Below are positions 1-64,000 of a stretch of DNA of 64,000 nucleotides, one piece after another. The DNA is from a bacterium. GTDB taxonomy: Bacteria; Zhuqueibacterota; Zhuqueibacteria; Residuimicrobiales; Oceaniaggregativiventaceae. A program made the translations under genes and the position numbers. The stretch covers positions 1 to 64,000 of the forward strand of contig JAKQNP010000046.1 in assembly GCA_029565675.1 (NCBI GenBank). The letters run 5' to 3'. The notes below the pieces were generated by a model that was given only the letters and a program-made list of their open reading frames with translations, was not told the origin of the DNA and did no database searches. The stretch's first letter is position 1; every line of letters begins with the position of its first letter.

Positions 1-47
1 ATTTCGCCAAGCCAGGTTAAGACATCTGTTTCACTCAGACTTAAAAA

Positions 48-137
48 TGTCCGAATCTTTAGTGAAACACTGTCCGAAAGTTTAGTGAAACGCTGTCCGA
101 ATCTTTAATGAAATGGTGTCCGAAAATTTTTGAATTT
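48..137. repeat. Tandem 23-bp repeats, probable IS21-type element end
   Basis: Three consecutive 23-bp units begin at 48, 71 and 94, each starting TGTCCGAA and containing TTTA(G/A)TGAAA. A fourth, decaying unit begins at 117. Multiple short repeats starting with TG at an element terminus are a known trait of IS21-family insertion sequences. No transposase lies in the window to the right, so the body of the element would lie to the left. The assignment rests on repeat architecture only. Confidence 0.5.
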
Positions 138-250
138 ACCATATTAAGTCGAAGGATAAGAAGCATATAGATATAAATGAGTTGGATGCATCCATCGCTC
201 CACACTTTTGTTCTATTGCTTGTGCTGCGAAATTATTAAAACTCGGGGGT

Positions 251-1198
251 ATGATAATTAATACAAAAACATTAGTTTTGGTAAATAATTTGATAGTAAA
301 TAACAACTTAAATCTGGATGCCAATGAAATCGGGCTAAGAATATTCATGGATGCAGCTTATGATGAAGCAGATTTTGATTTTTATGTTGAGCACTATGCT
401 AAACTTGTCAACTATGAATATAACCGGTGTGCATACTTAATAACAATGCTGATTTCTTTTGCCAATGTGGATGGTGATTACAGTCCTCCGGAAAGAGATG
501 CAATAGATAGAGCAATTAACATCCTTCGTCTTCCATCGGATTTGCATGATCAGATTCTGTATTGTGAGGTTATCGCACAGAAAATTAATGAACTGCCTGG
601 ACCTATGTTTGGGTCAGGGTTTTTTATCAATGATAAAGGATTTATCATTACCAATGATCACGTCATTGGTTACCGCAAAAATATAAAAGTCAGGGCTTAT
701 GACAAATTCAAAAACGCCGATGTTATTATGAGAGATAAGGAGTCTGACCTTTGTCTACTGCACATCGATGTTGGTAGCGTCAGTACTCCGTTTTGTACCA
801 AACCTATTCTTGAGGGACAGGCTATTTTTACTTACGGATACCCCGAGCCAAGATCTATGGGGTACTCCCCAAAATTGACGAAAGGAGTAATCAGTTCCAA
901 GTTTGGAGCAAAAGACGATGCACATCGAATGCAAATTGATGCAGCGATTCAACCGGGTAATTCAGGTGGGCCTGTAATAGACTGTGATAGCGGTGCTATT
1001 GTTGGTTTGGTTTCCTCGCGGTTAAAAAAGGCACAGAAAGCAAACTATGCGATAAAAGCAGATCGGATATTATCATTTCTTGGAAAGATGGAAGTATTAC
1101 GGAAATCAGTTGATATCAGTGATAACTCACCGAGGGATTTTACACAAATTGTAGAGGATGTGAATAAATCCACGGTTCAGGTAATTTCCTGCAAATAA
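251..1198 (+). CDS. TerB-like/trypsin-like serine protease fusion
   Basis: Protein of 315 residues. The C-terminal half is a DegP/HtrA-type S1C trypsin fold. His137 sits in TNDHVIG, Asp166 in ESDLCLL and Ser238 in QPGNSGGPV, so the catalytic triad is complete. There is no PDZ domain and no signal peptide, which suggests a cytoplasmic protease. Residues about 60-95 (LITMLISFANVDGDYSPPE) resemble the acidic TerB-type helical domain of tellurite/stress systems. The reading frame can be extended to a TTG at 182, but ATG 251, just after a G-rich stretch, gives a more natural N-terminus. A sigma-factor gene follows closely. Cargo of an integrative element. A role in stress or phage response is inference. 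Confidence 0.75.
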   Translation: MIINTKTLVLVNNLIVNNNLNLDANEIGLRIFMDAAYDEADFDFYVEHYAKLVNYEYNRCAYLITMLISFANVDGDYSPPERDAIDRAINILRLPSDLHDQILYCEVIAQKINELPGPMFGSGFFINDKGFIITNDHVIGYRKNIKVRAYDKFKNADVIMRDKESDLCLLHIDVGSVSTPFCTKPILEGQAIFTYGYPEPRSMGYSPKLTKGVISSKFGAKDDAHRMQIDAAIQPGNSGGPVIDCDSGAIVGLVSSRLKKAQKANYAIKADRILSFLGKMEVLRKSVDISDNSPRDFTQIVEDVNKSTVQVISCK

Positions 1199-1255
1199 TC
1201 AATGTTTTTTGGCAAAAATTGGAAATCACGAGTATATAATTGTAGGAGCCTTGTC

Positions 1256-2056
1256 ATGTCACGAAACGAAAGTCCACTTTTAAATGTGATGACTGAACTA
1301 AATGGCAGGTTATATGGAGTTGCAAGAAAAAGTGGTCTCGATGTTGAAGATGCGAAAGACATCGTTCAGGAGGTGATGCTTAGCGTATTGGAGCAGATGG
1401 ATAATAACCCAAAATTGCAGAATGACTTTGAAAAAGATATCAACTACTTTAAAAACTATCTTTTTCGAACACTTTTCAATAAAATTATTGATTTTAAAAA
1501 AAGCAATAAGAAGGGTATAACTGAGGCACCACCTAATAAGCGATCGAATGACCCAAATCTGAAACCAGGCCAACAGCCCATTATCTTTATACCGCTTGAG
1601 AAAAACCCATCATTACCAGATTTCCAAGATCCAGTTCAAAAACAGCAGAGGGATGAAACTTTGAAAAAAGTATTACAGGAATTTAAAGAGAAAGCGTTGA
1701 GTGACCAGGAGCGTTCCTTTTTGGAATTATTTCTGGAGCTTGCTGATTTATCTGAAGGCATCAACATTTCAGAAATTGCCCGACTCATGGGAATCGCACC
1801 TGATCAAGGGCATAATATTTGGAAGCGGATCAGGAGAAAGTTTAATGATTTTAATGCTAAAGATGGAAGACTGGAAAATGTCGCCGATGGTGCAGCTATC
1901 CTAGATATCGGAATCGGGTCATTGGTTAAGGATATTATTAGCCCTTCAGAGGAACTGGATGAGGAATATTTGTCTGCAGGCAGAGAGATAACAAACAATG
2001 TGTTTGCAAAATTGGGTGTAGATGCCTTAATAAAATTCTCCCGAATATTGAAATAG
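1256..2056 (+). CDS. ECF-type sigma-70 family RNA polymerase sigma factor
   Basis: Protein of 266 residues. The N-terminal region 2 shows the typical 'ARKSGLDVEDAKDIVQEV' helix and a following YLFRTLFNKIIDFKK helix. A low-complexity linker precedes region 4, which has LSDQERSFLELF followed by a helix-turn-helix around ISEIARLMG. The start at 1256 is chosen because TAGGAG lies 7 bases upstream; an in-frame ATG at 1202 has no such site. It lies 57 bases after the protease gene, so the two are probably co-transcribed. No anti-sigma factor is visible. The protease may modulate it, but that is inference. A strong terminator follows directly. Confidence 0.8.
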   Translation: MSRNESPLLNVMTELNGRLYGVARKSGLDVEDAKDIVQEVMLSVLEQMDNNPKLQNDFEKDINYFKNYLFRTLFNKIIDFKKSNKKGITEAPPNKRSNDPNLKPGQQPIIFIPLEKNPSLPDFQDPVQKQQRDETLKKVLQEFKEKALSDQERSFLELFLELADLSEGINISEIARLMGIAPDQGHNIWKRIRRKFNDFNAKDGRLENVADGAAILDIGIGSLVKDIISPSEELDEEYLSAGREITNNVFAKLGVDALIKFSRILK

Positions 2057-2062
2057 CATACG

Positions 2063-2091
2063 AAGCCCGATCATTGATCGGGCTTTTTTTT
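2063..2091 (+). terminator. Rho-independent terminator after sigma factor gene
   Basis: Perfect GC-rich stem (AAGCCCGATC / GATCGGGCTT) with a 3-base loop, followed by a run of T. It closes the protease-sigma transcription unit. Confidence 0.9.
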
Positions 2092-2272
2092 GCCCTCGAG
2101 TTTCCCACCAAAAAAAATCAAAAATTTTCCAACTAAAATGGCAAACAACATCACCTCATGAGTATTAGTATATGAAGAGCAAGGGACAGCGTTTGATGTT
2201 GGGATGCTAACGAAGGCTGACCTTCCGCTAAATCGTAGATGTCAGAACACAATAGAATTATGGAGGAATAGT
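2092..2272. other. Gap with no recognisable gene
   Basis: AT-rich spacer between the sigma-factor terminator and a tiny reading frame. It presumably holds the promoter for the xis/int-proximal genes. No clear promoter boxes, repeats or RNA structure were identified. Confidence 0.5.
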
Positions 2273-2341
2273 ATGAAAATGCTACCAACTTTTAGAGCAC
2301 CGCCAGGGTTCCACAATGCAGTACAGATTATTATTATTTGA
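2273..2341 (+). CDS. Tiny ORF (22 residues) with strong ribosome-binding site
   Basis: A 22-residue frame begins MKMLPTFRAPPG and ends in four isoleucines. A near-ideal ATGGAGGAATAGT lies just upstream of the ATG. It lies 34 bases before the next gene. It could be a leader peptide, a small membrane-active peptide, or chance. The Shine-Dalgarno match is the only evidence, and no family is recognised. Confidence 0.3.
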   Translation: MKMLPTFRAPPGFHNAVQIIII

Positions 2342-2375
2342 CGTTTTTTAACTTTTATTAAAAGGAGAAAACACA

Positions 2376-2828
2376 ATGTCTACACAAAGCAAGTCTCTGA
2401 TTTTGGATTCTCTGAATTCAAATGGTCAGAAACGAATAAGAAAATCGAGCGTGAAAACTCTCGATCTGGGCCAGTTGGCTTTTAGCAAATCCGACTACGA
2501 GATGCTGGAAAAATTGTGGCATGATTATCATCATGATTGCGTGTCTTTGGAAGAAGCAGTGAAAAAGATAGTCATGGCGGATCTCAAGAAGCTAATCGGA
2601 ATCATGAAGATTTACAATATTTACAAAAAACGAAGAGCTTCAGAGAAGCTTGACGACATCTTGAATGATTGCAGAAACAAGGGGCTTCCTATTGCTGATG
2701 TGGAGCCTAGTGTAAGACAAATGCAAAATGAATGGCTTAATCGAAAGCGAGCACTTGTAGAGCAATTAAAGAAAGGTCAGCACGAAGGTACCTTTTCAGA
2801 AGATAACCTCGAGTTGAATATTGCATAA
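2376..2828 (+). CDS. Hypothetical protein of integrative element
   Basis: A 150-residue, highly charged, helix-predicted protein without signal peptide or membrane segment. A good AAAAGGAGAA precedes the ATG. The N-terminus is rich in Ser/Lys/Asn, and the C-terminal third (about residues 105-140) looks like a basic amphipathic helix. It sits directly upstream of the excisionase-like and integrase genes. It could be an element-maintenance or DNA-binding accessory protein, but I recognise no family. Confidence 0.6.
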   Translation: MSTQSKSLILDSLNSNGQKRIRKSSVKTLDLGQLAFSKSDYEMLEKLWHDYHHDCVSLEEAVKKIVMADLKKLIGIMKIYNIYKKRRASEKLDDILNDCRNKGLPIADVEPSVRQMQNEWLNRKRALVEQLKKGQHEGTFSEDNLELNIA

Positions 2829-2910
2829 TGATCAGACCACTGGTAAAATAATTCACCCGGCAGGTCTGAGAAAGGCCTGCCGGCAGTCTATAACTCAATG
2901 GAAGGGAACG

Positions 2911-3081
2911 ATGGAACAAAGACTGTTACAGATCATTGATGCTGCTGTCTATCTCGGAATGTCGAAGGGTGCTTTATACCAGCTCGTCCACCGCAAGCAT
3001 ATTCCTGTTGTTCGCATCGGCCGGGCGCTAAGATTTGACAAAGAGTCTTTAAACCGATGGATAGCCGAACATCAGAACTGA
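2911..3081 (+). CDS. Excisionase-family helix-turn-helix DNA-binding protein
   Basis: Protein of 56 residues carrying the MerR/AlpA-like winged HTH found in excisionases (HTH_17 type). The pattern runs IDAAVYLGMSKGALYQLV, then a wing RIGRALRFDKESLNRWI. The start at 2911 has GGAAGGGA just upstream; the frame stays open back to 2821 but overlaps the previous gene. Its position immediately before the tyrosine integrase fits a recombination-directionality factor that binds the element's att arms. A strong terminator follows. Confidence 0.75.
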   Translation: MEQRLLQIIDAAVYLGMSKGALYQLVHRKHIPVVRIGRALRFDKESLNRWIAEHQN

Positions 3082-3084
3082 CCA

Positions 3085-3116
3085 GGCCCCCTGTGAGTAT
3101 CGCAGGGGGCTTTTTT
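3085..3116 (+). terminator. Rho-independent terminator between xis-like gene and integrase
   Basis: GCCCCCTG / CAGGGGGC stem with a short loop and six T residues. It separates the excisionase-like gene from the integrase, so the integrase likely has its own promoter in the about 50-base gap. Confidence 0.85.
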
Positions 3117-3166
3117 GATTCGGTATAAGAATGATATAGAATTAACAAATGATGGAGGAGATCAAC

Positions 3167-4315
3167 ATGGCAAAGATTTACGAAAGAGACTACAAGAACC
3201 GGATCACCTATTACGCGCACTTTTCAGTACGTGGGAAACGATACCGGATTCGTCTGGATGCGCAGAATCGTGCTCAGGCCAAGAAATTAGCCGCTGACGC
3301 TGAGTATCAGATTCTTACCGAGCACTTTGAAATTCTCAAGAAAACCAAAAAAATGAAATTATGTGAGGTGGCGGATCAGTATATTGAGTTCGCAAAATCA
3401 AACAAACGATCCTGGGACCGTGACATCGTATCGCTTAGGAATATATTACACATGGAGATCGATGGCAGAAAACTTGGGCAATGTGACATCGATTCCATCA
3501 AAGTCAGCGATATACAAAAGTATCAGATTAGGCGAAAGAGAGAGCTTGATGAAAAATTCGATCGCAAAGGCATCGCTGAGGAAGATCGCAACTATGCCAC
3601 AATCAACCGGGAGCTCGCTTGCCTGAAACACATTTATTACCTGGCCATCGAATGGGAGTTTACTCTCAAGAATCCGGTAGTCAGCAAAGCAATCAAGTTC
3701 TATAAAGAAAGGGAACGAAAGCGAACCTTGAGCGATGCTGAATATTCGATGCTGGTATCATCAGCTACGGGTCATCTGCGATTGATACTTCTTATTGCCT
3801 TGAATACAGGGATGCGCCTTGGCGAAATCCTGAGTCTTGGCTGGAATGACATTGATTTTACCGGACGAAAGTTTTATATTACACATACCAAGACTGACGA
3901 GGATCGGGAAGTGCCGATTAATAGCTTCTTATTTGATATTCTGATAAATGTTAATAAAGATTCAGAATTTCTTTTTATTAACCGGGATGGCAAGCCTATT
4001 AAATCCATAAAGACAACCTGGCACTCGCTGCTTCGTAGATTGGCAATTGATAATTTACATTTTCATGATCTGCGGCATACGGCTGCTACCCGCATGGCCA
4101 GGGCAAAAGTAACCGAGTCGGTGATTGCGATGATATTAGGTCATAAACGCGCATCGATCACCAGCCGGTACATCAATCCTCATTGGGAGGAGATGGTCGA
4201 TGCAGCTGAGATATTGGGAAGGATTTGTCACGAATTTGTCACGAAGGCTGAGTATGAGGGCATTGGACCTGGTCATAGTGCATTGTTTAATAATAAAATA
4301 AAGGATGTTATTTAA
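3167..4315 (+). CDS. int: Tyrosine recombinase/phage-type integrase
   Basis: Protein of 382 residues with the full tyrosine-recombinase layout. An N-terminal arm-binding region is followed by a SAM-like core-binding domain (about residues 65-180) and a C-terminal catalytic domain. Visible catalytic residues are Arg217 (NTGMRLGE), Lys242 (HTKTDEDRE), His300 and Arg303 (HDLRHTAA), His326 (LGHKRASIT) and the nucleophile Tyr335 (SRYIN). The start is set by GGAGGAG before ATG 3167. The gene ends a few bases before a tRNA 3' fragment, the classical position for an integrase that uses a tRNA attachment site. All key residues are intact, so the enzyme is probably active. Confidence 0.95.
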   Translation: MAKIYERDYKNRITYYAHFSVRGKRYRIRLDAQNRAQAKKLAADAEYQILTEHFEILKKTKKMKLCEVADQYIEFAKSNKRSWDRDIVSLRNILHMEIDGRKLGQCDIDSIKVSDIQKYQIRRKRELDEKFDRKGIAEEDRNYATINRELACLKHIYYLAIEWEFTLKNPVVSKAIKFYKERERKRTLSDAEYSMLVSSATGHLRLILLIALNTGMRLGEILSLGWNDIDFTGRKFYITHTKTDEDREVPINSFLFDILINVNKDSEFLFINRDGKPIKSIKTTWHSLLRRLAIDNLHFHDLRHTAATRMARAKVTESVIAMILGHKRASITSRYINPHWEEMVDAAEILGRICHEFVTKAEYEGIGPGHSALFNNKIKDVI

Positions 4316-4331
4316 GCCGCAGACCTTTATG

Positions 4332-4374
4332 CTCATAATCCGCAGGTTGTAGGTTCGAATCCTACCGGGCCCAC
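4332..4374 (+). other. attR-like site: 3' half of a tRNA gene with CAT anticodon
   Basis: The segment holds an anticodon loop CTCATAA, a T-arm GTAGG-TTCGAAT-CCTAC and a 3' acceptor strand CGGGCCC plus A. The 5' half is absent: the sequence upstream of the loop does not pair with TCCGC, so this is not a functional tRNA. A 3' tRNA fragment directly after an integrase is the hallmark of a chromosome-element junction. Orientation implies that the element lies to the left and that the intact tRNA lies beyond the left edge of the window. The crossover probably falls in the anticodon-loop region. No encoded CCA follows. Confidence 0.85.
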
Positions 4375-4378
4375 GAAA

Positions 4379-4414
4379 AGAGCCCCTGATTTCAATGAAA
4401 TTGGGGGCTTTTTT
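4379..4414 (+). terminator. Terminator downstream of tRNA fragment
   Basis: AGCCCC...GGGGCT stem with an inner ATTTC/GAAAT helix and a TTTTTT tail. It is probably the original terminator of the host tRNA gene, left on the chromosomal side of the insertion. Confidence 0.85.
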
Positions 4415-4842
4415 ATTGGTTTTGTACTGATCATTCCATCGCCATCGGAGTATTACGAGGCAATGCGATGAAAGAAGATTACCCAAGGATGATATTACCG
4501 GGGGACATCGACTATGAGTAATAAAACGATTACATTGTTTAATAAGCTGAAAAAAAGCCAATGATCCTATCTTTGACCCGCGGTTAAAGAATGAGTGCAA
4601 CGATTCACCTAATTTTGAACAATTGAATCGGGATGCAGTTAAATCCTTGCATATTTTGCCTGAGGTATTAAACACTATTATGATAATCGAATTAGTAAGA
4701 ACTCCTGTTGTTAGGGATTCATGTTCGGAGTTCTTATGCCAAGAAAATATATAAGATATTTCTTGCTTTTAATTTGATGGGTAATTATACTGAATAAAAT
4801 ATTAGGGTCAATACCAGAGAGGTAATGGCTTTTAACAGAGAA
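4415..4842. other. Gap with no supported gene
   Basis: AT-rich stretch of over 400 bases after the att site. Only very short frames occur, for example 17 residues from ATG 4468, and none has convincing support. It may be degraded host or element sequence. No repeats were recognised. Confidence 0.5.
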
Positions 4843-4884
4843 GGCTCAAATTGGTTTATTAGAACTGATTTGAGCCTTTTTTTT
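4843..4884 (+). terminator. Rho-independent terminator
   Basis: A nine-base-pair stem GGCTCAAAT / ATTTGAGCC is followed by eight T residues, with a 16-base loop. It lies in the gap before a TPR/membrane protein gene. No gene directly upstream explains it, so it may mark the end of a decayed transcript. Confidence 0.75.
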
Positions 4885-4925
4885 GAGAGGTTAATTGGCG
4901 GGATGTGTATGAGGAGGGTATGAAG

Positions 4926-5981
4926 ATGGAAGATGCCACTAAATCCGAATTTTTAAAAGCCGAGTCCCTATTTAATGAAGGTGTAAAGCTGTATGAAAAA
5001 GAAGACTATCAACTGGCAGAATTAAAATTAACCGAAGCGCTGACAATCTTGCCAAAATCAGAGGATATTGTCTATAATTTATTATTAGTATATATAAAAA
5101 AAGAAGAATATAATAAAGCCTGGCAATTTGTGGAAAAGATAAAACCAAAGCATAGAAAAGAACTCATTGCGTATCTAGAAAAAATGGGTTATCGGCATGA
5201 TAACCCCGACAGTGATCCACATGATATTGTAGACAATCATACACTTTCTTATGAAGAAATGTCACCAAAAGATGCTGAGGTCGAAGCTTTCAAAACAACC
5301 AACGAATGGTTTGTTGTAGTCCAGACTGCAGACGGACAACGACGGCTCTGCAATAAGAAACAGTTCAAGGACATGTTTAGAAACGACATCCTCGATGGAC
5401 TATTAAACTCCGAGAGCACAGTGGATGTCCACGTTAAAACCAAGGAGGGGCAGTGGAACAAAACATCCTCGCCCCTTGGACAGTTTGCAAGGGGGTATTT
5501 CAAGCTGAGAGTTTTGTATGAGCCGGTGTGGAGTCACGCGATGGCTGGCCTGAAATGGGGAGCATTAATTGGAATTGGTTTGAAGTTTCTCGACACACTG
5601 ATTTTGCTCGGATCGGCAGATCCCACCTTTGCCATTCTGTTCCTTGTTGTCGCAGGTGTGTGTGCCATCCCTCGAATAGGTATTGTGGCGGTGGTTGTTG
5701 TTTCAACTGCGATGTATAAGTTCACGAACGCGAATCTTTTCATAACGCTTCTTTCAGTCATTCTCACCGGTTCAATACTTGGCTGTTTGCCTGGAATGGC
5801 GATTGGTGGAGTTGTCGGCCTTGCTCGTAAAAAGAGTCTACCACACGCTAGGGATGCCAAATCAGAGCGAGATGCTTCTGTACTGAAAGCGGTTGTTCTC
5901 CCCTTGTTGGGAGGAGCAGGTCTGTGGGCATTATACCTTTTCGTTTTCAATCCTTGGTTGATGGGTGTAATGAGCAAGTAA
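4926..5981 (+). CDS. TPR-like protein with C-terminal membrane domain
   Basis: Protein of 351 residues. Residues about 5-95 form TPR-like helices (AESLFNEGVKLYEKEDYQ). A middle domain (about 125-195) has alternating aromatic/charged residues like small GYF- or SHOCT-adjacent modules, but no family is certain. The C-terminal part has several hydrophobic segments from about 205 to 345, with glycine-rich GMAIGGVVGLA helices. ATG 4926 is preferred because GAGGAGGG stands 8 bases upstream. The gene is followed within 5 bases by an attC-like site in the same orientation, so it may be an integron gene cassette. Function unknown. Confidence 0.65.
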   Translation: MEDATKSEFLKAESLFNEGVKLYEKEDYQLAELKLTEALTILPKSEDIVYNLLLVYIKKEEYNKAWQFVEKIKPKHRKELIAYLEKMGYRHDNPDSDPHDIVDNHTLSYEEMSPKDAEVEAFKTTNEWFVVVQTADGQRRLCNKKQFKDMFRNDILDGLLNSESTVDVHVKTKEGQWNKTSSPLGQFARGYFKLRVLYEPVWSHAMAGLKWGALIGIGLKFLDTLILLGSADPTFAILFLVVAGVCAIPRIGIVAVVVVSTAMYKFTNANLFITLLSVILTGSILGCLPGMAIGGVVGLARKKSLPHARDAKSERDASVLKAVVLPLLGGAGLWALYLFVFNPWLMGVMSK

Positions 5982-5985
5982 TTAC

Positions 5986-6060
5986 GCCTAACAACCGCAT
6001 CAACTCGGACTGGCAATTCCGCTGCACTCCATTGCCAGCTGGTTATGCAGGGCGTTAGTG
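5986..6060 (+). other. attC-like recombination site (solitary integron cassette end)
   Basis: The stretch opens GCCTAACAACCGCATCAACTC and closes GGTTATGCAGGGCGTTAG. Its two halves form an imperfect palindrome (CTGGCAAT / ATTGCCAG, GCAT / ATGC, TAAC / GTTA) with unpaired bases, as in folded attC hairpins. It starts 4 bases after a stop codon, the normal place for an attC in a cassette. No integron integrase or second attC was found in the window. Confidence 0.65.
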
Positions 6061-6087
6061 CGTAATAATTACTGAAGGAGAGCTAAA

Positions 6088-6732
6088 ATGAGAACCTGCT
6101 TAAATTGTGGAAAACCAGTATTTGATGCAAAGGAGTTTATTTCAGAGTGTCGAAAAAATAATCTTTCGGTAAACGAAAACACTTTGGAAATCACATTAAG
6201 TCCTGGTGGAATGTATGTTGGAAATTTTAGTGACTATGCGCAAAGGCTACAAGAAAAAGAAAGAATGAGAGAAAGAGCAATTCAAATTCAAAATAAAATG
6301 GCGATGTTCTGTGAAGATTGCAAAAAAGTTTATTGCTTAAGTTGTGTGAGCTCTTTTGGCAAAATACGTGGAAATATGCGTGGATGTATTGCTTGTGGTG
6401 GCAAAATGACTGAAATAAGAGAACAATATGTAACATTAAAATATGGAGAACCTAAAATCACCAGCCAAGGCATAGAGGCCAATATGGAAGTGCAAGGCGA
6501 GGAAAACATCGGTCCAAAGCTCAATCAATTTTGCTTCATGTGTAAGAAGGAATGGGGTCCTTCAGCCGATCATTGTTTTGACTGCAATACGTCTGATACA
6601 TTGGTTAGAATAAAAAAACATGGTTTTTTCAAAAAGAGAATCGAATATTTTGATCAAAATGGAGAGGTGATTTCTTCTGACGAATTGCTGAAAATGCATG
6701 ATAAATACGCTGCGACCAATAAAAACGATTAA
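6088..6732 (+). CDS. Hypothetical zinc-ribbon protein
   Basis: Protein of 214 residues with several CxxC pairs. These are CLNCGKP near the N-terminus, then CEDCKKVYCLSC and CIACGG mid-protein, and CFMCKKEW...CFDCNT near residues 150-170. A charged helical segment rich in Arg/Glu lies around residues 50-75. GAAGGAGAG precedes the ATG. There is no signal peptide. The next gene also begins with a zinc ribbon and follows after 68 bases, so the two may act together. I recognise no named family. Confidence 0.65.
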   Translation: MRTCLNCGKPVFDAKEFISECRKNNLSVNENTLEITLSPGGMYVGNFSDYAQRLQEKERMRERAIQIQNKMAMFCEDCKKVYCLSCVSSFGKIRGNMRGCIACGGKMTEIREQYVTLKYGEPKITSQGIEANMEVQGEENIGPKLNQFCFMCKKEWGPSADHCFDCNTSDTLVRIKKHGFFKKRIEYFDQNGEVISSDELLKMHDKYAATNKND

Positions 6733-6800
6733 GTTTGTGCGCTGCCATAGAAAAATTGCAGAACCGGTTCTATTCGTTTTGTTACCTAAAGGTAGCAAAT

Positions 6801-8462
6801 ATGCGACAATTGTATTGTTCTAACTGTAAAAAATGGATTGATGAACCAGATTGCTCAATGGGTGGTAGAAAACGAGATGCGTGGGATTCTTTTAACCATA
6901 AAGTATGCCCGATATGTTCTCACTCACTCTCTAAGGATAAGCCATTCCATCCAGAGTCCTCTAAAATTGTAAAGCGAGATATTCCATATTCTACTTGGTA
7001 CTCTGCATACCTTAATTCCCCGAAGATGGAGCAAATAGTGATCGATCCTGGTCCAGTCCTCTTTGAAGAATCAGGACGTCGACTCATTTTCTCTCAAAGG
7101 TATGTCCGAATTTACCAAAATCGCTGGATAGTCATACTCAACAAGTTCGATGACGATGATACGCCCGCATTGGTCATTAAAGCAAATGAATCGACTGATT
7201 TTTTAAAAGACCATTATTTCCAGATTGGATTCTCTTTAATAAAAGGGAGGCATGGCAATCTCTTTGCCTTATTCGTTGAATTTGAAGGGCCTTATCCTTA
7301 TAATTGCCCCACAAAACCTCTCATTGTTTTTGAAGATGTTTTGGGTTTGGACTGTGAGGAAATGAGGAACGAAATTTTAAAATGTATCGATACAGATTGT
7401 TACCATGTTTTTCTCGTAGAGGGCGGAAGCGCGACGGTAGAAGGTGATCGCATGGTAGCCAAACCTGTTGAGGTGAAATACCAAGCCTTGATTAAAATTA
7501 GAAGGGATTGTCGTGATAAGCTTATGGCGATGACCCGCCAGCATTTCACAGAACATTTAAACATCGGAGAGCGCAATTGGGATTTTCAAAAATCTATTAA
7601 TGAGTTCGTTTTGAAGATGCCCATACAAAAGCAGCCCTTACTGCCTAAACCTGGTACTAATTTATTTTGTTTCAGGTCAAATACGAATCCCAAAGTTAGA
7701 TCATTAACCAAGAACTTTCTTGATCCCAATGGGGAGATTGAGGCAGATCATGTTGTGATCTTTGTTCGGGGAGATCCAAATTGGAGAGAGCTACCCCAAC
7801 CAATCAAATCTTATCTAGATGAACAGGCTAAAGAATGTGGCATTGTGATAACCGATAAAACAACTTTCCAGTCATATCGAAAATCTGAAAAAATTGTTGA
7901 TGATGCACAGCAGGGTCAAAACATCGAATTGATAGCTGTCATGGAGCTTGCAGGAAAGCTTGGCACGAAAATGCAGATGGTTGATGATTATCATCATAAA
8001 AAACTTTTAGCCAAGGAATTGTATTGTCCTCGGTCTGGATCCTTTCTTAATAGGTCACCTGATTGTGCCATAGTTATAATTTGCACATCTGGCACAACTG
8101 CACAAAAAAATGATATCCCTGATTATTTTAAAAATGCGATCGCCCTGGAATATTCCTATAATAACGATTCTACTGCATCGAAAGATATAGAGGTTATATG
8201 TAAGAAAATTAGTGCACTGAAGCAGCTACATTCTACACTGCAGCAGTCAAATCTGAATGTTTTACTTGTTCGATTTCCAATGCGAGAGTCTAAAGTATAT
8301 GCAATTGCGAATAAAACTGGAGATCCTTTGTTGTATAACCTGTCTATATCGGAAAAGTTTGGAGTAAACACAGAGCAGATTGAATTATTTTTTGATCAAG
8401 TATCAATGGAAAATCTTTTAAAGAATGTCTCAGGCAATGTCATAAAGAACTTGGAGTGTTAA
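6801..8462 (+). CDS. Hypothetical large protein with N-terminal zinc ribbon
   Basis: Protein of 553 residues. The N-terminus (LYCSNCKKW, later CPICSHS) has two CxxC knuckles. The rest is soluble and lacks signal or membrane segments. The middle part includes 'EFEGPYPYNCPTKPLI', an Arg-rich helix near residue 245 and a 'VVIFVRGDPNW' strand. The C-terminal part has 'CAIVIICTSGTT', like an alpha/beta fold. ATG 6801 is preferred because AAAGGTAG precedes it; upstream in-frame codons to 6735 are possible. It pairs with the preceding zinc-ribbon gene. No family recognised. Confidence 0.6.
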   Translation: MRQLYCSNCKKWIDEPDCSMGGRKRDAWDSFNHKVCPICSHSLSKDKPFHPESSKIVKRDIPYSTWYSAYLNSPKMEQIVIDPGPVLFEESGRRLIFSQRYVRIYQNRWIVILNKFDDDDTPALVIKANESTDFLKDHYFQIGFSLIKGRHGNLFALFVEFEGPYPYNCPTKPLIVFEDVLGLDCEEMRNEILKCIDTDCYHVFLVEGGSATVEGDRMVAKPVEVKYQALIKIRRDCRDKLMAMTRQHFTEHLNIGERNWDFQKSINEFVLKMPIQKQPLLPKPGTNLFCFRSNTNPKVRSLTKNFLDPNGEIEADHVVIFVRGDPNWRELPQPIKSYLDEQAKECGIVITDKTTFQSYRKSEKIVDDAQQGQNIELIAVMELAGKLGTKMQMVDDYHHKKLLAKELYCPRSGSFLNRSPDCAIVIICTSGTTAQKNDIPDYFKNAIALEYSYNNDSTASKDIEVICKKISALKQLHSTLQQSNLNVLLVRFPMRESKVYAIANKTGDPLLYNLSISEKFGVNTEQIELFFDQVSMENLLKNVSGNVIKNLEC

Positions 8463-8797
8463 TAAAATATTTTTGTCAGCAAATATTCGTGTTTTAAGGT
8501 GTGCTTAAATTTGCCTGTGTGAATTAAAAAATAATGTTCAACCATCGGCTGGTAGGGAGGGCCGCTGGTTCGATTTAATTTTAGAAATTATTCTTAATAT
8601 GTCGTGACTTCCGAACAGCCGTAGCGTTGTCAATTATCCAAATTGACTACTCTCAAGTTAATGAGTCCAACCAGGCATAACCTAACCTTACCCTCTATTG
8701 TGGTCATACTAGACTGTACCGAGTTTGACAATTTTGTTCTTGAGCAAACCTAAAAATCGGGAGTAGAGTCGGAACTAATTGATCATCGGAGAGAATT
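8463..8797. other. Intergenic region with one imperfect hairpin
   Basis: 335 bases without a supported gene. An inverted repeat AACCA-CGGC / GCCG-TGGTT at 8540-8570 is followed by AT-rich sequence and may act as a weak terminator for the upstream gene. The 10-mer CTCTATTGTG at 8693-8702 recurs upstream of the TIR-RDD gene. Confidence 0.45.
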
Positions 8798-9307
8798 ATG
8801 CAAATAAATTCAGGAATAATGTCGCCAGGTAAGATTCTATTTTCCTTTGAAGGTAGGATTAATCGTGCCAAATTTTGGCTTTATTCACTCCTACTTATCC
8901 CAATTTGGCTTATAGGGTTGATAATCGATATTTCGGTATCTGGTGAACCAGGCGTCTTTTACTGGCTTGCTGTTATACTCTGCTTTTGGCCTTCTTTAGC
9001 ACTTAATGTTAAACGATGCCATGACCGCGATAAATTGGGTTGGTTCTATTTAGTTACCTTTGTCCCAATCGTTAGTCTTTGGTATTTGGTAGAAATTGGA
9101 TTTCTGAAAGGTACAGATGGCGATAACAGATTTGGGCCTGATCCTTTAGGTCAAGCTAGTGAATACAATGAAACATTAAAATGTGGCGATGATTCTGTAT
9201 CCTACGTTTGTTCTGATTGTGGTGCCGAGGTTTCCATTGATGATAAAACTTGTCCGAAATGTGGTTCTGACATAAGTGAAATCGAAGATGATGAAGATGA
9301 GGTTTAA
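8798..9307 (+). CDS. DUF805 membrane protein with C-terminal zinc ribbon
   Basis: Protein of 169 residues. Residues about 13-120 match the DUF805 (YhaH-like) family: FEGRINRAKFWLY, several membrane segments, NVKRCHDRDKLGW and the terminal GTDGDNRFGPDPLG. The C-terminus adds a zinc ribbon (CSDCGAEV...CPKCGSDI) and an acidic tail. DUF805 proteins are inner-membrane proteins of unknown role. The zinc-ribbon tail makes this a domain-fusion variant. GGAGAGAATT precedes the ATG. It stands alone, without an operon partner. Confidence 0.85.
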   Translation: MQINSGIMSPGKILFSFEGRINRAKFWLYSLLLIPIWLIGLIIDISVSGEPGVFYWLAVILCFWPSLALNVKRCHDRDKLGWFYLVTFVPIVSLWYLVEIGFLKGTDGDNRFGPDPLGQASEYNETLKCGDDSVSYVCSDCGAEVSIDDKTCPKCGSDISEIEDDEDEV

Positions 9308-9517
9308 TCAATTCCGATGGAGAAAGAAAAGAAGAAAAAAGGTTTGAGGCATTTGTTGAGACTTTAATACTAAACGCAAACGCTATTCACAAGAGCAAAA
9401 TAACCTTACCTTCCTCTGCGAGTTTTATCGAAATCAATACGATGTGCTAAATAAATACGAACCTATACATGTTTATGTAACTCAAAATAGCACAAAGTGC
9501 ATACAAGGAGATTAATA

Positions 9518-10636
9518 ATGAAAAGACTTGTTGTATTGACAGTTTTATTTCTTGCTTTTTTACTGATGAATTGCGCCTCAGTAAACAGCGAATGGAAAAA
9601 GGCTTTGAAAGCTGACACAATAGAAGCATACGAAACCTTTTTGGTGAAATACCCAGAAAGCGAACATAGCGATTATGCAAAAAAATTCGTTGATAGATTG
9701 CAGTGGAAAAAGTGCCAGGAACAAAACACAGTTAAGTCTTATCAATACTACATCTCTCGCTTTCCCAAAGGCGAAAAAATCACAGAGGCCGAAGAAGCGT
9801 TGGATAAATTGCAATGGAGTAGATACCAGGAACAAAATACAATTGAAGCTTATCAGGAATATTTATCACTAAATCCCGAAGGACGATTCTTTGGGCAAGC
9901 AATTAAGAACATAGACAATATACAATGGCAAAAAGCCCAACAAATAAATACAATAGAAGCATACCAAGACTATCTGAGTTTGGGGCAATGGCAAAAAGCC
10001 CAACAAATAAATACAATAGAAGCATACCAAGACCTTCTGAATTTCAGATATCAAATTCATTACGAAGAAGCAAGAGCCGCGCTGGGAAATCTGATTTGGA
10101 AAAAGACGGTCTCAATCGATACAAAAGAAGAATATACAAGGTTTGCTCAAACATACCCGAATTCTAACTATGCCACAGAGGCAGCAATAAGAGCAAGCCT
10201 ATCGATTAAAGCAAAGACAACAAATAAACGACAAATACTTGCTCATGGTATGCACTTTTTGGGACAACTTATTCCTGACCAAGAAATTTCAGTAAAACCT
10301 GGAAATTCTTTTCTCGTTGTCGAATTTGCTTTTTCCCCTGTTGCAGATTTCATTTTAAAGGCTGAAGATATTGTATTAATAGATGCGGAGAATAAAGTAA
10401 TCCAAGGAGCGAAGGAATTAGGAGAGGATAAGTGGGAGATGAATCAGCTTATGATGGAGCAAGCAGCATCGCTCTCGAATATAAGTTTTACTGGGAATGT
10501 TAATAGTACGTTGTTTTTTTATAAAGAAACTGAAGTAACAATTCGATATCTTTTTGAAATACCAAGCAAAAATCTTCCCGGCTCATTATTGTCGGTTAAA
10601 AACATCACTTTTTCACTTGATGGTAGAATCTATTAA
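9518..10636 (+). CDS. Repeat-containing lipoprotein
   Basis: Protein of 372 residues beginning MKRLVVLTVLFLAFLLMNC, a signal peptide with lipobox LMNC, so probably anchored to a membrane. Residues about 25-220 consist of degenerate units with the pattern W-x-x-x-x-x-x-N-T-I-E-A-Y-Q-x-Y-L, similar to TPR-type helical repeats. Two units are nearly identical at DNA level (period 63 bases). The last 150 residues look like a beta-rich domain related in pattern to DUF4352-type extracellular domains. AAGGAGAT sets the start. Function unknown; a scaffold role is inference. Confidence 0.7.
   Translation: MKRLVVLTVLFLAFLLMNCASVNSEWKKALKADTIEAYETFLVKYPESEHSDYAKKFVDRLQWKKCQEQNTVKSYQYYISRFPKGEKITEAEEALDKLQWSRYQEQNTIEAYQEYLSLNPEGRFFGQAIKNIDNIQWQKAQQINTIEAYQDYLSLGQWQKAQQINTIEAYQDLLNFRYQIHYEEARAALGNLIWKKTVSIDTKEEYTRFAQTYPNSNYATEAAIRASLSIKAKTTNKRQILAHGMHFLGQLIPDQEISVKPGNSFLVVEFAFSPVADFILKAEDIVLIDAENKVIQGAKELGEDKWEMNQLMMEQAASLSNISFTGNVNSTLFFYKETEVTIRYLFEIPSKNLPGSLLSVKNITFSLDGRIY
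9923..10033 (+). repeat. In-frame 63-bp tandem duplication inside lipoprotein gene
   Basis: The 48 bases at 9923-9970 recur identically at 9986-10033, a 63-base period (21 codons). This duplicates one structural unit (WQKAQQINTIEAYQD). Exact identity points to a recent event. Confidence 0.9.
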
Positions 10637-10842
10637 TTGTGAGTTAATTTAGCGATGTTTACAGTGTTGGGAGAGCGGCATTGCAAAGGTTGTAGGTTAT
10701 AATTATAAATTATTGACCAACAACTGTCCCAAATTTTTATAAACCTGCAGTGTACAGCCAACCAGCATGTTTGACAAAAACAGAGCCTGATGATTATTCT
10801 TGTATTTACTCTCTATTGTGATAGATTAAGTCTGGAGGCAAA

Positions 10843-11856
10843 ATGGCCCATGATGTTTTCATTTGTCATTCACACGAAGATAGAAATATTGCCTTTGAAC
10901 TCTGTGAAAAACTGGAGAAAGAGAATTTTCAGTGTTGGATAGCACCTCGTAATATTCCCCCGGGTGAAGACTGGCCAAGCGCTATTATGAAAGCGATCGA
11001 ATCGAGCAAAATCCTTATTTTGATCTTGTCATCCCATTCCAAAGCTTCACCACAAGTCCTGCGCGAGCTGGAGCGTGCCATCACGAGGCGTATTTTCATT
11101 CTTCCATTGCGATTTGAAAATATGCAACTGGATGGTGCCTTTGAATATTTATTGGGTCCCTGTCAAATTTTTGATGCTTTCCCGTTAGCGATCGATAAAT
11201 ATCTTGATCAAATTATTTCAACACTAAAATCGCGCTTGAGCAGATCGGATTCTATAGGTTTACCGGATCACGCAGAGCAAACCAGTTACAAAACTTTTCC
11301 AGTCCACACAGGTACACCACCCCCGTATGTCTATACCCCGACCGGTCCACAAATCCGGCCATGGGTTCGCTATTGGGCACGTACACTTGATTTGCTCTTT
11401 ACAGCCATTATCCTTTCGATTATCGTTTTGATCCTATATGAACCTGTTTTAGAAAAAACTCCAGATATCGTCCTCACCATTGCCTCAGTGCTTTTGTTGA
11501 TTGGCGCGGAAACCTTCATGCTCTCTTCTTGGGGTACCACTCCTGGAAAAACCTTGCTGAACGTTCGAGTCAGAACCAGCGAGGGAACCAAATTGACTCT
11601 GAAGGAATCCTTCAAGCGCTCGCTCGGTGCCGCCTTGCAAGGCTATGGCCTGGGCATCCCCATTGTGTCCCTGATCACGCAAATTACCTCTTATTCCCGT
11701 TTAAAGGAAAGAGGCCGGACGGCTTGGGATGAAAAAGGAAATTTCGTTGTTTCTCATCGCATCGTGGGAATCGGCAGAATTCTGGTCATTGTCCTGATTT
11801 TTGTAGTTTTTCTCTTTTTTATGTTCCTTGGTTTGATGCAAGAAGGTCAGATTTGA
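10843..11856 (+). CDS. TIR domain-RDD membrane domain fusion protein
   Basis: Protein of 337 residues. Residues 1-135 form a TIR domain: HDVFICHSHED, CWIAPRNIPPG, an ILILILSSHS strand and SPQVLRELERA, where Glu75 occupies the place of the catalytic Glu of TIR NAD hydrolases. A proline-rich linker (about 145-165) leads to an RDD domain (about 170-320). That domain has RYWARTLDLLF, GTTPGKTLLNVRV and three to four hydrophobic helices, so the TIR domain is membrane-tethered. TCTGGAGG precedes the ATG. Bacterial TIR proteins often act in anti-phage defence or in signalling, but no other defence gene is adjacent. Confidence 0.85.
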   Translation: MAHDVFICHSHEDRNIAFELCEKLEKENFQCWIAPRNIPPGEDWPSAIMKAIESSKILILILSSHSKASPQVLRELERAITRRIFILPLRFENMQLDGAFEYLLGPCQIFDAFPLAIDKYLDQIISTLKSRLSRSDSIGLPDHAEQTSYKTFPVHTGTPPPYVYTPTGPQIRPWVRYWARTLDLLFTAIILSIIVLILYEPVLEKTPDIVLTIASVLLLIGAETFMLSSWGTTPGKTLLNVRVRTSEGTKLTLKESFKRSLGAALQGYGLGIPIVSLITQITSYSRLKERGRTAWDEKGNFVVSHRIVGIGRILVIVLIFVVFLFFMFLGLMQEGQI

Positions 11857-12000
11857 CCGTTATTGATTGGTCTCCTGCATCTGTTATCCTGTTCGACATG
11901 ACAAAATATTTTTCGGCCTGCACGCAAATCGTTTTATTTCCCGACCGAGTTTTGTTGTAGGCCAGGCGTCTTTGCAAGGACGAGAATGGGTGATGATCTT

Positions 12001-12582
12001 ATGATGAAAATCAGAAGACAAGCAACATCAGCGTGCTGCCTGCTCGCGTTGGCAGCCATGGTAATTGCACAAGACCAAACAGCGGATCCGCGAAATTTCC
12101 TGGGAGGTGAAAGTGCCATGTCCAAAAATTTATTAAATTCGATGGTCGGTGCGTGGGAGGGGACGTGCCGCACCTGGTTTGAACCTGGCAAGCTTGCGGA
12201 CGAGTCAAAAATCAGTGGGAAGATTCGTCCGATTCTCCACGGACGGTTTTTTCGTCACGAATACGAGTCCACACTTCAAGGACGACAGCGCAAGGGAGAG
12301 GAAACTCTTGCCTTTAATACGATTACCAATAAATTCCAATCGGTTTGGATTGATGATTTCCATATGAATTATGCGATGATGTTTTCTGAAGGTGATGCAG
12401 CCGATTCCGGATTCGTCGTAATAGGCCACTACGACGTCAGCCCGACTGATCCGCCATGGGGCTGGAAAACGGTCTTCAGGCTAATCGATGATGACCATCT
12501 CACCATTACCGCCTATAATATTCTCCCGGATGGACAGGAAGCCAAGGCGATAGAAATACAATACACTCGACAGAAGCGATAA
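12001..12582 (+). CDS. DUF1579-family secreted protein
   Basis: Protein of 193 residues. An N-terminal signal peptide (basic start, ACCLLALAAMVIAQ) is followed by the DUF1579 pattern. This includes LNSMVGAWEGTCRTWF, an ILHGRFFRHEYES strand, ETLAFNTITNKFQSVWIDDF and a late DDHLTITAYNILPDG. The family is a lipocalin-like beta barrel of unknown role. The start at 12001 gives the cleanest signal peptide; a longer start at 11986 is possible. It sits at the border where base composition shifts from AT-rich to GC-rich. Confidence 0.8.
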   Translation: MMKIRRQATSACCLLALAAMVIAQDQTADPRNFLGGESAMSKNLLNSMVGAWEGTCRTWFEPGKLADESKISGKIRPILHGRFFRHEYESTLQGRQRKGEETLAFNTITNKFQSVWIDDFHMNYAMMFSEGDAADSGFVVIGHYDVSPTDPPWGWKTVFRLIDDDHLTITAYNILPDGQEAKAIEIQYTRQKR

Positions 12583-12791
12583 GCGCTGCAGTAGAGAAGG
12601 GCAGAGCGTTCTTTGTCCAACACCGAGGATCCTTGCTCTCGGCGCGTTTCCCCTGATGTTTTTCTCAGGTACCGCAACAGCTGAAATCGCTTGCTGCGAG
12701 CCCTATATTCCTTCACCTATCCGATTCGCGGAGCAAATGTAGCCGGTGCAGATCGATGGATCATATCCTTGTACAGGAAATCAAATCCATG

Positions 12792-13754
12792 CACAGAGTC
12801 AGGCTGACTGTCGCTCTCTTCGCGCTGTTTATCTGCTGTGAAGATGACGATTCAATCACCGGACCGAGCGGCCCGGTTTCTTTTGATGTGTCACCGGTCG
12901 CCTACAGCGCTATTGCGCTTGCCACGCCGCTGGGCAACCTGAATCCGCCCGGGCACACCTTTCCGAGCGATCACATGGGATTTTATCTTGCCGGGGATGG
13001 GGCGCATCTGGTCCGGGCTTATGCAGAGGGAACGATAGAGACTGTTTACTCCAATTCCGGTTTTGATGATTACCGGATCGAGTTCAAGCACACCAATACC
13101 CTGTTTTCCTACCTCGATCATGTTGAAAATCCCTTCAGCTCCATCAAGGCAGGGACCCGGGTGCATCCCGGCGATTCAATTGGCTGGGCGACCAGCTACC
13201 TCGATATCGGGGTGACCGATTATGATACCACACGGTACTTTGTCGTCCCCGGGAGATATCATGAAAAGACGCTTCACGCAGGAGATGTCTATCTCTACTT
13301 TACAAGCGAAGTGAGGGAGAACCTTCTCGCCAAAAACACTCGGACTGCAGAACCTCGAGGCGGCAAGATCGATTTCGACATCGACGGCGCCCTGGCGGGG
13401 AACTGGTTTTTGCTGGGAACGCCGGTCACCTGGGAGGCGTCGAGTTTTCTTTATGCCGAAGCACAGCTGGCGTTTGTCTATGACATGTGGGATCCGTCAA
13501 AAATCCGCATTGTTTGCGGGGGCGGATGGAGTGCAGCGCCCTTTTGCTGCCTGGTCGATGGCAATGCCCCGGATCCGGCCGCCGTCACCCAGGGCAGCGG
13601 CTTTATCAAATACCAGACCATCCATGCCGGCAGCAGCGACGTGGTTGCCGTTCAGCTGCTTGAACCGCGGAAACTGAAAGTTGAGGTTTTTGCCAGTAAA
13701 ACCAGCAATTCAGTATCCGGCTTTACAGAAAATGCCAAGTATTATGTACACTGA
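12792..13754 (+). CDS. M23-like lipoprotein, probably non-catalytic
   Basis: Protein of 320 residues. A signal sequence with lipobox-like ALFICC is followed by an acidic +2 region (EDDD). The first half matches the layout of M23 peptidase-like domains. PPGHTFPSDHMGFYL stands at the metal-site position, a glycine-bearing turn follows, FKHTNTLFSYLDHVE resembles the HxH-type strand, and then comes VHPGDSIGWA. The usual HxH is replaced by HTN, so zinc binding is doubtful. The C-terminal half has no recognised family. AGGAAAT lies upstream of ATG 12792. Probably outer-membrane anchored. Confidence 0.65.
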   Translation, partial: HRVRLTVALFALFICCEDDDSITGPSGPVSFDVSPVAYSAIALATPLGNLNPPGHTFPSDHMGFYLAGDGAHLVRAYAEGTIETVYSNSGFDDYRIEFKHTNTLFSYLDHVENPFSSIKAGTRVHPGDSIGWATSYLDIGVTDYDTTRYFVVPGRYHEKTLHAGDVYLYFTSEVRENLLAKNTRTAEPRGGKIDFDIDGALAGNWFLLGTPVTWEASSFLYAEAQLAFVYDMWDPSKIRIVCGGGWSAAPFCCLVDGNAPDPAAVTQGSGFIKYQTIHAGSSDVVAVQLLEPRKLKVEVFASKTSNSVSGFTENAKYYVH

Positions 13755-14092
13755 ATAAAATGCATTTGTCGATCGGCAAGCCTGAAAAATCAGCTTATTG
13801 TTTGTTTTGCTTGTTTGTGAATGAATCAGGTTTGATGACTGTTCATCAGAATGATTTCAATTGACAAGCTATGCAAAATTCTTTATACTAATAGTAGAGT
13901 TGGTTCCAAGATCATTCTTATCATCTCCCTTCAGCGCCCCTCAATCAAAAAAACACTCTGACCTGGACAGATTCAATCATTCTCTTTCAATGACGGTATT
14001 GGCAGGCTGATGGCGTCAAGTCCCTATCGACCTGCTGCTATATTTTCACTATCTGGTTTCTATCTTGCCTTTACCGGCAAGGAGGAGGGTAC
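13755..14092. other. Intergenic region before the fibre gene
   Basis: 338 bases with no supported gene. A weak hairpin (AAGCCTGA / TCAGCTT, about 13779-13798) followed by T-rich sequence could end the upstream transcript. The strong AAGGAGGAGGG just before 14093 belongs to the next gene. Confidence 0.45.
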
Positions 14093-17000
14093 GTGAAATC
14101 GTGCAGCATTTCTTTCCGCTTGCTCTTTTTCCTGGCCCTTGTAGGATCGGGATGGGGGCAGATTCCCAGAATCATCAGCTTCCAGGGAGTACTTGCTGAT
14201 GCCGATAACGTGGCGTCAACGGATACGATGCGTGTCTTTACCTTCAAACTGTTCACTTCTCCGGATGCATCGACAGCTTTATGGAGTGAGACACAAACAG
14301 TCCGGCTCTATCAAGGCGTTTTTACGGTCTATCTGGGTGAAGCTCAACCGCTTGATGCTATCCACCTAACCGGTTCCTGCTATTTGGGGATTTTCCTGGA
14401 AAGCGGTGAGGAGCTTTTACCCAGGATAAAATTATCGTCAGTTCCCTATGCGATCAGCGCGGTCTATGCAGACAGTTTGCGTTTCGGTGGGTTCGAGGCG
14501 AAACACATTAAAGATGGCGTGCTGGTACGATCGTTGAACGGCTTGACGGATCATGTTATGCTGACTGCGGGTGAAAACATCCACGTGGAAAAATTGGAGA
14601 ACACGCTGACCATCTCAGCAGTTGCAGGAGCAGGCGGCGATATCACCGCCGTGCTTGCCGGAGAGGGACTAGTCGGTGGCGGCGACAGCGGCGATGTCGT
14701 GCTGGCTTTGGCGGATAGCGCGGTTACGCCGGCAAAGATACGCGATCGAGCGGTGACCAGTGAAAAAATCGCATTGGCTGCCATTACCAGTGCACAGATC
14801 AAGGACAGCACCATCACAACGAGTGATCTCGGCTTTTCTTTTCCATCAGGCCACTCCCTTGCCGCCCTGGATGGCGTGCCAGGGCAGGCCGTTTACGTGG
14901 ATGCCGACGGAAAAGTGGGAATCGGGACCACCAATCCGAATGAGCAATTGCACGTCTTTAGCAACAGCGGCAACGCGCTGATGCAGGTCGAACGATCCGC
15001 AGCGGCGAACGGCTGGGTGGGGGTCGGATTGCGAGGCGGGAATCAAGACTGGTATATGTATATTCCGAAAAATGCCGCTGCCCTGGTATGGGGGACAGGC
15101 AGTGGGGCATCGATGACACTCGACGATTCGGGCAAGCTCGGTATCGGCACTGTGAACCCGGAGTATCAGTTGGATCTGGCAGGTACGGCGCAGGTGACAG
15201 GTTTTAAAATGCCTACTGGTGCAGCTCAGGGCTATGTATTGACTTCTGATGCGGCTGGTCACGGAACCTGGAAAACCATTTCTCCCTTTGGACTTCCTTA
15301 TGCTGGTGTCGCCAGCAGCAGCGATTATCTCTTTTCCATTACCAATCAGGGAACCGGAGGAGTCGGATCTTTTAAACTCGATAACACCTCCAGTTCGTTT
15401 CCGACGATAAGGACGGAGCACAAGGGCGCAGGTCGCGCGCTGCATGTAGTGAACAGCGGCACGGGTCCTGGTGGCTTTTTCGAAATCACAAATCTTGGCT
15501 CCTCTGCAACCACCCTCGAAGCGATCAACGATGCGCTGGGAAAGGCAGGCTCCTTTTCCATTGCCAATGCCAGCAACAACAGCGTTGCCCTGGAATGCCG
15601 CACCGGAGGAGGCGGCCCGGCTCTTGTCGCCCATCAGGAAGGCCCCACCAATAACATCGCGCTTTTCCAGAGCGATCACAACACTGTTGTGACCATCGAA
15701 AAAGGTGGCAATATTAAAATCAAGGGCCGTCTCAATTTTGTCGATATTCCCGAAATCTACCTTTCCGGAGCGGCCGGCATTCCCCTTCAGATTGTCAATC
15801 CCGGCGCTGGCGAGGCAAGTGTGCACATCGAGGGCAATTTGGGTATCGGTGTTTCAAATCCGACCGAACGGCTGCAGGTTAAAGGCCTGGTTCATTCGAC
15901 GAGCGGCGGTTTTCGTTTTCCCGACGGTACGACGCAGACGACCGCCGCTGCCGGCGGCGAGGGCGACATCACTTCGGTGACGGCGAGCAGCGGCTTGACC
16001 GGCGGCGGCCTGCAGGGCGATGTCACATTGGCAGTGGGCAATCTGGGCATCACCACGGCGATGCTGGCGAATGATGCCGTCACCAGCGGCAAAATCGATG
16101 ATGGGACGATTCTGCATCAAGACTTGTCTTTCACGATTCCGAACAGCTACAGTCTCAGCGCGGCGGATGGAACTCCTGCGCAAGCGGTCTATGTCGACAA
16201 TGACGGTCGGCTGGGCATTGGCACCTCATCACCCATCGAGATGCTGCATGTGCAGGGCAACGCGTATGCGTCGGGCAATCTATACAGCACAAATCTGATG
16301 TTGACAGGCAATGTTTCATTGGCCTCCATGACACCCACGATCAACACAGGCAGTTCCGGCAGCGACATCACTCTGGCGATCAATAATCCGGGCTCCGGAA
16401 AGTCGCATTTGCAGGTGAAAGGTCTGGTTCATTCGACCAGCGGCGGTTTTCGTTTTCCCGACGGAACAACCCAGACGACGGCCGCTGCCGGCGGTGAGGG
16501 CGACATCACTTCGGTGACGGCGGGCAGCGGCTTGACCGGCGGCGGCCTGCAGGGCGATGTCACATTGGCAGTGAACAATCTGGGCATCACCACGGCGATG
16601 CTGGCGAATGATGCCGTCACCAGCGGCAAAATCGATGATGGGACGATTCTGCATCAAGACCTGTCTTTCACGATTCCGAACGGCTACAGTCTCAGCGCGG
16701 CGGATGGAACTCCTGCGCAAGCGGTCTATGTCGACAATGACGGCCGGCTGGGCATTGGCACCTCATCACCCATCGAGATGCTGCATGTGCAGGGCAACGC
16801 GTATGCGTCGGGTAATATGCGCGGCACGAACCTGATGTTGACAGGTAGCGTTTCGTTGACCTCCATGACGCCCATGATCAACACAGGCAGTTCCGGCAGC
16901 GACAACACCGTAATGATCAATAATCCGGGTTCTGGCAAAGCCAATATCCAAGTTGAGGGCAATCTTGGATTGGGCGGTGCTGGAGTCGGCAATATCCTGA

Positions 17001-17335
17001 CTGTACAGCAGTTCTCCACCACCGATCCCATTGCAGATGGATGGACCACCTATAGTTCCATTCGCTGGAAAGAAAATGTCGTACAACTACAGAATGCCCT
17101 GGACAAAGTAAATCGGCTGCGCGGTGTTGGCTTCACCTGGAAGGAGAATGGCAAGCAGGATATCGGCCTCATCGCTGAAGAGGTCGGCCAGGTGGTGCCG
17201 GAGGTTGTGGACTGGGAAGAGAACGGTGTCGATGCCAAGTCGATCGACTATGCCCGCCTGGTTCCGTTGCTTTTGGAGGCTATCAAGGAACAGCAAGAGC
17301 AAATCGAGGCACTGAAAAAAGCGATATCCCAATAG
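14093..17335 (+). CDS. Large secreted fibre-like protein with S74 chaperone domain
   Basis: Protein of 1080 residues starting at GTG, chosen because AAGGAGGAGGG stands 5 bases upstream. A signal peptide (LLFFLALVGSGWG) is followed by a beta domain. A long array of short motifs of the type LGIGTxxPxxxLHVxG, GDITSV and TGGGLQGDVTL then follows, as in trimeric fibre proteins. The last 100 residues match the Peptidase_S74 intramolecular chaperone (SSIRWKENV, GFTWKENGKQDIGLIAEEV, IDYARLVPLLLEAI, terminal coiled coil). That domain self-cleaves in phage tail spikes. A 179-residue unit is duplicated. It likely forms a surface adhesin or appendage. The following gene encodes a sorting-domain protein and may be co-transcribed. 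Confidence 0.85.
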   Translation: MKSCSISFRLLFFLALVGSGWGQIPRIISFQGVLADADNVASTDTMRVFTFKLFTSPDASTALWSETQTVRLYQGVFTVYLGEAQPLDAIHLTGSCYLGIFLESGEELLPRIKLSSVPYAISAVYADSLRFGGFEAKHIKDGVLVRSLNGLTDHVMLTAGENIHVEKLENTLTISAVAGAGGDITAVLAGEGLVGGGDSGDVVLALADSAVTPAKIRDRAVTSEKIALAAITSAQIKDSTITTSDLGFSFPSGHSLAALDGVPGQAVYVDADGKVGIGTTNPNEQLHVFSNSGNALMQVERSAAANGWVGVGLRGGNQDWYMYIPKNAAALVWGTGSGASMTLDDSGKLGIGTVNPEYQLDLAGTAQVTGFKMPTGAAQGYVLTSDAAGHGTWKTISPFGLPYAGVASSSDYLFSITNQGTGGVGSFKLDNTSSSFPTIRTEHKGAGRALHVVNSGTGPGGFFEITNLGSSATTLEAINDALGKAGSFSIANASNNSVALECRTGGGGPALVAHQEGPTNNIALFQSDHNTVVTIEKGGNIKIKGRLNFVDIPEIYLSGAAGIPLQIVNPGAGEASVHIEGNLGIGVSNPTERLQVKGLVHSTSGGFRFPDGTTQTTAAAGGEGDITSVTASSGLTGGGLQGDVTLAVGNLGITTAMLANDAVTSGKIDDGTILHQDLSFTIPNSYSLSAADGTPAQAVYVDNDGRLGIGTSSPIEMLHVQGNAYASGNLYSTNLMLTGNVSLASMTPTINTGSSGSDITLAINNPGSGKSHLQVKGLVHSTSGGFRFPDGTTQTTAAAGGEGDITSVTAGSGLTGGGLQGDVTLAVNNLGITTAMLANDAVTSGKIDDGTILHQDLSFTIPNGYSLSAADGTPAQAVYVDNDGRLGIGTSSPIEMLHVQGNAYASGNMRGTNLMLTGSVSLTSMTPMINTGSSGSDNTVMINNPGSGKANIQVEGNLGLGGAGVGNILTVQQFSTTDPIADGWTTYSSIRWKENVVQLQNALDKVNRLRGVGFTWKENGKQDIGLIAEEVGQVVPEVVDWEENGVDAKSIDYARLVPLLLEAIKEQQEQIEALKKAISQ
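15874..16947 (+). repeat. 537-bp tandem duplication within the fibre gene
   Basis: Two copies, starting at about 15874 and 16411, are nearly identical over 537 bases (179 codons), with most differences in the last third. The duplication is in frame and lengthens the fibre shaft by one unit. Confidence 0.9.
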
Positions 17336-17383
17336 TGCCACCGAGCAGCTTTTTGGACCTATTCGGCGAATTGGAGTGCGATT

Positions 17384-17914
17384 ATGCGAATTTTTATGCA
17401 TTTTTTAATTCTATCGATGTTGTGGATGTTTACATCTGCTATAGCACTAGAAGCGGATGAGCATATCAGCCGAGGGGTCGTATCAGCTGGTGCAGGCCTG
17501 GTGGTGGATAGCAACAACAGGATTTCAGCGCTGCTGGGCCAATCTGTTGTCGGCAGTGCATCTGCTCGAGGTGAATATTTGCATCTGGGTTTCTATTCCA
17601 GAGCCAAATGGCTGCCGGTGCTGGTCCATCGGGGAACGGACAGTGTGCCTGCGCGATTTTTTCTCGCGCAGAATTATCCCAATCCATTCAATGCCACGAC
17701 TGTGATCGAATATTCAATTGAACAGACAGGGCCCGTCCGCTTGAAAATTTTCGATGTGCTGGGACGGGAAGTGGCGACATGTGTCGATGCAGTCCTGACA
17801 GCTGGACCTCATCGCTTGCTGATCACAACAGATCATTTGCCGACAGGGGTCTATTACTTTGTCCTGGAATCGGCTTCTTCCGTCGCCAAACGCAAGGGCC
17901 TTTTACTTAAATAG
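17384..17914 (+). CDS. Small secreted protein with type IX sorting-type C-terminus
   Basis: Protein of 176 residues. A signal peptide (LSMLWMFTSAIA) precedes about 60 residues of unknown beta domain. A C-terminal sorting domain starts at about residue 95: AQNYPNPFNATTVIEYSI, then IFDVLGREVAT and a GVYYFVLES ending. This domain normally directs proteins through the type IX secretion system to the cell surface. It lies 48 bases after the fibre gene, with GGAG upstream, so co-expression is likely. The N-terminal domain is too short to be an enzyme. Confidence 0.8.
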   Translation: MRIFMHFLILSMLWMFTSAIALEADEHISRGVVSAGAGLVVDSNNRISALLGQSVVGSASARGEYLHLGFYSRAKWLPVLVHRGTDSVPARFFLAQNYPNPFNATTVIEYSIEQTGPVRLKIFDVLGREVATCVDAVLTAGPHRLLITTDHLPTGVYYFVLESASSVAKRKGLLLK

Positions 17915-17937
17915 TCGACCATAATCAGCAGATCACG

Positions 17938-19302
17938 TCATTGGGGATTTGAAACTTCATCTGGAGCCCGGGTGAGCAATTCGACAAATCCGCGATAGTG
18001 GATGTCCTGGTACTTGGCCAGCAGCTCTCGATCGGTTGCATCAATGGCACACTGTGCAAGATCCTTTGGATCAAATGGCTCCTCCATATCAAATGCCGGT
18101 ATGCCCAATTCTCTGTAGCACCACTCCGGCAAGCTGCCGCTGGTGCACAAGGGCACGATTTTTTGCTTTTCCGCAAAGGGCGATGCTACCCCTTGCCAGT
18201 ACAGATCGGCAAAGGTGGAACATCGATTTACATACTCTTGACTTTCTGCGCCGGCTTTCGAAATTCCCAGGGTTTCACCGGCAATGCTCGCCAAACAATG
18301 AAACGAAAAGACCGCCACAGGCTTGTTTTTCCGCAAATAATCCATAACCGCGATGGTTTCCGGCTCGCTTGCCGCATACGGCCCGCGAAAAGTCTGCGCA
18401 TCCGGATCTGAGGTCATGTAACCGTACGTCTGATCGACATGATCCCAATCCGCCGGGAAATTTCTGTTGAGATCGACGTTGTTGGCATTTCTGCGCAAAT
18501 ACCAGGGATTGCCGGCTGCCAATTTGTCGCGTCTGTCGCAATTGACCGAGGGAATGACGACGAGTGAAATCCGGCGAAAGAGGTCCGAGTTTTGCTCGAG
18601 CAACTTTTGTACAACCGGAATGATTAATTCCGGTCCGGATTCGCCGGCGTGGATCGCTCCGATCAGGGCAACGGCCTTCTTTTCATGACCGATTCTGACG
18701 GCCAGCAGTGGCTTGCGGTTGACGCTTTTGCCGATTTCTTCCACCTTGACCAGGCGGGGATATTGATTCTGCAGTTCCTCTAATCGTTCCATGACGCGAT
18801 GATACGGCCACCACACCTGCTCATCTCTGATCTTCACCGGCAGCGGTCCCGTCGGTTTGCCTGCAGAAGCGGCGATCCAGTAGGCATAAACCGCCCCTGT
18901 TTCTGTGGCATCGTCCACGAAACGGTATTTGCTGCCGAGGATGGGCTCCAGCGATCCCTGAAAAATGCATTCGCCGTCTTTAAAATCCAGATCGGAAAAA
19001 TATTCTTCATAGTCCTTTCCGAAAACAAAGTCAGGACAGGAGAGTCGGTAGATCCTGATCTCCCGATAGAGATCGCGGTGTTCTTCTCCCCAATAGTGCA
19101 TTGATTTGAAGGCGGTTATGACAACCTTGCCCTTTTCAGAATACGCATTTGCTGATCGCAGCAGTTTGAGGCTGTTCTCGCTGCGCGGGGAACAAGAGAA
19201 AATGAAGAGCAACAATAATAAACCTGCGACGAGATTGTCCTTGGGGAAGGATTGGGAAAGTCGCTGACAACGTTGACCTGCATTTCGAATGGATTTGTTC
19301 AT
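17938..19302 (-). CDS. M14-family zinc carboxypeptidase lipoprotein
   Basis: Protein of 454 residues. The N-terminus has a lipoprotein signal (LLLLLFIFSC, Cys37). An unknown domain of about 120 residues precedes the M14 catalytic domain. Zinc ligands are His218 and Glu221 (IHAGESGPE) and His335 (FSFHCLA). Substrate-binding Asn279-Arg280 lies in VDLNRNFP, and the catalytic Glu is at 407/408 (FDMEEP). All are present, so the enzyme is predicted active on peptides or peptidoglycan fragments. It converges on the sorting-domain gene. The symporter genes lie upstream on the same strand but about 260 bases away. Confidence 0.9.
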   Translation of the reverse strand: MNKSIRNAGQRCQRLSQSFPKDNLVAGLLLLLFIFSCSPRSENSLKLLRSANAYSEKGKVVITAFKSMHYWGEEHRDLYREIRIYRLSCPDFVFGKDYEEYFSDLDFKDGECIFQGSLEPILGSKYRFVDDATETGAVYAYWIAASAGKPTGPLPVKIRDEQVWWPYHRVMERLEELQNQYPRLVKVEEIGKSVNRKPLLAVRIGHEKKAVALIGAIHAGESGPELIIPVVQKLLEQNSDLFRRISLVVIPSVNCDRRDKLAAGNPWYLRRNANNVDLNRNFPADWDHVDQTYGYMTSDPDAQTFRGPYAASEPETIAVMDYLRKNKPVAVFSFHCLASIAGETLGISKAGAESQEYVNRCSTFADLYWQGVASPFAEKQKIVPLCTSGSLPEWCYRELGIPAFDMEEPFDPKDLAQCAIDATDRELLAKYQDIHYRGFVELLTRAPDEVSNPQ

Positions 19303-19565
19303 GTGCTGTTCATTCTCCTGCAGTTTTTAAGGATGGGGGATCGCCTGGTTGTTTTTCTATTCCACGCAAAAGTACACGAAAGTCCCCCGCTTTGATTGCC
19401 GTCATGACAGGATTCGATCACTGCTTTCACGAAACCGGCCACATGGATTGGATTGCGACCCCGGCTGCTTTTGGTGCGGAACCCACAGCCGGTCGTTGTT
19501 GTGGCCGCTGCTGGCTGGCCGGAAAATGAGCCATTTGAGTTGCTTCGGCCCAGTATTTTCTCGCC

Positions 19566-19739
19566 CTAGCGTTCTCTTGCGGATTTAAGTTCCGAAAGCC
19601 TTTGCAGCATTTTGCGGATGTCGCGCACGCCCTTTATGGCCACGTAGATGGTGATCGTGCTGTACCAGAGCAGAGATACCAGCACAAGCGCGCCCCAGAA
19701 GGCGTGATCGGAAAGCATGTGGAACAGGATCGTCATCAT
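19566..19739 (-). CDS. 57-residue membrane protein coupled to symporter
   Basis: A small frame of 57 residues starts MMTILFHMLSDHAFWGAL. It continues with one hydrophobic helix (LVLVSLLWYSTITIYVAI) and ends in a basic amphipathic tail. Its start lies 3 bases after the symporter stop codon, and GGGAG overlapping that stop serves as the ribosome-binding site. Similar small single-helix proteins are known next to sodium:solute symporters as accessory proteins. Membership in that family is inferred from position, size and topology. Confidence 0.65.
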   Translation of the reverse strand: MMTILFHMLSDHAFWGALVLVSLLWYSTITIYVAIKGVRDIRKMLQRLSELKSARER

Positions 19740-19742
19740 CTT

Positions 19743-21212
19743 TCACTCCCGCAGCGTTTGAACTTTGGCCTTGAGCAGAGAACCTGCGACCATGGCCAGA
19801 GCCACGAGCACAAAAGCGGCGATACCGCAGCTGGTATCATAGCGTTGGAACCACAAAGTCCAGGGACCGATTTTTTGCAGCACCAGGGTCAGCACCGGCA
19901 CCAGCGCCCCGACTGCGATGGCTGCCCCGGCTCCCCAATTGTTGGCTTTTTCCCAATAACAGCAGGCGATCAGCAGAACAGAAATGCTGGATAAATAGAT
20001 GGTGCCGGTGATGCCGAGATAGGTCCACAGATCGCCTTCGATCCGATACCAGAGCCCGTAAACCAGCAGAAACAGGCCGATCAGGGCGATAATGGTGCGA
20101 TTCCAAAACAGCCCTTTTTTCTCGTTCCAATTTTTTTTGCGAAAGGGTGCCACAATGTCATTGTAGATGATGCTGCCCCAGGTCAGCATATAGGAAGCAT
20201 CGGTGCTCATGTCTGCTGCCAGCATGGCAGCGATGAGCAAACCCATGAGTCCGGCCGGGATCATCATGCCGAGCATGGTGGGCATGGCCAGCAGCGTGTT
20301 GCTGCCGATCTGATCCGGAGTGAGCACGGCCAGGGCAGCGATTCCCCAGATGCCCGGTATCAGAAAGCGGGCGACAAAAAAGAACGAGGTGCGTGTATAT
20401 ATTTTGCGGCCAATGGCTGAATTTTTGGCCGAAAGAACGCGCGCGATCATGGTCTGCCAGGTCAGCACCGCCGCGGTATTCAAAAGCAGATTAAAAATGA
20501 CATAAGACCAGCCCATTTCCTGATGAAGGAAGGGATTGAATCCGCCGGCACCGTGCTCAATCTCGACGGCTGCAACGAGGGTTTCCCAACCGATTCGATA
20601 GAGGAGCAAAACGGTAGTGACCAATAGCCCGAGGCTCATGACCACAAATTGAAGAAAATCGGTCACGAGAACCGACAACATGCCGCCCAGGATCGTGTAC
20701 AGGGCGACACCGACCAGCAGGGCGGTCATCATGGATTGCAGATAATCCGGATTTAAACCGCTGACGGTGATCAAGAATTCACCGCCGGTGCGCAAAAAGA
20801 CCCCCATATTCAGCAATCCGCCCAGCACGATGACCACTCCGGCGGCGCGGCGGATGCGCGAACCGAATTTTCGTTCAAACAATTCCGGGATGGTGATCAC
20901 CCCGGCATCGCGCAAGGGCTTGATGCAAAATCCGGTTCTGCCGACCACAAACATGGCCGCAAAGAAAAGCAGTCCCGGTACCGCACCGCTAAAACCCTTG
21001 TCATAGCCATTCTGTGCAGCATACATGCAGGTTACGATGCCAAATTCAGTGGCCGCCAGCGACGCGATGCCGAGATAGACATCCATCTCGCGTCCGGCGA
21101 CCAGGAAATCTTCAACTTTGCCGACATATTTGCGCACCCAAATGCCGGCGGCCATCACCAGAAAGAGATACAAACCGATGATGCCGCCGTCGATCCAGGA
21201 AAGTCCTTGCAC
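19743..21212 (-). CDS. Sodium:solute symporter family transporter
   Basis: Protein of 489 residues with about 13 hydrophobic helices, the length and pattern of the SSS family. Visible marks are LSWIDGGIIGLYLFLVMAAG at the N-terminus, EDFLVAGREMDVYLGIASLAATEFG in helix 1, and AAMLAADMSTDASYMLTWGS in the helix-8 region that carries Na+-site Ser/Thr residues. GTG 21212 is preferred because it gives a typical SSS N-terminus; the frame can be read back to 21323. Substrate cannot be told from sequence. The small membrane protein is translationally coupled downstream. Confidence 0.9.
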   Translation of the reverse strand: MQGLSWIDGGIIGLYLFLVMAAGIWVRKYVGKVEDFLVAGREMDVYLGIASLAATEFGIVTCMYAAQNGYDKGFSGAVPGLLFFAAMFVVGRTGFCIKPLRDAGVITIPELFERKFGSRIRRAAGVVIVLGGLLNMGVFLRTGGEFLITVSGLNPDYLQSMMTALLVGVALYTILGGMLSVLVTDFLQFVVMSLGLLVTTVLLLYRIGWETLVAAVEIEHGAGGFNPFLHQEMGWSYVIFNLLLNTAAVLTWQTMIARVLSAKNSAIGRKIYTRTSFFFVARFLIPGIWGIAALAVLTPDQIGSNTLLAMPTMLGMMIPAGLMGLLIAAMLAADMSTDASYMLTWGSIIYNDIVAPFRKKNWNEKKGLFWNRTIIALIGLFLLVYGLWYRIEGDLWTYLGITGTIYLSSISVLLIACCYWEKANNWGAGAAIAVGALVPVLTLVLQKIGPWTLWFQRYDTSCGIAAFVLVALAMVAGSLLKAKVQTLRE

Positions 21213-21392
21213 GGTCCGCTCACTATGATTTAAACTGATGCATGGCGTTCTGGTCAAATGTTGTGAATTAAGAGGTGTGTCAGAAATCGAATCCTTGGAT
21301 TTGACCAGAATTTTCAAGATCACTTGAAATCGTTCAGGATTCGTTTATTGAAAAAGATAACACCAATTGAATAATTCGCAAGTCGAAACTGA

Positions 21393-22871
21393 TCAATTTG
21401 GTCCGGCCCCGAAGTACATGACCCTGACTCCTGTCGGCGCTGCCGGCGGGGCCAGGTCCACAATCGTGGATGTCTGCGCCTCGAACAGAATCACATACAT
21501 GCTCGCCGAACTCGCCTGGCCGTTGCCACCCAGGGTCACCCAACCCTGTTCGATCGATTTTTCATACATCTTGAACGACGTGTCATCGGTCGTGATGGTC
21601 TCCCCGGTCGCTTGCGAGCCCTGAAGCCAGCCTGGCAGGATCTCGACGCGAGTATCATAGCCGATCACCAGAGTCAGCGGTTGGGCAGCATAAAAAGAGA
21701 GAAAATCATCCATGATCAGGGCCTTGTCGTCGTTGGCGGTCAACACAAAGCTCCAATCGGCAAAGCGCGCGGGAATCGCGGTATAGACATAGTCGCGATC
21801 GCTGTAGACCGAATCCCCGACACTTCGGGTCGTCAGCTGGTAATTGGATCGCGAGATCGCCGTGATCGGCAGATCCACAAATAGATAGCTCGATCCGGCC
21901 GATGCGAGTGTGTTGGGCGGCTCCTCAGTGTCGCTGATATTTTGGACGCTGAGCTCATACAACACCTCTTCCTGATGGGGAGTGGTGGTCAAGATGACTG
22001 AGCGTTCGTCTGTCTGGTGTTCAACGTCGAGAATGGTCACGGCAGGGGAAATGCCATAATTGGCCGGATTTCCTGCAGATGCGGCATCAACCTCCTGGTC
22101 AAAAACAACCCAGACCCGGTTGCGGGCCAGCGCAACAACCCGCTCGAGTGCCGGTGGGTTTTCATCGGGAATGGGAGCGCCAGGTCCATAGAGACGCAGG
22201 TCTGAAAAAATCGGCCCCGGCTGGGCGGTATAACCATAGATGAGATTGTCCTTGCCGAGAAAGATGTATTTGAACGGCTCGACCTGTCCCGCAAAGGGCA
22301 GGGTCAGGCGCTCGATTCCGTCCACCAGAAAGGTCAGGGTGGTGCCGCTCCAGACAAAGGCGAACTCGTAGGTTCTCGACGGATCCCAGGTGGCGTCGTT
22401 CATCACCCGGTCTTCATCCTTGCTGTCGACACCGCGCGGCGCCGCCCAGAGTTTGAATCCCGCCTGGCCCGGCACACCGCTCTCGTACCCCGTGCCGCTG
22501 ATCAGATGAAACCAGGCGCCGTCGGTTTCATAGATCTCCTTGTTGCCGCAGGGCTGCGAATAGAGATCGATGATCGGCTGTTTCTGATTGATGTTCTGGT
22601 TGTAGGGATCGAAATTGCTCACCTTGACCCGAAAGGTGCCCTCGAACGGCAATCCCTCGGGCAAGGTGATCATCAACTGGCTGGTGGCCGAAATGGATTG
22701 CCACCCCTGTGCCGTGAACAGGCCGTCGGTGCTTTTCAGGTTCATGCCCTGTAAAGCCTCCGCAGACGTCAACGGGTGTTGATAGAGCAAGCGTTCGTGA
22801 ACGGTCTCTGCCTTTCCTGCCAGCGTTGTCAGCAAAACCAGCACCACCGCGCTCATCGCCTTTTTTTTCAT
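21393..22871 (-). CDS. Secreted protein with LamG-like and Ig-like domains
   Basis: Protein of 492 residues with a signal peptide (AMSAVVLVLLTTLAGKA). Residues about 20-235 look like a concanavalin/LamG-type jelly roll, including TYEFAFVWSGTTLTFLVDG. The next section has PPALERVVALARNRVWVVF, the pattern of a bacterial SbsA-type Ig-like domain. A beta-rich C-terminal part follows. GCGGAGGCTT sets the start at 22871. No type IX sorting domain is present at the C-terminus. It is probably a surface or periplasmic glycan-binding protein, but no catalytic motif is visible. Confidence 0.6.
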   Translation of the reverse strand: MKKKAMSAVVLVLLTTLAGKAETVHERLLYQHPLTSAEALQGMNLKSTDGLFTAQGWQSISATSQLMITLPEGLPFEGTFRVKVSNFDPYNQNINQKQPIIDLYSQPCGNKEIYETDGAWFHLISGTGYESGVPGQAGFKLWAAPRGVDSKDEDRVMNDATWDPSRTYEFAFVWSGTTLTFLVDGIERLTLPFAGQVEPFKYIFLGKDNLIYGYTAQPGPIFSDLRLYGPGAPIPDENPPALERVVALARNRVWVVFDQEVDAASAGNPANYGISPAVTILDVEHQTDERSVILTTTPHQEEVLYELSVQNISDTEEPPNTLASAGSSYLFVDLPITAISRSNYQLTTRSVGDSVYSDRDYVYTAIPARFADWSFVLTANDDKALIMDDFLSFYAAQPLTLVIGYDTRVEILPGWLQGSQATGETITTDDTSFKMYEKSIEQGWVTLGGNGQASSASMYVILFEAQTSTIVDLAPPAAPTGVRVMYFGAGPN

Positions 22872-23527
22872 AAGCCTCCGCTGTCCCATTCAGGATACAA
22901 ATGTGAACTTCGCCACAATGTTGTAATATTTCCAAATAATTGTTATTAAATAACTAATAAAATTATGCTGTTTTTACACCCAAATCGCGCTCATCACATG
23001 CAAAATGCGGGCCAAGTCGGTTGCAGAGGTAACCTCCAAAGCAAATAATTGCCGAATAACGATACCAATATCTGATCCAGTCCACTTTCGCTGCAAAACA
23101 GTTGCGAATTCCTGCTGCAAAGCAGCAATCAGATCGACTGTTTTTGGAATTGCGATGGAAAGGCTTGGAAAGAAGATTTGGGGTTGCTTGCAGCGAGAAC
23201 GCTTATACCCGGGACGGTACTTGTGATGTGGATTTCAACAGTGGTGAGGTTGTTTGGGTGTTTTTATTTTTCAGGTTTCGGTGGCCTGTCCGGGGGAGGG
23301 GGATGAATGAAAGCAGATATTTCAAATCGCCAGCACTCTCTTTCCGGACGCCTTTAACCTGACCGTACAGAACCCCATAGCTGTTCTCTCGGAAAGGGGA
23401 ATCCGCGGCTTATTCATTATCATGCAATAGCCAAAAGAAACAGGCCAGGTTGGAGTCTATGGCATCGCCTGGACGAGCATCGCTGCCTCCAAACAGCGTA
23501 ACTGTATTGCTCGGTTGAAAGATTCGC
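22872..23527. other. Long intergenic region, no supported gene
   Basis: About 650 bases. The side next to the secreted-protein gene is very AT-rich and probably promoter DNA. A short perfect hairpin (TGCTGC / GCAGCA, 23113-23127) is visible. Short frames here lack ribosome-binding sites and family resemblance. Confidence 0.5.
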
Positions 23528-23980
23528 TCACTCCTCTCCCTGCAATATCGACAGCACTTTGTCGGCACTCCTTGCTGCAGCCAGTTCTTCGATCAGCCCC
23601 TGGTACTGGGTCAGATGCGCGATTTCGGACAACAGCGCGACATGTGTTCCGGATTGATCGGGGGGTGCGATGATCAGAAAGATCAATTTGGCGGGCTTGC
23701 CGTCCATGGAGTCGAATTCAATCCCGTTCGGTGCGATGCCGATCGCCGCAGCGATCTTTTTCACCGCAGTGGTCCTGGCGTGCGGCACGGCATTGCCTTT
23801 TTCCAGGCCGGTACTGCCTTTGGCCTCTCGTATCATCACAGCATCATACACCTGATCCTCATCGGATACTTGACCGCTCTTTTTCAAAAGCTGCACCAGT
23901 TCTCTGATCGCGCTGATTTTATCGCAAGACGCCAATGGTACCGCAATGACTTCTTTTGTCAATATGTCGAGCAGATTCAT
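23528..23980 (-). CDS. PTS EIIA domain protein (PtsN/fructose type)
   Basis: Protein of 150 residues matching the EIIA-Fru/Ntr family. The phospho-acceptor His68 lies in EKGNAVPHART, and the family LIFLIIAPPDQSGTHVALLS strand-helix follows. AGGAGTTGGCG before ATG 23980 fixes the start. It is the last gene of the V-type ATPase operon. No EI, HPr or EIIBC is nearby, so a regulatory role as for PtsN is more likely than sugar transport. Linking it to ATPase control is inference from position. Confidence 0.85.
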   Translation of the reverse strand: MNLLDILTKEVIAVPLASCDKISAIRELVQLLKKSGQVSDEDQVYDAVMIREAKGSTGLEKGNAVPHARTTAVKKIAAAIGIAPNGIEFDSMDGKPAKLIFLIIAPPDQSGTHVALLSEIAHLTQYQGLIEELAAARSADKVLSILQGEE

Positions 23981-24022
23981 CGCCAACTCCTGTCACAATC
24001 CGATGTCACCAGCCATTTGGTA

Positions 24023-24511
24023 TTAGTCCAGATGATCGTAAATGGGGTAAACACGATCACCATCTTTGACGATGAGAACCGAGCAGGGAACGCTACACAT
24101 CGCACGTTCGGTTTCATCATAAAACTGATCTCGGCGTGACTGTATTTTGGAAAGCTCGACGATGATCAGCAAATCGATATTTTTTTCTTTGATACATTTC
24201 TTTATCTCAACACTCACCGATCCGCTGATGTTGATCAGATCGATGGGAACATTCTTCGCCTTCCCGATCGAGTGCACATGGCGGAGGTACCGTTCGGCAT
24301 CTGCTCTCAGGTCGGTTCGATATTCCATCTCTTCATCCTCGAGAAAAATGCGCGATTTGACCAGAGCGCCAAGTGCTTGCGTGTTAACGACGAACAAAGC
24401 AGACAGATGCGCTCCAAGCGTTTTTGCCAGGCAGACGGCATAGTGAGCGGCCACCATCGCATGCTCGGTTCCGTCGATATAGACCAGTATTCTACGGACA
24501 ATTTCGCTCAT
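24023..24511 (-). CDS. Universal stress protein family
   Basis: Protein of 162 residues with the UspA fold: a first strand RRILVYIDGTEHA, helix HYAVCLAKTLGAHLSALFVV, strand IDLLIIVELS and a last strand VPCSVLIVKD. The usual ATP-binding G-2x-G-9x-G-S/T motif is not present after the fourth strand (ELSKIQSRRDQF), so it probably belongs to the non-ATP-binding class. AAGGAGAAGCGC precedes the ATG. It overlaps the subunit D gene by 20 bases, so it is co-translated with the ATPase. Confidence 0.85.
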   Translation of the reverse strand: MSEIVRRILVYIDGTEHAMVAAHYAVCLAKTLGAHLSALFVVNTQALGALVKSRIFLEDEEMEYRTDLRADAERYLRHVHSIGKAKNVPIDLINISGSVSVEIKKCIKEKNIDLLIIVELSKIQSRRDQFYDETERAMCSVPCSVLIVKDGDRVYPIYDHLD

Positions 24512-25151
24512 GCGCTTCTCCTTGACTGCTTTTGGTTTCGAGCCGTTCTTTGATTTTTTTGAGCAAGATGACCGCATCGCGCTCATTTTCTTCGAGCCGG
24601 TCTTCGATCAACTTCACTGCCCGCTGGTATTCGGGAATCGCGATCTTTTCAAGCGCATTGACTTTTCGTATGGTCTTTTTCACCTCTCTGGCAAGACGCA
24701 TGACGGACAGTTTGAGCTCGGCAAAGCGCCCCATCTGATTGAGGGCCTCTTTGAAATGCTCGATGGAATTGTCGATATAAAAATGGGTATCCAACGGGCT
24801 GAAATAGGGTGAGCGTTCCTTAAAATCTGTTTGCACCGTGGGTAAAGAGACGCCCATGATTTTCCTGGCGCCCAGTGTGATGTTTGCATCGATATGCACG
24901 GCGCTTGCCAGATAAAAGACTTTCATTTTCCCCATTTTGAGAACCGCTTCTTCCAGGGACGCGTATGCCGTTTTGAGCGCCTCTTCAACCAAATGCTGAT
25001 AATCGACTGTCTGGTCGACAAGATTCAACAGTTCCATGACCAGAATGTTCCGCTTTTGATCCAACAGATCATAGCCCAGGCGGGCAAAAGAGAGATCCTG
25101 CTTGAGCTTGAGCAGAGTGGTTCGCGTCGGCGTGTACGTGCTAGATAGCAT
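24492..25151 (-). CDS. atpD: V/A-type ATP synthase subunit D (central stalk)
   Basis: Protein of 219 residues matching the V/A-ATPase subunit D family. An N-terminal TPTRTTLLKLKQDLSFARLGYDLLDQKRN-like coiled helix and a C-terminal helix (RRVNALEKIAIPEY-like, KVNALEKIAIPEYQRAV) form the rotating antiparallel coiled coil inside the A3B3 head. Length is normal. The gene overlaps the end of the B gene by 11 bases and the universal stress protein gene by 20. Confidence 0.93.
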   Translation of the reverse strand: MLSSTYTPTRTTLLKLKQDLSFARLGYDLLDQKRNILVMELLNLVDQTVDYQHLVEEALKTAYASLEEAVLKMGKMKVFYLASAVHIDANITLGARKIMGVSLPTVQTDFKERSPYFSPLDTHFYIDNSIEHFKEALNQMGRFAELKLSVMRLAREVKKTIRKVNALEKIAIPEYQRAVKLIEDRLEENERDAVILLKKIKERLETKSSQGEAHERNCP

Positions 25152-26622
25152 AATAGGTATCGATTTCTTCTTCGGTCAACCGTGTCAACTCTTCGGCCGG
25201 GAGCAAACGCAAGGTTTCCCAGCCCAGGGTGAGAGTCTGCTCGATCGTGCGCTCTTCGTCCATTCTTTGGGTGATGAATTTCTCCTCAAAAGCCCTGCCG
25301 AATTCAAGATAGTGGTTGTCCAACGGCGTCAGCTCCTCTTCGCCGATCACCGAGGCGAGGTTGCGCACGTCCTTGACATAGCTGTAGGCGGCAAAGAGCT
25401 GGCTTGCCAGATGCGGATGATCTTCGCGGGTCATCTCTTTGCCGATTCCGTCTTTCATCAAACGCGACAGCGACGGAAGCCCGGCCACCGGCGGATAGAT
25501 GCCCCGCGAGTGCATCTCGCGCTCAAAGACGATCTGACCTTCGGTGATGTAGCCGGTGAGATCCGGAATCGGATGCGAAATGTCGTCGTTGGGCATGGTC
25601 AGAATGGGAAGCTGGGTGATCGATCCGGAGGAGCTCTTCAGCATGCCGGAACGTTCGTACAGTTCCGCCAGATCCGAGTAAAGGTAACCGGGATATCCCT
25701 TGCGGGAAGGGATTTCGCCGCGGATGGTGGACACCTCTCTTAACGATTCGCAGTAATTTGACATATCGGTCAGAATCACAAGCACATGCATGTTCTTTTC
25801 GAATGCGAGAAATTCCGCCAGGGTCAGGGCGCTCCGCGGCGTGATGAGCCTCTCGATTGAAGGGTCATCAGCGAGAGAGAGAAAGAGTGCCACTTTGTGC
25901 ATGACGCCTGATTCTTCGAATGAGCGAATGAAAAAATTGGCGACGTCATGCTTGACGCCCATGGCGGCAAAAATGACGGCGAACTCGGATTCTGCACCGT
26001 GTATCTTCGACTGCCGGGCGATTTGGGCGGCGAGTTCATTGTGCGGCAGCCCGTTGCCGGAAAAGATCGGCAGCTTTTGACCGCGTATCAAGGTGTTCAT
26101 GCCGTCGATGACCGAGATGCCCGTCTGGATAAAGTCGCGCGGATAAGCCCGTGCTGTCGGGTTGATCGGTTTTCCATTGACGTTGAGCTCATGTTCCGGA
26201 CGCGGCGCCGGTCCGCCGTCGCGGGGCTGCCCCAGTCCATTGAAGACCCGCCCCAGCATCCTTTCAGAAACCCCGAGTTTATGCGGCTCACCGCTAAAAC
26301 GAAGCCGTGTCTCCGGCAAGGTCAAAGAGGCGGTTCCTTCAAAAACCTGCACCACCACGATATCAGCCGAAGTTTCGAGGACCATGCCGAGCCGAACGTT
26401 ACCTGAACCATCAACGCATTCCACCAGCTCTCGATATCCGACATTATGGGTCTTTTTGATAAAGAGAAGCGGCCCATCGATTTTATCGATGCCGATGTAT
26501 TCTCTGGCGCTTTTCAGCTCATCGATGCGGGCAGGTAACAGCAAAGTGTGTTGCGCATTCTTTTTTGGGGTGCTTGCCGCTGCGACTGGCGTTGACTTGA
26601 CACTTGTTCTTTGATCAACCAA
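25141..26622 (-). CDS. atpB: V/A-type ATP synthase subunit B
   Basis: Protein of 493 residues, the non-catalytic B subunit. It has the regular nucleotide-fold order of the family with a degenerate P-loop (SGNGLPHNELAAQIA) and typical PGYLYSDLAELYERSG and GSITQLPILTMPNDDI motifs. TTG 26622 is taken as start because TTGGAGG lies 6 bases upstream and the gene then overlaps subunit A by 8 bases. Residues about 1-25 form a Ser/Thr/Lys-rich extension. It forms the A3B3 catalytic head with subunit A. Confidence 0.95.
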   Translation of the reverse strand: MVDQRTSVKSTPVAAASTPKKNAQHTLLLPARIDELKSAREYIGIDKIDGPLLFIKKTHNVGYRELVECVDGSGNVRLGMVLETSADIVVVQVFEGTASLTLPETRLRFSGEPHKLGVSERMLGRVFNGLGQPRDGGPAPRPEHELNVNGKPINPTARAYPRDFIQTGISVIDGMNTLIRGQKLPIFSGNGLPHNELAAQIARQSKIHGAESEFAVIFAAMGVKHDVANFFIRSFEESGVMHKVALFLSLADDPSIERLITPRSALTLAEFLAFEKNMHVLVILTDMSNYCESLREVSTIRGEIPSRKGYPGYLYSDLAELYERSGMLKSSSGSITQLPILTMPNDDISHPIPDLTGYITEGQIVFEREMHSRGIYPPVAGLPSLSRLMKDGIGKEMTREDHPHLASQLFAAYSYVKDVRNLASVIGEEELTPLDNHYLEFGRAFEEKFITQRMDEERTIEQTLTLGWETLRLLPAEELTRLTEEEIDTYYAI

Positions 26623-28411
26623 AAATAGCCTCCAACTGGTCAAAAGCGCGTTCAAGACGATTCATTATTTTATCGAATTCTGCCAAATCGTCATTGGCGA
26701 TAGAGAACTTCATCTTGACAAGATCCTGGTAGGTTTTCATCTGTCTGATCTTGACGAGAGTGACGCCGTTTTTAATGGCTTTGTGACCGCGTTGATAGTA
26801 CTGGACAATGAGTTCGAGCATCTTGTATTGCTTGTTGACCGTCGAATAACGATCGTTCTCATCAAAGGCATTCTGTTGCAGAAAAGCATTCTTGAAAAGC
26901 GTGCAGGTGTCGATGATGAAACGCTGGGAATTGGGCAGCGCATCGGGCCCCACCAGTTTGACTACCTGATTGAGACGCACTTCTTTTTGCAGCAGGTCCA
27001 TGATGATGCTGCGGTTTTGGCTCCAGTCGGCGCCGGCGTTCTGTTCCCACCATGGCGCGATGTCGGACAAATATTCGCTGTAGCTGTCGAGCCAGGAGAT
27101 CGCCGGATAGTGGCGCGCATTGGCGAGTTGCCGATCCAGGCTCCAGAAGCAGCGGACGAATCGCTTGGTGTGTTGGGTTACCGGTTCGGAAAAATCACCG
27201 CCAGGTGGGGAAACCGCGCCGATGAGCGTGACAGAACCGTTCTTGCCGCACAGGGTCTCCATGAATCCCGCCCGCTCGTAAAATTCGGCGATGCGGGTGG
27301 GCAGATAGGCGGGAAAACCCTCTTCCGCCGGCATCTCTTCCATGCGTCCCGACAATTCCCTGAGCGCCTCAGCCCAGCGAGAGGTGGAATCCGCCATGAC
27401 CGCCACATGATATCCCTGGTCGCGAAAATATTCCGCCAGCGTCACACCAGTATAGATGCTTGCCTCGCGGGCTGAGACCGGCACATTGGATGTGTTGGCG
27501 ATGAGGATCGTGCGCTCCATAAGATTGCGGCCCGTGCGCGGATCGATGAGATTGGGCAATTCATTGAGCACGCCGGTCATTTCATTGCCGCGCTCACCGC
27601 AGCCGATGTAGACGATGATATCGGCGTCGCACCATTTGGCCACAGCGTGTTGGGTCATGGTCTTGCCGGTGCCAAAGCCTCCCGGTATGGCGACAGTGCC
27701 GCCTTTGGCAATCGGAAAAAGCGTGTCGATCACCCGTTGTCCGGTGATCAGCGGTGTATCCAGTGCCGCGCGTCCTTTAACCGGACGCGGACGGCGCAGT
27801 GGCCATTTTTGCGACATACAGATGGGATAAATCGCCTTGTCTTTCTCGATTTCGCCGATGGCCTCCTTGACGGTATAATCCCCTTCAGGAGCGATCGATA
27901 CCAGGGTTCCATGCAGGGTGGGGGGGATGAGAATCCGATGGTAAAAGAATTCGGTCTCTTTCACCCTGCCGATGATCATGCCGCCATCAACAGCCGTGCC
28001 TGCGTCGAGCAGGGGCTCAAAGTGCCATTTTTTCTCCTGATCGATGGGGGGTGCCGTGATGCCCCGGTCCAGGAAATCGCCGCTGATTTGCAGCAGCGAC
28101 GACAAGGGCCGTAAAATACCGTCATAGATGGTGCCGATCAGGCCGGGCCCGAGTTCAGCGGACAACAATGCGCCGCTCCCAAACACAGGCTCTCCCGGCT
28201 TGACGCCGGTGGTGTCTTCATAAACCTGAATGACTGCCTTGTTTTTTTCCAGTTTGACCAATTCACCGATCAGTCTGTTGCCGCCGACTGCGACCATTTC
28301 GAACATCATCGCATCGGTGATGCCGGTCGCCTCGACGACCGGGCCGTTCACCCGATAGACCGATCCGATGATGCGTTCTGTTTTTTCGCCGCCCGGCATG
28401 AGATTACTCAT
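26615..28411 (-). CDS. atpA: V/A-type ATP synthase catalytic subunit A
   Basis: Protein of 598 residues with the full A-subunit layout. A beta-barrel N-domain comes first, followed by the A-specific insertion (about residues 110-200) and the Walker A motif GGFGTGKT (244-251). VADSTSRWAEALRELS-type and EEGFPAYLPTRIAEFYERAG motifs follow. The catalytic residues appear intact. The N-terminus overlaps the E subunit gene by 8 bases. It hydrolyses or synthesises ATP coupled to ion flow through the I/K membrane sector. Confidence 0.96.
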   Translation of the reverse strand: MSNLMPGGEKTERIIGSVYRVNGPVVEATGITDAMMFEMVAVGGNRLIGELVKLEKNKAVIQVYEDTTGVKPGEPVFGSGALLSAELGPGLIGTIYDGILRPLSSLLQISGDFLDRGITAPPIDQEKKWHFEPLLDAGTAVDGGMIIGRVKETEFFYHRILIPPTLHGTLVSIAPEGDYTVKEAIGEIEKDKAIYPICMSQKWPLRRPRPVKGRAALDTPLITGQRVIDTLFPIAKGGTVAIPGGFGTGKTMTQHAVAKWCDADIIVYIGCGERGNEMTGVLNELPNLIDPRTGRNLMERTILIANTSNVPVSAREASIYTGVTLAEYFRDQGYHVAVMADSTSRWAEALRELSGRMEEMPAEEGFPAYLPTRIAEFYERAGFMETLCGKNGSVTLIGAVSPPGGDFSEPVTQHTKRFVRCFWSLDRQLANARHYPAISWLDSYSEYLSDIAPWWEQNAGADWSQNRSIIMDLLQKEVRLNQVVKLVGPDALPNSQRFIIDTCTLFKNAFLQQNAFDENDRYSTVNKQYKMLELIVQYYQRGHKAIKNGVTLVKIRQMKTYQDLVKMKFSIANDDLAEFDKIMNRLERAFDQLEAIFG

Positions 28412-29039
28412 CGAAAATGTCCTTCAGCACAATGGCCTGTATCATCGCTTGATATCTGTCAAGCCGGTTTTCTAACAGATTGTTGTAGGCTGTCCTGCCG
28501 TTTTTCGCTTCCAGAACAACACCGCAGCCTGTCGATATTTTTTCCGGCGCAAGGGTAAAAACAACATCTTTAGCGGCGAGCTCTTTGTGCCGGCGCGCCG
28601 CTTCGTCGAGAAAAGCCGCATCGATGAGGTGGTTGCATGAGGCAGTGACGTGCAGAATTGGGTCCTGCTCCGCCAGTCCCAGCGCCGCCTCCACGGTCCA
28701 ATCCATCAGCGTCTCTTTGAACTCGGGTTGCAGCACGAGTGCACCGAATTTTTCTCTCACCCGTTCGAGGACAAGATCGATCACCTTGGTCTTGAGCGCG
28801 AGGAGTTGTTTTTGCTCGAGAGAGGCGATTTTCTGCTCGGCCTCCCGGGCAATGGCGTTTACCTGCTGTCCCTCTCGCTCCTGGTTGTCCTTGCGGATTC
28901 TGGCGATTTGCTCCTCTGTGCTTTTTTTCCGATCCTCAGCGTAGCGGCGGGCGTCCTCCAGAATCTTGCTGGCTTCTTCATGCGCTTCTTTCTTGATGCT
29001 GTCGATAAGCGCGTTTTCCTGTGGATTGGTGTTCATCAT
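28404..29039 (-). CDS. atpE: V/A-type ATP synthase subunit E (peripheral stalk)
   Basis: Protein of 211 residues. The first about 90 residues form a long charged coiled coil (ARRYAEDRKKSTEEQIARI). A globular C-terminal domain with DVVFTLAPEKISTGCGVVLE follows, the usual E-subunit pattern. It pairs with the H/G subunit to make the stator stalk. Start at 29039 (MMNTNPQ); the second Met is equally possible. It lies 15 bases after subunit F and overlaps subunit A. Confidence 0.9.
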   Translation of the reverse strand: MMNTNPQENALIDSIKKEAHEEASKILEDARRYAEDRKKSTEEQIARIRKDNQEREGQQVNAIAREAEQKIASLEQKQLLALKTKVIDLVLERVREKFGALVLQPEFKETLMDWTVEAALGLAEQDPILHVTASCNHLIDAAFLDEAARRHKELAAKDVVFTLAPEKISTGCGVVLEAKNGRTAYNNLLENRLDRYQAMIQAIVLKDIFDE

Positions 29040-29054
29040 GATCGCTCGTCATTC

Positions 29055-29360
29055 TCAAAGTTTTACGCCGATGGCCTCATTGACCATCTGGCGAATGCCG
29101 GGTCTTCCTTCCATCGGCCCGCTGCGGTCCGGAATCTCGACGATGAGCGGGAAAGTGGTGGAGAAAAGGTAGGAATCGACAAACTGCCGAATCCATTCAG
29201 CAACCCGTTCGGTGATGATGATGATGCCGATTTGTTTATCCTTGAGCGCCTCTTGCAGCGTGTTGTTCGCTTCGCTCTCGTTCTTAACGGCATGCCCCTT
29301 GACGCCAACAAGGCCAAAACCGAGCACCGTGTCTTCATCACCGATGACGAAATATTTCAT
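29055..29360 (-). CDS. atpF: V/A-type ATP synthase subunit F
   Basis: Protein of 101 residues beginning MKYFVIGDEDTVLGFGLVGV, the diagnostic N-terminus of V/A-ATPase subunit F. An IGIIIITERVAEWIR strand-helix and a VEIPDRSGPMEG segment follow. It binds the central stalk and regulates the motor. GAAAGG lies about 10 bases upstream of ATG 29360. Its place between K and E differs from the common E-C-F order of Thermus-type operons. Confidence 0.93.
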   Translation of the reverse strand: MKYFVIGDEDTVLGFGLVGVKGHAVKNESEANNTLQEALKDKQIGIIIITERVAEWIRQFVDSYLFSTTFPLIVEIPDRSGPMEGRPGIRQMVNEAIGVKL

Positions 29361-29424
29361 AAAGTGCAAGCCTTTCAAAAGACAGAGCCGTCCGGCTGTC
29401 GGAATATCGTTCCCAGACGCCGAG

Positions 29425-29826
29425 CTAGATCTTTCCGAGTATCATCAAGGCGGTGATAAAACCAAAGACGACGAGGCCTTCGGCAAGGGCGATAAAGATG
29501 AGCGCCTGGCCGCCGATTTCGGGTTTTTCGGCAACTGCACCCATGGCCGCGGCACCGACATGCGATATGGCAAAGCCGGCTGCCAGGGCTCCGGCTGCAA
29601 AAGCAACCGATGCGGCAATGAGCGCCATCTTGGATACATCAGCCTGTTCTCTGGTCATCGCATAGGCCGGAGTTGTTTGTTGGATTTGCTCTTCTTCACT
29701 GGTGACAACATCAGCGGAAAAAACAGCTCCTGCAATGCACAAGAGACCTGCGAGGGTGATCAAACTCGTCCTGATATTCATTTTCAATCTCATTGCTGCC
29801 GGGTTGGTATTCGTGTTCTCTTTCAT
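29425..29826 (-). CDS. atpK: V/A-type ATP synthase subunit K (rotor ring c-type)
   Basis: Protein of 133 residues. The C-terminal 80 residues form the two-helix rotor hairpin, with a glycine/alanine-rich helix (AAGALAAGFAISHVGAAAMG) and an outer helix with the ion-carrying Glu in FIALAEGLVVFGF. An N-terminal hydrophobic leader (LITLAGLLCIAGAVFSA) and a polar linker precede it, so the mature subunit is probably about 80-95 residues. The Gln/Thr-Ser residues that mark Na+ sites are not evident around the Glu, so proton coupling is likelier, but this is tentative. AGGAG precedes ATG 29826. Confidence 0.9.
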   Translation of the reverse strand: MKENTNTNPAAMRLKMNIRTSLITLAGLLCIAGAVFSADVVTSEEEQIQQTTPAYAMTREQADVSKMALIAASVAFAAGALAAGFAISHVGAAAMGAVAEKPEIGGQALIFIALAEGLVVFGFITALMILGKI

Positions 29827-30025
29827 CACATGCTCCTGCTAAAAGGTAAAACCCGGATTCCGTGACAACAGAATCCAATCATAACCATTGCTTATTCTTT
29901 ATGCGTTTGCGAAACGGGTACTTTTCACCCTCTGGGTCTTGCTGTCAGACTGATTTTCTGTGAGAGCCGGTGTGCAGCGCCGGATCCGGGTAAAAAGCAG
30001 ACGATATTCGCGCGTGCGACACATC

Positions 30026-32083
30026 TCAGTCTGTCGAAAAATACGAGATCGGTTTGTAGCGATAGCCCGTCTCCTGAAAGAATTTGGAAAAGAACTCGTA
30101 ATAGTTGAGACGCAAAGATTGGATGCCCGCTGAAAGCCCTTCGAGCAAAACCACCAGAATATTGCCCACAAGGAGGATGAGATAGGAAAACAGGCCGAAC
30201 GTCCCGTCAGACGAAGCCATCATCGCCATCTGATGAAATGCGATCATCAAGCTCACATGCGCAATCCCCAATCCGGCGACTCGCATGAACGATAAGGTGT
30301 TCGCCAGAAAACCGCTGAATATTTCCAGCATTTCGACAATCCAGTCCATGAGGATATCGACCAGGGTAAAAAATGAAAAAGAATGGCTCTTTTCCTGCTG
30401 ATTGGGGGTGAGAAAAGCGAAAACCGGCTTGAGAAAAAACAACAGCGACGGCAACGCGATCATCCAAAGCATGAAACTGCTGCTCGGCAGCGATTTGTAC
30501 CCGGTGCCGGCAAAATGGAAAGCGGCATAAATTCCAGAGGCGTAGAGCCAGCCGCCGAGTATTCCGGTCTTGTTAAAAACCAGGCGCAGCCATTTTTTTT
30601 TGCGCACCGCATTGATCCAGTTGAGCAGAATACCGATGCCGATGACAAAGATGCCGAAAAAGATGGTGATCTTTAAAATACCATATATATCTTTGATGTA
30701 GAGATTCCCCGAACTGTGTCCCGCCACGATGCCATGATAGTTGAACCAAATCGGTTCGATCAGCGGGTAGCCAAAGTAGGACCCAAAGAGGACGCCGAAG
30801 AGAATCGCCGAAAAACCGCAATAGATAATCAACTGACAAAGCTTGTTCCGACCCGTTTTGGCTCCGGTCAGTCGTTTGCCGATCAATCCTGCAAGAATGA
30901 GGACAAGGCCATGGCCGGCATCGGAGAACATGAGTCCAAACATCAACAGATAGGAGAAAGCGACAAAGGACGTCGGATCGATCGAGCCATAGGCCGGGAT
31001 GGCGAAATTCTCCACCAGCATCTCGAACGGCGCGAGAAAACGGGGATTGTTCAATTTGACCGGCGCCGCCGGTTGCAGGACCACCGAATCCTCCCCGGGC
31101 TTGATCCATTCGAGGTAAAATTCTCCTGCGGTCGCATCGCGCATGGCTTGCTCGAAATCGGATTTGCGTTTCAGCGGCAACCACCCGGAAAACAGCAGCG
31201 CATATTCGGTGCTGTTCAAATAGGAATCGACCTTGAGACTCATTTCATGCAAACGCGCCCGGGTATAAATTTCTAGCAGCGCCTCTTTTTTCCCAGCAAG
31301 AGTGCTGTCGAACTCTGCGGCGACCTTCATCTGCTCATTCTTCAAAGCCGTTATTTTGTCATTCAATTCGATTAGAGCGGCATCTTTGATCTCTTCGTGC
31401 CTGGAAGAAAGGAGCGACTCGGTCCAGTGATATCTCTCCTTGATGGTTTTGACGGCTAGTTCATCGCGTTTCATGTTGATGAGCAGAATGAATTTATCCT
31501 TGTTCTCCTTGGCAGTGACCTCGATCACCAGCGACGGAAACGCGGCCAATTCATCCTTGAAACTCTTGACCAATTCGGGATCGATGCTTCCCGCGTGGAT
31601 CTGCAGAAACGACAGGGGAGAGCTCTTGCTGATGGTGCTCCTGAAATCTCCATAGAGCTCCATCTGTCTTTTAATCTCTTGGAATTTCAGGATATTCGCC
31701 TGGATTGCACCTTGATGGTTGCGCAGCGATTCCATACGTGCTGCGAGATCGTCGAGTTCCTTTTCCGCCAACTTGCGATCGAGAACCGGTTCGATCGTGG
31801 TCGGCGGAACGAAAGAGGCATCACCGGAAAAACCTCCCATGCGCAGAAAGCTTTCAGCCCGTTTGCGGATCTCGGTGAGGGCGATGGCCTGGCTCTTTGC
31901 ATTTTCACCAGCCGGCTTTCCGGTTACCCGCACCGCCTCGATTTTTTCTGTGATCGCCTGGTCAGCATAGTGAAGGTGGATAAAATGGACAAGTCCCTGC
32001 CGCAACAGCTCCTGAGTGACGCTCTTGTTGTAGCGGCGAGGAATGATACCGATGACCTGGATCATTTTTTCGGGAAACATCAT
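30026..32083 (-). CDS. atpI: V/A-type ATP synthase subunit I (membrane stator a-type)
   Basis: Protein of 685 residues. The N-terminal half (about 1-335) is the cytoplasmic domain with long coiled-coil arms. The C-terminal half holds about seven or eight membrane helices. FSDAGHGLVLILAGL marks the first helices, and GLSAGIQSLRLNYYEFFSKFF near the C-terminus carries the essential Arg facing the rotor. The ATG overlaps the stop codon of the C gene. Length is normal for prokaryotic I subunits. Confidence 0.94.
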   Translation of the reverse strand: MMFPEKMIQVIGIIPRRYNKSVTQELLRQGLVHFIHLHYADQAITEKIEAVRVTGKPAGENAKSQAIALTEIRKRAESFLRMGGFSGDASFVPPTTIEPVLDRKLAEKELDDLAARMESLRNHQGAIQANILKFQEIKRQMELYGDFRSTISKSSPLSFLQIHAGSIDPELVKSFKDELAAFPSLVIEVTAKENKDKFILLINMKRDELAVKTIKERYHWTESLLSSRHEEIKDAALIELNDKITALKNEQMKVAAEFDSTLAGKKEALLEIYTRARLHEMSLKVDSYLNSTEYALLFSGWLPLKRKSDFEQAMRDATAGEFYLEWIKPGEDSVVLQPAAPVKLNNPRFLAPFEMLVENFAIPAYGSIDPTSFVAFSYLLMFGLMFSDAGHGLVLILAGLIGKRLTGAKTGRNKLCQLIIYCGFSAILFGVLFGSYFGYPLIEPIWFNYHGIVAGHSSGNLYIKDIYGILKITIFFGIFVIGIGILLNWINAVRKKKWLRLVFNKTGILGGWLYASGIYAAFHFAGTGYKSLPSSSFMLWMIALPSLLFFLKPVFAFLTPNQQEKSHSFSFFTLVDILMDWIVEMLEIFSGFLANTLSFMRVAGLGIAHVSLMIAFHQMAMMASSDGTFGLFSYLILLVGNILVVLLEGLSAGIQSLRLNYYEFFSKFFQETGYRYKPISYFSTD

Positions 32084-33153
32084 AACAGTCCGCTTATCCT
32101 CTCAGGCTGGTAGTTGTAGTTCTTTGCATTCAGGATGGTCATCATCCTTTTGATTTCGTCCTGTTTCAGAATGAAATAGGCGAGGATGATGCCAATGGTG
32201 AATGGCGGTCCATAGAGGATTTTATGCGCCTCATGGAGCAAAATCTGTTCGGCTATCTTTTCGATGAACAAAAGTTTGGCATGGCGGTCGTGGGCATTGC
32301 TGTCGAAAAAGGTCTTGACCGGAGCATCGCTCCTTTCCAGCAGAGCGTCGAGAATGCCGGATAGTTCCTCATTTTCATACATCCTTTTGAAACGATCGAT
32401 GTTTGCATGCACAATGCCGTGCGGGATGATCGCGCGAAATGCCTGGTCAGCTTCCATTTTATAGAAATTCTTAAAGCGCACCATGCGTCCGAGGTTTTCG
32501 ACATCGACATCGAGATTAAAAATTTTGGCTGCAATGGCCTTGTCCTTGCCGCTCAGACAGGTGTTGATCCGCTCATGGAGATGGTCGTAATAGAAACGAT
32601 CCAGGGCGGTTTCGATGGGAAATACCGACGCGGCTTCGACCATCTCAGCTGCTGTCGATTTTACGATTGGATGGTAGGGGGTATCTCGGAGCGATTCGAT
32701 GAGCTCTTCTGCGGATTCGGCATGGATAATGCGATCGCAGCTGTATTCATTGACTATTTTATTGTGAATCAGATAGGAGATCTGCAGAGAAATATCGCGG
32801 CCGCGAAGGGTGCGGTCAAAGAACAAACGGATGCAGTTTTTGAGGTTGTTGATTTCATAGCGCAACGCCAGCGCCCGGATAGTTTCGCCGGTCGCCTCGT
32901 CGACATACTGGATCAGTTCGGTAAAGAGGAAAATCTCTTTTTGCAAGAATTCTTTTTCTGCACTCAGCAAATCGCCGGTTTCGGCGTAGACGGTGGTGAT
33001 GGTATCGAATGGTGTGCCCTTGAGATGCTCGATGGCCTCGAGGAGCGATTTTGCCTTGATCATCTCATCCATGAGGCCGACGGGAATGTTCTTGCTCAGC
33101 CGCGCGTGCAGTTTGGCATTTATGAAAGCATATTTATTGAGGGAGCTGGTCAT
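32080..33153 (-). CDS. atpC: V/A-type ATP synthase subunit C (d-type)
   Basis: Protein of 357 residues, all-helical. It has the YAFINAKLHARLS N-terminus and NNLKNCIRLFFDR segment typical of the archaeal/V-type C subunit (eukaryotic d), which couples the rotor ring to the central stalk. Start at ATG 33153 gives the family N-terminus, although the frame is open for 64 more codons. It overlaps the H/G gene by 20 bases and the I gene by 4. Confidence 0.9.
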   Translation of the reverse strand: MTSSLNKYAFINAKLHARLSKNIPVGLMDEMIKAKSLLEAIEHLKGTPFDTITTVYAETGDLLSAEKEFLQKEIFLFTELIQYVDEATGETIRALALRYEINNLKNCIRLFFDRTLRGRDISLQISYLIHNKIVNEYSCDRIIHAESAEELIESLRDTPYHPIVKSTAAEMVEAASVFPIETALDRFYYDHLHERINTCLSGKDKAIAAKIFNLDVDVENLGRMVRFKNFYKMEADQAFRAIIPHGIVHANIDRFKRMYENEELSGILDALLERSDAPVKTFFDSNAHDRHAKLLFIEKIAEQILLHEAHKILYGPPFTIGIILAYFILKQDEIKRMMTILNAKNYNYQPERISGLL

Positions 33154-33478
33154 CTTTGCAAATGTACCGTGGATTCTTGATGATCTCGACGATATGATCG
33201 GTTGTACCCGCAATTTCGTGGTTTTTGGCGCTGATAAAGTCGGTCTGCAGTTTGTCTTTAGAGAGCAAGGTCTGCTGCACTTTCTCTTGCCATTTTGTTT
33301 TTGTCTCATTGATGCGAGCCAAAAGAAAAGCTGCAGCTTCCGCACGGGCGCTATTCAGACGGTCAGTGTTCTTCCTGTCTGCGCTATCTTTGATCTCGCG
33401 CGCTTGTTTTTGTGCTTCTGCAACTTGCGTTTTCGAATCGTTTTCAATCTGCAATAGGGTGTCGAGAATTTTCATCAT
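33134..33478 (-). CDS. V/A-type ATP synthase subunit H/G (stator coiled coil)
   Basis: Protein of 114 residues beginning MMKILDTLLQIENDSKTQV. It is almost entirely a charged Ala/Lys/Glu/Gln coiled coil, as in the H (G) peripheral stalk subunit that pairs with E. It is the first gene of the nine-subunit ATPase operon. The frame extends upstream without a start as good as 33478, where GGAG stands about 12 bases before. Confidence 0.8.
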   Translation of the reverse strand: MMKILDTLLQIENDSKTQVAEAQKQAREIKDSADRKNTDRLNSARAEAAAFLLARINETKTKWQEKVQQTLLSKDKLQTDFISAKNHEIAGTTDHIVEIIKNPRYICKDDQLPQ

Positions 33479-33665
33479 GAAATACGGTATCTCCAACTGG
33501 AAACCGGTCGCTCCGGCGTGTTCGGTGATAACAGCGCCAGCCGCGGCAAAAACCAAAGGAAGCGGTTTTCTTTTTGCGTTCCTCTTCTCTTCACCGGTCA
33601 ATTTGCCTGGTCTGTGATTTGCCAGGCGAGCCGATCGTTGAGGTTTTCAAATGCGAAATTCCATA

Positions 33666-33694
33666 AAATTAACCAATCTATTCCTGAAAATCAA
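33666..33694 (-). promoter_or_regulatory. Candidate sigma-70-type promoter of ATPase operon
   Basis: On the minus strand TTGATT and TAATTT are separated by 17 bases, about 190 bases before the H/G start. It fits a -35/-10 pair, but AT-rich DNA produces such matches by chance and this lineage's promoter consensus is uncertain. Confidence 0.3.
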
Positions 33695-33728
33695 GATAAA
33701 TAAGGACAGCCATGGCACCCGGTTTGGG

Positions 33729-33875
33729 TCAGTCGACAACGATTAAGCCGAGCGGTGCCCCATGCCTTCTCATGAACACCATTTCGCAGGTGGCCATCTT
33801 TGCGACGGCGGTCGATTTTGCCAGGTGTTCACGCGAATTTTGCTCCTCAAGGCTTGATTTTTTATATTTTCCCAT
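33729..33875 (-). CDS. Possible 48-residue basic protein upstream of ATPase operon
   Basis: The frame starts MGKYKKSSLEEQNSREHLAK and ends GLIVVD, with GGAAGAG 6 bases before the ATG. It lies about 250 bases upstream of the first ATPase gene, on the same strand and divergent from the glycosidase-like gene. No family is recognised. It could be chance. Confidence 0.3.
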   Translation of the reverse strand: MGKYKKSSLEEQNSREHLAKSTAVAKMATCEMVFMRRHGAPLGLIVVD

Positions 33876-33962
33876 TTTTTCTCTTCCATTGTTGGGAAAA
33901 TTATCTATATTCTAGGCACTGTTAGCCTGAAAGATGGGTTTGATCATGATGAGGAATTTGCC

Positions 33963-36023
33963 ATGTCAAAAACAACCAATGTTCTGTTGACTCTCCTGTT
34001 GCCGGTTGTGCTCATGGGTGCCGGTCATCGCGATTTTAACGGCGCCTGGGAATGGGTGCCGCCAAAGAGCTCGGTCATTTCGCTCTACAATTCGTTGTTC
34101 GTGGATTTTAAGATCGACGCTGACAAGGTCACCGTGGTGCAACAATGGGGTACCCGCCCGCGCGACGCCTATAAAGATACGGTTTCCTTGCAAACCGACG
34201 GCAAGCCCTATCTGCAACCGCTGCAACATCAGGTGGCGCCGAGCAACATCTTCCTCGGCGTTGCCAACATCGACGGCAGCCGGCGCACCATGTCCGCCAC
34301 CTGGAATGCCGATGGCACAGTGCTGACTGTACATGAAAAGGTGCCAATCCTGGTATCCCAGGGCAAGAGCGAAATGCAGGCGACTCATACCTATACCCTC
34401 AACATCCCGGAAAAGTTGGTCACCTATTCGGTCACACGAGCTGCACGTCGACCCGAACCGCCGCTGCAATATCTGTTGAAGCAGCGGGGCAGCCGCCAGG
34501 CTTTTTTTATGCGCATGGAAGATGATTGGGATATCAACGGCAAATTGCCGGAACAGGCGATGCTCATCTCACTGCAAGGCGTCGCCAATGTGGACGGCCC
34601 GCACCTCTATTTTATCTATGGCCCCAAATGGGATTTCAAGTACACGCCCGGCCTTTTCGATTTTCTCAAAAACGAGCGCTATTTTACCTTTCGCGAACTG
34701 CGCACCGCCGAACAAGCGCTGACGACTTTTCGCGATGCGGTCAAGGGCTATGTGGTGTGGGACAAAGCCGTGCGCACATCCCTGATCGTTGCCTATACAG
34801 TGGCCGGACTGGAACAGGCCATCGTGGTCAGCGAAGAGCTGATCCCGATGGCGGAAAAAGCGGGACTCGCGCCGGTAGCCGATTTTCGCGGCAAGTTCAC
34901 CGGCTGGTCCGACGCACAGATCTACCGCTGGGCCAAAGACCAGTACTGGAGTCGCTGCAGCCGAGAGGCTATCGTCTGGTTGGGCGGCGAACACGGCACC
35001 ACCATGCGCCCCGGCGTGGCAGATTGGGGAATGCACAAAAAAATGTTCTTTAACGATCTTTCCGCCAGACCGGTCGACGCCGAAGAATACGCGCTGACCC
35101 GTGAATTGCTCTCGGAAATGCAACCCTTTGGTTTCGTCTTTGGCTGGCACTCCTACAAAAAAGATCTTGAGGAAGAGTGGGTCGCACTGACCTCCAGCTA
35201 TGCATTGCGGGTGGAAGGGCTGCACACCCTGCCCAACATGAGTTTCAGCTCCCAGGTGCCTGCGTCACACAACTTTGTCTTCAAAAACAATCATAAGGTT
35301 GAACCTGGCAAAAGCTACAAGCCGGAAAATAAAGTCTATATTGCCTGCATTCAAACCGACGGCATCGGCCTCGGCGCCTGGACCGAACCCGGCCGCGGCG
35401 AAATTCCCTATGCCTGGGAAATGGGCATGAATTACATCTGGCTGGCGCCTGTGATGTTGGAGTACTTTTATACCGGTGCCAAGCCAAACGACTATTTTAT
35501 CGGCGGCCTGGGCGGTCCCGGCTATGTATATCCCAAAGCTGTGCCCAAGCAACACCTGCCCAAAATGGTCGATCTGGCCTATGGACTGATGAAGCAGCTC
35601 GACCTCAATGTCTTTGAAGTTATGGATTATTCAGAAGGCGTGATGGCCGAGGGGAATTCGGATCTGACCCGCGAGGTGGTCGATGCATTTTATCGTGGCA
35701 TGCCCGATGCGATCGGTTTTGCCAATGGTTATGTACAGTCGCATACCTTTACCGTGCGCGACAAACGGCCGCTCCTTTCTTACGATTACTACCTGGCGCC
35801 GGATGTAACCGAAGCGTCGGCTGCTGCCGATCTGTTGGAACTGGCGGCCTACAATACCCGGCGACCCTATTTTCTGCTCATGCACGTGCGCCAGTCGAGC
35901 AACATCAAACGGGTCAAAGCCATTCTCGACAGTCTGGGCCCGGAATTCAAAGTGCTGCCGCTGGATATCTTTATAAAGATGGCCGGCGAACAACCGACGT
36001 TCCAGGAACGCTTTCGGCTTTGA
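33963..36023 (+). CDS. GxGYxYP-family putative glycoside hydrolase
   Basis: Protein of 686 residues. A signal peptide (LLTLLLPVVLMGAG) is followed by a beta domain of about 150 residues. The long C-terminal part carries GGLGGPGYVYPKAVPK, the motif that names the GxGYxYP putative glycoside hydrolase family, plus an N-terminal companion domain with YFIYGPKWDFKY. GAGGAATTT precedes the ATG. The family occurs in polysaccharide loci of Bacteroidota and its reaction is not established. It is a single-gene unit, convergent with a barrel protein gene. Confidence 0.8.
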   Translation: MSKTTNVLLTLLLPVVLMGAGHRDFNGAWEWVPPKSSVISLYNSLFVDFKIDADKVTVVQQWGTRPRDAYKDTVSLQTDGKPYLQPLQHQVAPSNIFLGVANIDGSRRTMSATWNADGTVLTVHEKVPILVSQGKSEMQATHTYTLNIPEKLVTYSVTRAARRPEPPLQYLLKQRGSRQAFFMRMEDDWDINGKLPEQAMLISLQGVANVDGPHLYFIYGPKWDFKYTPGLFDFLKNERYFTFRELRTAEQALTTFRDAVKGYVVWDKAVRTSLIVAYTVAGLEQAIVVSEELIPMAEKAGLAPVADFRGKFTGWSDAQIYRWAKDQYWSRCSREAIVWLGGEHGTTMRPGVADWGMHKKMFFNDLSARPVDAEEYALTRELLSEMQPFGFVFGWHSYKKDLEEEWVALTSSYALRVEGLHTLPNMSFSSQVPASHNFVFKNNHKVEPGKSYKPENKVYIACIQTDGIGLGAWTEPGRGEIPYAWEMGMNYIWLAPVMLEYFYTGAKPNDYFIGGLGGPGYVYPKAVPKQHLPKMVDLAYGLMKQLDLNVFEVMDYSEGVMAEGNSDLTREVVDAFYRGMPDAIGFANGYVQSHTFTVRDKRPLLSYDYYLAPDVTEASAAADLLELAAYNTRRPYFLLMHVRQSSNIKRVKAILDSLGPEFKVLPLDIFIKMAGEQPTFQERFRL

Positions 36024-36126
36024 GATGCCCGTGACAGCCACAGAAAATCAATCGTGGAGCAATACACCGAGGATGAAAAGTAGTTTTTTCGCAAACCTAT
36101 AAAGAATAAGGGATTGAAAATTTTTT

Positions 36127-36146
36127 GATTCGGTTAAAACCGAATC
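36127..36146. terminator. Perfect hairpin between convergent genes
   Basis: GATTCGGTT and AACCGAATC form a 9-bp stem with a 2-base gap, between two convergent genes. A T-run lies on one flank only (upstream on plus). It may act as a bidirectional stop, but it is not a textbook Rho-independent terminator. Confidence 0.5.
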
Positions 36147-36158
36147 TGGACCCGAGTT

Positions 36159-36740
36159 TTAATATTTGAACACGAACCGATAACCCAGCGAAAGGCTGAT
36201 GCCGCTGAATCCGATCGACTTGTCGGTTTCCTTGATTTTCGTCCACACCGTGCGGTACAGGCCTTTGAAAAATAAACGGTCGGAAATCGCCGCGCGCAAG
36301 CCGACACCGATGTTGCTGGAAAAATCGGTTTCATTCACATTTTCAATTTTTACAAAAGAATCGCTGAAATTTACCGAGCCGATGCCGACTGTGACCAGAG
36401 GTGTAATCGCTCTGTTCAGGAAGGCATAGTCCAGGTTGGCATCGAAAAAGAAGAGTTTGGAGTCCATCTCCGTTATATCCACTTTAATATTTGTCGAACC
36501 AAAAAGCAAATCCATATTCAGATTGAATTTTCCCATATCGATGCCCATGCCAAATCCGCCTGCGCTGTGTTCACCGATATCCAATTGTTGCCCCAATCCG
36601 GTGGTTTGATCGCCTTTCATCTGCTGGCCGATGAGGAACAATTCCAGGCCCTGGGCAAAGCAAGTCGCGTTCACCAAAAGACAAGAGAACAGAGAAAGAC
36701 AAACAACCGTTAAGCCGCGAAATCTGCATGATGTGCTCAT
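36159..36740 (-). CDS. Outer-membrane beta-barrel protein
   Basis: Protein of 193 residues. A signal peptide (LTVVCLSLFSCLLVNATCFA) precedes alternating hydrophobic strands. The protein ends in SLGYRFVFKY, the aromatic C-terminus of a small outer-membrane barrel (porin-family/OMP_b-brl type). A GGGAGATCGACG site precedes the ATG. It is the only gene in its transcript. A specific function cannot be assigned. Confidence 0.75.
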   Translation of the reverse strand: MSTSCRFRGLTVVCLSLFSCLLVNATCFAQGLELFLIGQQMKGDQTTGLGQQLDIGEHSAGGFGMGIDMGKFNLNMDLLFGSTNIKVDITEMDSKLFFFDANLDYAFLNRAITPLVTVGIGSVNFSDSFVKIENVNETDFSSNIGVGLRAAISDRLFFKGLYRTVWTKIKETDKSIGFSGISLSLGYRFVFKY

Positions 36741-37080
36741 CGTCGATCTCCCTTTTCTTTTTTGTACAAAAAAACCGACCCGGCTGAATTTTTATCAATC
36801 ATCTGAATACGCTGCTGCGTAAAGTTCGTTGTGGAGCTGTCGCAGGGTTGTCTTTCGACAGGTCAACACCGGCTTTTACTCAATTATCAGAAACACTGAG
36901 CAAACTCGCAAGAAATAATTTTGATCAGCAAAAAAAAATGGCAGTTTGGTTTGAATAGACAAGGAAATGTTTAGTCAGGTATGACTGCTCCATGACTCTT
37001 GGTCGGGCGTGATTTCGGCAATGAGCAAGGGTTCAATATTTTTCTCTGTTTGCTGCGAAAATTTTGTATATTCCATCTGC
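36741..37080. other. Divergent intergenic region
   Basis: No supported gene. It lies between the divergent barrel and beta-helix genes and so should hold promoters for both. TATATT at 37067-37072 is a possible -10 element for the beta-helix gene. It runs directly into the 9-bp tandem repeat. Confidence 0.4.
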
Positions 37081-37160
37081 TTTTGTCTCTTTTGTCTCTT
37101 TTGTCTCTTTTGTCTTTTTTGTCTTTTTTGTCTTTTTTGTCTTTTTTGTCTTTTTTGTCG
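37081..37160 (+). repeat. 9-bp tandem repeat (about nine copies) in 5' region
   Basis: Eight full units and one partial unit of TTTTGTCT(C/T). The first three end in C and the following ones in T, so the array has two sub-blocks. It lies 64 bases before the start of the beta-helix gene, probably in its 5' untranslated region. Such arrays change copy number by slipped-strand replication. Confidence 0.95.
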
Positions 37161-37223
37161 ATTGATCGAGTTTCCTGTTGATCTCATTTCCGGCAAAAAG
37201 TACTTTCACAAAGGAGTTATACA

Positions 37224-38345
37224 ATGCCGACTTTTCTGCTGCTGTTCTTCAGCTTAACCATTCTCGCCTCGGCGTCCGAGCCAGTCACTTTCCCGGCGAC
37301 CTGTAGCGTGGCGGCAAAAAATTCCTCGGAATCGGCTCGTGCAAACGCCAGTTTTGTCTGCGACGGCGAAGGCGACCAGCAAGAGATCAACGCCGCGATT
37401 CAAAGCTTGCCGCTGGTCGGGGGCACCGTTTTGCTGATGGAAGGAACCTATGATATTCGCAAAGTTGAGGGCACCCTGGGCGGCATCCTCATCGACCGCA
37501 GCCACGTCACCCTGGCCGGAAGCGGCGCCGCAACCCAGCTCGTTTTGGCGCCGCACCAGAACACCAACGTTATCCGCATCATCGGCCGCGGAGTCGGTGA
37601 TATCACCATCCGCGATTTGCAGATCGACGCCAATCGCGCCGAAAATGCGGAAGGGAAGGGCGATCCCAAAATTTCTCACGACCGTTTCGAATATTGCGGC
37701 ATCAAGGCTTTTTGCGGACGGCCAGGCCAATCCGGAGAGGAGCCGACTCATGATATCACCATTCGGAATACCACCGTGCGCAACGCCCATAAACTCGGCA
37801 TCATGCTCGAAGGGCCGAACATGAAGGTCATCGACAACACCCTGGGCAACGCCGGTTCCGATGTCGTCGAAATCCTGACTGGACCGGGAGAAATCCGCGG
37901 CAATACCGTCGTGATCACAGGACAGACCCATGTCGCCGTCGGCAGCGACAACGCGGATTCAATTCTCATGAGCGACAATATCGTCCATGTCAAGGAGGGC
38001 GGCCGCCTCGATATTGCCTTTCGTTCCTGGAAAGGCTCACAGCGCCACGTCATCGCCGACAACATCGTCACCGTGGATGCAGGCGGATTTTGCTCTCGTG
38101 CCATCGATGCACGCGGTTCGCGCTCCGTCATCTCCGGCAATTGCCTGCACTCCGCAGCAACGGATTCTCTGATGCGGTTGACCATCAGCGGAGGCGATGC
38201 CATTGTCAGCGGCAATGTTTTTGAAAATATGGTCATCGAAATCAACGACAACAGCGGCGAAAACAGACCCATCATCCTGGGGCCAAATGTTTTTCACAAC
38301 ACGACCATCGATCTGCAATCCGGAAACCTGCAGCAGCCGGAATGA
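37224..38345 (+). CDS. Secreted right-handed beta-helix protein
   Basis: Protein of 373 residues. A signal peptide (LLLFFSLTILASA) is followed by a pectate-lyase-like parallel beta-helix. The entry motif GDQQEINAAIQSLPLVGGTVLLMEGTY is typical of polysaccharide lyases and GH28-like folds. Repeated turns such as DNTLGNAGSDVVEI and SGNCLHSA follow. No specific catalytic motif is recognised. CAAAGGAG sets the start. It could be a lyase, an epimerase or a binding protein. A 9-bp repeat lies just upstream and may affect expression. Confidence 0.75.
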   Translation: MPTFLLLFFSLTILASASEPVTFPATCSVAAKNSSESARANASFVCDGEGDQQEINAAIQSLPLVGGTVLLMEGTYDIRKVEGTLGGILIDRSHVTLAGSGAATQLVLAPHQNTNVIRIIGRGVGDITIRDLQIDANRAENAEGKGDPKISHDRFEYCGIKAFCGRPGQSGEEPTHDITIRNTTVRNAHKLGIMLEGPNMKVIDNTLGNAGSDVVEILTGPGEIRGNTVVITGQTHVAVGSDNADSILMSDNIVHVKEGGRLDIAFRSWKGSQRHVIADNIVTVDAGGFCSRAIDARGSRSVISGNCLHSAATDSLMRLTISGGDAIVSGNVFENMVIEINDNSGENRPIILGPNVFHNTTIDLQSGNLQQPE

Positions 38346-38370
38346 AAGTTCGAGGGTCGGCTGTCGTCAA

Positions 38371-38526
38371 ATGATAGACAAGCATGCGGCGGGAAAACCA
38401 TGCCCCGCATGTGGAACAATTCTAGAAAAGATGCAGTATCTCGGTGGGTCGTATTGCAGCTGTCCGAAATGCCAGGCATCAGACAACACAGAACCCTTTC
38501 ATAGAGGAAAACCGCAATGCACTTGA
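38371..38526 (+). CDS. Stand-alone FPG/IleRS-type zinc-finger protein
   Basis: A 51-residue protein, MIDKHAAGKPCPACGTILEK..., with a second knuckle CSCPKCQ. The spacing CPACG - about 16 residues - CSCPKCQ and the preceding GKPC match the C-terminal zinc finger of formamidopyrimidine-DNA glycosylase/Nei. Here it is not fused to the enzyme. It lies 25 bases after the beta-helix gene and overlaps the flavin reductase start by 10 bases, so the two are probably translationally coupled. The frame is open upstream, but ATG 38371 is the first codon clear of the preceding gene. Confidence 0.7.
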   Translation: MIDKHAAGKPCPACGTILEKMQYLGGSYCSCPKCQASDNTEPFHRGKPQCT

Positions 38527-39050
38527 CTGAAATCCCTTTTGCGCAGCTGTCGCTGAAAATTTACGATTTGTGGGAAAATCGCTGGCTGCTGTTGACCGCC
38601 GGCGATTGGGGGAAAAAGCACTTTAATTCCATGACCGTCGGCTGGGGAAGCTTTGGCAGGATGTGGGGCAAGCCTTTTGCCCAGATGGTCGTTCGCCCAA
38701 CTCGCTACACCTATGAATTCATGGAGCAATACGACACGTTTACTCTGTGCGCTTTTCCGCCTGCTTATCGCGCGGCATTGCAGCTCTTGGGCAGCAAATC
38801 CGGCAGGGATTGCGACAAGATCGCCGAAGCCGGCCTGACCCCCGTCGCCTCAAGGTGCGTCGCGGCGCCGTGTTATGCAGAAGCCGATCTTGTGCTCGAG
38901 TGCCGCAAAATCTATTGGAACGACCTGCAACCCGCGCATTTTTTGGCGCCGGATATCGAGAAAAACTATCCACGCAAGGACTATCACCGCGTCTACTTTG
39001 GCGAAATCATCGCTGTGCGCAGTGCAGATCCTGCAGTTGAGCTCACCTGA
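38517..39050 (+). CDS. Flavin reductase-like FMN-binding protein
   Basis: Protein of 177 residues matching the split-barrel flavin reductase-like family. NRWLLLTAGDWGKKHFNSMTVGWGSFG is the FMN-binding start, RPTRYTYEFMEQYDTFTLC the central strand pair, and a long C-terminal strand set ends in YFGEIIAV. AGAGGAAAACC precedes the ATG. It may act as a flavin-dependent redox partner, substrate unknown. Its stop overlaps the convergent lipoprotein gene by 8 bases. Confidence 0.85.
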   Translation: MHLTEIPFAQLSLKIYDLWENRWLLLTAGDWGKKHFNSMTVGWGSFGRMWGKPFAQMVVRPTRYTYEFMEQYDTFTLCAFPPAYRAALQLLGSKSGRDCDKIAEAGLTPVASRCVAAPCYAEADLVLECRKIYWNDLQPAHFLAPDIEKNYPRKDYHRVYFGEIIAVRSADPAVELT

Positions 39051-39690
39051 CCAGGAAGGTCCCGTTCTCTTCGATCAGGGTTCCTTCCTGCAAGCCTGTT
39101 TCGATCATTTGTTTATAAATCCATTGATACTTTTCTAGAGCAGCTGTGCCTTGTATGACATCGTCAAGAATGCCATCTGCGTTATGATCGATCAGGATGA
39201 GCTGTTCAGGCTTGATGATGGGGCGGTTGTCCCTGACCTTGAATTCATTGAAAGCAGAGGCATCAGCTGGCCCAAACGTGATTATTTCATACTTTATTCT
39301 ATTTTTTTCCATGGCATACACTCGGATGTCTCGGTTTTTCACCAGCAATTTGTTCTCCCTCATGACATCACGGATACCCTGTTGGTAAATGGCTTGCGCT
39401 TCTTGCAGGCTGATTTCACCCATTACCAAAACATCCAGCACACCATCCTGGTCATAATCCAACGCCATAAACGTTTCGCCGATCACTTCATTGTAAGAGT
39501 CCGATTTGTTCACAAAGCTTATGGAGCGGATGCGATAAATTTGGTCATTCAGGGAAAAACGGTATTGCGATATTGTAAATTCCGGCTGGTTCGCCGCGCA
39601 GGAAAAAAGTGCGAGGCTGAACAGCATCCCTACCGGCACAGAGACAAGAAATCTGATGAACCGACATGAATGGTGCTTGCTGTTTGTCAT
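39043..39690 (-). CDS. Lipoprotein with calcium-loop-like repeats
   Basis: Protein of 215 residues. The signal and lipobox (LFSLALFSC, Cys31) mark a lipoprotein. Two DxDxDGxxD-like loops, DYDQDGVLDVLVMG and DHNADGILDDVIQG, resemble calcium-binding EF-hand/dockerin or FG-GAP loops. Each is followed by a similar helix (EAQAIYQQGIRD, EKYQWIYKQMIE), so the protein is an internal duplication. GGAGACAGG sets the start at 39690. Function unknown. Confidence 0.7.
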   Translation of the reverse strand: MTNSKHHSCRFIRFLVSVPVGMLFSLALFSCAANQPEFTISQYRFSLNDQIYRIRSISFVNKSDSYNEVIGETFMALDYDQDGVLDVLVMGEISLQEAQAIYQQGIRDVMRENKLLVKNRDIRVYAMEKNRIKYEIITFGPADASAFNEFKVRDNRPIIKPEQLILIDHNADGILDDVIQGTAALEKYQWIYKQMIETGLQEGTLIEENGTFLVR

Positions 39691-40006
39691 CGTCCTGTCT
39701 CCAATCTTGCATTTGAAAAGATGAAAGTTTTGAGTTGCCTGGGGTTGTCTGTCAAATTCTCGTACCTGATTAAACCTATATATTGGCAACAAAAAAGTCA
39801 AGCGATATCGTTCTACCAAATACTCATCTATTCGACCCTGCCCGTAGCTCTGATCAGTCGGCTTGCTCGACAGACAGTGTTTTTTTCGCAGATGCTCATC
39901 ACAGTTCAGCTGCAATCAACCGCAACTTTCACCTGGACACAGGTTGTCTGAGGGTGGGCAAGCGCTGGCGTCAAGCGAGTGGGGTTTGCGGTCCCGGTGC
40001 GGGTGT

Positions 40007-41077
40007 TCAGTGTGCAGATGCTTGTTTGACCAGCGACAACAGTTCGGCCACCGAACTCTCCGCCACGCCCACCGCGCAGTCCGCAGCGCCGTAATAGATC
40101 AGCACCCGGTCGTCCGGCAAGCGCACCCAACCGTTGCTGAAGACGACGTTGGGGAAAAATCCTGCAATTTCAAAAGGCGCTTGCGGGTAAAGAATCGGTG
40201 TTTGGGTGCGATAAAGAACTCGGGACGGATCGTCACCCTCTAGCAAGGCCAAATGCAGGCTGTAGAGCGAATCGCGGTTGCAGCCGTGATAGAGAAGCAA
40301 CCAGCCTTCCGGGGTCAGCATCGGTTCCGGACCGGCGCCGATTTTGTCATCCTCCCAGCCGTTCTCCCGCGGCCGCAGCAAGCAGCGGTGGTTGCCCCAG
40401 TGCACTCGATCATACGACTCGGTCAACCAGATGGAGGGTTTGCCGAGGAAATTGACTGCCGGCCGATGCAGTGCATAATAGCGATCCTGGATCCGGCCGG
40501 GAAACAGGCAGGCGTCCTTGTTTTCCGGCGGCAACATCGCACCCAGACGTTCGATTTTAATCATATCTTTTGTGCGGGCCAGACACACCGCGACGCCGTC
40601 TGCTGAAACCCCTGTATAGGTCAAGTAATAGCCATCCGAAAAGGCTGCGATCCGCACATCCTCTGCACCATAGGATTCGAGAGGAGTCTGCGGAAATAGA
40701 AATGGTTGCTCTTCGACTTTGAAATGGATGCCATCCCGGCTGCGTGCCAGGCGCAAATGGCTGAGGGAGGTCAGCAGCGTCTGTCCATGGTAGCGGATTT
40801 CACGCGGATCTTTCGCTGCGGCATATTCAGATGCTGCGATCGCGATGAATCCCAAACCGTCGGCATCGACAACCGGCAATGAAAAATATCCATCTTGCAC
40901 CTGCCCGGTCTCGGCAACGCGCAACAACAATACAATTTCGTCTTGATCCAGACAGGCCCCGGGATTGAAAACACCGACAACCCGCAGTCCTGGATGGGAG
41001 GGGCGAATATCATCGATCTGAATAATCGGTTGTGGACGCAGTCGTGCGATCATCGGCAATATCCTTGCTGTTTTCAT
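40007..41077 (-). CDS. GH130-family glycoside phosphorylase/hydrolase
   Basis: Protein of 356 residues with the five-bladed beta-propeller layout of GH130. Marks are FNPGACLDQDEIVLLLRVAE, ESYGAEDVRIA with the catalytic Asp, GRIQDRYYALHRP, and GAGPEPMLTPEGWLLLYHG. GH130 enzymes phosphorolyse or hydrolyse beta-mannosides. No signal peptide is present, so it acts in the cytoplasm. It is the last gene of the glycan operon and lies 34 bases after a second GH130 gene. ATG 41077 gives the natural N-terminus. Whether it is a phosphorylase or a hydrolase cannot be fixed here. Confidence 0.85.
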   Translation of the reverse strand: MKTARILPMIARLRPQPIIQIDDIRPSHPGLRVVGVFNPGACLDQDEIVLLLRVAETGQVQDGYFSLPVVDADGLGFIAIAASEYAAAKDPREIRYHGQTLLTSLSHLRLARSRDGIHFKVEEQPFLFPQTPLESYGAEDVRIAAFSDGYYLTYTGVSADGVAVCLARTKDMIKIERLGAMLPPENKDACLFPGRIQDRYYALHRPAVNFLGKPSIWLTESYDRVHWGNHRCLLRPRENGWEDDKIGAGPEPMLTPEGWLLLYHGCNRDSLYSLHLALLEGDDPSRVLYRTQTPILYPQAPFEIAGFFPNVVFSNGWVRLPDDRVLIYYGAADCAVGVAESSVAELLSLVKQASAH

Positions 41078-41111
41078 GGTTTGTTGCTCTTCACAATGGG
41101 CTTTCCAATCC

Positions 41112-42548
41112 TTATTCGCCGCGGTCCATCGCGTGCAAAACCTGACGCCAGGCGACCCGGGCAAATCGGCAGCTTGTGTCGGACTGCGCATAGGGAAGGA
41201 TCAGCTGATTTTTCCAGATCTGGCCGCCGCAGCTGTAGACGACGTTTGGCACGTAGCCGTGGCGCTCATCTCCTTCAGCCCGCAGCAACGGTTCTCTGGT
41301 GCGGCCGATTACACGGCTTGGGTCATGCAGATCGAGCAACAGCGCGCCGATGGCATAGGTGCGCAAAAATCCCACTCCATGGGTCAAGACCAGCCAGCCT
41401 GCCTCTGTCTCGATCGGCGAACCGCAATTGCCGATCTGCAGCGCTTCCCAGGAATAACGAGGTTCGGCCAGCAGCTCTTTCTGCGGCCAATGAAACACCG
41501 AATCCGAATTCATGATGTAGAGATTTTCGCCGTCCTGGCGTGACAGCATGAAATAGCGGCCGTCGATCGACCGGGGAAAAAGTGCAAAACCCTTGTTCGC
41601 AACCGCTGCGCCTGACAGCGTATGGTTGTGAAAACGGATGAAATCGCGTGTTTCCAACATCTGAGGTTGAATTTGAAAACCGTCATAGGCGGTGGTCGTC
41701 GCGTAATAGATCGATTCCCCTGCATGACGAAACTCGACAAAACGAGCGTCCTCAATTCCCCGGCTTTCGGCCGGCGCATGGGGAAAGAGCACCCGTTCAG
41801 AAAGGTCGCTGGTTTCGGCAAAGTCCACTGCATAATTGCTGCGGATCAGGGTGTCGATTTTTTGCGCATAGTTTTCTTGCTCCGCGCGTTCGCTGAAAAT
41901 GTTCGCCCAGGTCTGCGCAAGCTGTTTCCGGAACGCTGCGGCCGTGAATTCATTTGGCAAATCAGCCAGCAGGCGCTTGACTTTTACCAGGGGGAGAAAA
42001 TCTGTCAGTTTGTGGGTCCATTCGGTGCGGGTGAAAGTCGGATTTGTCCTTTCTCGGGGCAACACCGCGAAAGGCGAGCGCGGCTGCAGCTGCACCTTCC
42101 CCTGGCGATCGATCAGACCACTGCGAAAAACAATCGACGAAATATGCCCTTCTCCAGTTGCCCGCAGGCTGAGAACAAATCGCATCTCATCCGCCGCTAC
42201 GCCGCGCTGATCCGGGTGGCGGACCATCGATGGATTGAAAAGCGCTGCCGCCTCATTCGTGTACTCCATGCTGAAACAGGCGCCGATCAACTGCATCTGT
42301 TCGGCAGTCAACTTTATTCGCTTTCCCGCAACCCGTTCACCGCGACTTTCCAGCTCGCCGGGCAAATCGCGGTGGCGATGGCTAAAGTCGCCGAGCAGTC
42401 GCGCGAGCTCACTCTTGACCGATTCCGCATCCAGAGCCATAATCCTGTGAATGGTGCGATCCACCCGCTTGCGATCGCCGATTTCCAGCGGCCGCAAAAT
42501 GGCGCGGGTTGGATCGGGCTGCAAGATTGCCAGCCGCTGTCGTTTCAT
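41112..42548 (-). CDS. GH130-family enzyme, long form
   Basis: Protein of 478 residues. A helical N-terminal extension (about 1-170) precedes a GH130 propeller with SRGIEDARFVEF (catalytic Asp), FALFPRSIDGRYFMLSRQD and LQIGNCGSPIETEAGWLVLTHG. The long-form architecture with this N-terminus is known in beta-1,2-/1,3-mannoside-active GH130 subgroups. AAAGGGCAAAT precedes the ATG. No signal peptide, so cytoplasmic. It and the following short GH130 probably act on successive linkages of the same imported oligosaccharide. The linkage specificity is unknown. Confidence 0.85.
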   Translation of the reverse strand: MKRQRLAILQPDPTRAILRPLEIGDRKRVDRTIHRIMALDAESVKSELARLLGDFSHRHRDLPGELESRGERVAGKRIKLTAEQMQLIGACFSMEYTNEAAALFNPSMVRHPDQRGVAADEMRFVLSLRATGEGHISSIVFRSGLIDRQGKVQLQPRSPFAVLPRERTNPTFTRTEWTHKLTDFLPLVKVKRLLADLPNEFTAAAFRKQLAQTWANIFSERAEQENYAQKIDTLIRSNYAVDFAETSDLSERVLFPHAPAESRGIEDARFVEFRHAGESIYYATTTAYDGFQIQPQMLETRDFIRFHNHTLSGAAVANKGFALFPRSIDGRYFMLSRQDGENLYIMNSDSVFHWPQKELLAEPRYSWEALQIGNCGSPIETEAGWLVLTHGVGFLRTYAIGALLLDLHDPSRVIGRTREPLLRAEGDERHGYVPNVVYSCGGQIWKNQLILPYAQSDTSCRFARVAWRQVLHAMDRGE

Positions 42549-42575
42549 ATTTGCCCTTTCTTTGACCGAACTCGA

Positions 42576-45500
42576 TCAACGCATGTACAAGACTTTTGCT
42601 GTTGCCGTTTCCTCTCCGTCGAGAACGGCCCAATAAACTCCGCTGCTGATTTTCTCGTCCGGTTGCCAAACCACCCTGTGGTTGCCCTCACTCTGCGGTC
42701 CCTGAACCAGAACAGTGACCCGTTGCCCCAACAGGTTGACGATCGCCAGCGAAACCGATATGCTCGCCTTCGGCAAGTAAAAATCAAATGTGGTGCTGCC
42801 GTTAAAAGGGTTGGGATAACTCGACAACCGCCACTTTTGGGGTTGGCTGGCAGGGTGGATTTCGACCTGGGTCGCCTGTGCCGCTGCAAAGACCAGCGGC
42901 GCTCCGCTGCCATAGATCTGCTGTCCCAGCCAACCGCTTTTCTGCCAACCGTCGCGAAGGTCTTCCAATGGAATCGCCAGCGAACGATCGTTGTACGATT
43001 CATAGATCGTTGGACCGGCGATAACCGCTCCTGCAGGCAGATGGCCCGGCAATGTATAATAGATCACTTGCGGGGTGTGGTGCAAAAAGGCCTCGGTCAA
43101 ATCGACAGCCGCGTGGGGCAAAAGACCTCGCCCCAACTGAAGGTATTCTTGCAGATAGGTAAAGCTCTGATGTTGCTCCATCGGCGTGATCACTTCAGCT
43201 TCCGCCATGGGCAAGAGGCCCATGAAAGTGCGATAATCCTTGGCATAGCCGTAATCGCACTCCCACCACCAGACCAGCCGCAGCAGGTTGGCCAACGGCA
43301 TGAGGCTTGCCTCGATATAGTGGTTCTCTTTGGTGTGGTGATACAGGCGGAGCAGGGCGGCACACGTCGCTGCGGTCATGTGCACCTCATAAGTATATTC
43401 GAAATCGATTGTCTCCAGCGCAGCAGCCGCTTTGATCGCCTCGTCGAGATAACCCTGATCTCCCGACAAGTCATAGGCATCGAGCATGAGATAGATATAG
43501 CCGCCGGTGGCATCGGGTTCGCGGCCCGAAATCGCCTGATGGGTTCCATAGTTGAAGAATACCGGAAAACGATAGTCGACTGCTTGCGCGAAATTCATCA
43601 ATTCCGGCAATGATTTGAACAGCAGCTCTTGTACGGACTTGTGACCGAGTTTGGCCAGGGCAGCCACTCCCAGGTGAACATGGACGGCATACCAGCTGTC
43701 GCCGCTTGACACCCCTTCGTTCGGAGCATCATTGACCAGGGTTTGCAATGCGGTGTTGAAAAAGAGCTGCAAGATGCGAAGCGGATCGTCATTCGCCGGG
43801 TCGGTTTCGCCCACGGCGTTCTCATAGCGGCTCAGGGCGACCAACAGGTCGAGCTGGGTGATGGCCTCGGCACAATCCAGGCGCGAAACATCGACATAGG
43901 AGCGCAACAGGCTTTGGCCATTGACTTGTGCCCGGCAACGGGGATCGAGCAGATCAGCGAGCATCTTTTGCGCCAACGGCTGCCAGTCGATATCCATCTC
44001 CTCGGGATGGGGAATCAGGGAATAAATTGCTGCCAGTGAGTTCAGGAATCCGTCAGCAATTTCGGCTTGAGTTTCGCGACGGCCCGGGCTGAGGAACAGG
44101 AAAGAATCGAGCACCAGCGATTGATCGGTCAATGCCCGATTGCCGGTCGGCCGATAAAAACCCAGGTTGGTTGATTCAATTGCGATGCAGTTTTTCGCTG
44201 CCAGCTGCTGGCTGGCAAAATAACTGTTCAAGGTCGTCAGATTGACAAAGTAAAAAAGCGTACCCTCGATGACCTGGTCGTCATGCAAATAGAACAGACT
44301 GTTGGCATACGGCGCCGACCTGGCATAGATCTCATCGGGTGTTGGCAGGGATTTTTGGCTGGTTAAATCAAAAAATTGGAGTTCAGGTCCTCCGGCTGCC
44401 AGCTTTTGCCCATTTGCTTTGCCGACCGCACAGCGACAGCGGATCAACCCGGGAAAGCGGCGGTAAAGGGTGAGCGATGGAGTAAAAACGGTGCGAGTGT
44501 GAAATATCACATCGATGCTGTCCTCGCCCGTGTGAACTGCGATGGAATCGATATGCTGTGGCAACAACAGTCGGTCTGTCCAGCCGGTAAGCATTTGTGT
44601 GCGCAGGGCGCGCTCGCCGCCGTAGAACGGACGGATCTGGATCCAGCCGTCGGTGGAATCGGCGTCATAACGAATGGCAAACGAGCCGCTTTGCAACAAG
44701 AAGGAGCGCCGATCCGCGAACAGCACCGCGACCTCGCCGCTGTCCGGAGAAGAGGTTATGGCCAGGGTTTGTTCCGCTTGCCCGCTTACACCATCGGGAT
44801 CGTTGATCTGTGCCCGGATCTCCCCGGATGGGATGCTGCTGTAGGTGTATTCGTAGTGTTCATTTTCACGATTCATGGCCATTGGCGTGCTCCAATCGCC
44901 GCCTGCAGGACGGCAGCTGATAAAAACCGAGCTGTTGCGGTTCAAGTCATGCTCGAAAGGCAAAATTGCGCGCAAACGCCCACCGCTCAACCTCTCAGCA
45001 GCCAAAGCTCCGGCCTGCAGCCAATCTGCCGACACCGCCGCAGCCGAACTGGTCTGCACACTCGATCCGAATACTCCATCCGGGTCTGCCGCCCGGATGC
45101 GCACAAAGTAGGTGGCAGGAACCAGATCGCTGAAAACATGACAAAAGCCGTCGCCCCGGCTTTGCATGGCCACAGGCGTGCCGAATTGCGGTTGTCCGGT
45201 GCGCGCGATGGCCGCTTCCGCTGAGGCATTGCCGTTGCTGTCGCCGCTTGCCGGCAAGCGGACGAGCAGGCTTTCCGCCCCCGCGACAACCTGCAGAGAG
45301 CCGACGAACAGAGCATCATCGGCTCCTGCCGCGATCGACAGAACGGGGCGCATTACTGCATTGCGGTTTTCACTGGCGTAGAAATTGAGAATCCCGTTGG
45401 CCGGCGAAATCAAAGTTTCGCGCAACAACCAGCCGCAATTGCTCTCCGGTTCGGTCAGCCACTTTTTAACACTGGCAGTGGCATCAAAAGAGATCCAGAC

Positions 45501-46061
45501 ACCGTTCGACATGCCGGGATCGATGGTGACCGAATCCTGTGCTTCTGCCGCATAGTCGCTGGCGAGGCCGCCGGCGCCGGCAACCGCCCACGTATCGGCG
45601 GGATAACGCGCAAATTGCCAGTTGCACTCGCCTGCAACCGCCGGTCGACCGTCGTAACCCTCAGGCGAAGCGCCGCTGCCTTCGTTCCAGGAACGCAGCA
45701 ATTCATAAGCGCCGATGGTTTTTGCCGCTTTTTGCTCGGTGCGGCGGAATTGCAATGCAATGGACAGCCAGGCTGAATCCACTTTAAGTGTCGGTGACAG
45801 ATGGGAGAGATCGAAACGGACCAGTCCGTGTTTGGCGTCGCTGGCACCGCCATTGCCGGTGAGTTCCAGGCCTTCGGCCGCGCCGGTGTTGTGGGTTGGT
45901 TTGTCAATCAGGATGTGAGCGTCCTCGCAGCCAACGTAACCCTGCATACCCTGTTGCAGGATGATTTGGCTTTGCGCACGCAAGCGGGCACAGAAACCTG
46001 CAAGCAGCACAAGCACCGTCAACAAGACCAGGTCGGACAAACGCTTCGATTCGCTTTTCAT
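42576..46061 (-). CDS. Large secreted protein: DNRLRE-like domain, helical domain, sorting domain
   Basis: Protein of 1161 residues with a signal peptide (LVLLTVLVLLAGFCARLRA). Residues about 30-220 match the DNRLRE/CBM-like jelly roll (GLVRFDLSHLSP, ISFDATASVKKWL). Fibronectin-like segments follow. A long helix-rich region (about 700-1050) with repeated 'YLMLDAYDLSGDQGYLDEAIKAAAA'-like patterns suggests an alpha/alpha toroid. The C-terminus (SSYPNPFNGSTTFDFYL ... SGVYWAVLDGEE) is a type IX sorting domain, so it is surface-exposed. GGAGGAGCAAG sets the start. It overlaps the upstream gene by 4 bases. Probably a glycan-degrading enzyme, reaction unknown. Confidence 0.75.
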   Translation of the reverse strand: MKSESKRLSDLVLLTVLVLLAGFCARLRAQSQIILQQGMQGYVGCEDAHILIDKPTHNTGAAEGLELTGNGGASDAKHGLVRFDLSHLSPTLKVDSAWLSIALQFRRTEQKAAKTIGAYELLRSWNEGSGASPEGYDGRPAVAGECNWQFARYPADTWAVAGAGGLASDYAAEAQDSVTIDPGMSNGVWISFDATASVKKWLTEPESNCGWLLRETLISPANGILNFYASENRNAVMRPVLSIAAGADDALFVGSLQVVAGAESLLVRLPASGDSNGNASAEAAIARTGQPQFGTPVAMQSRGDGFCHVFSDLVPATYFVRIRAADPDGVFGSSVQTSSAAAVSADWLQAGALAAERLSGGRLRAILPFEHDLNRNSSVFISCRPAGGDWSTPMAMNRENEHYEYTYSSIPSGEIRAQINDPDGVSGQAEQTLAITSSPDSGEVAVLFADRRSFLLQSGSFAIRYDADSTDGWIQIRPFYGGERALRTQMLTGWTDRLLLPQHIDSIAVHTGEDSIDVIFHTRTVFTPSLTLYRRFPGLIRCRCAVGKANGQKLAAGGPELQFFDLTSQKSLPTPDEIYARSAPYANSLFYLHDDQVIEGTLFYFVNLTTLNSYFASQQLAAKNCIAIESTNLGFYRPTGNRALTDQSLVLDSFLFLSPGRRETQAEIADGFLNSLAAIYSLIPHPEEMDIDWQPLAQKMLADLLDPRCRAQVNGQSLLRSYVDVSRLDCAEAITQLDLLVALSRYENAVGETDPANDDPLRILQLFFNTALQTLVNDAPNEGVSSGDSWYAVHVHLGVAALAKLGHKSVQELLFKSLPELMNFAQAVDYRFPVFFNYGTHQAISGREPDATGGYIYLMLDAYDLSGDQGYLDEAIKAAAALETIDFEYTYEVHMTAATCAALLRLYHHTKENHYIEASLMPLANLLRLVWWWECDYGYAKDYRTFMGLLPMAEAEVITPMEQHQSFTYLQEYLQLGRGLLPHAAVDLTEAFLHHTPQVIYYTLPGHLPAGAVIAGPTIYESYNDRSLAIPLEDLRDGWQKSGWLGQQIYGSGAPLVFAAAQATQVEIHPASQPQKWRLSSYPNPFNGSTTFDFYLPKASISVSLAIVNLLGQRVTVLVQGPQSEGNHRVVWQPDEKISSGVYWAVLDGEETATAKVLYMR

Positions 46062-47413
46062 CTTGCTCCTCCGCAGCAGTCGCCATCGACCCTGATCGCC
46101 TTGTTCATCGGATCCCAGGTCAAGGTCACCCTTTGCCGGCCGCGGCGATAGGATTTTTGCCAGTTGTTTGCCGTCGTGGAATCCGCCTGTGCCCCCAGCC
46201 AACGGACGGCTGCAGGAACTTTTTGCACGGCTGCCAGCGTGTACAAACCTTCGATCGTCGATTCGGCGCCGCTGTTGCGGTTGATGCCGGTCGCATCGAT
46301 GCCGTCATAGACACGGCCGCTCTGTGGATCGTACAGCGGTTCGCCGCCAGAATTGGCGCCGGTCAGGGATGCTGCCGCCAGGCCGGCCATGACCGCGTAT
46401 TTTTCATCGGCGGTCGCGCGGTAGAGCTCCAGAAAACCAAGGGCGCCGGTGCGAATATCATAGGCAATCAGCGGGTAAGACTTTGTCTCCCCACTTGCAA
46501 GATCGATATGGCTGATCGGGCCGCTGATGAGTTGTTTGGCGCGAAACTGAGCCGCATTTTTTGCTGCATCCAGCAATAGGGTATCCTGAAGAATCGGGTA
46601 AAGCAGAGTCAATGCCTGGATTTGAGAGTTTCCCCAGGCATGCCAGGTACCGGGCCAGGAGAGAAAAGCGTTGTGCAGCAAGGGATGTTCCTGTACCTGC
46701 ATGGCGAGCACGCCCTCGCACAACCTCCGGACATGGTGCAACAGCTGCAGATCCGGATCGACAGCGAGTACCTGCGCGGCGCCGAGAAGAAACTCGGAAG
46801 TGGCATCGGCGGCAGTGCCGTGGATCAGCCATTGCGGATAAAGGCGGCCGTCGATTTCGACGGTGTGGGGGTAGAGCGTATCCAGTTCGGCCAAAGGAAT
46901 GAGGCAGAGGTCGAATGCCCGGCGCAACTTTTGCGCGAATTCCGGATCGCGCTGTCGATAATAGCGGTATCCGCTGCCCAACGCCCAATAGCCGCGCGCC
47001 GCCCAGAAAGAAAAACTCTTTTTGCTTGTTATGCCGCCGCTGTTGATGGCATGATCTGCGGTGATGAAATTGTAAAATTCTCCGTCCGGTGCCTGCATGG
47101 CCAGGACAAATTGCAAAAGCCGGCGCAGCTGAGTCTCGTCCACTGAGCCCTGTACATCGGCTGCTTCAATCAACAAAACCACTGCGCGCGCCACATCGTC
47201 TACGCAAGCGATGCCTTCTCCCGGCGCTTCTTGCCATTGATAATCCGGTGCGTTGCTGTAGATGCGCACCACCGTCATCGGCAGGCCGTCGATTTCGATC
47301 TCCTCGCACAAATGGTGCAGATGAGCGAGATTGACCGGCCATTGGGGCGGCTTTGCTGTGCACGCCAATCCCACCAGCAGGGATGCCAACAGAGTGGATG
47401 TCTTCATTTTCAT
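46058..47413 (-). CDS. Lipoprotein with alpha/alpha-toroid (glycosidase-like) fold
   Basis: Protein of 451 residues. A lipobox (LLVGLAC) near residue 18 marks it as a lipoprotein. The rest is helical with GIACVDDVARAVVLL, FWAARGYWALGSGY, WHAWGNSQIQAL and GAESTIEGLYTL, patterns of six-hairpin (alpha/alpha)6 glycosidase-like barrels. A definite GH family is not clear. It overlaps MalG-like permease (4 bases) and the 1161-residue protein (4 bases), so it is tightly embedded in the glycan operon. Likely periplasmic or outer-membrane trimming enzyme. Confidence 0.65.
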   Translation of the reverse strand: MKMKTSTLLASLLVGLACTAKPPQWPVNLAHLHHLCEEIEIDGLPMTVVRIYSNAPDYQWQEAPGEGIACVDDVARAVVLLIEAADVQGSVDETQLRRLLQFVLAMQAPDGEFYNFITADHAINSGGITSKKSFSFWAARGYWALGSGYRYYRQRDPEFAQKLRRAFDLCLIPLAELDTLYPHTVEIDGRLYPQWLIHGTAADATSEFLLGAAQVLAVDPDLQLLHHVRRLCEGVLAMQVQEHPLLHNAFLSWPGTWHAWGNSQIQALTLLYPILQDTLLLDAAKNAAQFRAKQLISGPISHIDLASGETKSYPLIAYDIRTGALGFLELYRATADEKYAVMAGLAAASLTGANSGGEPLYDPQSGRVYDGIDATGINRNSGAESTIEGLYTLAAVQKVPAAVRWLGAQADSTTANNWQKSYRRGRQRVTLTWDPMNKAIRVDGDCCGGAR

Positions 47414-48225
47414 CCTTTCAAACCCGAAGTGGCCATGCTCTCGATGAAATAGCGCTGAAAGAAACTGTAAGCCAACACGATCGGGACAGCCAACAGGGTC
47501 GCTGCCGCAAGCTTGATGCCCAACTGCGCTTCAGCCATTCCGCCCACCGCAAAGATGGTGACGATTTGCGGCATGGTCATCAATTCGCTTTTGCGCACCA
47601 CGATCAACGGCCACAACACTTCGTTCCAGGAATTCATAAAGGTCAGAATCCCGACGGTGATCAGAACCGGCCGCGACAGCGGCCAGATCACCCGGAAAAG
47701 GATTTGCAGATCGCTCAAGCCATCGACCCGGGCGGCGTCGAGAAGCGCCTGTGGAATGGTCTGGAAAAATTGGCGAAACAGCAGGATACCGAAACCGCTC
47801 ATCATGCCGGGAACGATAAGCGCCAAATAGGTGTCTGTCCAGTGCAGCTTGACCATGAGCACGTACAGGGGAATCAAGGTGAGTTGAAAAGGGATCATCA
47901 TGGTAAACAGGATCAGCATGAACATCAGATTTTTACCGGGAAAACGAAGCCGCGAAAGCGCATAGCCAACCATCGATGAAAAGAGCAAAACCGAGGCGGT
48001 TATTGCACCTGCGACCACGATGCTGTTGACAAAGGCGCGGCCGATCGGAATCTTGGCAAACACCTGTTCATAATGCTGCAAGGTGAATCGGCTCGGCCAC
48101 AATCCGAAGGTTGGAATTTCCATCTCGGGCTTCAAGGTGGCAAAAACCATCCACACAAAGGGATAGATAAAAACCACGGTTCCTGCCAACAGCACGGCAT
48201 AGAGCGCTGCCTTTTTGGCCATCAT
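47410..48225 (-). CDS. ABC transporter permease, MalG/UgpE type
   Basis: Protein of 271 residues with six hydrophobic helices and the carbohydrate-permease EAA loop (ALLDAARVDGLSDLQILFRVIWP), which contacts the ATPase subunit. N-terminal FIYPFVWMVFATLKP is typical of MalG-like subunits. It overlaps its partner permease by 4 bases (ATGA). No ATPase gene occurs in this operon. Confidence 0.93.
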   Translation of the reverse strand: MMAKKAALYAVLLAGTVVFIYPFVWMVFATLKPEMEIPTFGLWPSRFTLQHYEQVFAKIPIGRAFVNSIVVAGAITASVLLFSSMVGYALSRLRFPGKNLMFMLILFTMMIPFQLTLIPLYVLMVKLHWTDTYLALIVPGMMSGFGILLFRQFFQTIPQALLDAARVDGLSDLQILFRVIWPLSRPVLITVGILTFMNSWNEVLWPLIVVRKSELMTMPQIVTIFAVGGMAEAQLGIKLAAATLLAVPIVLAYSFFQRYFIESMATSGLKG

Positions 48226-49175
48226 TCCGGTTCCTGTTCAATAATCTTGCGTTGCACCAACACCACGCTGAGGATGAGCAGAGCAAAAAAGAATCCCAGT
48301 GTTGCGGCGTATCCCATGCGGTTGAAATAGAAAGCTTGTTTATAGATATAGAGCATTGCCGACAAAGTGCGGTTCATCGGCCCGCCGCCGGTGAGCATAT
48401 AAGGCTCGATGAACAGACTGAATCCGCCGATGGTGGAGAGAATCATGACCAGCAAGACGGTCGGATTGAGCATCGGCAGGGTGATCGAGCGGAATTTTTG
48501 CCAGACACTGGCGCCGTCGATATCCGCAGCTTCATACAAATAGGAGGGGATCGTCTGCAGGCCGGCGAGAAACAGGACGATATAGAGCCCGACGTTTTTC
48601 CAGGTTGCCATGATCGCGATCGACGGCATGGCCCATTCCGGGCTGATCAGCCATGGGATTTTGGGCAGACCGATATGGGCAAGCAACAGGTTGAGCACAC
48701 CGTTTTCCTGCGAATAGAGCTGTTGCCAGAGCAGCGAAATCACCACCCCGGAGATGACCACGGGCATAAAGTAGGCGGCACGAAAAAAACCGCGTGCACG
48801 AATTTTTTCGTTTAGCAACACGCTGAACAACAGGGCTGCAACGATTTGCAGCGGGATGTGGATCAGCAGAAACAGCAGGGTGTTCAGCAGCGACTGCAGA
48901 AAGAGGTCGTCCTGAAAGAGACGGACAAAATTCCGCAATCCCACAAATTGCATCGGGGTGTAGACGTCCCATTTGTGGAAAACCAGAATCAAGGAAAAAA
49001 TCAGGGGATAGGCCATAAAGATCGAAAAGTGAATCCAGTAGGGAGCAACCAGCCCATAGGCGACCAGATTTTTATGCTTGATTCGCGTCAATCTCTTCGA
49101 GTTCCCTTTGTTTACAGGGAACACCCTCCATTTTGGGTCGATTGCCTTTAGCCGAGCAGCGGTCTTTCGCTGCAA
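48222..49175 (-). CDS. ABC transporter permease, MalF/UgpA type
   Basis: Protein of up to 317 residues with six helices (AYGLVAPYWIHFSIFMAYPLIF at the start) and an EAA loop with 'YEAADIDGASVWQKFRSITLP'. It is the partner of the following MalG-type permease. The start is uncertain: TTG at 49175 gives the longest form, while TTG at 49091, preceded by AGGGAAC, gives a more typical N-terminus. It follows the sugar-binding protein gene by 15 bases. Confidence 0.9.
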   Translation of the reverse strand: MQRKTAARLKAIDPKWRVFPVNKGNSKRLTRIKHKNLVAYGLVAPYWIHFSIFMAYPLIFSLILVFHKWDVYTPMQFVGLRNFVRLFQDDLFLQSLLNTLLFLLIHIPLQIVAALLFSVLLNEKIRARGFFRAAYFMPVVISGVVISLLWQQLYSQENGVLNLLLAHIGLPKIPWLISPEWAMPSIAIMATWKNVGLYIVLFLAGLQTIPSYLYEAADIDGASVWQKFRSITLPMLNPTVLLVMILSTIGGFSLFIEPYMLTGGGPMNRTLSAMLYIYKQAFYFNRMGYAATLGFFFALLILSVVLVQRKIIEQEPE

Positions 49176-49190
49176 GCGGCTGTTGTCTGT

Positions 49191-50522
49191 CTATTGCAAG
49201 ATTTCTCTGGACCTTTCAGCCGCCCGGCGAACGGCTTCTTCAGGTGTGCGGCGGCCGAGGATGCAGCACGCTTCGAATTCCTGTGCCAACGCGTCAAAGA
49301 TCTCGCGCAATTCGGGTACCGTATCGACTCCGCGGGTGTGCGGCGCTTGTTGGGCAAAACGCGCCATGCGTGGATGGGCGGCATAGTAAGGCACAAACAG
49401 CGAATCGCTGAGCAGATTCTTGCGAATCGGCAATTGCGTCGCTGTTTGCAGCAGCGCCAAATCCCGCTCCCGGGACAGCAGAAATTTGACAAACTCCCAG
49501 GCGCGTTCCGGTTGACGGCAGGTGGTAAAAATAACCATGTTCTTCGGATCACCATAGGTGATGACCGGCCCATGGTGGTCATCAGGAACCGGAATCGGCG
49601 CATAGTCCCATGCAAATCCATCGGATTTGAACTTTTCCAGATGTGCGATATTCCATGGACCGGTGATGTGCACAGCAACCTGTTGCGACAGAAAGGTGTC
49701 GCCCTGAAAACTGGCGTGCGGGAAAATACCCTCGCTGAATCCCTGCTGAAAAAACCGAAAAACCTCCACTGCGGCAGGGTTGTCGAAAATGACCTGGTGA
49801 TCTCTGACCAATGTTTCGCCTTGCGACGCTGCGATGTAAAAGGTGTAGAAATCGAAATAACGCAGCCACCACTTCATCTGAATGTCGACAAACATCATCC
49901 ACCGGTCGCGATGCCCATCGCCGGTCAAATCGCGGCTGATTGCCCGTCCCATGGCAAAAAATTCTGCATAGGTGCGCGGCGGATGATCAAAACCGGCCTC
50001 GCGCAACCGGTTGATGTTGTATTCCAACATGATGGGATTCGTCTTCCAGGGAAACTGGTAGACATGCCCGTCGTCGAATCGATAGGACTCGAGCTGGCCA
50101 TCGGGCAAGCGCGCGGTTGCCAGCGAGTCGAAATCCGGAAAACGATCAAGAGGCACCAGACTGCGGGCGCGCACAAACTGACCGACCACTCCTGGCCAGA
50201 TGTTCGAACAGATATCGGGCGTGGTTTTGCCCACCACTGCGGCGAGCAACACCTCTTCGGTGGACTGACTTTCCGGAATCGGTTGGACAAGAACCGGTGT
50301 CTCAGGATGTTGTTCGTTCCACAGTTGGGCGCTCTCCTTGGCCAGCAGGATCTCCTGGGCGTTGGCTGCCGGCCAATAGGTCAGGTGATTTACACCGCTC
50401 TTGTCTGCACCGTCGCGATCGCATGAAACCCACCCCGCCAGGGCCGCCAGCCCGATCACGGCCGCAATGAGCAATTTTGCATATCTCCTGAGATTCTGTG
50501 ACAAGAGCTGATCCCTTCGCAT
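49191..50522 (-). CDS. ABC sugar-binding lipoprotein (extracellular solute-binding family 1)
   Basis: Protein of 443 residues. The N-terminal hydrophobic helix ends in GWVSCDRD, a weak lipobox. The body matches family-1 sugar-binding proteins: LAKESAQLWNEQHPETPV, KTTPDICSNIWPG, YRFDDGHVYQFPWKTNPIMLEYN and VAVHITGPWNIAHLEK. WXXYFDFYTFY-like aromatic residues fit a sugar site. It delivers substrate to the two permeases encoded next. Start at ATG 50522; a TTG 9 bases upstream is also possible. Confidence 0.9.
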   Translation of the reverse strand: MRRDQLLSQNLRRYAKLLIAAVIGLAALAGWVSCDRDGADKSGVNHLTYWPAANAQEILLAKESAQLWNEQHPETPVLVQPIPESQSTEEVLLAAVVGKTTPDICSNIWPGVVGQFVRARSLVPLDRFPDFDSLATARLPDGQLESYRFDDGHVYQFPWKTNPIMLEYNINRLREAGFDHPPRTYAEFFAMGRAISRDLTGDGHRDRWMMFVDIQMKWWLRYFDFYTFYIAASQGETLVRDHQVIFDNPAAVEVFRFFQQGFSEGIFPHASFQGDTFLSQQVAVHITGPWNIAHLEKFKSDGFAWDYAPIPVPDDHHGPVITYGDPKNMVIFTTCRQPERAWEFVKFLLSRERDLALLQTATQLPIRKNLLSDSLFVPYYAAHPRMARFAQQAPHTRGVDTVPELREIFDALAQEFEACCILGRRTPEEAVRRAAERSREILQ

Positions 50523-50527
50523 GGGGG

Positions 50528-53020
50528 TCAATGGCTTGCCCGGCGATCAAAAGCAATTTTCAGGGTGATGCGATCTGACGGCATCTCCAAACGGATAGAC
50601 TCGTGCGGCAGTTGACCGATGACCTGATATCGATCGGTTTCTGATCGAATGATCGGCCAGGGCGAAGCGATTTGCAGTTCGACTGTTTGACCGCTCCATC
50701 CCCGCAAGTCGATTTGCAGGGCAGGGGTGGCCGGTTCATACTTAACCGCTTCAATCTTGCAGGTCGATTGCATCAATATCGGCGTGCTTACCGATCCCCT
50801 TATCGCTTTGACGCGTCGTGTTCCCGGCAGCAGGACAGCTGAATGGCCTTCCTGGCCGTTAACCTGCAACTCTGCAAAAGCATCGCCGTCGCCGCTGATG
50901 TCAACAGCAACCCGGTTGCCACGGATCCAGGTCTCGGTGTGCAGTTCATGCCATTCTGCCGGCAATGCCGGCGAAAGTGCGATCGCGCCCTCGGTTTCGC
51001 GAAATCCGCAGAGATGAAACAGGGTTTCCAAAAACCACCCGCCGGTCCACAGAAAAGTCGGTTTGTCGATGGCGCCGTAATCCGATCGCTGGTCATCGGC
51101 CATTCGATACTCGAAAAATGAAGGCTGACCCATCGGACTCTTGCGAATACCTGCCAAAGTCAGATATTTTTTAACGGTTTGCAGCGCCGAATCGGGCTGA
51201 TCCTGCTCGATTTGCGCCAGCGCATACCAGGCAATGCCTTGTGGCCAGATCCCGCCGTTGATATAGGTGTAGGGCTCGCCCGCCTCCATACCGATGAAGC
51301 CATAGAGATCGATCAGTTCATGAAAGTCGGCCGGCATAACGATGCGCAGACCGAGCTGTCGGTCGACAAGTCGGTCGGTGGCGGTTTGCAACAGTTTCGC
51401 TTGTTTTTGCGGTTCGAGTAGATTCCAGACCACCGCCAGGAGCGAACCGGCGTACAGATGGCGATCGACGCAGCCGTTTTCCAGTTCGTTGAGCAGATAG
51501 TCCTCTTGCTCGTCCCACAGCCTTTTCTCGAGATTCTCCTCCAGCTGATCGGCCAGCTGCAGAGAAATGACTTGCTCTTCTGGGCGCAATTCAAGCTCTG
51601 CGGCCAGGAAAGCGCGCCGGCGCAATGCACGGATTATCATCAGGGTCAAATAAGCGCGTGCTCCGGTATTCGAGCCGATATCCCACCAATCGGGTTGCTG
51701 ACTGATGATCAGGCCATCCGCAAGTCGTTCGCGCAGAATCAGGTCTACCCCTGCGCTCATCAGAGGATAGAGCCGGCTGACAGTAGCGAGATCTCCGGAC
51801 CGTTGCAGGTATTTGCCCAGCAATTCCGCCAACCACAGCGGATTCCAGTTGTCTGAACCGCAAGTTTCCCTGGCAAAGCGCCCATCTTTCCAGTAATAGG
51901 CATGCAGCAACAGCGGCTCCGGTTGCGAGAGATCAGCCAATGCCAGCAGATCGCCAGCCACCATTTGCGGATCGACCCAAACAACACCGAGATGGGTCAA
52001 CAGGAGATCGTGGGTGAAGAAAAAATTGTATTCCGCCGGACACGGCATGGGCAGACGCTTGCCGTCGATATGGTGCCGGTTGGCTTCCAGAACCGCGAGC
52101 GACCAACGCGCGGTTTGCTGCAGGGCTGAATCAGCAGGCGAGAAAGCAGCGGCACGTGCTGCCGCTCGCTCCAGTCGGTTGGTATACCGTCGACAATCCT
52201 TTTGCCATTGACTGCGGCTTATGGCGGCTTGCTGTTCTGCCTCTCGCATCGATGCGTGACCGATCAACAGACTCTGTTTTTTCTGGCTGCGAGCGGCTAG
52301 GGCAAAGGCATTGCTGAAACGAGTGTGCGGCACCGCATCGGCCAACTCGGTGGCCAGCGTATCGATTGCGATCGCTTCGGGAAAACCGTCGAGTTGGGTG
52401 ATCCACAGCGATGCCGAATCGGTTTCTGCATCCGCAAAACAGGCCAGCGTCAAGTTACCCGTCTTGGTGATGCAGGTCGGAAATTTAACCGCAAAAGTAT
52501 GGCAGGTGCGCAACAACAAGGCGATTTTTTGGTCGATTCGAATTTGGCGCGGCCTGTCTGTGCGATTGTGAAAGACCAGTTCCCATTCCACAGCGCTGAT
52601 CGTTTCCGCAAAGCGGTAAGTGCAACTCAGATCAACGCTGTCAACCACCGCTTCGAAGCGAACGAATCCCGGTGTCTGTGTGTAGATCCAGGCTGAGTCT
52701 TGCAGATCGATAGCGTGATCGTCGATTGCCAAAACGGCGACAAGCGGCCGCGAACGGTCGCGTTCCCAATACCCGATGCTGAGATCCAGACTGTTGGCCA
52801 CCGGCTCGTAGAAACTGATGCGAACCGGCAAAGGTGAACTGTGGTGGCATTCGATGCCGGCCAGGGGGCCGCCGACTTCCACCTGGCCCGTTCTTCCGGC
52901 AAAATTTACCGCCCATCCGGGAACTCGGCAATGGCGATCACAGCCGATGTTGCCGGCCGCGATTGCGATGAGGAGCAAAACGGTGAAAATCACTGCCGCT
53001 TGCTTGATTGTATTGTTCAT
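50528..53020 (-). CDS. Lipoprotein with six-hairpin glycosidase-like domain
   Basis: Protein of 830 residues with lipobox IAAGNIGC near residue 27. A beta-rich N-terminal domain (about 30-290) precedes a helical toroid (about 300-680). That part has EYNFFFTHDLLLTHLGVVWVD, DNWNPLWLAELLGKYL and FLWTGGWFLETLFHLCGF, the last close to GH94/GH63-like six-hairpin enzymes. A beta C-terminal domain follows. It overlaps the alcohol dehydrogenase gene by 4 bases (ATGA). Likely a periplasmic or surface glycosidase. The GH family and catalytic residues are not certain. Confidence 0.7.
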   Translation of the reverse strand: MNNTIKQAAVIFTVLLLIAIAAGNIGCDRHCRVPGWAVNFAGRTGQVEVGGPLAGIECHHSSPLPVRISFYEPVANSLDLSIGYWERDRSRPLVAVLAIDDHAIDLQDSAWIYTQTPGFVRFEAVVDSVDLSCTYRFAETISAVEWELVFHNRTDRPRQIRIDQKIALLLRTCHTFAVKFPTCITKTGNLTLACFADAETDSASLWITQLDGFPEAIAIDTLATELADAVPHTRFSNAFALAARSQKKQSLLIGHASMREAEQQAAISRSQWQKDCRRYTNRLERAAARAAAFSPADSALQQTARWSLAVLEANRHHIDGKRLPMPCPAEYNFFFTHDLLLTHLGVVWVDPQMVAGDLLALADLSQPEPLLLHAYYWKDGRFARETCGSDNWNPLWLAELLGKYLQRSGDLATVSRLYPLMSAGVDLILRERLADGLIISQQPDWWDIGSNTGARAYLTLMIIRALRRRAFLAAELELRPEEQVISLQLADQLEENLEKRLWDEQEDYLLNELENGCVDRHLYAGSLLAVVWNLLEPQKQAKLLQTATDRLVDRQLGLRIVMPADFHELIDLYGFIGMEAGEPYTYINGGIWPQGIAWYALAQIEQDQPDSALQTVKKYLTLAGIRKSPMGQPSFFEYRMADDQRSDYGAIDKPTFLWTGGWFLETLFHLCGFRETEGAIALSPALPAEWHELHTETWIRGNRVAVDISGDGDAFAELQVNGQEGHSAVLLPGTRRVKAIRGSVSTPILMQSTCKIEAVKYEPATPALQIDLRGWSGQTVELQIASPWPIIRSETDRYQVIGQLPHESIRLEMPSDRITLKIAFDRRASH

Positions 53021-54048
53021 TTTATCTTCTTTTTGAAAAAATCAGAACAGACAACCTGCACTTTGCCCAATCTTTCACCGGCGGCCAGGCGATGCAAAAA
53101 ATCGGGCAGCTCGGGAAGACCGATGCGGTGATCGACAAGCGCAGCGCCACGTATCGATCCCGATTCGAGCAGTGCGACGGCGCGTGAAAATTCATAGCGA
53201 TAGGTGACAGACCCGACGATTTTCCAATCATTCAGGAATATTTGAAACGGCGAAATGGAAAGCTCCTTGTTCTGTGGATAGACACCGAACAACAGCGCTT
53301 GCCCGCCCCGCCGCAGGTGGCTGAACAACTGCTTGACAGCAGCGATATTGCCGGTGGCGTCGATACCGATTTCGAAACCCTGCGGACAAAGTTCACGCAG
53401 GGTTTTGTCCGCATGACTGTCGTTCAGAACCGCCTTTTCCGGATGCAACTTGCGAGCTTTTACGAGACATACGGGATCGCTTTCGATCAACGTGACACGG
53501 CAACCGAGCAGTCGGCTGCATACTTGCAGGTGCAGCAGCCCAATGCTGCCGCCGCCCCAGATCGCCACCCGTGTGTCAGGCTGAATTTCGAGCCGGTGCA
53601 GACCATAGAGGACACAGGCAAGCGGTTCGGCGAAAGCGCCGTCCTGTGGATCACCATGAAAGCGATGCGCTTGCGCTGCCGGTACACAGACCCTGTCCGC
53701 AAAGGCGCCGGGCCGCGTCACACCGATAGCCTCATAACGCTCGCACAGGTTTATCCGGCCTTCCCGGCACCTGGAGCAAACACCGCAGCGGATATTCGGA
53801 TCGATTGCCACCATGTCGCCGGGCCGCAGATTTTGCACAGATGGCCCTGTTGCTTCGATGCGCCCGCAGAATTCATGACCTGGAATGACGGGATAAGAAC
53901 CGATAAAATCGCCCTGCAGAATATGCACGTCGGTCCCGCATATTCCGGCGCTGAGCGGTTGGACGCGAATTTCGTTGTCCGCAGCCACCGGCAGCGCTTC
54001 CTGGATCAGTTCGACTTCACCCGCTGTTTTTATTTGCACCGCATTCAT
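53017..54048 (-). CDS. Zinc-dependent medium-chain alcohol dehydrogenase
   Basis: Protein of 343 residues of the MDR family. Catalytic zinc ligands are Cys37 and His58 with Glu59 (GICGTDVH, PGHEF). The structural zinc Cys88/91/94/102 (CGVCSRCREGRINLC) is complete. The coenzyme motif GGGSIG starts the Rossmann fold. It resembles sorbitol/threonine dehydrogenase-type enzymes. Position in the operon suggests oxidation of a sugar or sugar alcohol released from the glycan, which is inference. It is followed by a 4-base overlap. Confidence 0.93.
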   Translation of the reverse strand: MNAVQIKTAGEVELIQEALPVAADNEIRVQPLSAGICGTDVHILQGDFIGSYPVIPGHEFCGRIEATGPSVQNLRPGDMVAIDPNIRCGVCSRCREGRINLCERYEAIGVTRPGAFADRVCVPAAQAHRFHGDPQDGAFAEPLACVLYGLHRLEIQPDTRVAIWGGGSIGLLHLQVCSRLLGCRVTLIESDPVCLVKARKLHPEKAVLNDSHADKTLRELCPQGFEIGIDATGNIAAVKQLFSHLRRGGQALLFGVYPQNKELSISPFQIFLNDWKIVGSVTYRYEFSRAVALLESGSIRGAALVDHRIGLPELPDFLHRLAAGERLGKVQVVCSDFFKKKIK

Positions 54049-54066
54049 GACAATCTTTGTGCCGGT

Positions 54067-55086
54067 TTAAAAACCTAGAGTCAGAGAAAAGCGCTGAACA
54101 TTGTCCAAACGGCCGAAATCCGCATACGCATAATCAATACGCAAATCGAAAGCATTGACCAGCCGATTGGCAATGCCGGCGCCGAATGTCAGACTCTGCT
54201 CACCGTCGCGCAAAAACAGATCTCGATAGCCCAGCCGCAAAAAAAGCAGTTCGCGAAAGGCATATTCCATGCCGAGATTGATCGATTCGGTGTTGTCATA
54301 GGGATGGATGGCATCCGCCGCCAGCGTCAGGCGGTTTAGCGGGGTCTGCCAGGCTTCCATGGCCAGGCCAAACTGAAAGAGCAGCGGCAGCGGCCACGAT
54401 TCGGTCTGCAGATGCGCCGGAACGCGGTCGTTGTTGCCGAGGATAAAGGGATCGATGTCATGAAAGACGAGGATGTCTTTGCCTTGCATGCACATATCGG
54501 TGCCAAAATTGGTCAGCGCAGCGCCGAGGCGCAGACCGCGAAAACCGGTGATGAACAGCGTTCCCAGATCGACGGCAAAACCGCTGGCGCTTTCATGCCA
54601 GATTTTCTGTTGGATATATTTGCCGCTGAAACCGATAGAGAATCGATCGGTGAGGCTGATGGCATAAGAAAGAGCCACCGCCAGGTCCGCAGCGCTAAAG
54701 ATCTCGCCGGTGCCGTCCGGCTGCGTCTCGGTTCGCACCATCATGTCGCCGCTGTTCAGGACAGTCAAGGACATGCCCAAAGCTCCGCTTGCCCCCAGTG
54801 GAATCACCGCAGCGGCGTGATCGAAATCGATCTCCGCCAACCACTCGGCATGCATGAACAACAATTCTCGCGACGGTATGCGCGCGATGCCTGCCGGATT
54901 CCAGAACAGCGCACTGGCATCGCTCGCTGTGCCCACAAACGCTCCGCCCATGCCGACGGCACGAGCGCCGACTCCGATTTCCAGAAAGGGGGCAGCGGTG
55001 ATCCCGACTTTGGATACATCCCGATCTTGCGCAGGAGCCCAGGCAACGATAGACAGCAAAAGGGTAAAAATAGGTATTCTTTTCAT
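54067..55086 (-). CDS. PorV/PorQ-type outer-membrane protein
   Basis: Protein of 339 residues with a signal peptide (IFTLLLSIVAWAPAQ). The diagnostic start of the PorV/PorQ family follows: FLEIGVGARAVGMGGAFVGTASDASALFWNPAG. Beta strands run to a terminal FSLTLGF. PorV shuttles type IX cargo at the outer membrane. Several sorting-domain proteins are encoded nearby, so this one may serve the locus. GGGTGAAATT precedes ATG 55086. Confidence 0.85.
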   Translation of the reverse strand: MKRIPIFTLLLSIVAWAPAQDRDVSKVGITAAPFLEIGVGARAVGMGGAFVGTASDASALFWNPAGIARIPSRELLFMHAEWLAEIDFDHAAAVIPLGASGALGMSLTVLNSGDMMVRTETQPDGTGEIFSAADLAVALSYAISLTDRFSIGFSGKYIQQKIWHESASGFAVDLGTLFITGFRGLRLGAALTNFGTDMCMQGKDILVFHDIDPFILGNNDRVPAHLQTESWPLPLLFQFGLAMEAWQTPLNRLTLAADAIHPYDNTESINLGMEYAFRELLFLRLGYRDLFLRDGEQSLTFGAGIANRLVNAFDLRIDYAYADFGRLDNVQRFSLTLGF

Positions 55087-55150
55087 AATTTCACCCATTC
55101 CAGGTTGATCTGCAGATGTGAACCGGTTGTCAATCTTGATTTACCGGATC

Positions 55151-58100
55151 TTATTTGATCACGGCGAATTTGCCGATATGTTCACCGATTCCCGGTGCGT
55201 CGACCTGATAGATGTAGACGCCGTAGGAAATATCCATGCCGTCTTTGGAGACCAGATCCCAGGGTTCCGAACCGTTGTCAGCCGGCATGTCGTGCTCGAT
55301 GGTGTCCACCAGATATCCGCGTACGGTGTAGATGCGGATGGTGCACATTTGCGGCAAATTGTTGAAATAGATTCGTCGCTCGCCGCGACCGAATCCAAAG
55401 ACGCTGCGCGGTTCCCACGAGGCCGCAGCAGTATAGGGATTGGGAACCACACAGATCTGCTCCAATTGATTCTTGGCGGCCTGCTGATCGATGGCAGCAC
55501 CGTTGATGCTGAAAGAAAAGGATTCACCGTCGCGGAAAGGTTTGCGCGTGGTCAACTTGAAGATATCGCCGGCTGCCGGCAAGTGCGCGATTTCTTGCAT
55601 TTCCGGATCGAAAAAGAAAGCCCAGGCGGTTTTGAATTTGCTGCGCGGCGTGGGAAGCGGTTCGCCGAGCGCGGTACCGATAGCCAAAGTGATATAGTCG
55701 CCGGGAGTAAAAGCGCCGTCTTCATTTTTATCCCGGAACAGAAAATCCATTTGTCGGCCTTCAGTGGTGTTGTAGATCATAAAGTTCACCGGTATAGCTT
55801 TTTGTCCAAACAGCAGCGCCTGTGATGTGTCGACAATGTTGGCGTGAAATGACAGTTCGAAATCTGCCGGATAAGGGACAAATCGGCCCAACAAACTGCT
55901 GTCGATCGCGGCCATCAGCAGATAATCGTGGTTCCCGGCAAGCCAGCCGGTTGCCGCATTGTCAACGGTCACCGCGGTGTCATTGCGCACCGTAAAGACG
56001 AACCCGTCGATCACCGGCGATACTGCATGGCCGTCTCTCAGAGGTTGCCGGACCAGCAGCGTTTCGGCGCCATCGCTCACGTCCAGCAACGAGTAATCGG
56101 GATTGACCGCAAGTGCGAAATCGCTGGTGTCGTGGAAAACCAGACGGTAGAGATGACCGTCCTGCAGTTGACCGGCATCGAGCAAGTCAATATCCAGCTT
56201 TCCGGTGCCAGGCCCCTGATGGCTGAAATCGTCGGCTACTTGCGGGCCGCGGTACCCGGCTGCTGGCGCTTGCGGCGTGACCCGGGCGGTGTTGATGTCG
56301 AGGTATTCCAGCACTCCAGCTTCGTTCACCTTGATGATGCTCGGGGCTTCTGACGGACTGATACCGCCGATTTCGCCGGTCGTTGTTATCGAAACCAGCC
56401 CGCGGTCATAGGGCACCAGTGCATAATAATAAGTCTGGCCGTTGCGCACATCTGTATCGATATAATGATGGCGCAGACCGGTGTCGTTGCCGAGATCGAA
56501 CTTGATGCCGTCCACATCGATTGGGTGCAAACCGGAAATGCCGTTTTTGAGATCAAATTGCGCAATCGGTTTGCGATAGATCGGTTTGCCATAGGCATCG
56601 GTGATGACCCGAGCCTCGAGAAATTCTGCGTCGGTGGCGCGATAGATGCGATAACCTTCAAAATCATATTCTTGCAGAAAAGGATCCCACGACTTCTCGG
56701 CCAGGTCGTCCCAATAGAGAACCACCTGACGGTCGCCGGATACTGCGGTCAGTCGTGATTTTTCCGGCGGTTTGGCGAAGCGATAGGAAGCGTTGTAAAT
56801 CTGCTGGATGGTTTTTTTGGTGCGCGACAGCTGGCGCTGATCCTCGCCGAACAACAAAGCCATCGAATAAAACTGCGTTTCACCGGCGGCCAGGGAAAAA
56901 GGTCCGGAACTGAAGAACATGCCCAGGTTGGTGTTCTGCACGAGTTTGTCGCGAGGCGGCGGAGCGGAACGCAAACCGTTCCAATACGCTTCGTCGTTCT
57001 CCATCTTGTATTCGTGCAGCACAAAGACGTTGAACCCGGTCAGACCGATCTGATCGGATTCATCCTTGTCGGTGAAATCGAAATCCGGTTCACCGGCAGT
57101 TGGCATCCCATCGCCTTCGCCTTCATCTGGCCCCGGGTAGTTGAGATCGTTGGGGCCCAGACCGTCTTCGCCGACATCGTCGTTCACCGGTTCATTGCCG
57201 TCCCACATGCCGTTTTCATTGAGATCCATGAATGAATCCCAGTTGATGTTTTCATCGCCGCTCCAATGGGGGCGGATTTCCGTGGTGGGATAGAAATCGC
57301 GAAAACGGTTGAGATCGGCGATGCCGTAGGGCGGATTGGTCAAAAGGGTCCCTGCCTGGCTGTCGCGGCGTTCGTCGATTAAACCGTCGCGGTCATTGTC
57401 GCGGTTGTCGCGAAAGATACCCGGGCTTTCCAGAAAGGCAAAACCTGCCACGCCCACGGGTGACCAGTTATACGGGCTGCCGTAACCGTTGCCGTCAAAA
57501 GCCCAGGCGATGTCGAGGTCCAGATCGTAATTGCCGCCGTCATCGGCAGAGTCATCATGGCCGCCGATTCCCCAGTCAATATGGAAAGCGAAATAAGTGC
57601 TGTCGTAATTGGCTGCGCCTTCATTGGTGATGAAATAGATGGCGAAGATCACATCCTGGGCCAGAACCTGATTCCACTGAAAAAGGCGGGAAGCGACCTC
57701 GATGCCCAGCCCGCGGCGTTCCGGGTCAGTTGGGTCAGGGTAGAAAAGCCACTCCTCATCCGGATCGTCGTCGAAGACCATATAGGCTTCCAGATCCGCA
57801 TTGGTCTTGCCAAGACCGAAAAAACCGTTCCACAAACCTGCCCAGTCGAGAGGTTTATCCGGCCAAAATGCCGGCCAGGTGCGCTGGTCGTTGCTGATCG
57901 CCGGCGAGTTGTTGAGATTGGTTTTGGGATCCGGATTGAAATAGCCGGGCAATGGCGCAAATCCCCACGGGATGCCGTCCGGCGAGACATCCATGTCTTC
58001 GCGGTAGCGGGTGACCACAGAATGGCGGCGCACGCCATTGGCGTCGGTAATCGGCGCCGCGACGATCAGCGCCACGCCATCGACATAGGTGTGTCCGCTG

Positions 58101-58306
58101 CCTTTGGGCCATTCGCCATTAGGCCAGGCTTGTTCATCCCAATTGGAAATCTCCCCGTGGTTGGCAAATACGGTGCGAACGAGATTGCCGTCCATTGTAC
58201 CCCAACGCGTGTTTTCCAGATCGCCGACATTGGGATCGGGTTCCCGCTGCGCCCACAAGGCACCTGCCAGGGCCAACAGGATCAGTGCGCTGTCAAGAGT
58301 TCGCAT
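55151..58306 (-). CDS. Large surface protein with C-terminal sorting-type domain
   Basis: Protein of 1051 residues with a signal peptide (ALILLALAGALWAQ). The N-terminal part has GHTYVDGVALIVAAP and acidic Asp-rich loops (DDDPDEEW, DNDRDGLIDERRDS) that look calcium-binding. Middle sections contain fibronectin-like 'GYRIYRATDAEF' strands. The C-terminus (CVVPNPYTAAASWEPRSV, YTVRGYLVDTIEH, YGVYIYQVDAPG) is a type IX sorting-like domain with NPY in place of NPF. It lies between the TonB receptor and the PorV-like gene on one strand. GAGGAGCT sets the start. No catalytic motif is visible. Confidence 0.75.
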   Translation of the reverse strand: MRTLDSALILLALAGALWAQREPDPNVGDLENTRWGTMDGNLVRTVFANHGEISNWDEQAWPNGEWPKGSGHTYVDGVALIVAAPITDANGVRRHSVVTRYREDMDVSPDGIPWGFAPLPGYFNPDPKTNLNNSPAISNDQRTWPAFWPDKPLDWAGLWNGFFGLGKTNADLEAYMVFDDDPDEEWLFYPDPTDPERRGLGIEVASRLFQWNQVLAQDVIFAIYFITNEGAANYDSTYFAFHIDWGIGGHDDSADDGGNYDLDLDIAWAFDGNGYGSPYNWSPVGVAGFAFLESPGIFRDNRDNDRDGLIDERRDSQAGTLLTNPPYGIADLNRFRDFYPTTEIRPHWSGDENINWDSFMDLNENGMWDGNEPVNDDVGEDGLGPNDLNYPGPDEGEGDGMPTAGEPDFDFTDKDESDQIGLTGFNVFVLHEYKMENDEAYWNGLRSAPPPRDKLVQNTNLGMFFSSGPFSLAAGETQFYSMALLFGEDQRQLSRTKKTIQQIYNASYRFAKPPEKSRLTAVSGDRQVVLYWDDLAEKSWDPFLQEYDFEGYRIYRATDAEFLEARVITDAYGKPIYRKPIAQFDLKNGISGLHPIDVDGIKFDLGNDTGLRHHYIDTDVRNGQTYYYALVPYDRGLVSITTTGEIGGISPSEAPSIIKVNEAGVLEYLDINTARVTPQAPAAGYRGPQVADDFSHQGPGTGKLDIDLLDAGQLQDGHLYRLVFHDTSDFALAVNPDYSLLDVSDGAETLLVRQPLRDGHAVSPVIDGFVFTVRNDTAVTVDNAATGWLAGNHDYLLMAAIDSSLLGRFVPYPADFELSFHANIVDTSQALLFGQKAIPVNFMIYNTTEGRQMDFLFRDKNEDGAFTPGDYITLAIGTALGEPLPTPRSKFKTAWAFFFDPEMQEIAHLPAAGDIFKLTTRKPFRDGESFSFSINGAAIDQQAAKNQLEQICVVPNPYTAAASWEPRSVFGFGRGERRIYFNNLPQMCTIRIYTVRGYLVDTIEHDMPADNGSEPWDLVSKDGMDISYGVYIYQVDAPGIGEHIGKFAVIK

Positions 58307-58348
58307 AGCTCCTCTCACCGTCAATTGATCGCCAAGTTCGGCAACAGA

Positions 58349-61069
58349 TCAAAATTCAAACCTGAATCCAAGCATGACCTGTCGCGGTTGTGAATAAAAA
58401 TCAGGACGTTTGATCCATTCGTCCAGATTGTTGACGCCAAAGATTGTGCCTGAGCGCTCCGCAGCAATCGAGTAATTGGCGCGGCCGGTGTCGCTATAGA
58501 CATCGTTTTCATTCATCCGATCGAACAGATTGTAAACCCGCACATAGACGGTCGCTCGCAGCGGGTCGATCGGCAGGACACGATAGGCGTAAAGATCGAC
58601 ATTGTAGTAAGCCGGTCTGCGTTCGCTGTTTTCAACGGCAGTGCGCACGTTCTGTTGCGTCGGCGTGTAGGGAAGTCCGCTGCCCAGCCGGCCGATGAGG
58701 CTGAGAGCCATGCGCTCCGGATCTCCGAGCGTCAGGGAGGCGTTGAGGCTGTGGGTGCGGTCCCAGTTCAGAGGCACCAGCTGTTTTTGTGGTTCACGGC
58801 CGGCCTCGACGTCGAGAAAGGCGGCAGCTGGATCCGAAGCGTTGCCTTTGGCGATCTGATAGGTATAGTCTACAGTAGCGCCGATGCCGCCGCTCAGGCG
58901 TTTTTCCAAAGCAATGGTCAAGCCTTTGACATTGCCGTAATCGCGGTTGATGAAACGGGCATAGCGAATGCCGGTGGTGGTGTGCAGGATCTCGGTGCCG
59001 AGCAGATTGCGAATATCCTTGAAATAGGCGGTGACATCGAGGGAAAGGTCGGCGCCGAGCTGCTGCTGCAAACCGATTTCGTAGATGGTGGTCTTTTGCG
59101 GTTTGATATCGGCATTGCCGATCGTGTTGGGTTGCCGTTCCGGCGGACTTGTGCTGCCTGTATTGCTGGTGGCATAGAGTTCGAATTCCGGATTGCTGAA
59201 CAGGTATTCAAAGCTCGGTATCTGAAAGAAATGGCCATAAGAGACATGGATCGCGCCGCGATCGGTGATCGGATAGGAGAGACCGAAGCGCGGGCTGATC
59301 TGGTAGTCGGTTTGCGCGGCACGGATCGGCGATCGGCTTGGGTCTAAAAAATCGAGCGGAATTTTGCCGTCTGAGTCGAAATGGTCGATCCGCACTCCGG
59401 CATTGACCACCATATAGTCGAGTTCGATTTTATCCTGAAGGTAGGCTGAAATTTCGCGCGGATGGTAGAGATATTCGTCGTTGTTTTGGATGTTCTGTGT
59501 TTGTGCCGGGATAAAGGGCTGCCAGCCGGTTTCGCGGTTCAGACGGATTTCAAAGGCGCGCAGCCACAGACGGTGTTGCCTAAATTCGATACCCGATTTT
59601 ATCTGATGGGTCTGATTGACCTGAGAGGTCAGGTCGATTTTAGCGATGGTCGTGGTGGTGTTGCGCAAAAAATGCCACATCTCATGGCCACCGGTCAAAA
59701 AGGCGCTGCCGCTGGCCGCATCCAGAAGATCGGGATTGGCATAGCGCGAATCGTAGGGATCGCTGTAGACATATTGTTTATAGTCGGTATAAAACCGCGC
59801 CGCTTTGGTGGTCATAAAGGTTCGGCGATTAAAGACCCGCGTCCAGGTCAGGGTGTTGTTCCACCCCAATTGGTGCCGCCAAAAATCGCCGTCAGGATTG
59901 AGGCGGAATGTGTGATTGTATTCTTTGTATTTGCGCCACTGCACCAATCCTTCATAATCGACCTTGTCGGCATCGGTCAATTTGGCGGTCAACTTGAGCT
60001 GACCCGATCCATGCTGGCTCGGATTCATTGCAACATACTCGGAGGTCTGGCGCAGGCTGTCGGTGAACCGGGTAAAAGCCAGATCTGAGGAAAAACGATG
60101 CGACACGCCATGCGACGTAATCATCCAATCGCGGATGTCGGTGCTGGGAAAGTTCGATGAATCGCTCGGCAAAAAGCTCTTTCTGCCATACAGAGCTCCA
60201 TCGCTCAGTGCGTAGCGGCCGGCGAGGAAAAAAGTCACTTTGTTTTTCGCTCGAGGCAGGGGACCGCTCAAGGTACCTTCCAGGTTGGCGATCGGGTTGA
60301 ATTTATCGATGTTCCAAAAAACATCGCTGTGGTTGCTGACAAAGTCGCCGAAATAGCCCTGCACTTGCCCGTGATAGACCTCCCCGCCTTCTTTGGTCAC
60401 CACATTCACCACACCAGACATGGCCTGCCCATATTCGGCATTGAAGGTGCCGCTGATCACTTGCAGCTCCTGCACCGACTGGTTTTCTACCTGCAGGGAA
60501 AAATCGCCGTTGTAGACGTCGTTGATGGAGACTCCATCGATGAGGTAAGCGACTTCACCGCTGCGGCCGCCGCGGAAATGGCCGTCCACCACGCCGGCCT
60601 GCAAATTGATCACCTCCTGAATCGAAGTGACCGGCAAGCGTTGAATGACCTCTGCATCGACAGTCACAGAAGTCGAGGTCAAATCGCGTTCGACGATCGG
60701 TTTTTGCGCCACCACCGTGACCGATTCTCCCAACTGCAGGACCGTCGGCACCAGGAAAAAGTTCACTTCCGTGGTCTTGTCCATAGAGACACGAACCTGT
60801 TCATAGCGCAACTCGCTGTAACCGATCATGCTCGCGCGCACGCTATAGGTGCCTGGTGCAATGCGGAGGATAAAAAACTCGCCTTTGACATCTGTCGCCG
60901 CTCCCAGTTGAGTCCCCTCAATGATGACATTCACCCCGGGCATGGCTTCACCGGTCTCCCGGTCTGTCACTTTGCCGACAATCTTGCCGGTGGTGCCGGT
61001 GTACGCAGCTGTCGCAAAAACCAGGATGACGGCAACCAGGATCGGGAGCATCCCTTGCTTTGCCTGCAT
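58349..61069 (-). CDS. TonB-dependent outer-membrane receptor
   Basis: Protein of 906 residues. A signal peptide (MLPILVAVILVFATAAYTG) is followed by a carboxypeptidase-regulatory-like domain: GKVTDRETGEAMPGVNVIIE, a GEFFILRIAPGTYSVRAS strand. The plug domain contains VTSIQEVINLQAGVVDGHFRGG-type and VAYLIDGVSINDVYNG motifs. A 22-strand-type barrel ends in MLGFRFEF. It should import a large glycan fragment or cofactor using TonB/ExbBD energy. AAAGGAGCC before the ATG fixes the start. No SusD-like partner gene follows; the large surface protein takes its place. Regulation is not visible. Confidence 0.92.
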   Translation of the reverse strand: MQAKQGMLPILVAVILVFATAAYTGTTGKIVGKVTDRETGEAMPGVNVIIEGTQLGAATDVKGEFFILRIAPGTYSVRASMIGYSELRYEQVRVSMDKTTEVNFFLVPTVLQLGESVTVVAQKPIVERDLTSTSVTVDAEVIQRLPVTSIQEVINLQAGVVDGHFRGGRSGEVAYLIDGVSINDVYNGDFSLQVENQSVQELQVISGTFNAEYGQAMSGVVNVVTKEGGEVYHGQVQGYFGDFVSNHSDVFWNIDKFNPIANLEGTLSGPLPRAKNKVTFFLAGRYALSDGALYGRKSFLPSDSSNFPSTDIRDWMITSHGVSHRFSSDLAFTRFTDSLRQTSEYVAMNPSQHGSGQLKLTAKLTDADKVDYEGLVQWRKYKEYNHTFRLNPDGDFWRHQLGWNNTLTWTRVFNRRTFMTTKAARFYTDYKQYVYSDPYDSRYANPDLLDAASGSAFLTGGHEMWHFLRNTTTTIAKIDLTSQVNQTHQIKSGIEFRQHRLWLRAFEIRLNRETGWQPFIPAQTQNIQNNDEYLYHPREISAYLQDKIELDYMVVNAGVRIDHFDSDGKIPLDFLDPSRSPIRAAQTDYQISPRFGLSYPITDRGAIHVSYGHFFQIPSFEYLFSNPEFELYATSNTGSTSPPERQPNTIGNADIKPQKTTIYEIGLQQQLGADLSLDVTAYFKDIRNLLGTEILHTTTGIRYARFINRDYGNVKGLTIALEKRLSGGIGATVDYTYQIAKGNASDPAAAFLDVEAGREPQKQLVPLNWDRTHSLNASLTLGDPERMALSLIGRLGSGLPYTPTQQNVRTAVENSERRPAYYNVDLYAYRVLPIDPLRATVYVRVYNLFDRMNENDVYSDTGRANYSIAAERSGTIFGVNNLDEWIKRPDFYSQPRQVMLGFRFEF

Positions 61070-61104
61070 GTGAGGCTCCTTTTTCTGCATCCGTGAACTC
61101 TACC

Positions 61105-61145
61105 GCAAACAAAACAACCGGGCGACAGCACAGCCGCCCGGTTGT
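61105..61145 (-). terminator. Rho-independent terminator of CBM-like protein gene
   Basis: An 11-bp perfect stem (ACAACCGGGCG / CGCCCGGTTGT) with a 10-base loop. On the minus strand it is followed by TTTTGTTTG. It stands 10 bases after the stop codon of the multi-module protein, which is therefore largely uncoupled from the TonB receptor gene. Confidence 0.85.
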
Positions 61146-61154
61146 CAATACGGT

Positions 61155-64000
61155 TTATTTGATAAAGGTCATTTTTCGTACCAATTTCGCCTGTGGTGTG
61201 GTCAGGGTGTAGAAATAGATACCGCTGGAAGCGGCAAGACCGTTGTCATCGCGACCATCCCAGGTGACCGTGTGTTCACCGGCTTCGCGCATACCGTCGG
61301 CGAGAGTGCGGACGGTTTTGCCGAGAAGATCATAGACTACCAGGCTGACTTGCTGAGCCTGCGGCAAGTTGAAGCATATTGTCGTAGTCGGGTTAAACGG
61401 ATTGGGATAGTTTTGCTCCAGCGCAAAGATCTGCGGCATGGCAGGGATATCCTGGCCGTCAACTCTCGTGACATTGCCTTCGACGACCGCGAAATCATCC
61501 CAATAGACCTTGCCAGTGGCCTGATGTTGCAGCCGAGCGCGAATCGACATGCGCTTCGCGTCTGCCGGAGCGGTCAATGTAAAGACATACAGCGACCAGT
61601 CTTTGCTGGCAACGGTTTGATCAACAACGAAAAAGTCTTCGCCGGCAAATTCAGCCCAACCCTCGTCGTCGGTGTGGTAGGTGGTGGTGAAAAAGACCGA
61701 CTTTTCCACATCGTTTTCAGGATTGAGAATAACCTCTTCGGTTTTAACCCAGGCCTGAACCGTATAGACCTTGTTGCCCTCGATCGGATTGCGATCGCTG
61801 ATCGCCACCACTTCAGCCGGATTGTCGGCAGTATCGGAAATGAGCAGCGAGTGGTCACCGGTAAAGGCCTCGTCGCGGGTGATGGTGACGACACCGTAAT
61901 CCTCGTCGCCCAGGCTCATCCGATCTTTCCAGAAGAACCAACCTTCAGGAACGCCGAAATTGGCGTTGTACAGGTCGCCGATCCACCCCTCTGCACCCTC
62001 TGCCAGACGCATAAAAATATCATCCAGCCAAACGGTGCCGACGGCATTGGCGCCAAAGTGGAATTTGATTGCCAGGGAATCGGCTGTGACCGGCAAGACG
62101 ATCGGCACGTCGTTCTTGATTTCGGTCCACTCGATCGTTCCCTGGTTCTGCGGCACTTCAAGCACAATCGGTTCGCCAAAGATCAAGGCGCCTTCCGCAT
62201 CATAGAATTCCCAGGTCAACACGACTTTTTCGGCATCGGAAGCAGGAGCGGTGTTGAGATTCTCGGTCTTTACCCAACCGCCCACCTCGATTTCGATGTC
62301 GGGCGGCACGCCATCGACCGGATTCCACTGCAGCTTGGCCATGTTGGCATGGGTGACCCACATCGGGTCATCGTCGCCGGCGCTTTCCTGGATCATCAGC
62401 GACCGCTGCGGTGAGCGGAATTGCTGACCGTCCCAGCTCAGCGTGGCATCGCCTTCATTGGCTTTGGTCCAGTAAGCCGGCATTTCGGCGTTTTCGAAAC
62501 CATTGCCGGCCATGGTTTGGGCAATGGGCACGACAAAAAAGTCGTCCCAATAGACATCGCCGGTCGCCCAGTGCTGCATGCGAGCGCGGATCGATATGCG
62601 GCGGTCATTCTCTTCGGTGCGCAGTCGGAAGGTGTAGAGCGCCCAGTCGCGGTCGGCTTCTGTCTGGTTGACGACGAAAAAGTCGGCGCCGTGTGTTTCC
62701 GCCCAGCCTTCGGCATCGGAGTGAAAAGTGACAGTGAAAAAGATGGCTTTTTCCACATCGAAAACCGGCAGCGGATTGACACCATCGAGTTTGACCCAGG
62801 CGCCGATCAGATATTCGGTGTTTGGCTCAACCTGGGTGCGGTCTGACATGGCCACCACTTCGTCGCCATTGGTGTCATCGTCGGCGACGCGCAGCGAATA
62901 CTTGCCGCTGTGCGCATAGGTCTCGGTGATCGAAACCACGCCCTTGCCGGCGACTCCCTCGCTCATCTGGCTCTTCCAATAGGACCAACCTGCGGGAGTA
63001 CCAAAATTGGCATTGAAGAGATCGCCGATCCAGCCGCTGGCTCCGGGCGCCGGATACATGAAAATATCATCCAACCAGGCCGTGCCGGTGGCGTTGGCAC
63101 CAAAGGAGAACATGACCACCAACGAATCGGCCTCAACCGGCAAAACGATGGGGACATCGTTTTTGATTTCTGTCCAGTCGACCGACGCCTGGGTTTGCGG
63201 GACCTTGAGCACCACGGGCTCGCCGAAAATCAGATTTTGTTCGGCATCAAAGAAAGAAAAGGTGAGGCGGATTTCGTTCGCGGCATCGGCAGGGCTGGTG
63301 TTGACGTTTTCGGTTTTTACCCAACCGCCGACAAGCATCTCGATATTTTTGCCCAGGCCGGTTGGGCTGTTCCAGTTCAGCTTGGCCAGATTGCCCGAGA
63401 CCCAGCAGGGATCATCATCGCCATCGCTGTCATAAATCTTGAGCGAGCGTTCAGCAGAGCGATATTGATCGCTTGCCCATTCGACCAATGCGTCGCCGTT
63501 GGGATACGGATTCCAATAGGCCGGATTGAGCGATTCGTCAAACGTATAGTTCTGTTTCGCCACCTCAACCGGATAGATGCGAAAATCGTCCCAATAGGTG
63601 TCGCCAACCGTTTGGTGTTGCATGCGAGCGCGCACCGAAATACGAGTCGCTTCGGCCGGTGGAGTGAAGGTGAATTGATAGAGACGCCAGTCACAATCGC
63701 TGCTGGACTGATCGACGACAAAGAAATCCTCACCGCCGACTTCAGCCCAATCCGCCGCATCCGTATGATAGGTGACCGTGAAAAAGACGGCGGTTTCGAC
63801 TTCGCGTTTGGGATTGACGTTTACACCCGCCAGCTTGACCCAGGCCGACAACCCATAGGAACGTCCGGGCTCGATAGGCTGACGATTGGAGATCGCCACC
63901 ACTTCAGCGGGATTGTCGGCTGTATCGCCGATGCGCAATGAATAGTTGCCGCTGTGTGCAGCGTTGCTGGTGATGGAGACCACACCGTAATCCTGGTCGC
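61155..64000 (-). CDS. Partial secreted multi-module protein with sorting domain
   Basis: At least 948 residues; the reading frame runs off the right edge, so the start is missing. Two alternating carbohydrate-binding-like modules (CBM_4_9-type jelly rolls) repeat about every 348 residues. One is marked by ISIRARMQH-xxxGDxYWDDF and the other by ADSLxxxFxFGANAxGTxWLDDI and VGGWVKTEN. The last 85 residues (LEQNYPNPFNPTTTICFNLP, VYDLLGKTVRTLADG, GIYFYTLTTPQAKLVRKMTF) form a canonical type IX sorting domain. It is probably a surface glycan-binding protein that could feed the nearby TonB receptor. Confidence 0.85.
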   Translation of the reverse strand, partial: DQDYGVVSITSNAAHSGNYSLRIGDTADNPAEVVAISNRQPIEPGRSYGLSAWVKLAGVNVNPKREVETAVFFTVTYHTDAADWAEVGGEDFFVVDQSSSDCDWRLYQFTFTPPAEATRISVRARMQHQTVGDTYWDDFRIYPVEVAKQNYTFDESLNPAYWNPYPNGDALVEWASDQYRSAERSLKIYDSDGDDDPCWVSGNLAKLNWNSPTGLGKNIEMLVGGWVKTENVNTSPADAANEIRLTFSFFDAEQNLIFGEPVVLKVPQTQASVDWTEIKNDVPIVLPVEADSLVVMFSFGANATGTAWLDDIFMYPAPGASGWIGDLFNANFGTPAGWSYWKSQMSEGVAGKGVVSITETYAHSGKYSLRVADDDTNGDEVVAMSDRTQVEPNTEYLIGAWVKLDGVNPLPVFDVEKAIFFTVTFHSDAEGWAETHGADFFVVNQTEADRDWALYTFRLRTEENDRRISIRARMQHWATGDVYWDDFFVVPIAQTMAGNGFENAEMPAYWTKANEGDATLSWDGQQFRSPQRSLMIQESAGDDDPMWVTHANMAKLQWNPVDGVPPDIEIEVGGWVKTENLNTAPASDAEKVVLTWEFYDAEGALIFGEPIVLEVPQNQGTIEWTEIKNDVPIVLPVTADSLAIKFHFGANAVGTVWLDDIFMRLAEGAEGWIGDLYNANFGVPEGWFFWKDRMSLGDEDYGVVTITRDEAFTGDHSLLISDTADNPAEVVAISDRNPIEGNKVYTVQAWVKTEEVILNPENDVEKSVFFTTTYHTDDEGWAEFAGEDFFVVDQTVASKDWSLYVFTLTAPADAKRMSIRARLQHQATGKVYWDDFAVVEGNVTRVDGQDIPAMPQIFALEQNYPNPFNPTTTICFNLPQAQQVSLVVYDLLGKTVRTLADGMREAGEHTVTWDGRDDNGLAASSGIYFYTLTTPQAKLVRKMTFIK

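Follow-up and report, generated by a model that had tools for sequence, protein, structure and literature searches.

The window analysed here is a stretch of 64,000 bases, positions 1-64000 of contig C31, from a genome of 4.43 Mb in 64 contigs. Close to its left end two genes lie on the forward strand, one for a TerB-trypsin protease (251..1198) and one for an ECF-type sigma factor (1256..2056). The protease was delimited by Pfam and NCBIfam profiles, a shuffle control, the catalytic triad and an alignment of the C-terminal tail. Read from the ATG at 251 it has 315 amino acids, and its Trypsin_2 domain (PF13365, residues 121-253, window 611..1009) scored 78.2 bits against a Pfam cut-off of 27.6. 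The TerB match ahead of it (PF05099, residues 29-96, window 335..538) scored 25.1 bits in the whole protein, slightly above the Pfam gathering score of 24.4. When the first 118 residues were scanned separately the match rose to 27.6 bits (E 3.7e-6), and none of 10 shuffled versions of that segment matched TerB; the match covers profile positions 45-110 of 118 only. The triad is intact (H137, D166 and S238), so that the complete triad behind a TerB-like domain described in an earlier note, which was made from the letters alone, held up.

The same note had the protease lacking both a signal peptide and a PDZ domain, and this was also borne out. The Pfam PDZ model gave no match in the protein, no membrane or export signal was evident, and the maximal 19-residue hydropathy is only 0.89, which argues against a transmembrane segment. 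On the NCBIfam DegP/HtrA family model the protease scored 78.7 bits, far below the cut-off of 416.2, which places it outside that family. Its C-terminal tail reads VNKSTVQVISCK. The N-terminus is uncertain: the reading frame continues upstream without a stop as far as base 134, the ATG at 251 has no well-spaced ribosome site, and a TTG at 182 is an alternative start that would give 338 amino acids, with which TerB still scores above the cut-off. The AlphaFold models of the protease and the sigma factor, both built from single sequences, were of too low a quality for use, and that of the protease (pLDDT 33.5) was uninformative on the TerB fold. A PDB sequence search with the protease N-terminus returned chance matches only.

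The second gene encodes 266 amino acids, with a sigma2 region, a long proline-rich linker (about residues 85-125), a sigma4 region and a C-terminal extension of about 63 residues (about 204-266). It scored 55.1 bits on TIGR02937 over residues 16-196 (NCBIfam cut-off 42.9) and 28.7 bits on Sigma70_r2 (Pfam cut-off 24). By these profile matches the product is a genuine ECF-type sigma factor and a putative initiator of transcription, in agreement with the ECF-like gene that the earlier note had placed 57 bases downstream of the protease. Published ECF sigma factors without anti-sigma factors bear linkers and C-terminal extensions of this kind (PMC8999054). On the type III-E sigma model, where the cut-off is 100, the protein reached only 28.5 bits and so falls outside that family.

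The two genes share a strand, and 57 bases separate the protease stop at 1198 from the sigma factor ATG at 1256. An AGGAG ribosome site precedes this ATG inside the gap, and an intrinsic terminator with an 11-bp stem and a T run (2062..2086, forward strand) begins 6 bases 3' of the sigma factor stop. Given this spacing, the ribosome site ahead of the sigma gene and the terminator behind it, a two-gene operon is the simplest reading of the layout, and a likely one. Upstream of the operon are 23-bp tandem direct repeats (TGTCCGAA..TTTAGTGAAAC), in three copies at 48..116 with a partial fourth to about 129, where 0.1 matches were expected by chance against the three found. The repeat had no match in viral contigs. 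These repeats are possibly regulatory sites or the end of an insertion sequence; a search for an insertion-sequence origin found no partner end anywhere in the window.

No anti-sigma-like gene was found from base 1 to the integrase described below, whether among the open reading frames or by Pfam. To this extent the claim that the sigma factor has no anti-sigma gene stood, but base 1 of the window is also the end of the contig, so on the upstream side the absence can be judged across just 250 bases ahead of the protease gene. An anti-sigma gene could sit past the end of the contig. If it did, the TerB-trypsin protein could be the cytoplasmic protease that cuts the anti-sigma factor, comparable to DegS acting on RseA in the envelope. 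Canonical ECF sigma factors do come with anti-sigma partners, and the ECF-linked trypsins from probable Bacteroidota described below bear, by inspection, an anti-sigma-like N-terminus before a membrane segment. Yet the sigma gene is the last of its unit and is followed by the terminator, and the repeats at 48-129 suggest that the unit begins near base 130-250. We consider this explanation unlikely.

Downstream of the terminator are the genes and the right end of an integrated element, all on the forward strand where a strand applies. They comprise an open reading frame for a protein of 150 amino acids with a weak PHROG match only (2376..2828), an excisionase-type helix-turn-helix protein (2911..3081; HTH_17 49.8 bits, TIGR01764 46.3 bits), a tyrosine integrase (3149..4315; Phage_integrase 114.5 bits, phrog_1 215.5 bits) and, directly after the integrase, a right attachment site of 94 bp (4332..4425). 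The same 94 bp recur without a mismatch on contig C64 (L046, 4847-4940), where they make up the 3' part of an intact tRNA-Met and the stem downstream of it. Inward from this tRNA, contig C64 encodes a TIR and FGE-sulfatase-like protein and an AEP-type primase of 870 amino acids with a P-loop, and then ends; this region (L046, 1-4846) is the left half of the element. Both halves have a GC content of 0.40-0.43, compared with 0.54 for the chromosome. The integrase, the excisionase, the 94-bp direct repeat of tRNA-Met and the low GC together identify an integrative element, and the protease-sigma pair thus sits in a satellite-like, low-GC element integrated at tRNA-Met, the middle of which is unassembled. 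Among the element proteins scanned there was no match of note to Cas genes.

When the primase was used to look for related elements in the phylum, only unrelated RT-AEP proteins from CRISPR-like loci were returned. Five genomes of the phylum (L105-L109) encode proteins of about 930-980 amino acids that have an N-terminus resembling reverse transcriptase as well as an AEP-like match, and that adjoin cas1/cas2-like genes in apparent type III CRISPR loci. Low GC also runs on beyond the attachment site (window 4426-11900, to about 11 kb), perhaps as a second island, which encodes a TPR protein, cysteine-rich zinc-ribbon-like proteins and a TIR-like membrane protein (10843-11856).

Since the pair shares its element with another conflict-type gene, its setting is richer than the earlier note could have known. 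The same setting is consistent with a different role for the pair, in which the TerB-trypsin protein is a conflict effector that cleaves host or phage proteins on infection or stress and so halts growth, while the sigma factor only drives the genes of the operon or the element. Trypsin domains have been proposed as effectors in many conflict systems (PMC7159879, PMC8195603), TerB has been proposed as a signal sensor in Ter systems that counter superinfecting phages (PMC7824862), and in PADLOC the trypsin part of our protease hits the RT-Protease and Avs1b models. These PADLOC matches, however, reflect only a generic similarity among trypsins. The visible part of the element showed neither a conflict NTPase nor an effector-associated domain, and the other members of the trypsin clade that were sampled appear, by inspection, to be secreted or membrane-anchored. 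We therefore regard an effector role as somewhat unlikely.

None of the genomes sampled contained a second example of the exact TerB-trypsin and sigma pair. The protease was searched in about 1,250 genomes in partly overlapping sets (81 genomes of the phylum itself, 388 relatives drawn from across Bacteria, and two further phyla with 395 and 392 genomes), which yielded ordinary or other modular trypsins only. The sigma factor was searched in sets of 99, 82 and 395 genomes, with three weak matches apart from the window itself, and in one scan of a genome collection the sole match was a FecI-like sigma factor of Chitinophagales. Among plasmids and phages, tblastn gave no sigma factor matches and no TerB-trypsin. 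Viral contigs held no orthologues when searched with peptide patterns for the protease and the sigma factor; with an alignment of the trypsin clade 80 viral loci were kept, none of which had a TerB N-terminus or, by the sigma profile, an ECF neighbour. The expectation that the two genes would co-occur in another genome, on which the earlier note had staked its proposal, was thus not borne out in this limited sample. As the searches covered samples, the result speaks for rarity of the pair and not for its uniqueness.

The cargo of integrative elements of this type turns over fast. The two genes could accordingly be independent cargo whose adjacency is incidental, with the sigma factor regulating the element and the protease an unrelated accessory gene. 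The absence of the pair from every second genome sampled fits such an origin, as does the resemblance of the sigma factor to a phage sigma family (phrog_1740, 39 bits). The 57-base spacing, the shared strand and the terminator placed after the second gene argue the other way, and so does the recurrence of trypsin-ECF neighbours at other loci. On balance we find incidental adjacency improbable.

This recurrence came from the relatives of the protease. In an alignment its best non-DegP relatives have the triad intact, lack PDZ and mostly have a short tail near the C-terminus (for example NHVYIIEVD, DYVFMIKVYN and DFTVQITCR, compared with the tail of the window protease given above). In the tree the window trypsin falls within a clade of 33 PDZ-less modular trypsins (support 0.96), apart from DegP-like sequences, and it shares with them the triad, the short tail and the lack of PDZ. 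The N-termini of the clade vary and may be of lipoprotein type, Sel1 repeats, or an anti-sigma-like segment followed by a membrane helix; the anti-sigma-like segment was called by eye, as Pfam gave no significant match there. A TerB N-terminus occurs in the window protease only, among the clade members examined. One locus (L126) encodes a Sel1-repeat protein fused to a trypsin of this clade.

At 8 of 17 loci from the phylum of genome G142, a gene for an anti-sigma-like segment, a transmembrane segment and a trypsin immediately follows an ECF-type sigma gene in the same orientation (L048/L077, L052, L117, L119, L120, L121, L122 and L124). The phylum is probably Bacteroidota, to judge from SusC/SusD-type genes and a TIGR02985 match, and two of the sigma proteins were confirmed by TIGR02937 (71.6 and 72.4 bits). 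Three of the eight loci have a peroxiredoxin neighbour in common, so the eight represent to some extent a single conserved locus and should not be counted as independent events. The profile with which neighbouring sigma genes were sought was built from these loci and the window, and a distant ECF gene beside other trypsins could therefore be missed. Even so, eight probable Bacteroidota loci that pair a clade trypsin with an ECF gene indicate that protease-ECF coupling recurs. In the literature searched, no description of this Bacteroidota pair was found.

The window pair resembles the Bacteroidota pairs in that a PDZ-less trypsin of the clade, with a similar C-terminal tail, adjoins an ECF-type sigma gene. 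It differs in gene order, since the sigma gene comes first in the Bacteroidota pairs; in the protease, which is membrane-anchored there with an anti-sigma-like N-terminus where the window protease has TerB; and in the sigma factor, which has about 190-200 amino acids there and no C-terminal extension. The Bacteroidota trypsins also form a distinct subclade of the tree. Within the tree, the window trypsin shows no specific affinity to this ECF-linked subclade (support for the nearest grouping 0.17, for the wider one 0.63).

Several known systems combine similar parts. In type III-E CRISPR systems, cleavage of Csx30 by Csx29 relieves the inhibition of an ECF-type sigma factor (PMC10028731). This Csx29-Csx30-CASP-sigma system likewise encodes a cytoplasmic protease together with an ECF-type sigma factor at a single locus, but its protease Csx29 is of the CHAT type and is activated with Cas7-11, whereas the window has a trypsin with TerB. 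EACC2/peptidase conflict systems, some of whose peptidases are trypsins, also carry an ECF sigma gene next to them (PMC8195603); of their constant EACC2 and caspase domains, and of the DUF1822 TPR gene they often have, none was seen beside the pair described here. For ECF54 sigma factors, regulation by neighbouring peptidases in place of an anti-sigma factor has been proposed (PMC8999054), and with peptidase genes nearby and no anti-sigma factor they are like the window pair; the neighbours described for ECF54 are subtilase, carboxypeptidase and CHAT proteins, with no mention of a TerB-trypsin (PMC8999054). The HtrA proteases DegP and DegS share the trypsin fold and triad with the window protease, and DegS works in an ECF (RpoE) pathway, but the window protein has no PDZ domain and no evident membrane or export signal, and it scores well under their family cut-offs. 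According to PMC8999054, only one ECF sigma factor, AntA, has been shown experimentally to be controlled by degradation of the sigma factor itself in the absence of an anti-sigma factor, in this case through ClpXP. Set against these systems, TerB-trypsin with an ECF sigma factor appears to combine known parts in a new way.

The explanation we favour, tentatively and with a probability of about 35%, is that the pair is a two-gene regulatory operon on the tRNA-Met-integrated element in which a protease gates a sigma factor. The TerB domain of the cytoplasmic, PDZ-less trypsin would sense an intracellular signal and gate the protease, which would cut the sigma factor either in the long linker between sigma2 and sigma4 or in the 63-residue C-terminal extension. 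Alternatively, the protease may cut an inhibitor of the sigma factor. The sigma factor would then switch on genes of the element or the host. This reading builds on the domains and triad, the operon layout, the mobile context and the clade proteases that neighbour ECF genes elsewhere, and its logic has precedent in the Csx29-Csx30-sigma system, in ECF54 with its peptidases and in the EACC2/peptidase systems with ECF. Against it count the lack of a second pair in the genomes sampled, of a specific grouping with the ECF-linked subclade and of a shared gene order, and the possible anti-sigma gene past the contig end.

The earlier note had imagined a sense-and-cleave switch that frees or destroys a regulator. 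Its ingredients were found in place, namely the domains, a protein without membrane segments, an operon-like layout and a mobile element with a TIR-FGE protein; what failed to appear, within the limited sample, was the exact pair in a second genome. Sense-and-cleave control of the sigma factor thus remains plausible from sequence. The more specific proposal is that this is a novel two-gene switch on a satellite-like element, where a TerB sensor and a cytoplasmic trypsin would directly activate or destroy an ECF sigma factor, without an anti-sigma factor, and so couple the detection of invasion or stress to transcription. That proposal we hold to be rather doubtful.

A compact, soluble protease-sigma pair of this kind would be an easy model in which to ask whether a dedicated protease can switch an ECF sigma factor. 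If the protease-gated reading is true, the theme of ECF-linked proteases would extend from type III-E CRISPR to other mobile elements. The trypsin clade beside ECF genes in the eight probable Bacteroidota loci offers a broader lead, and a testable one.
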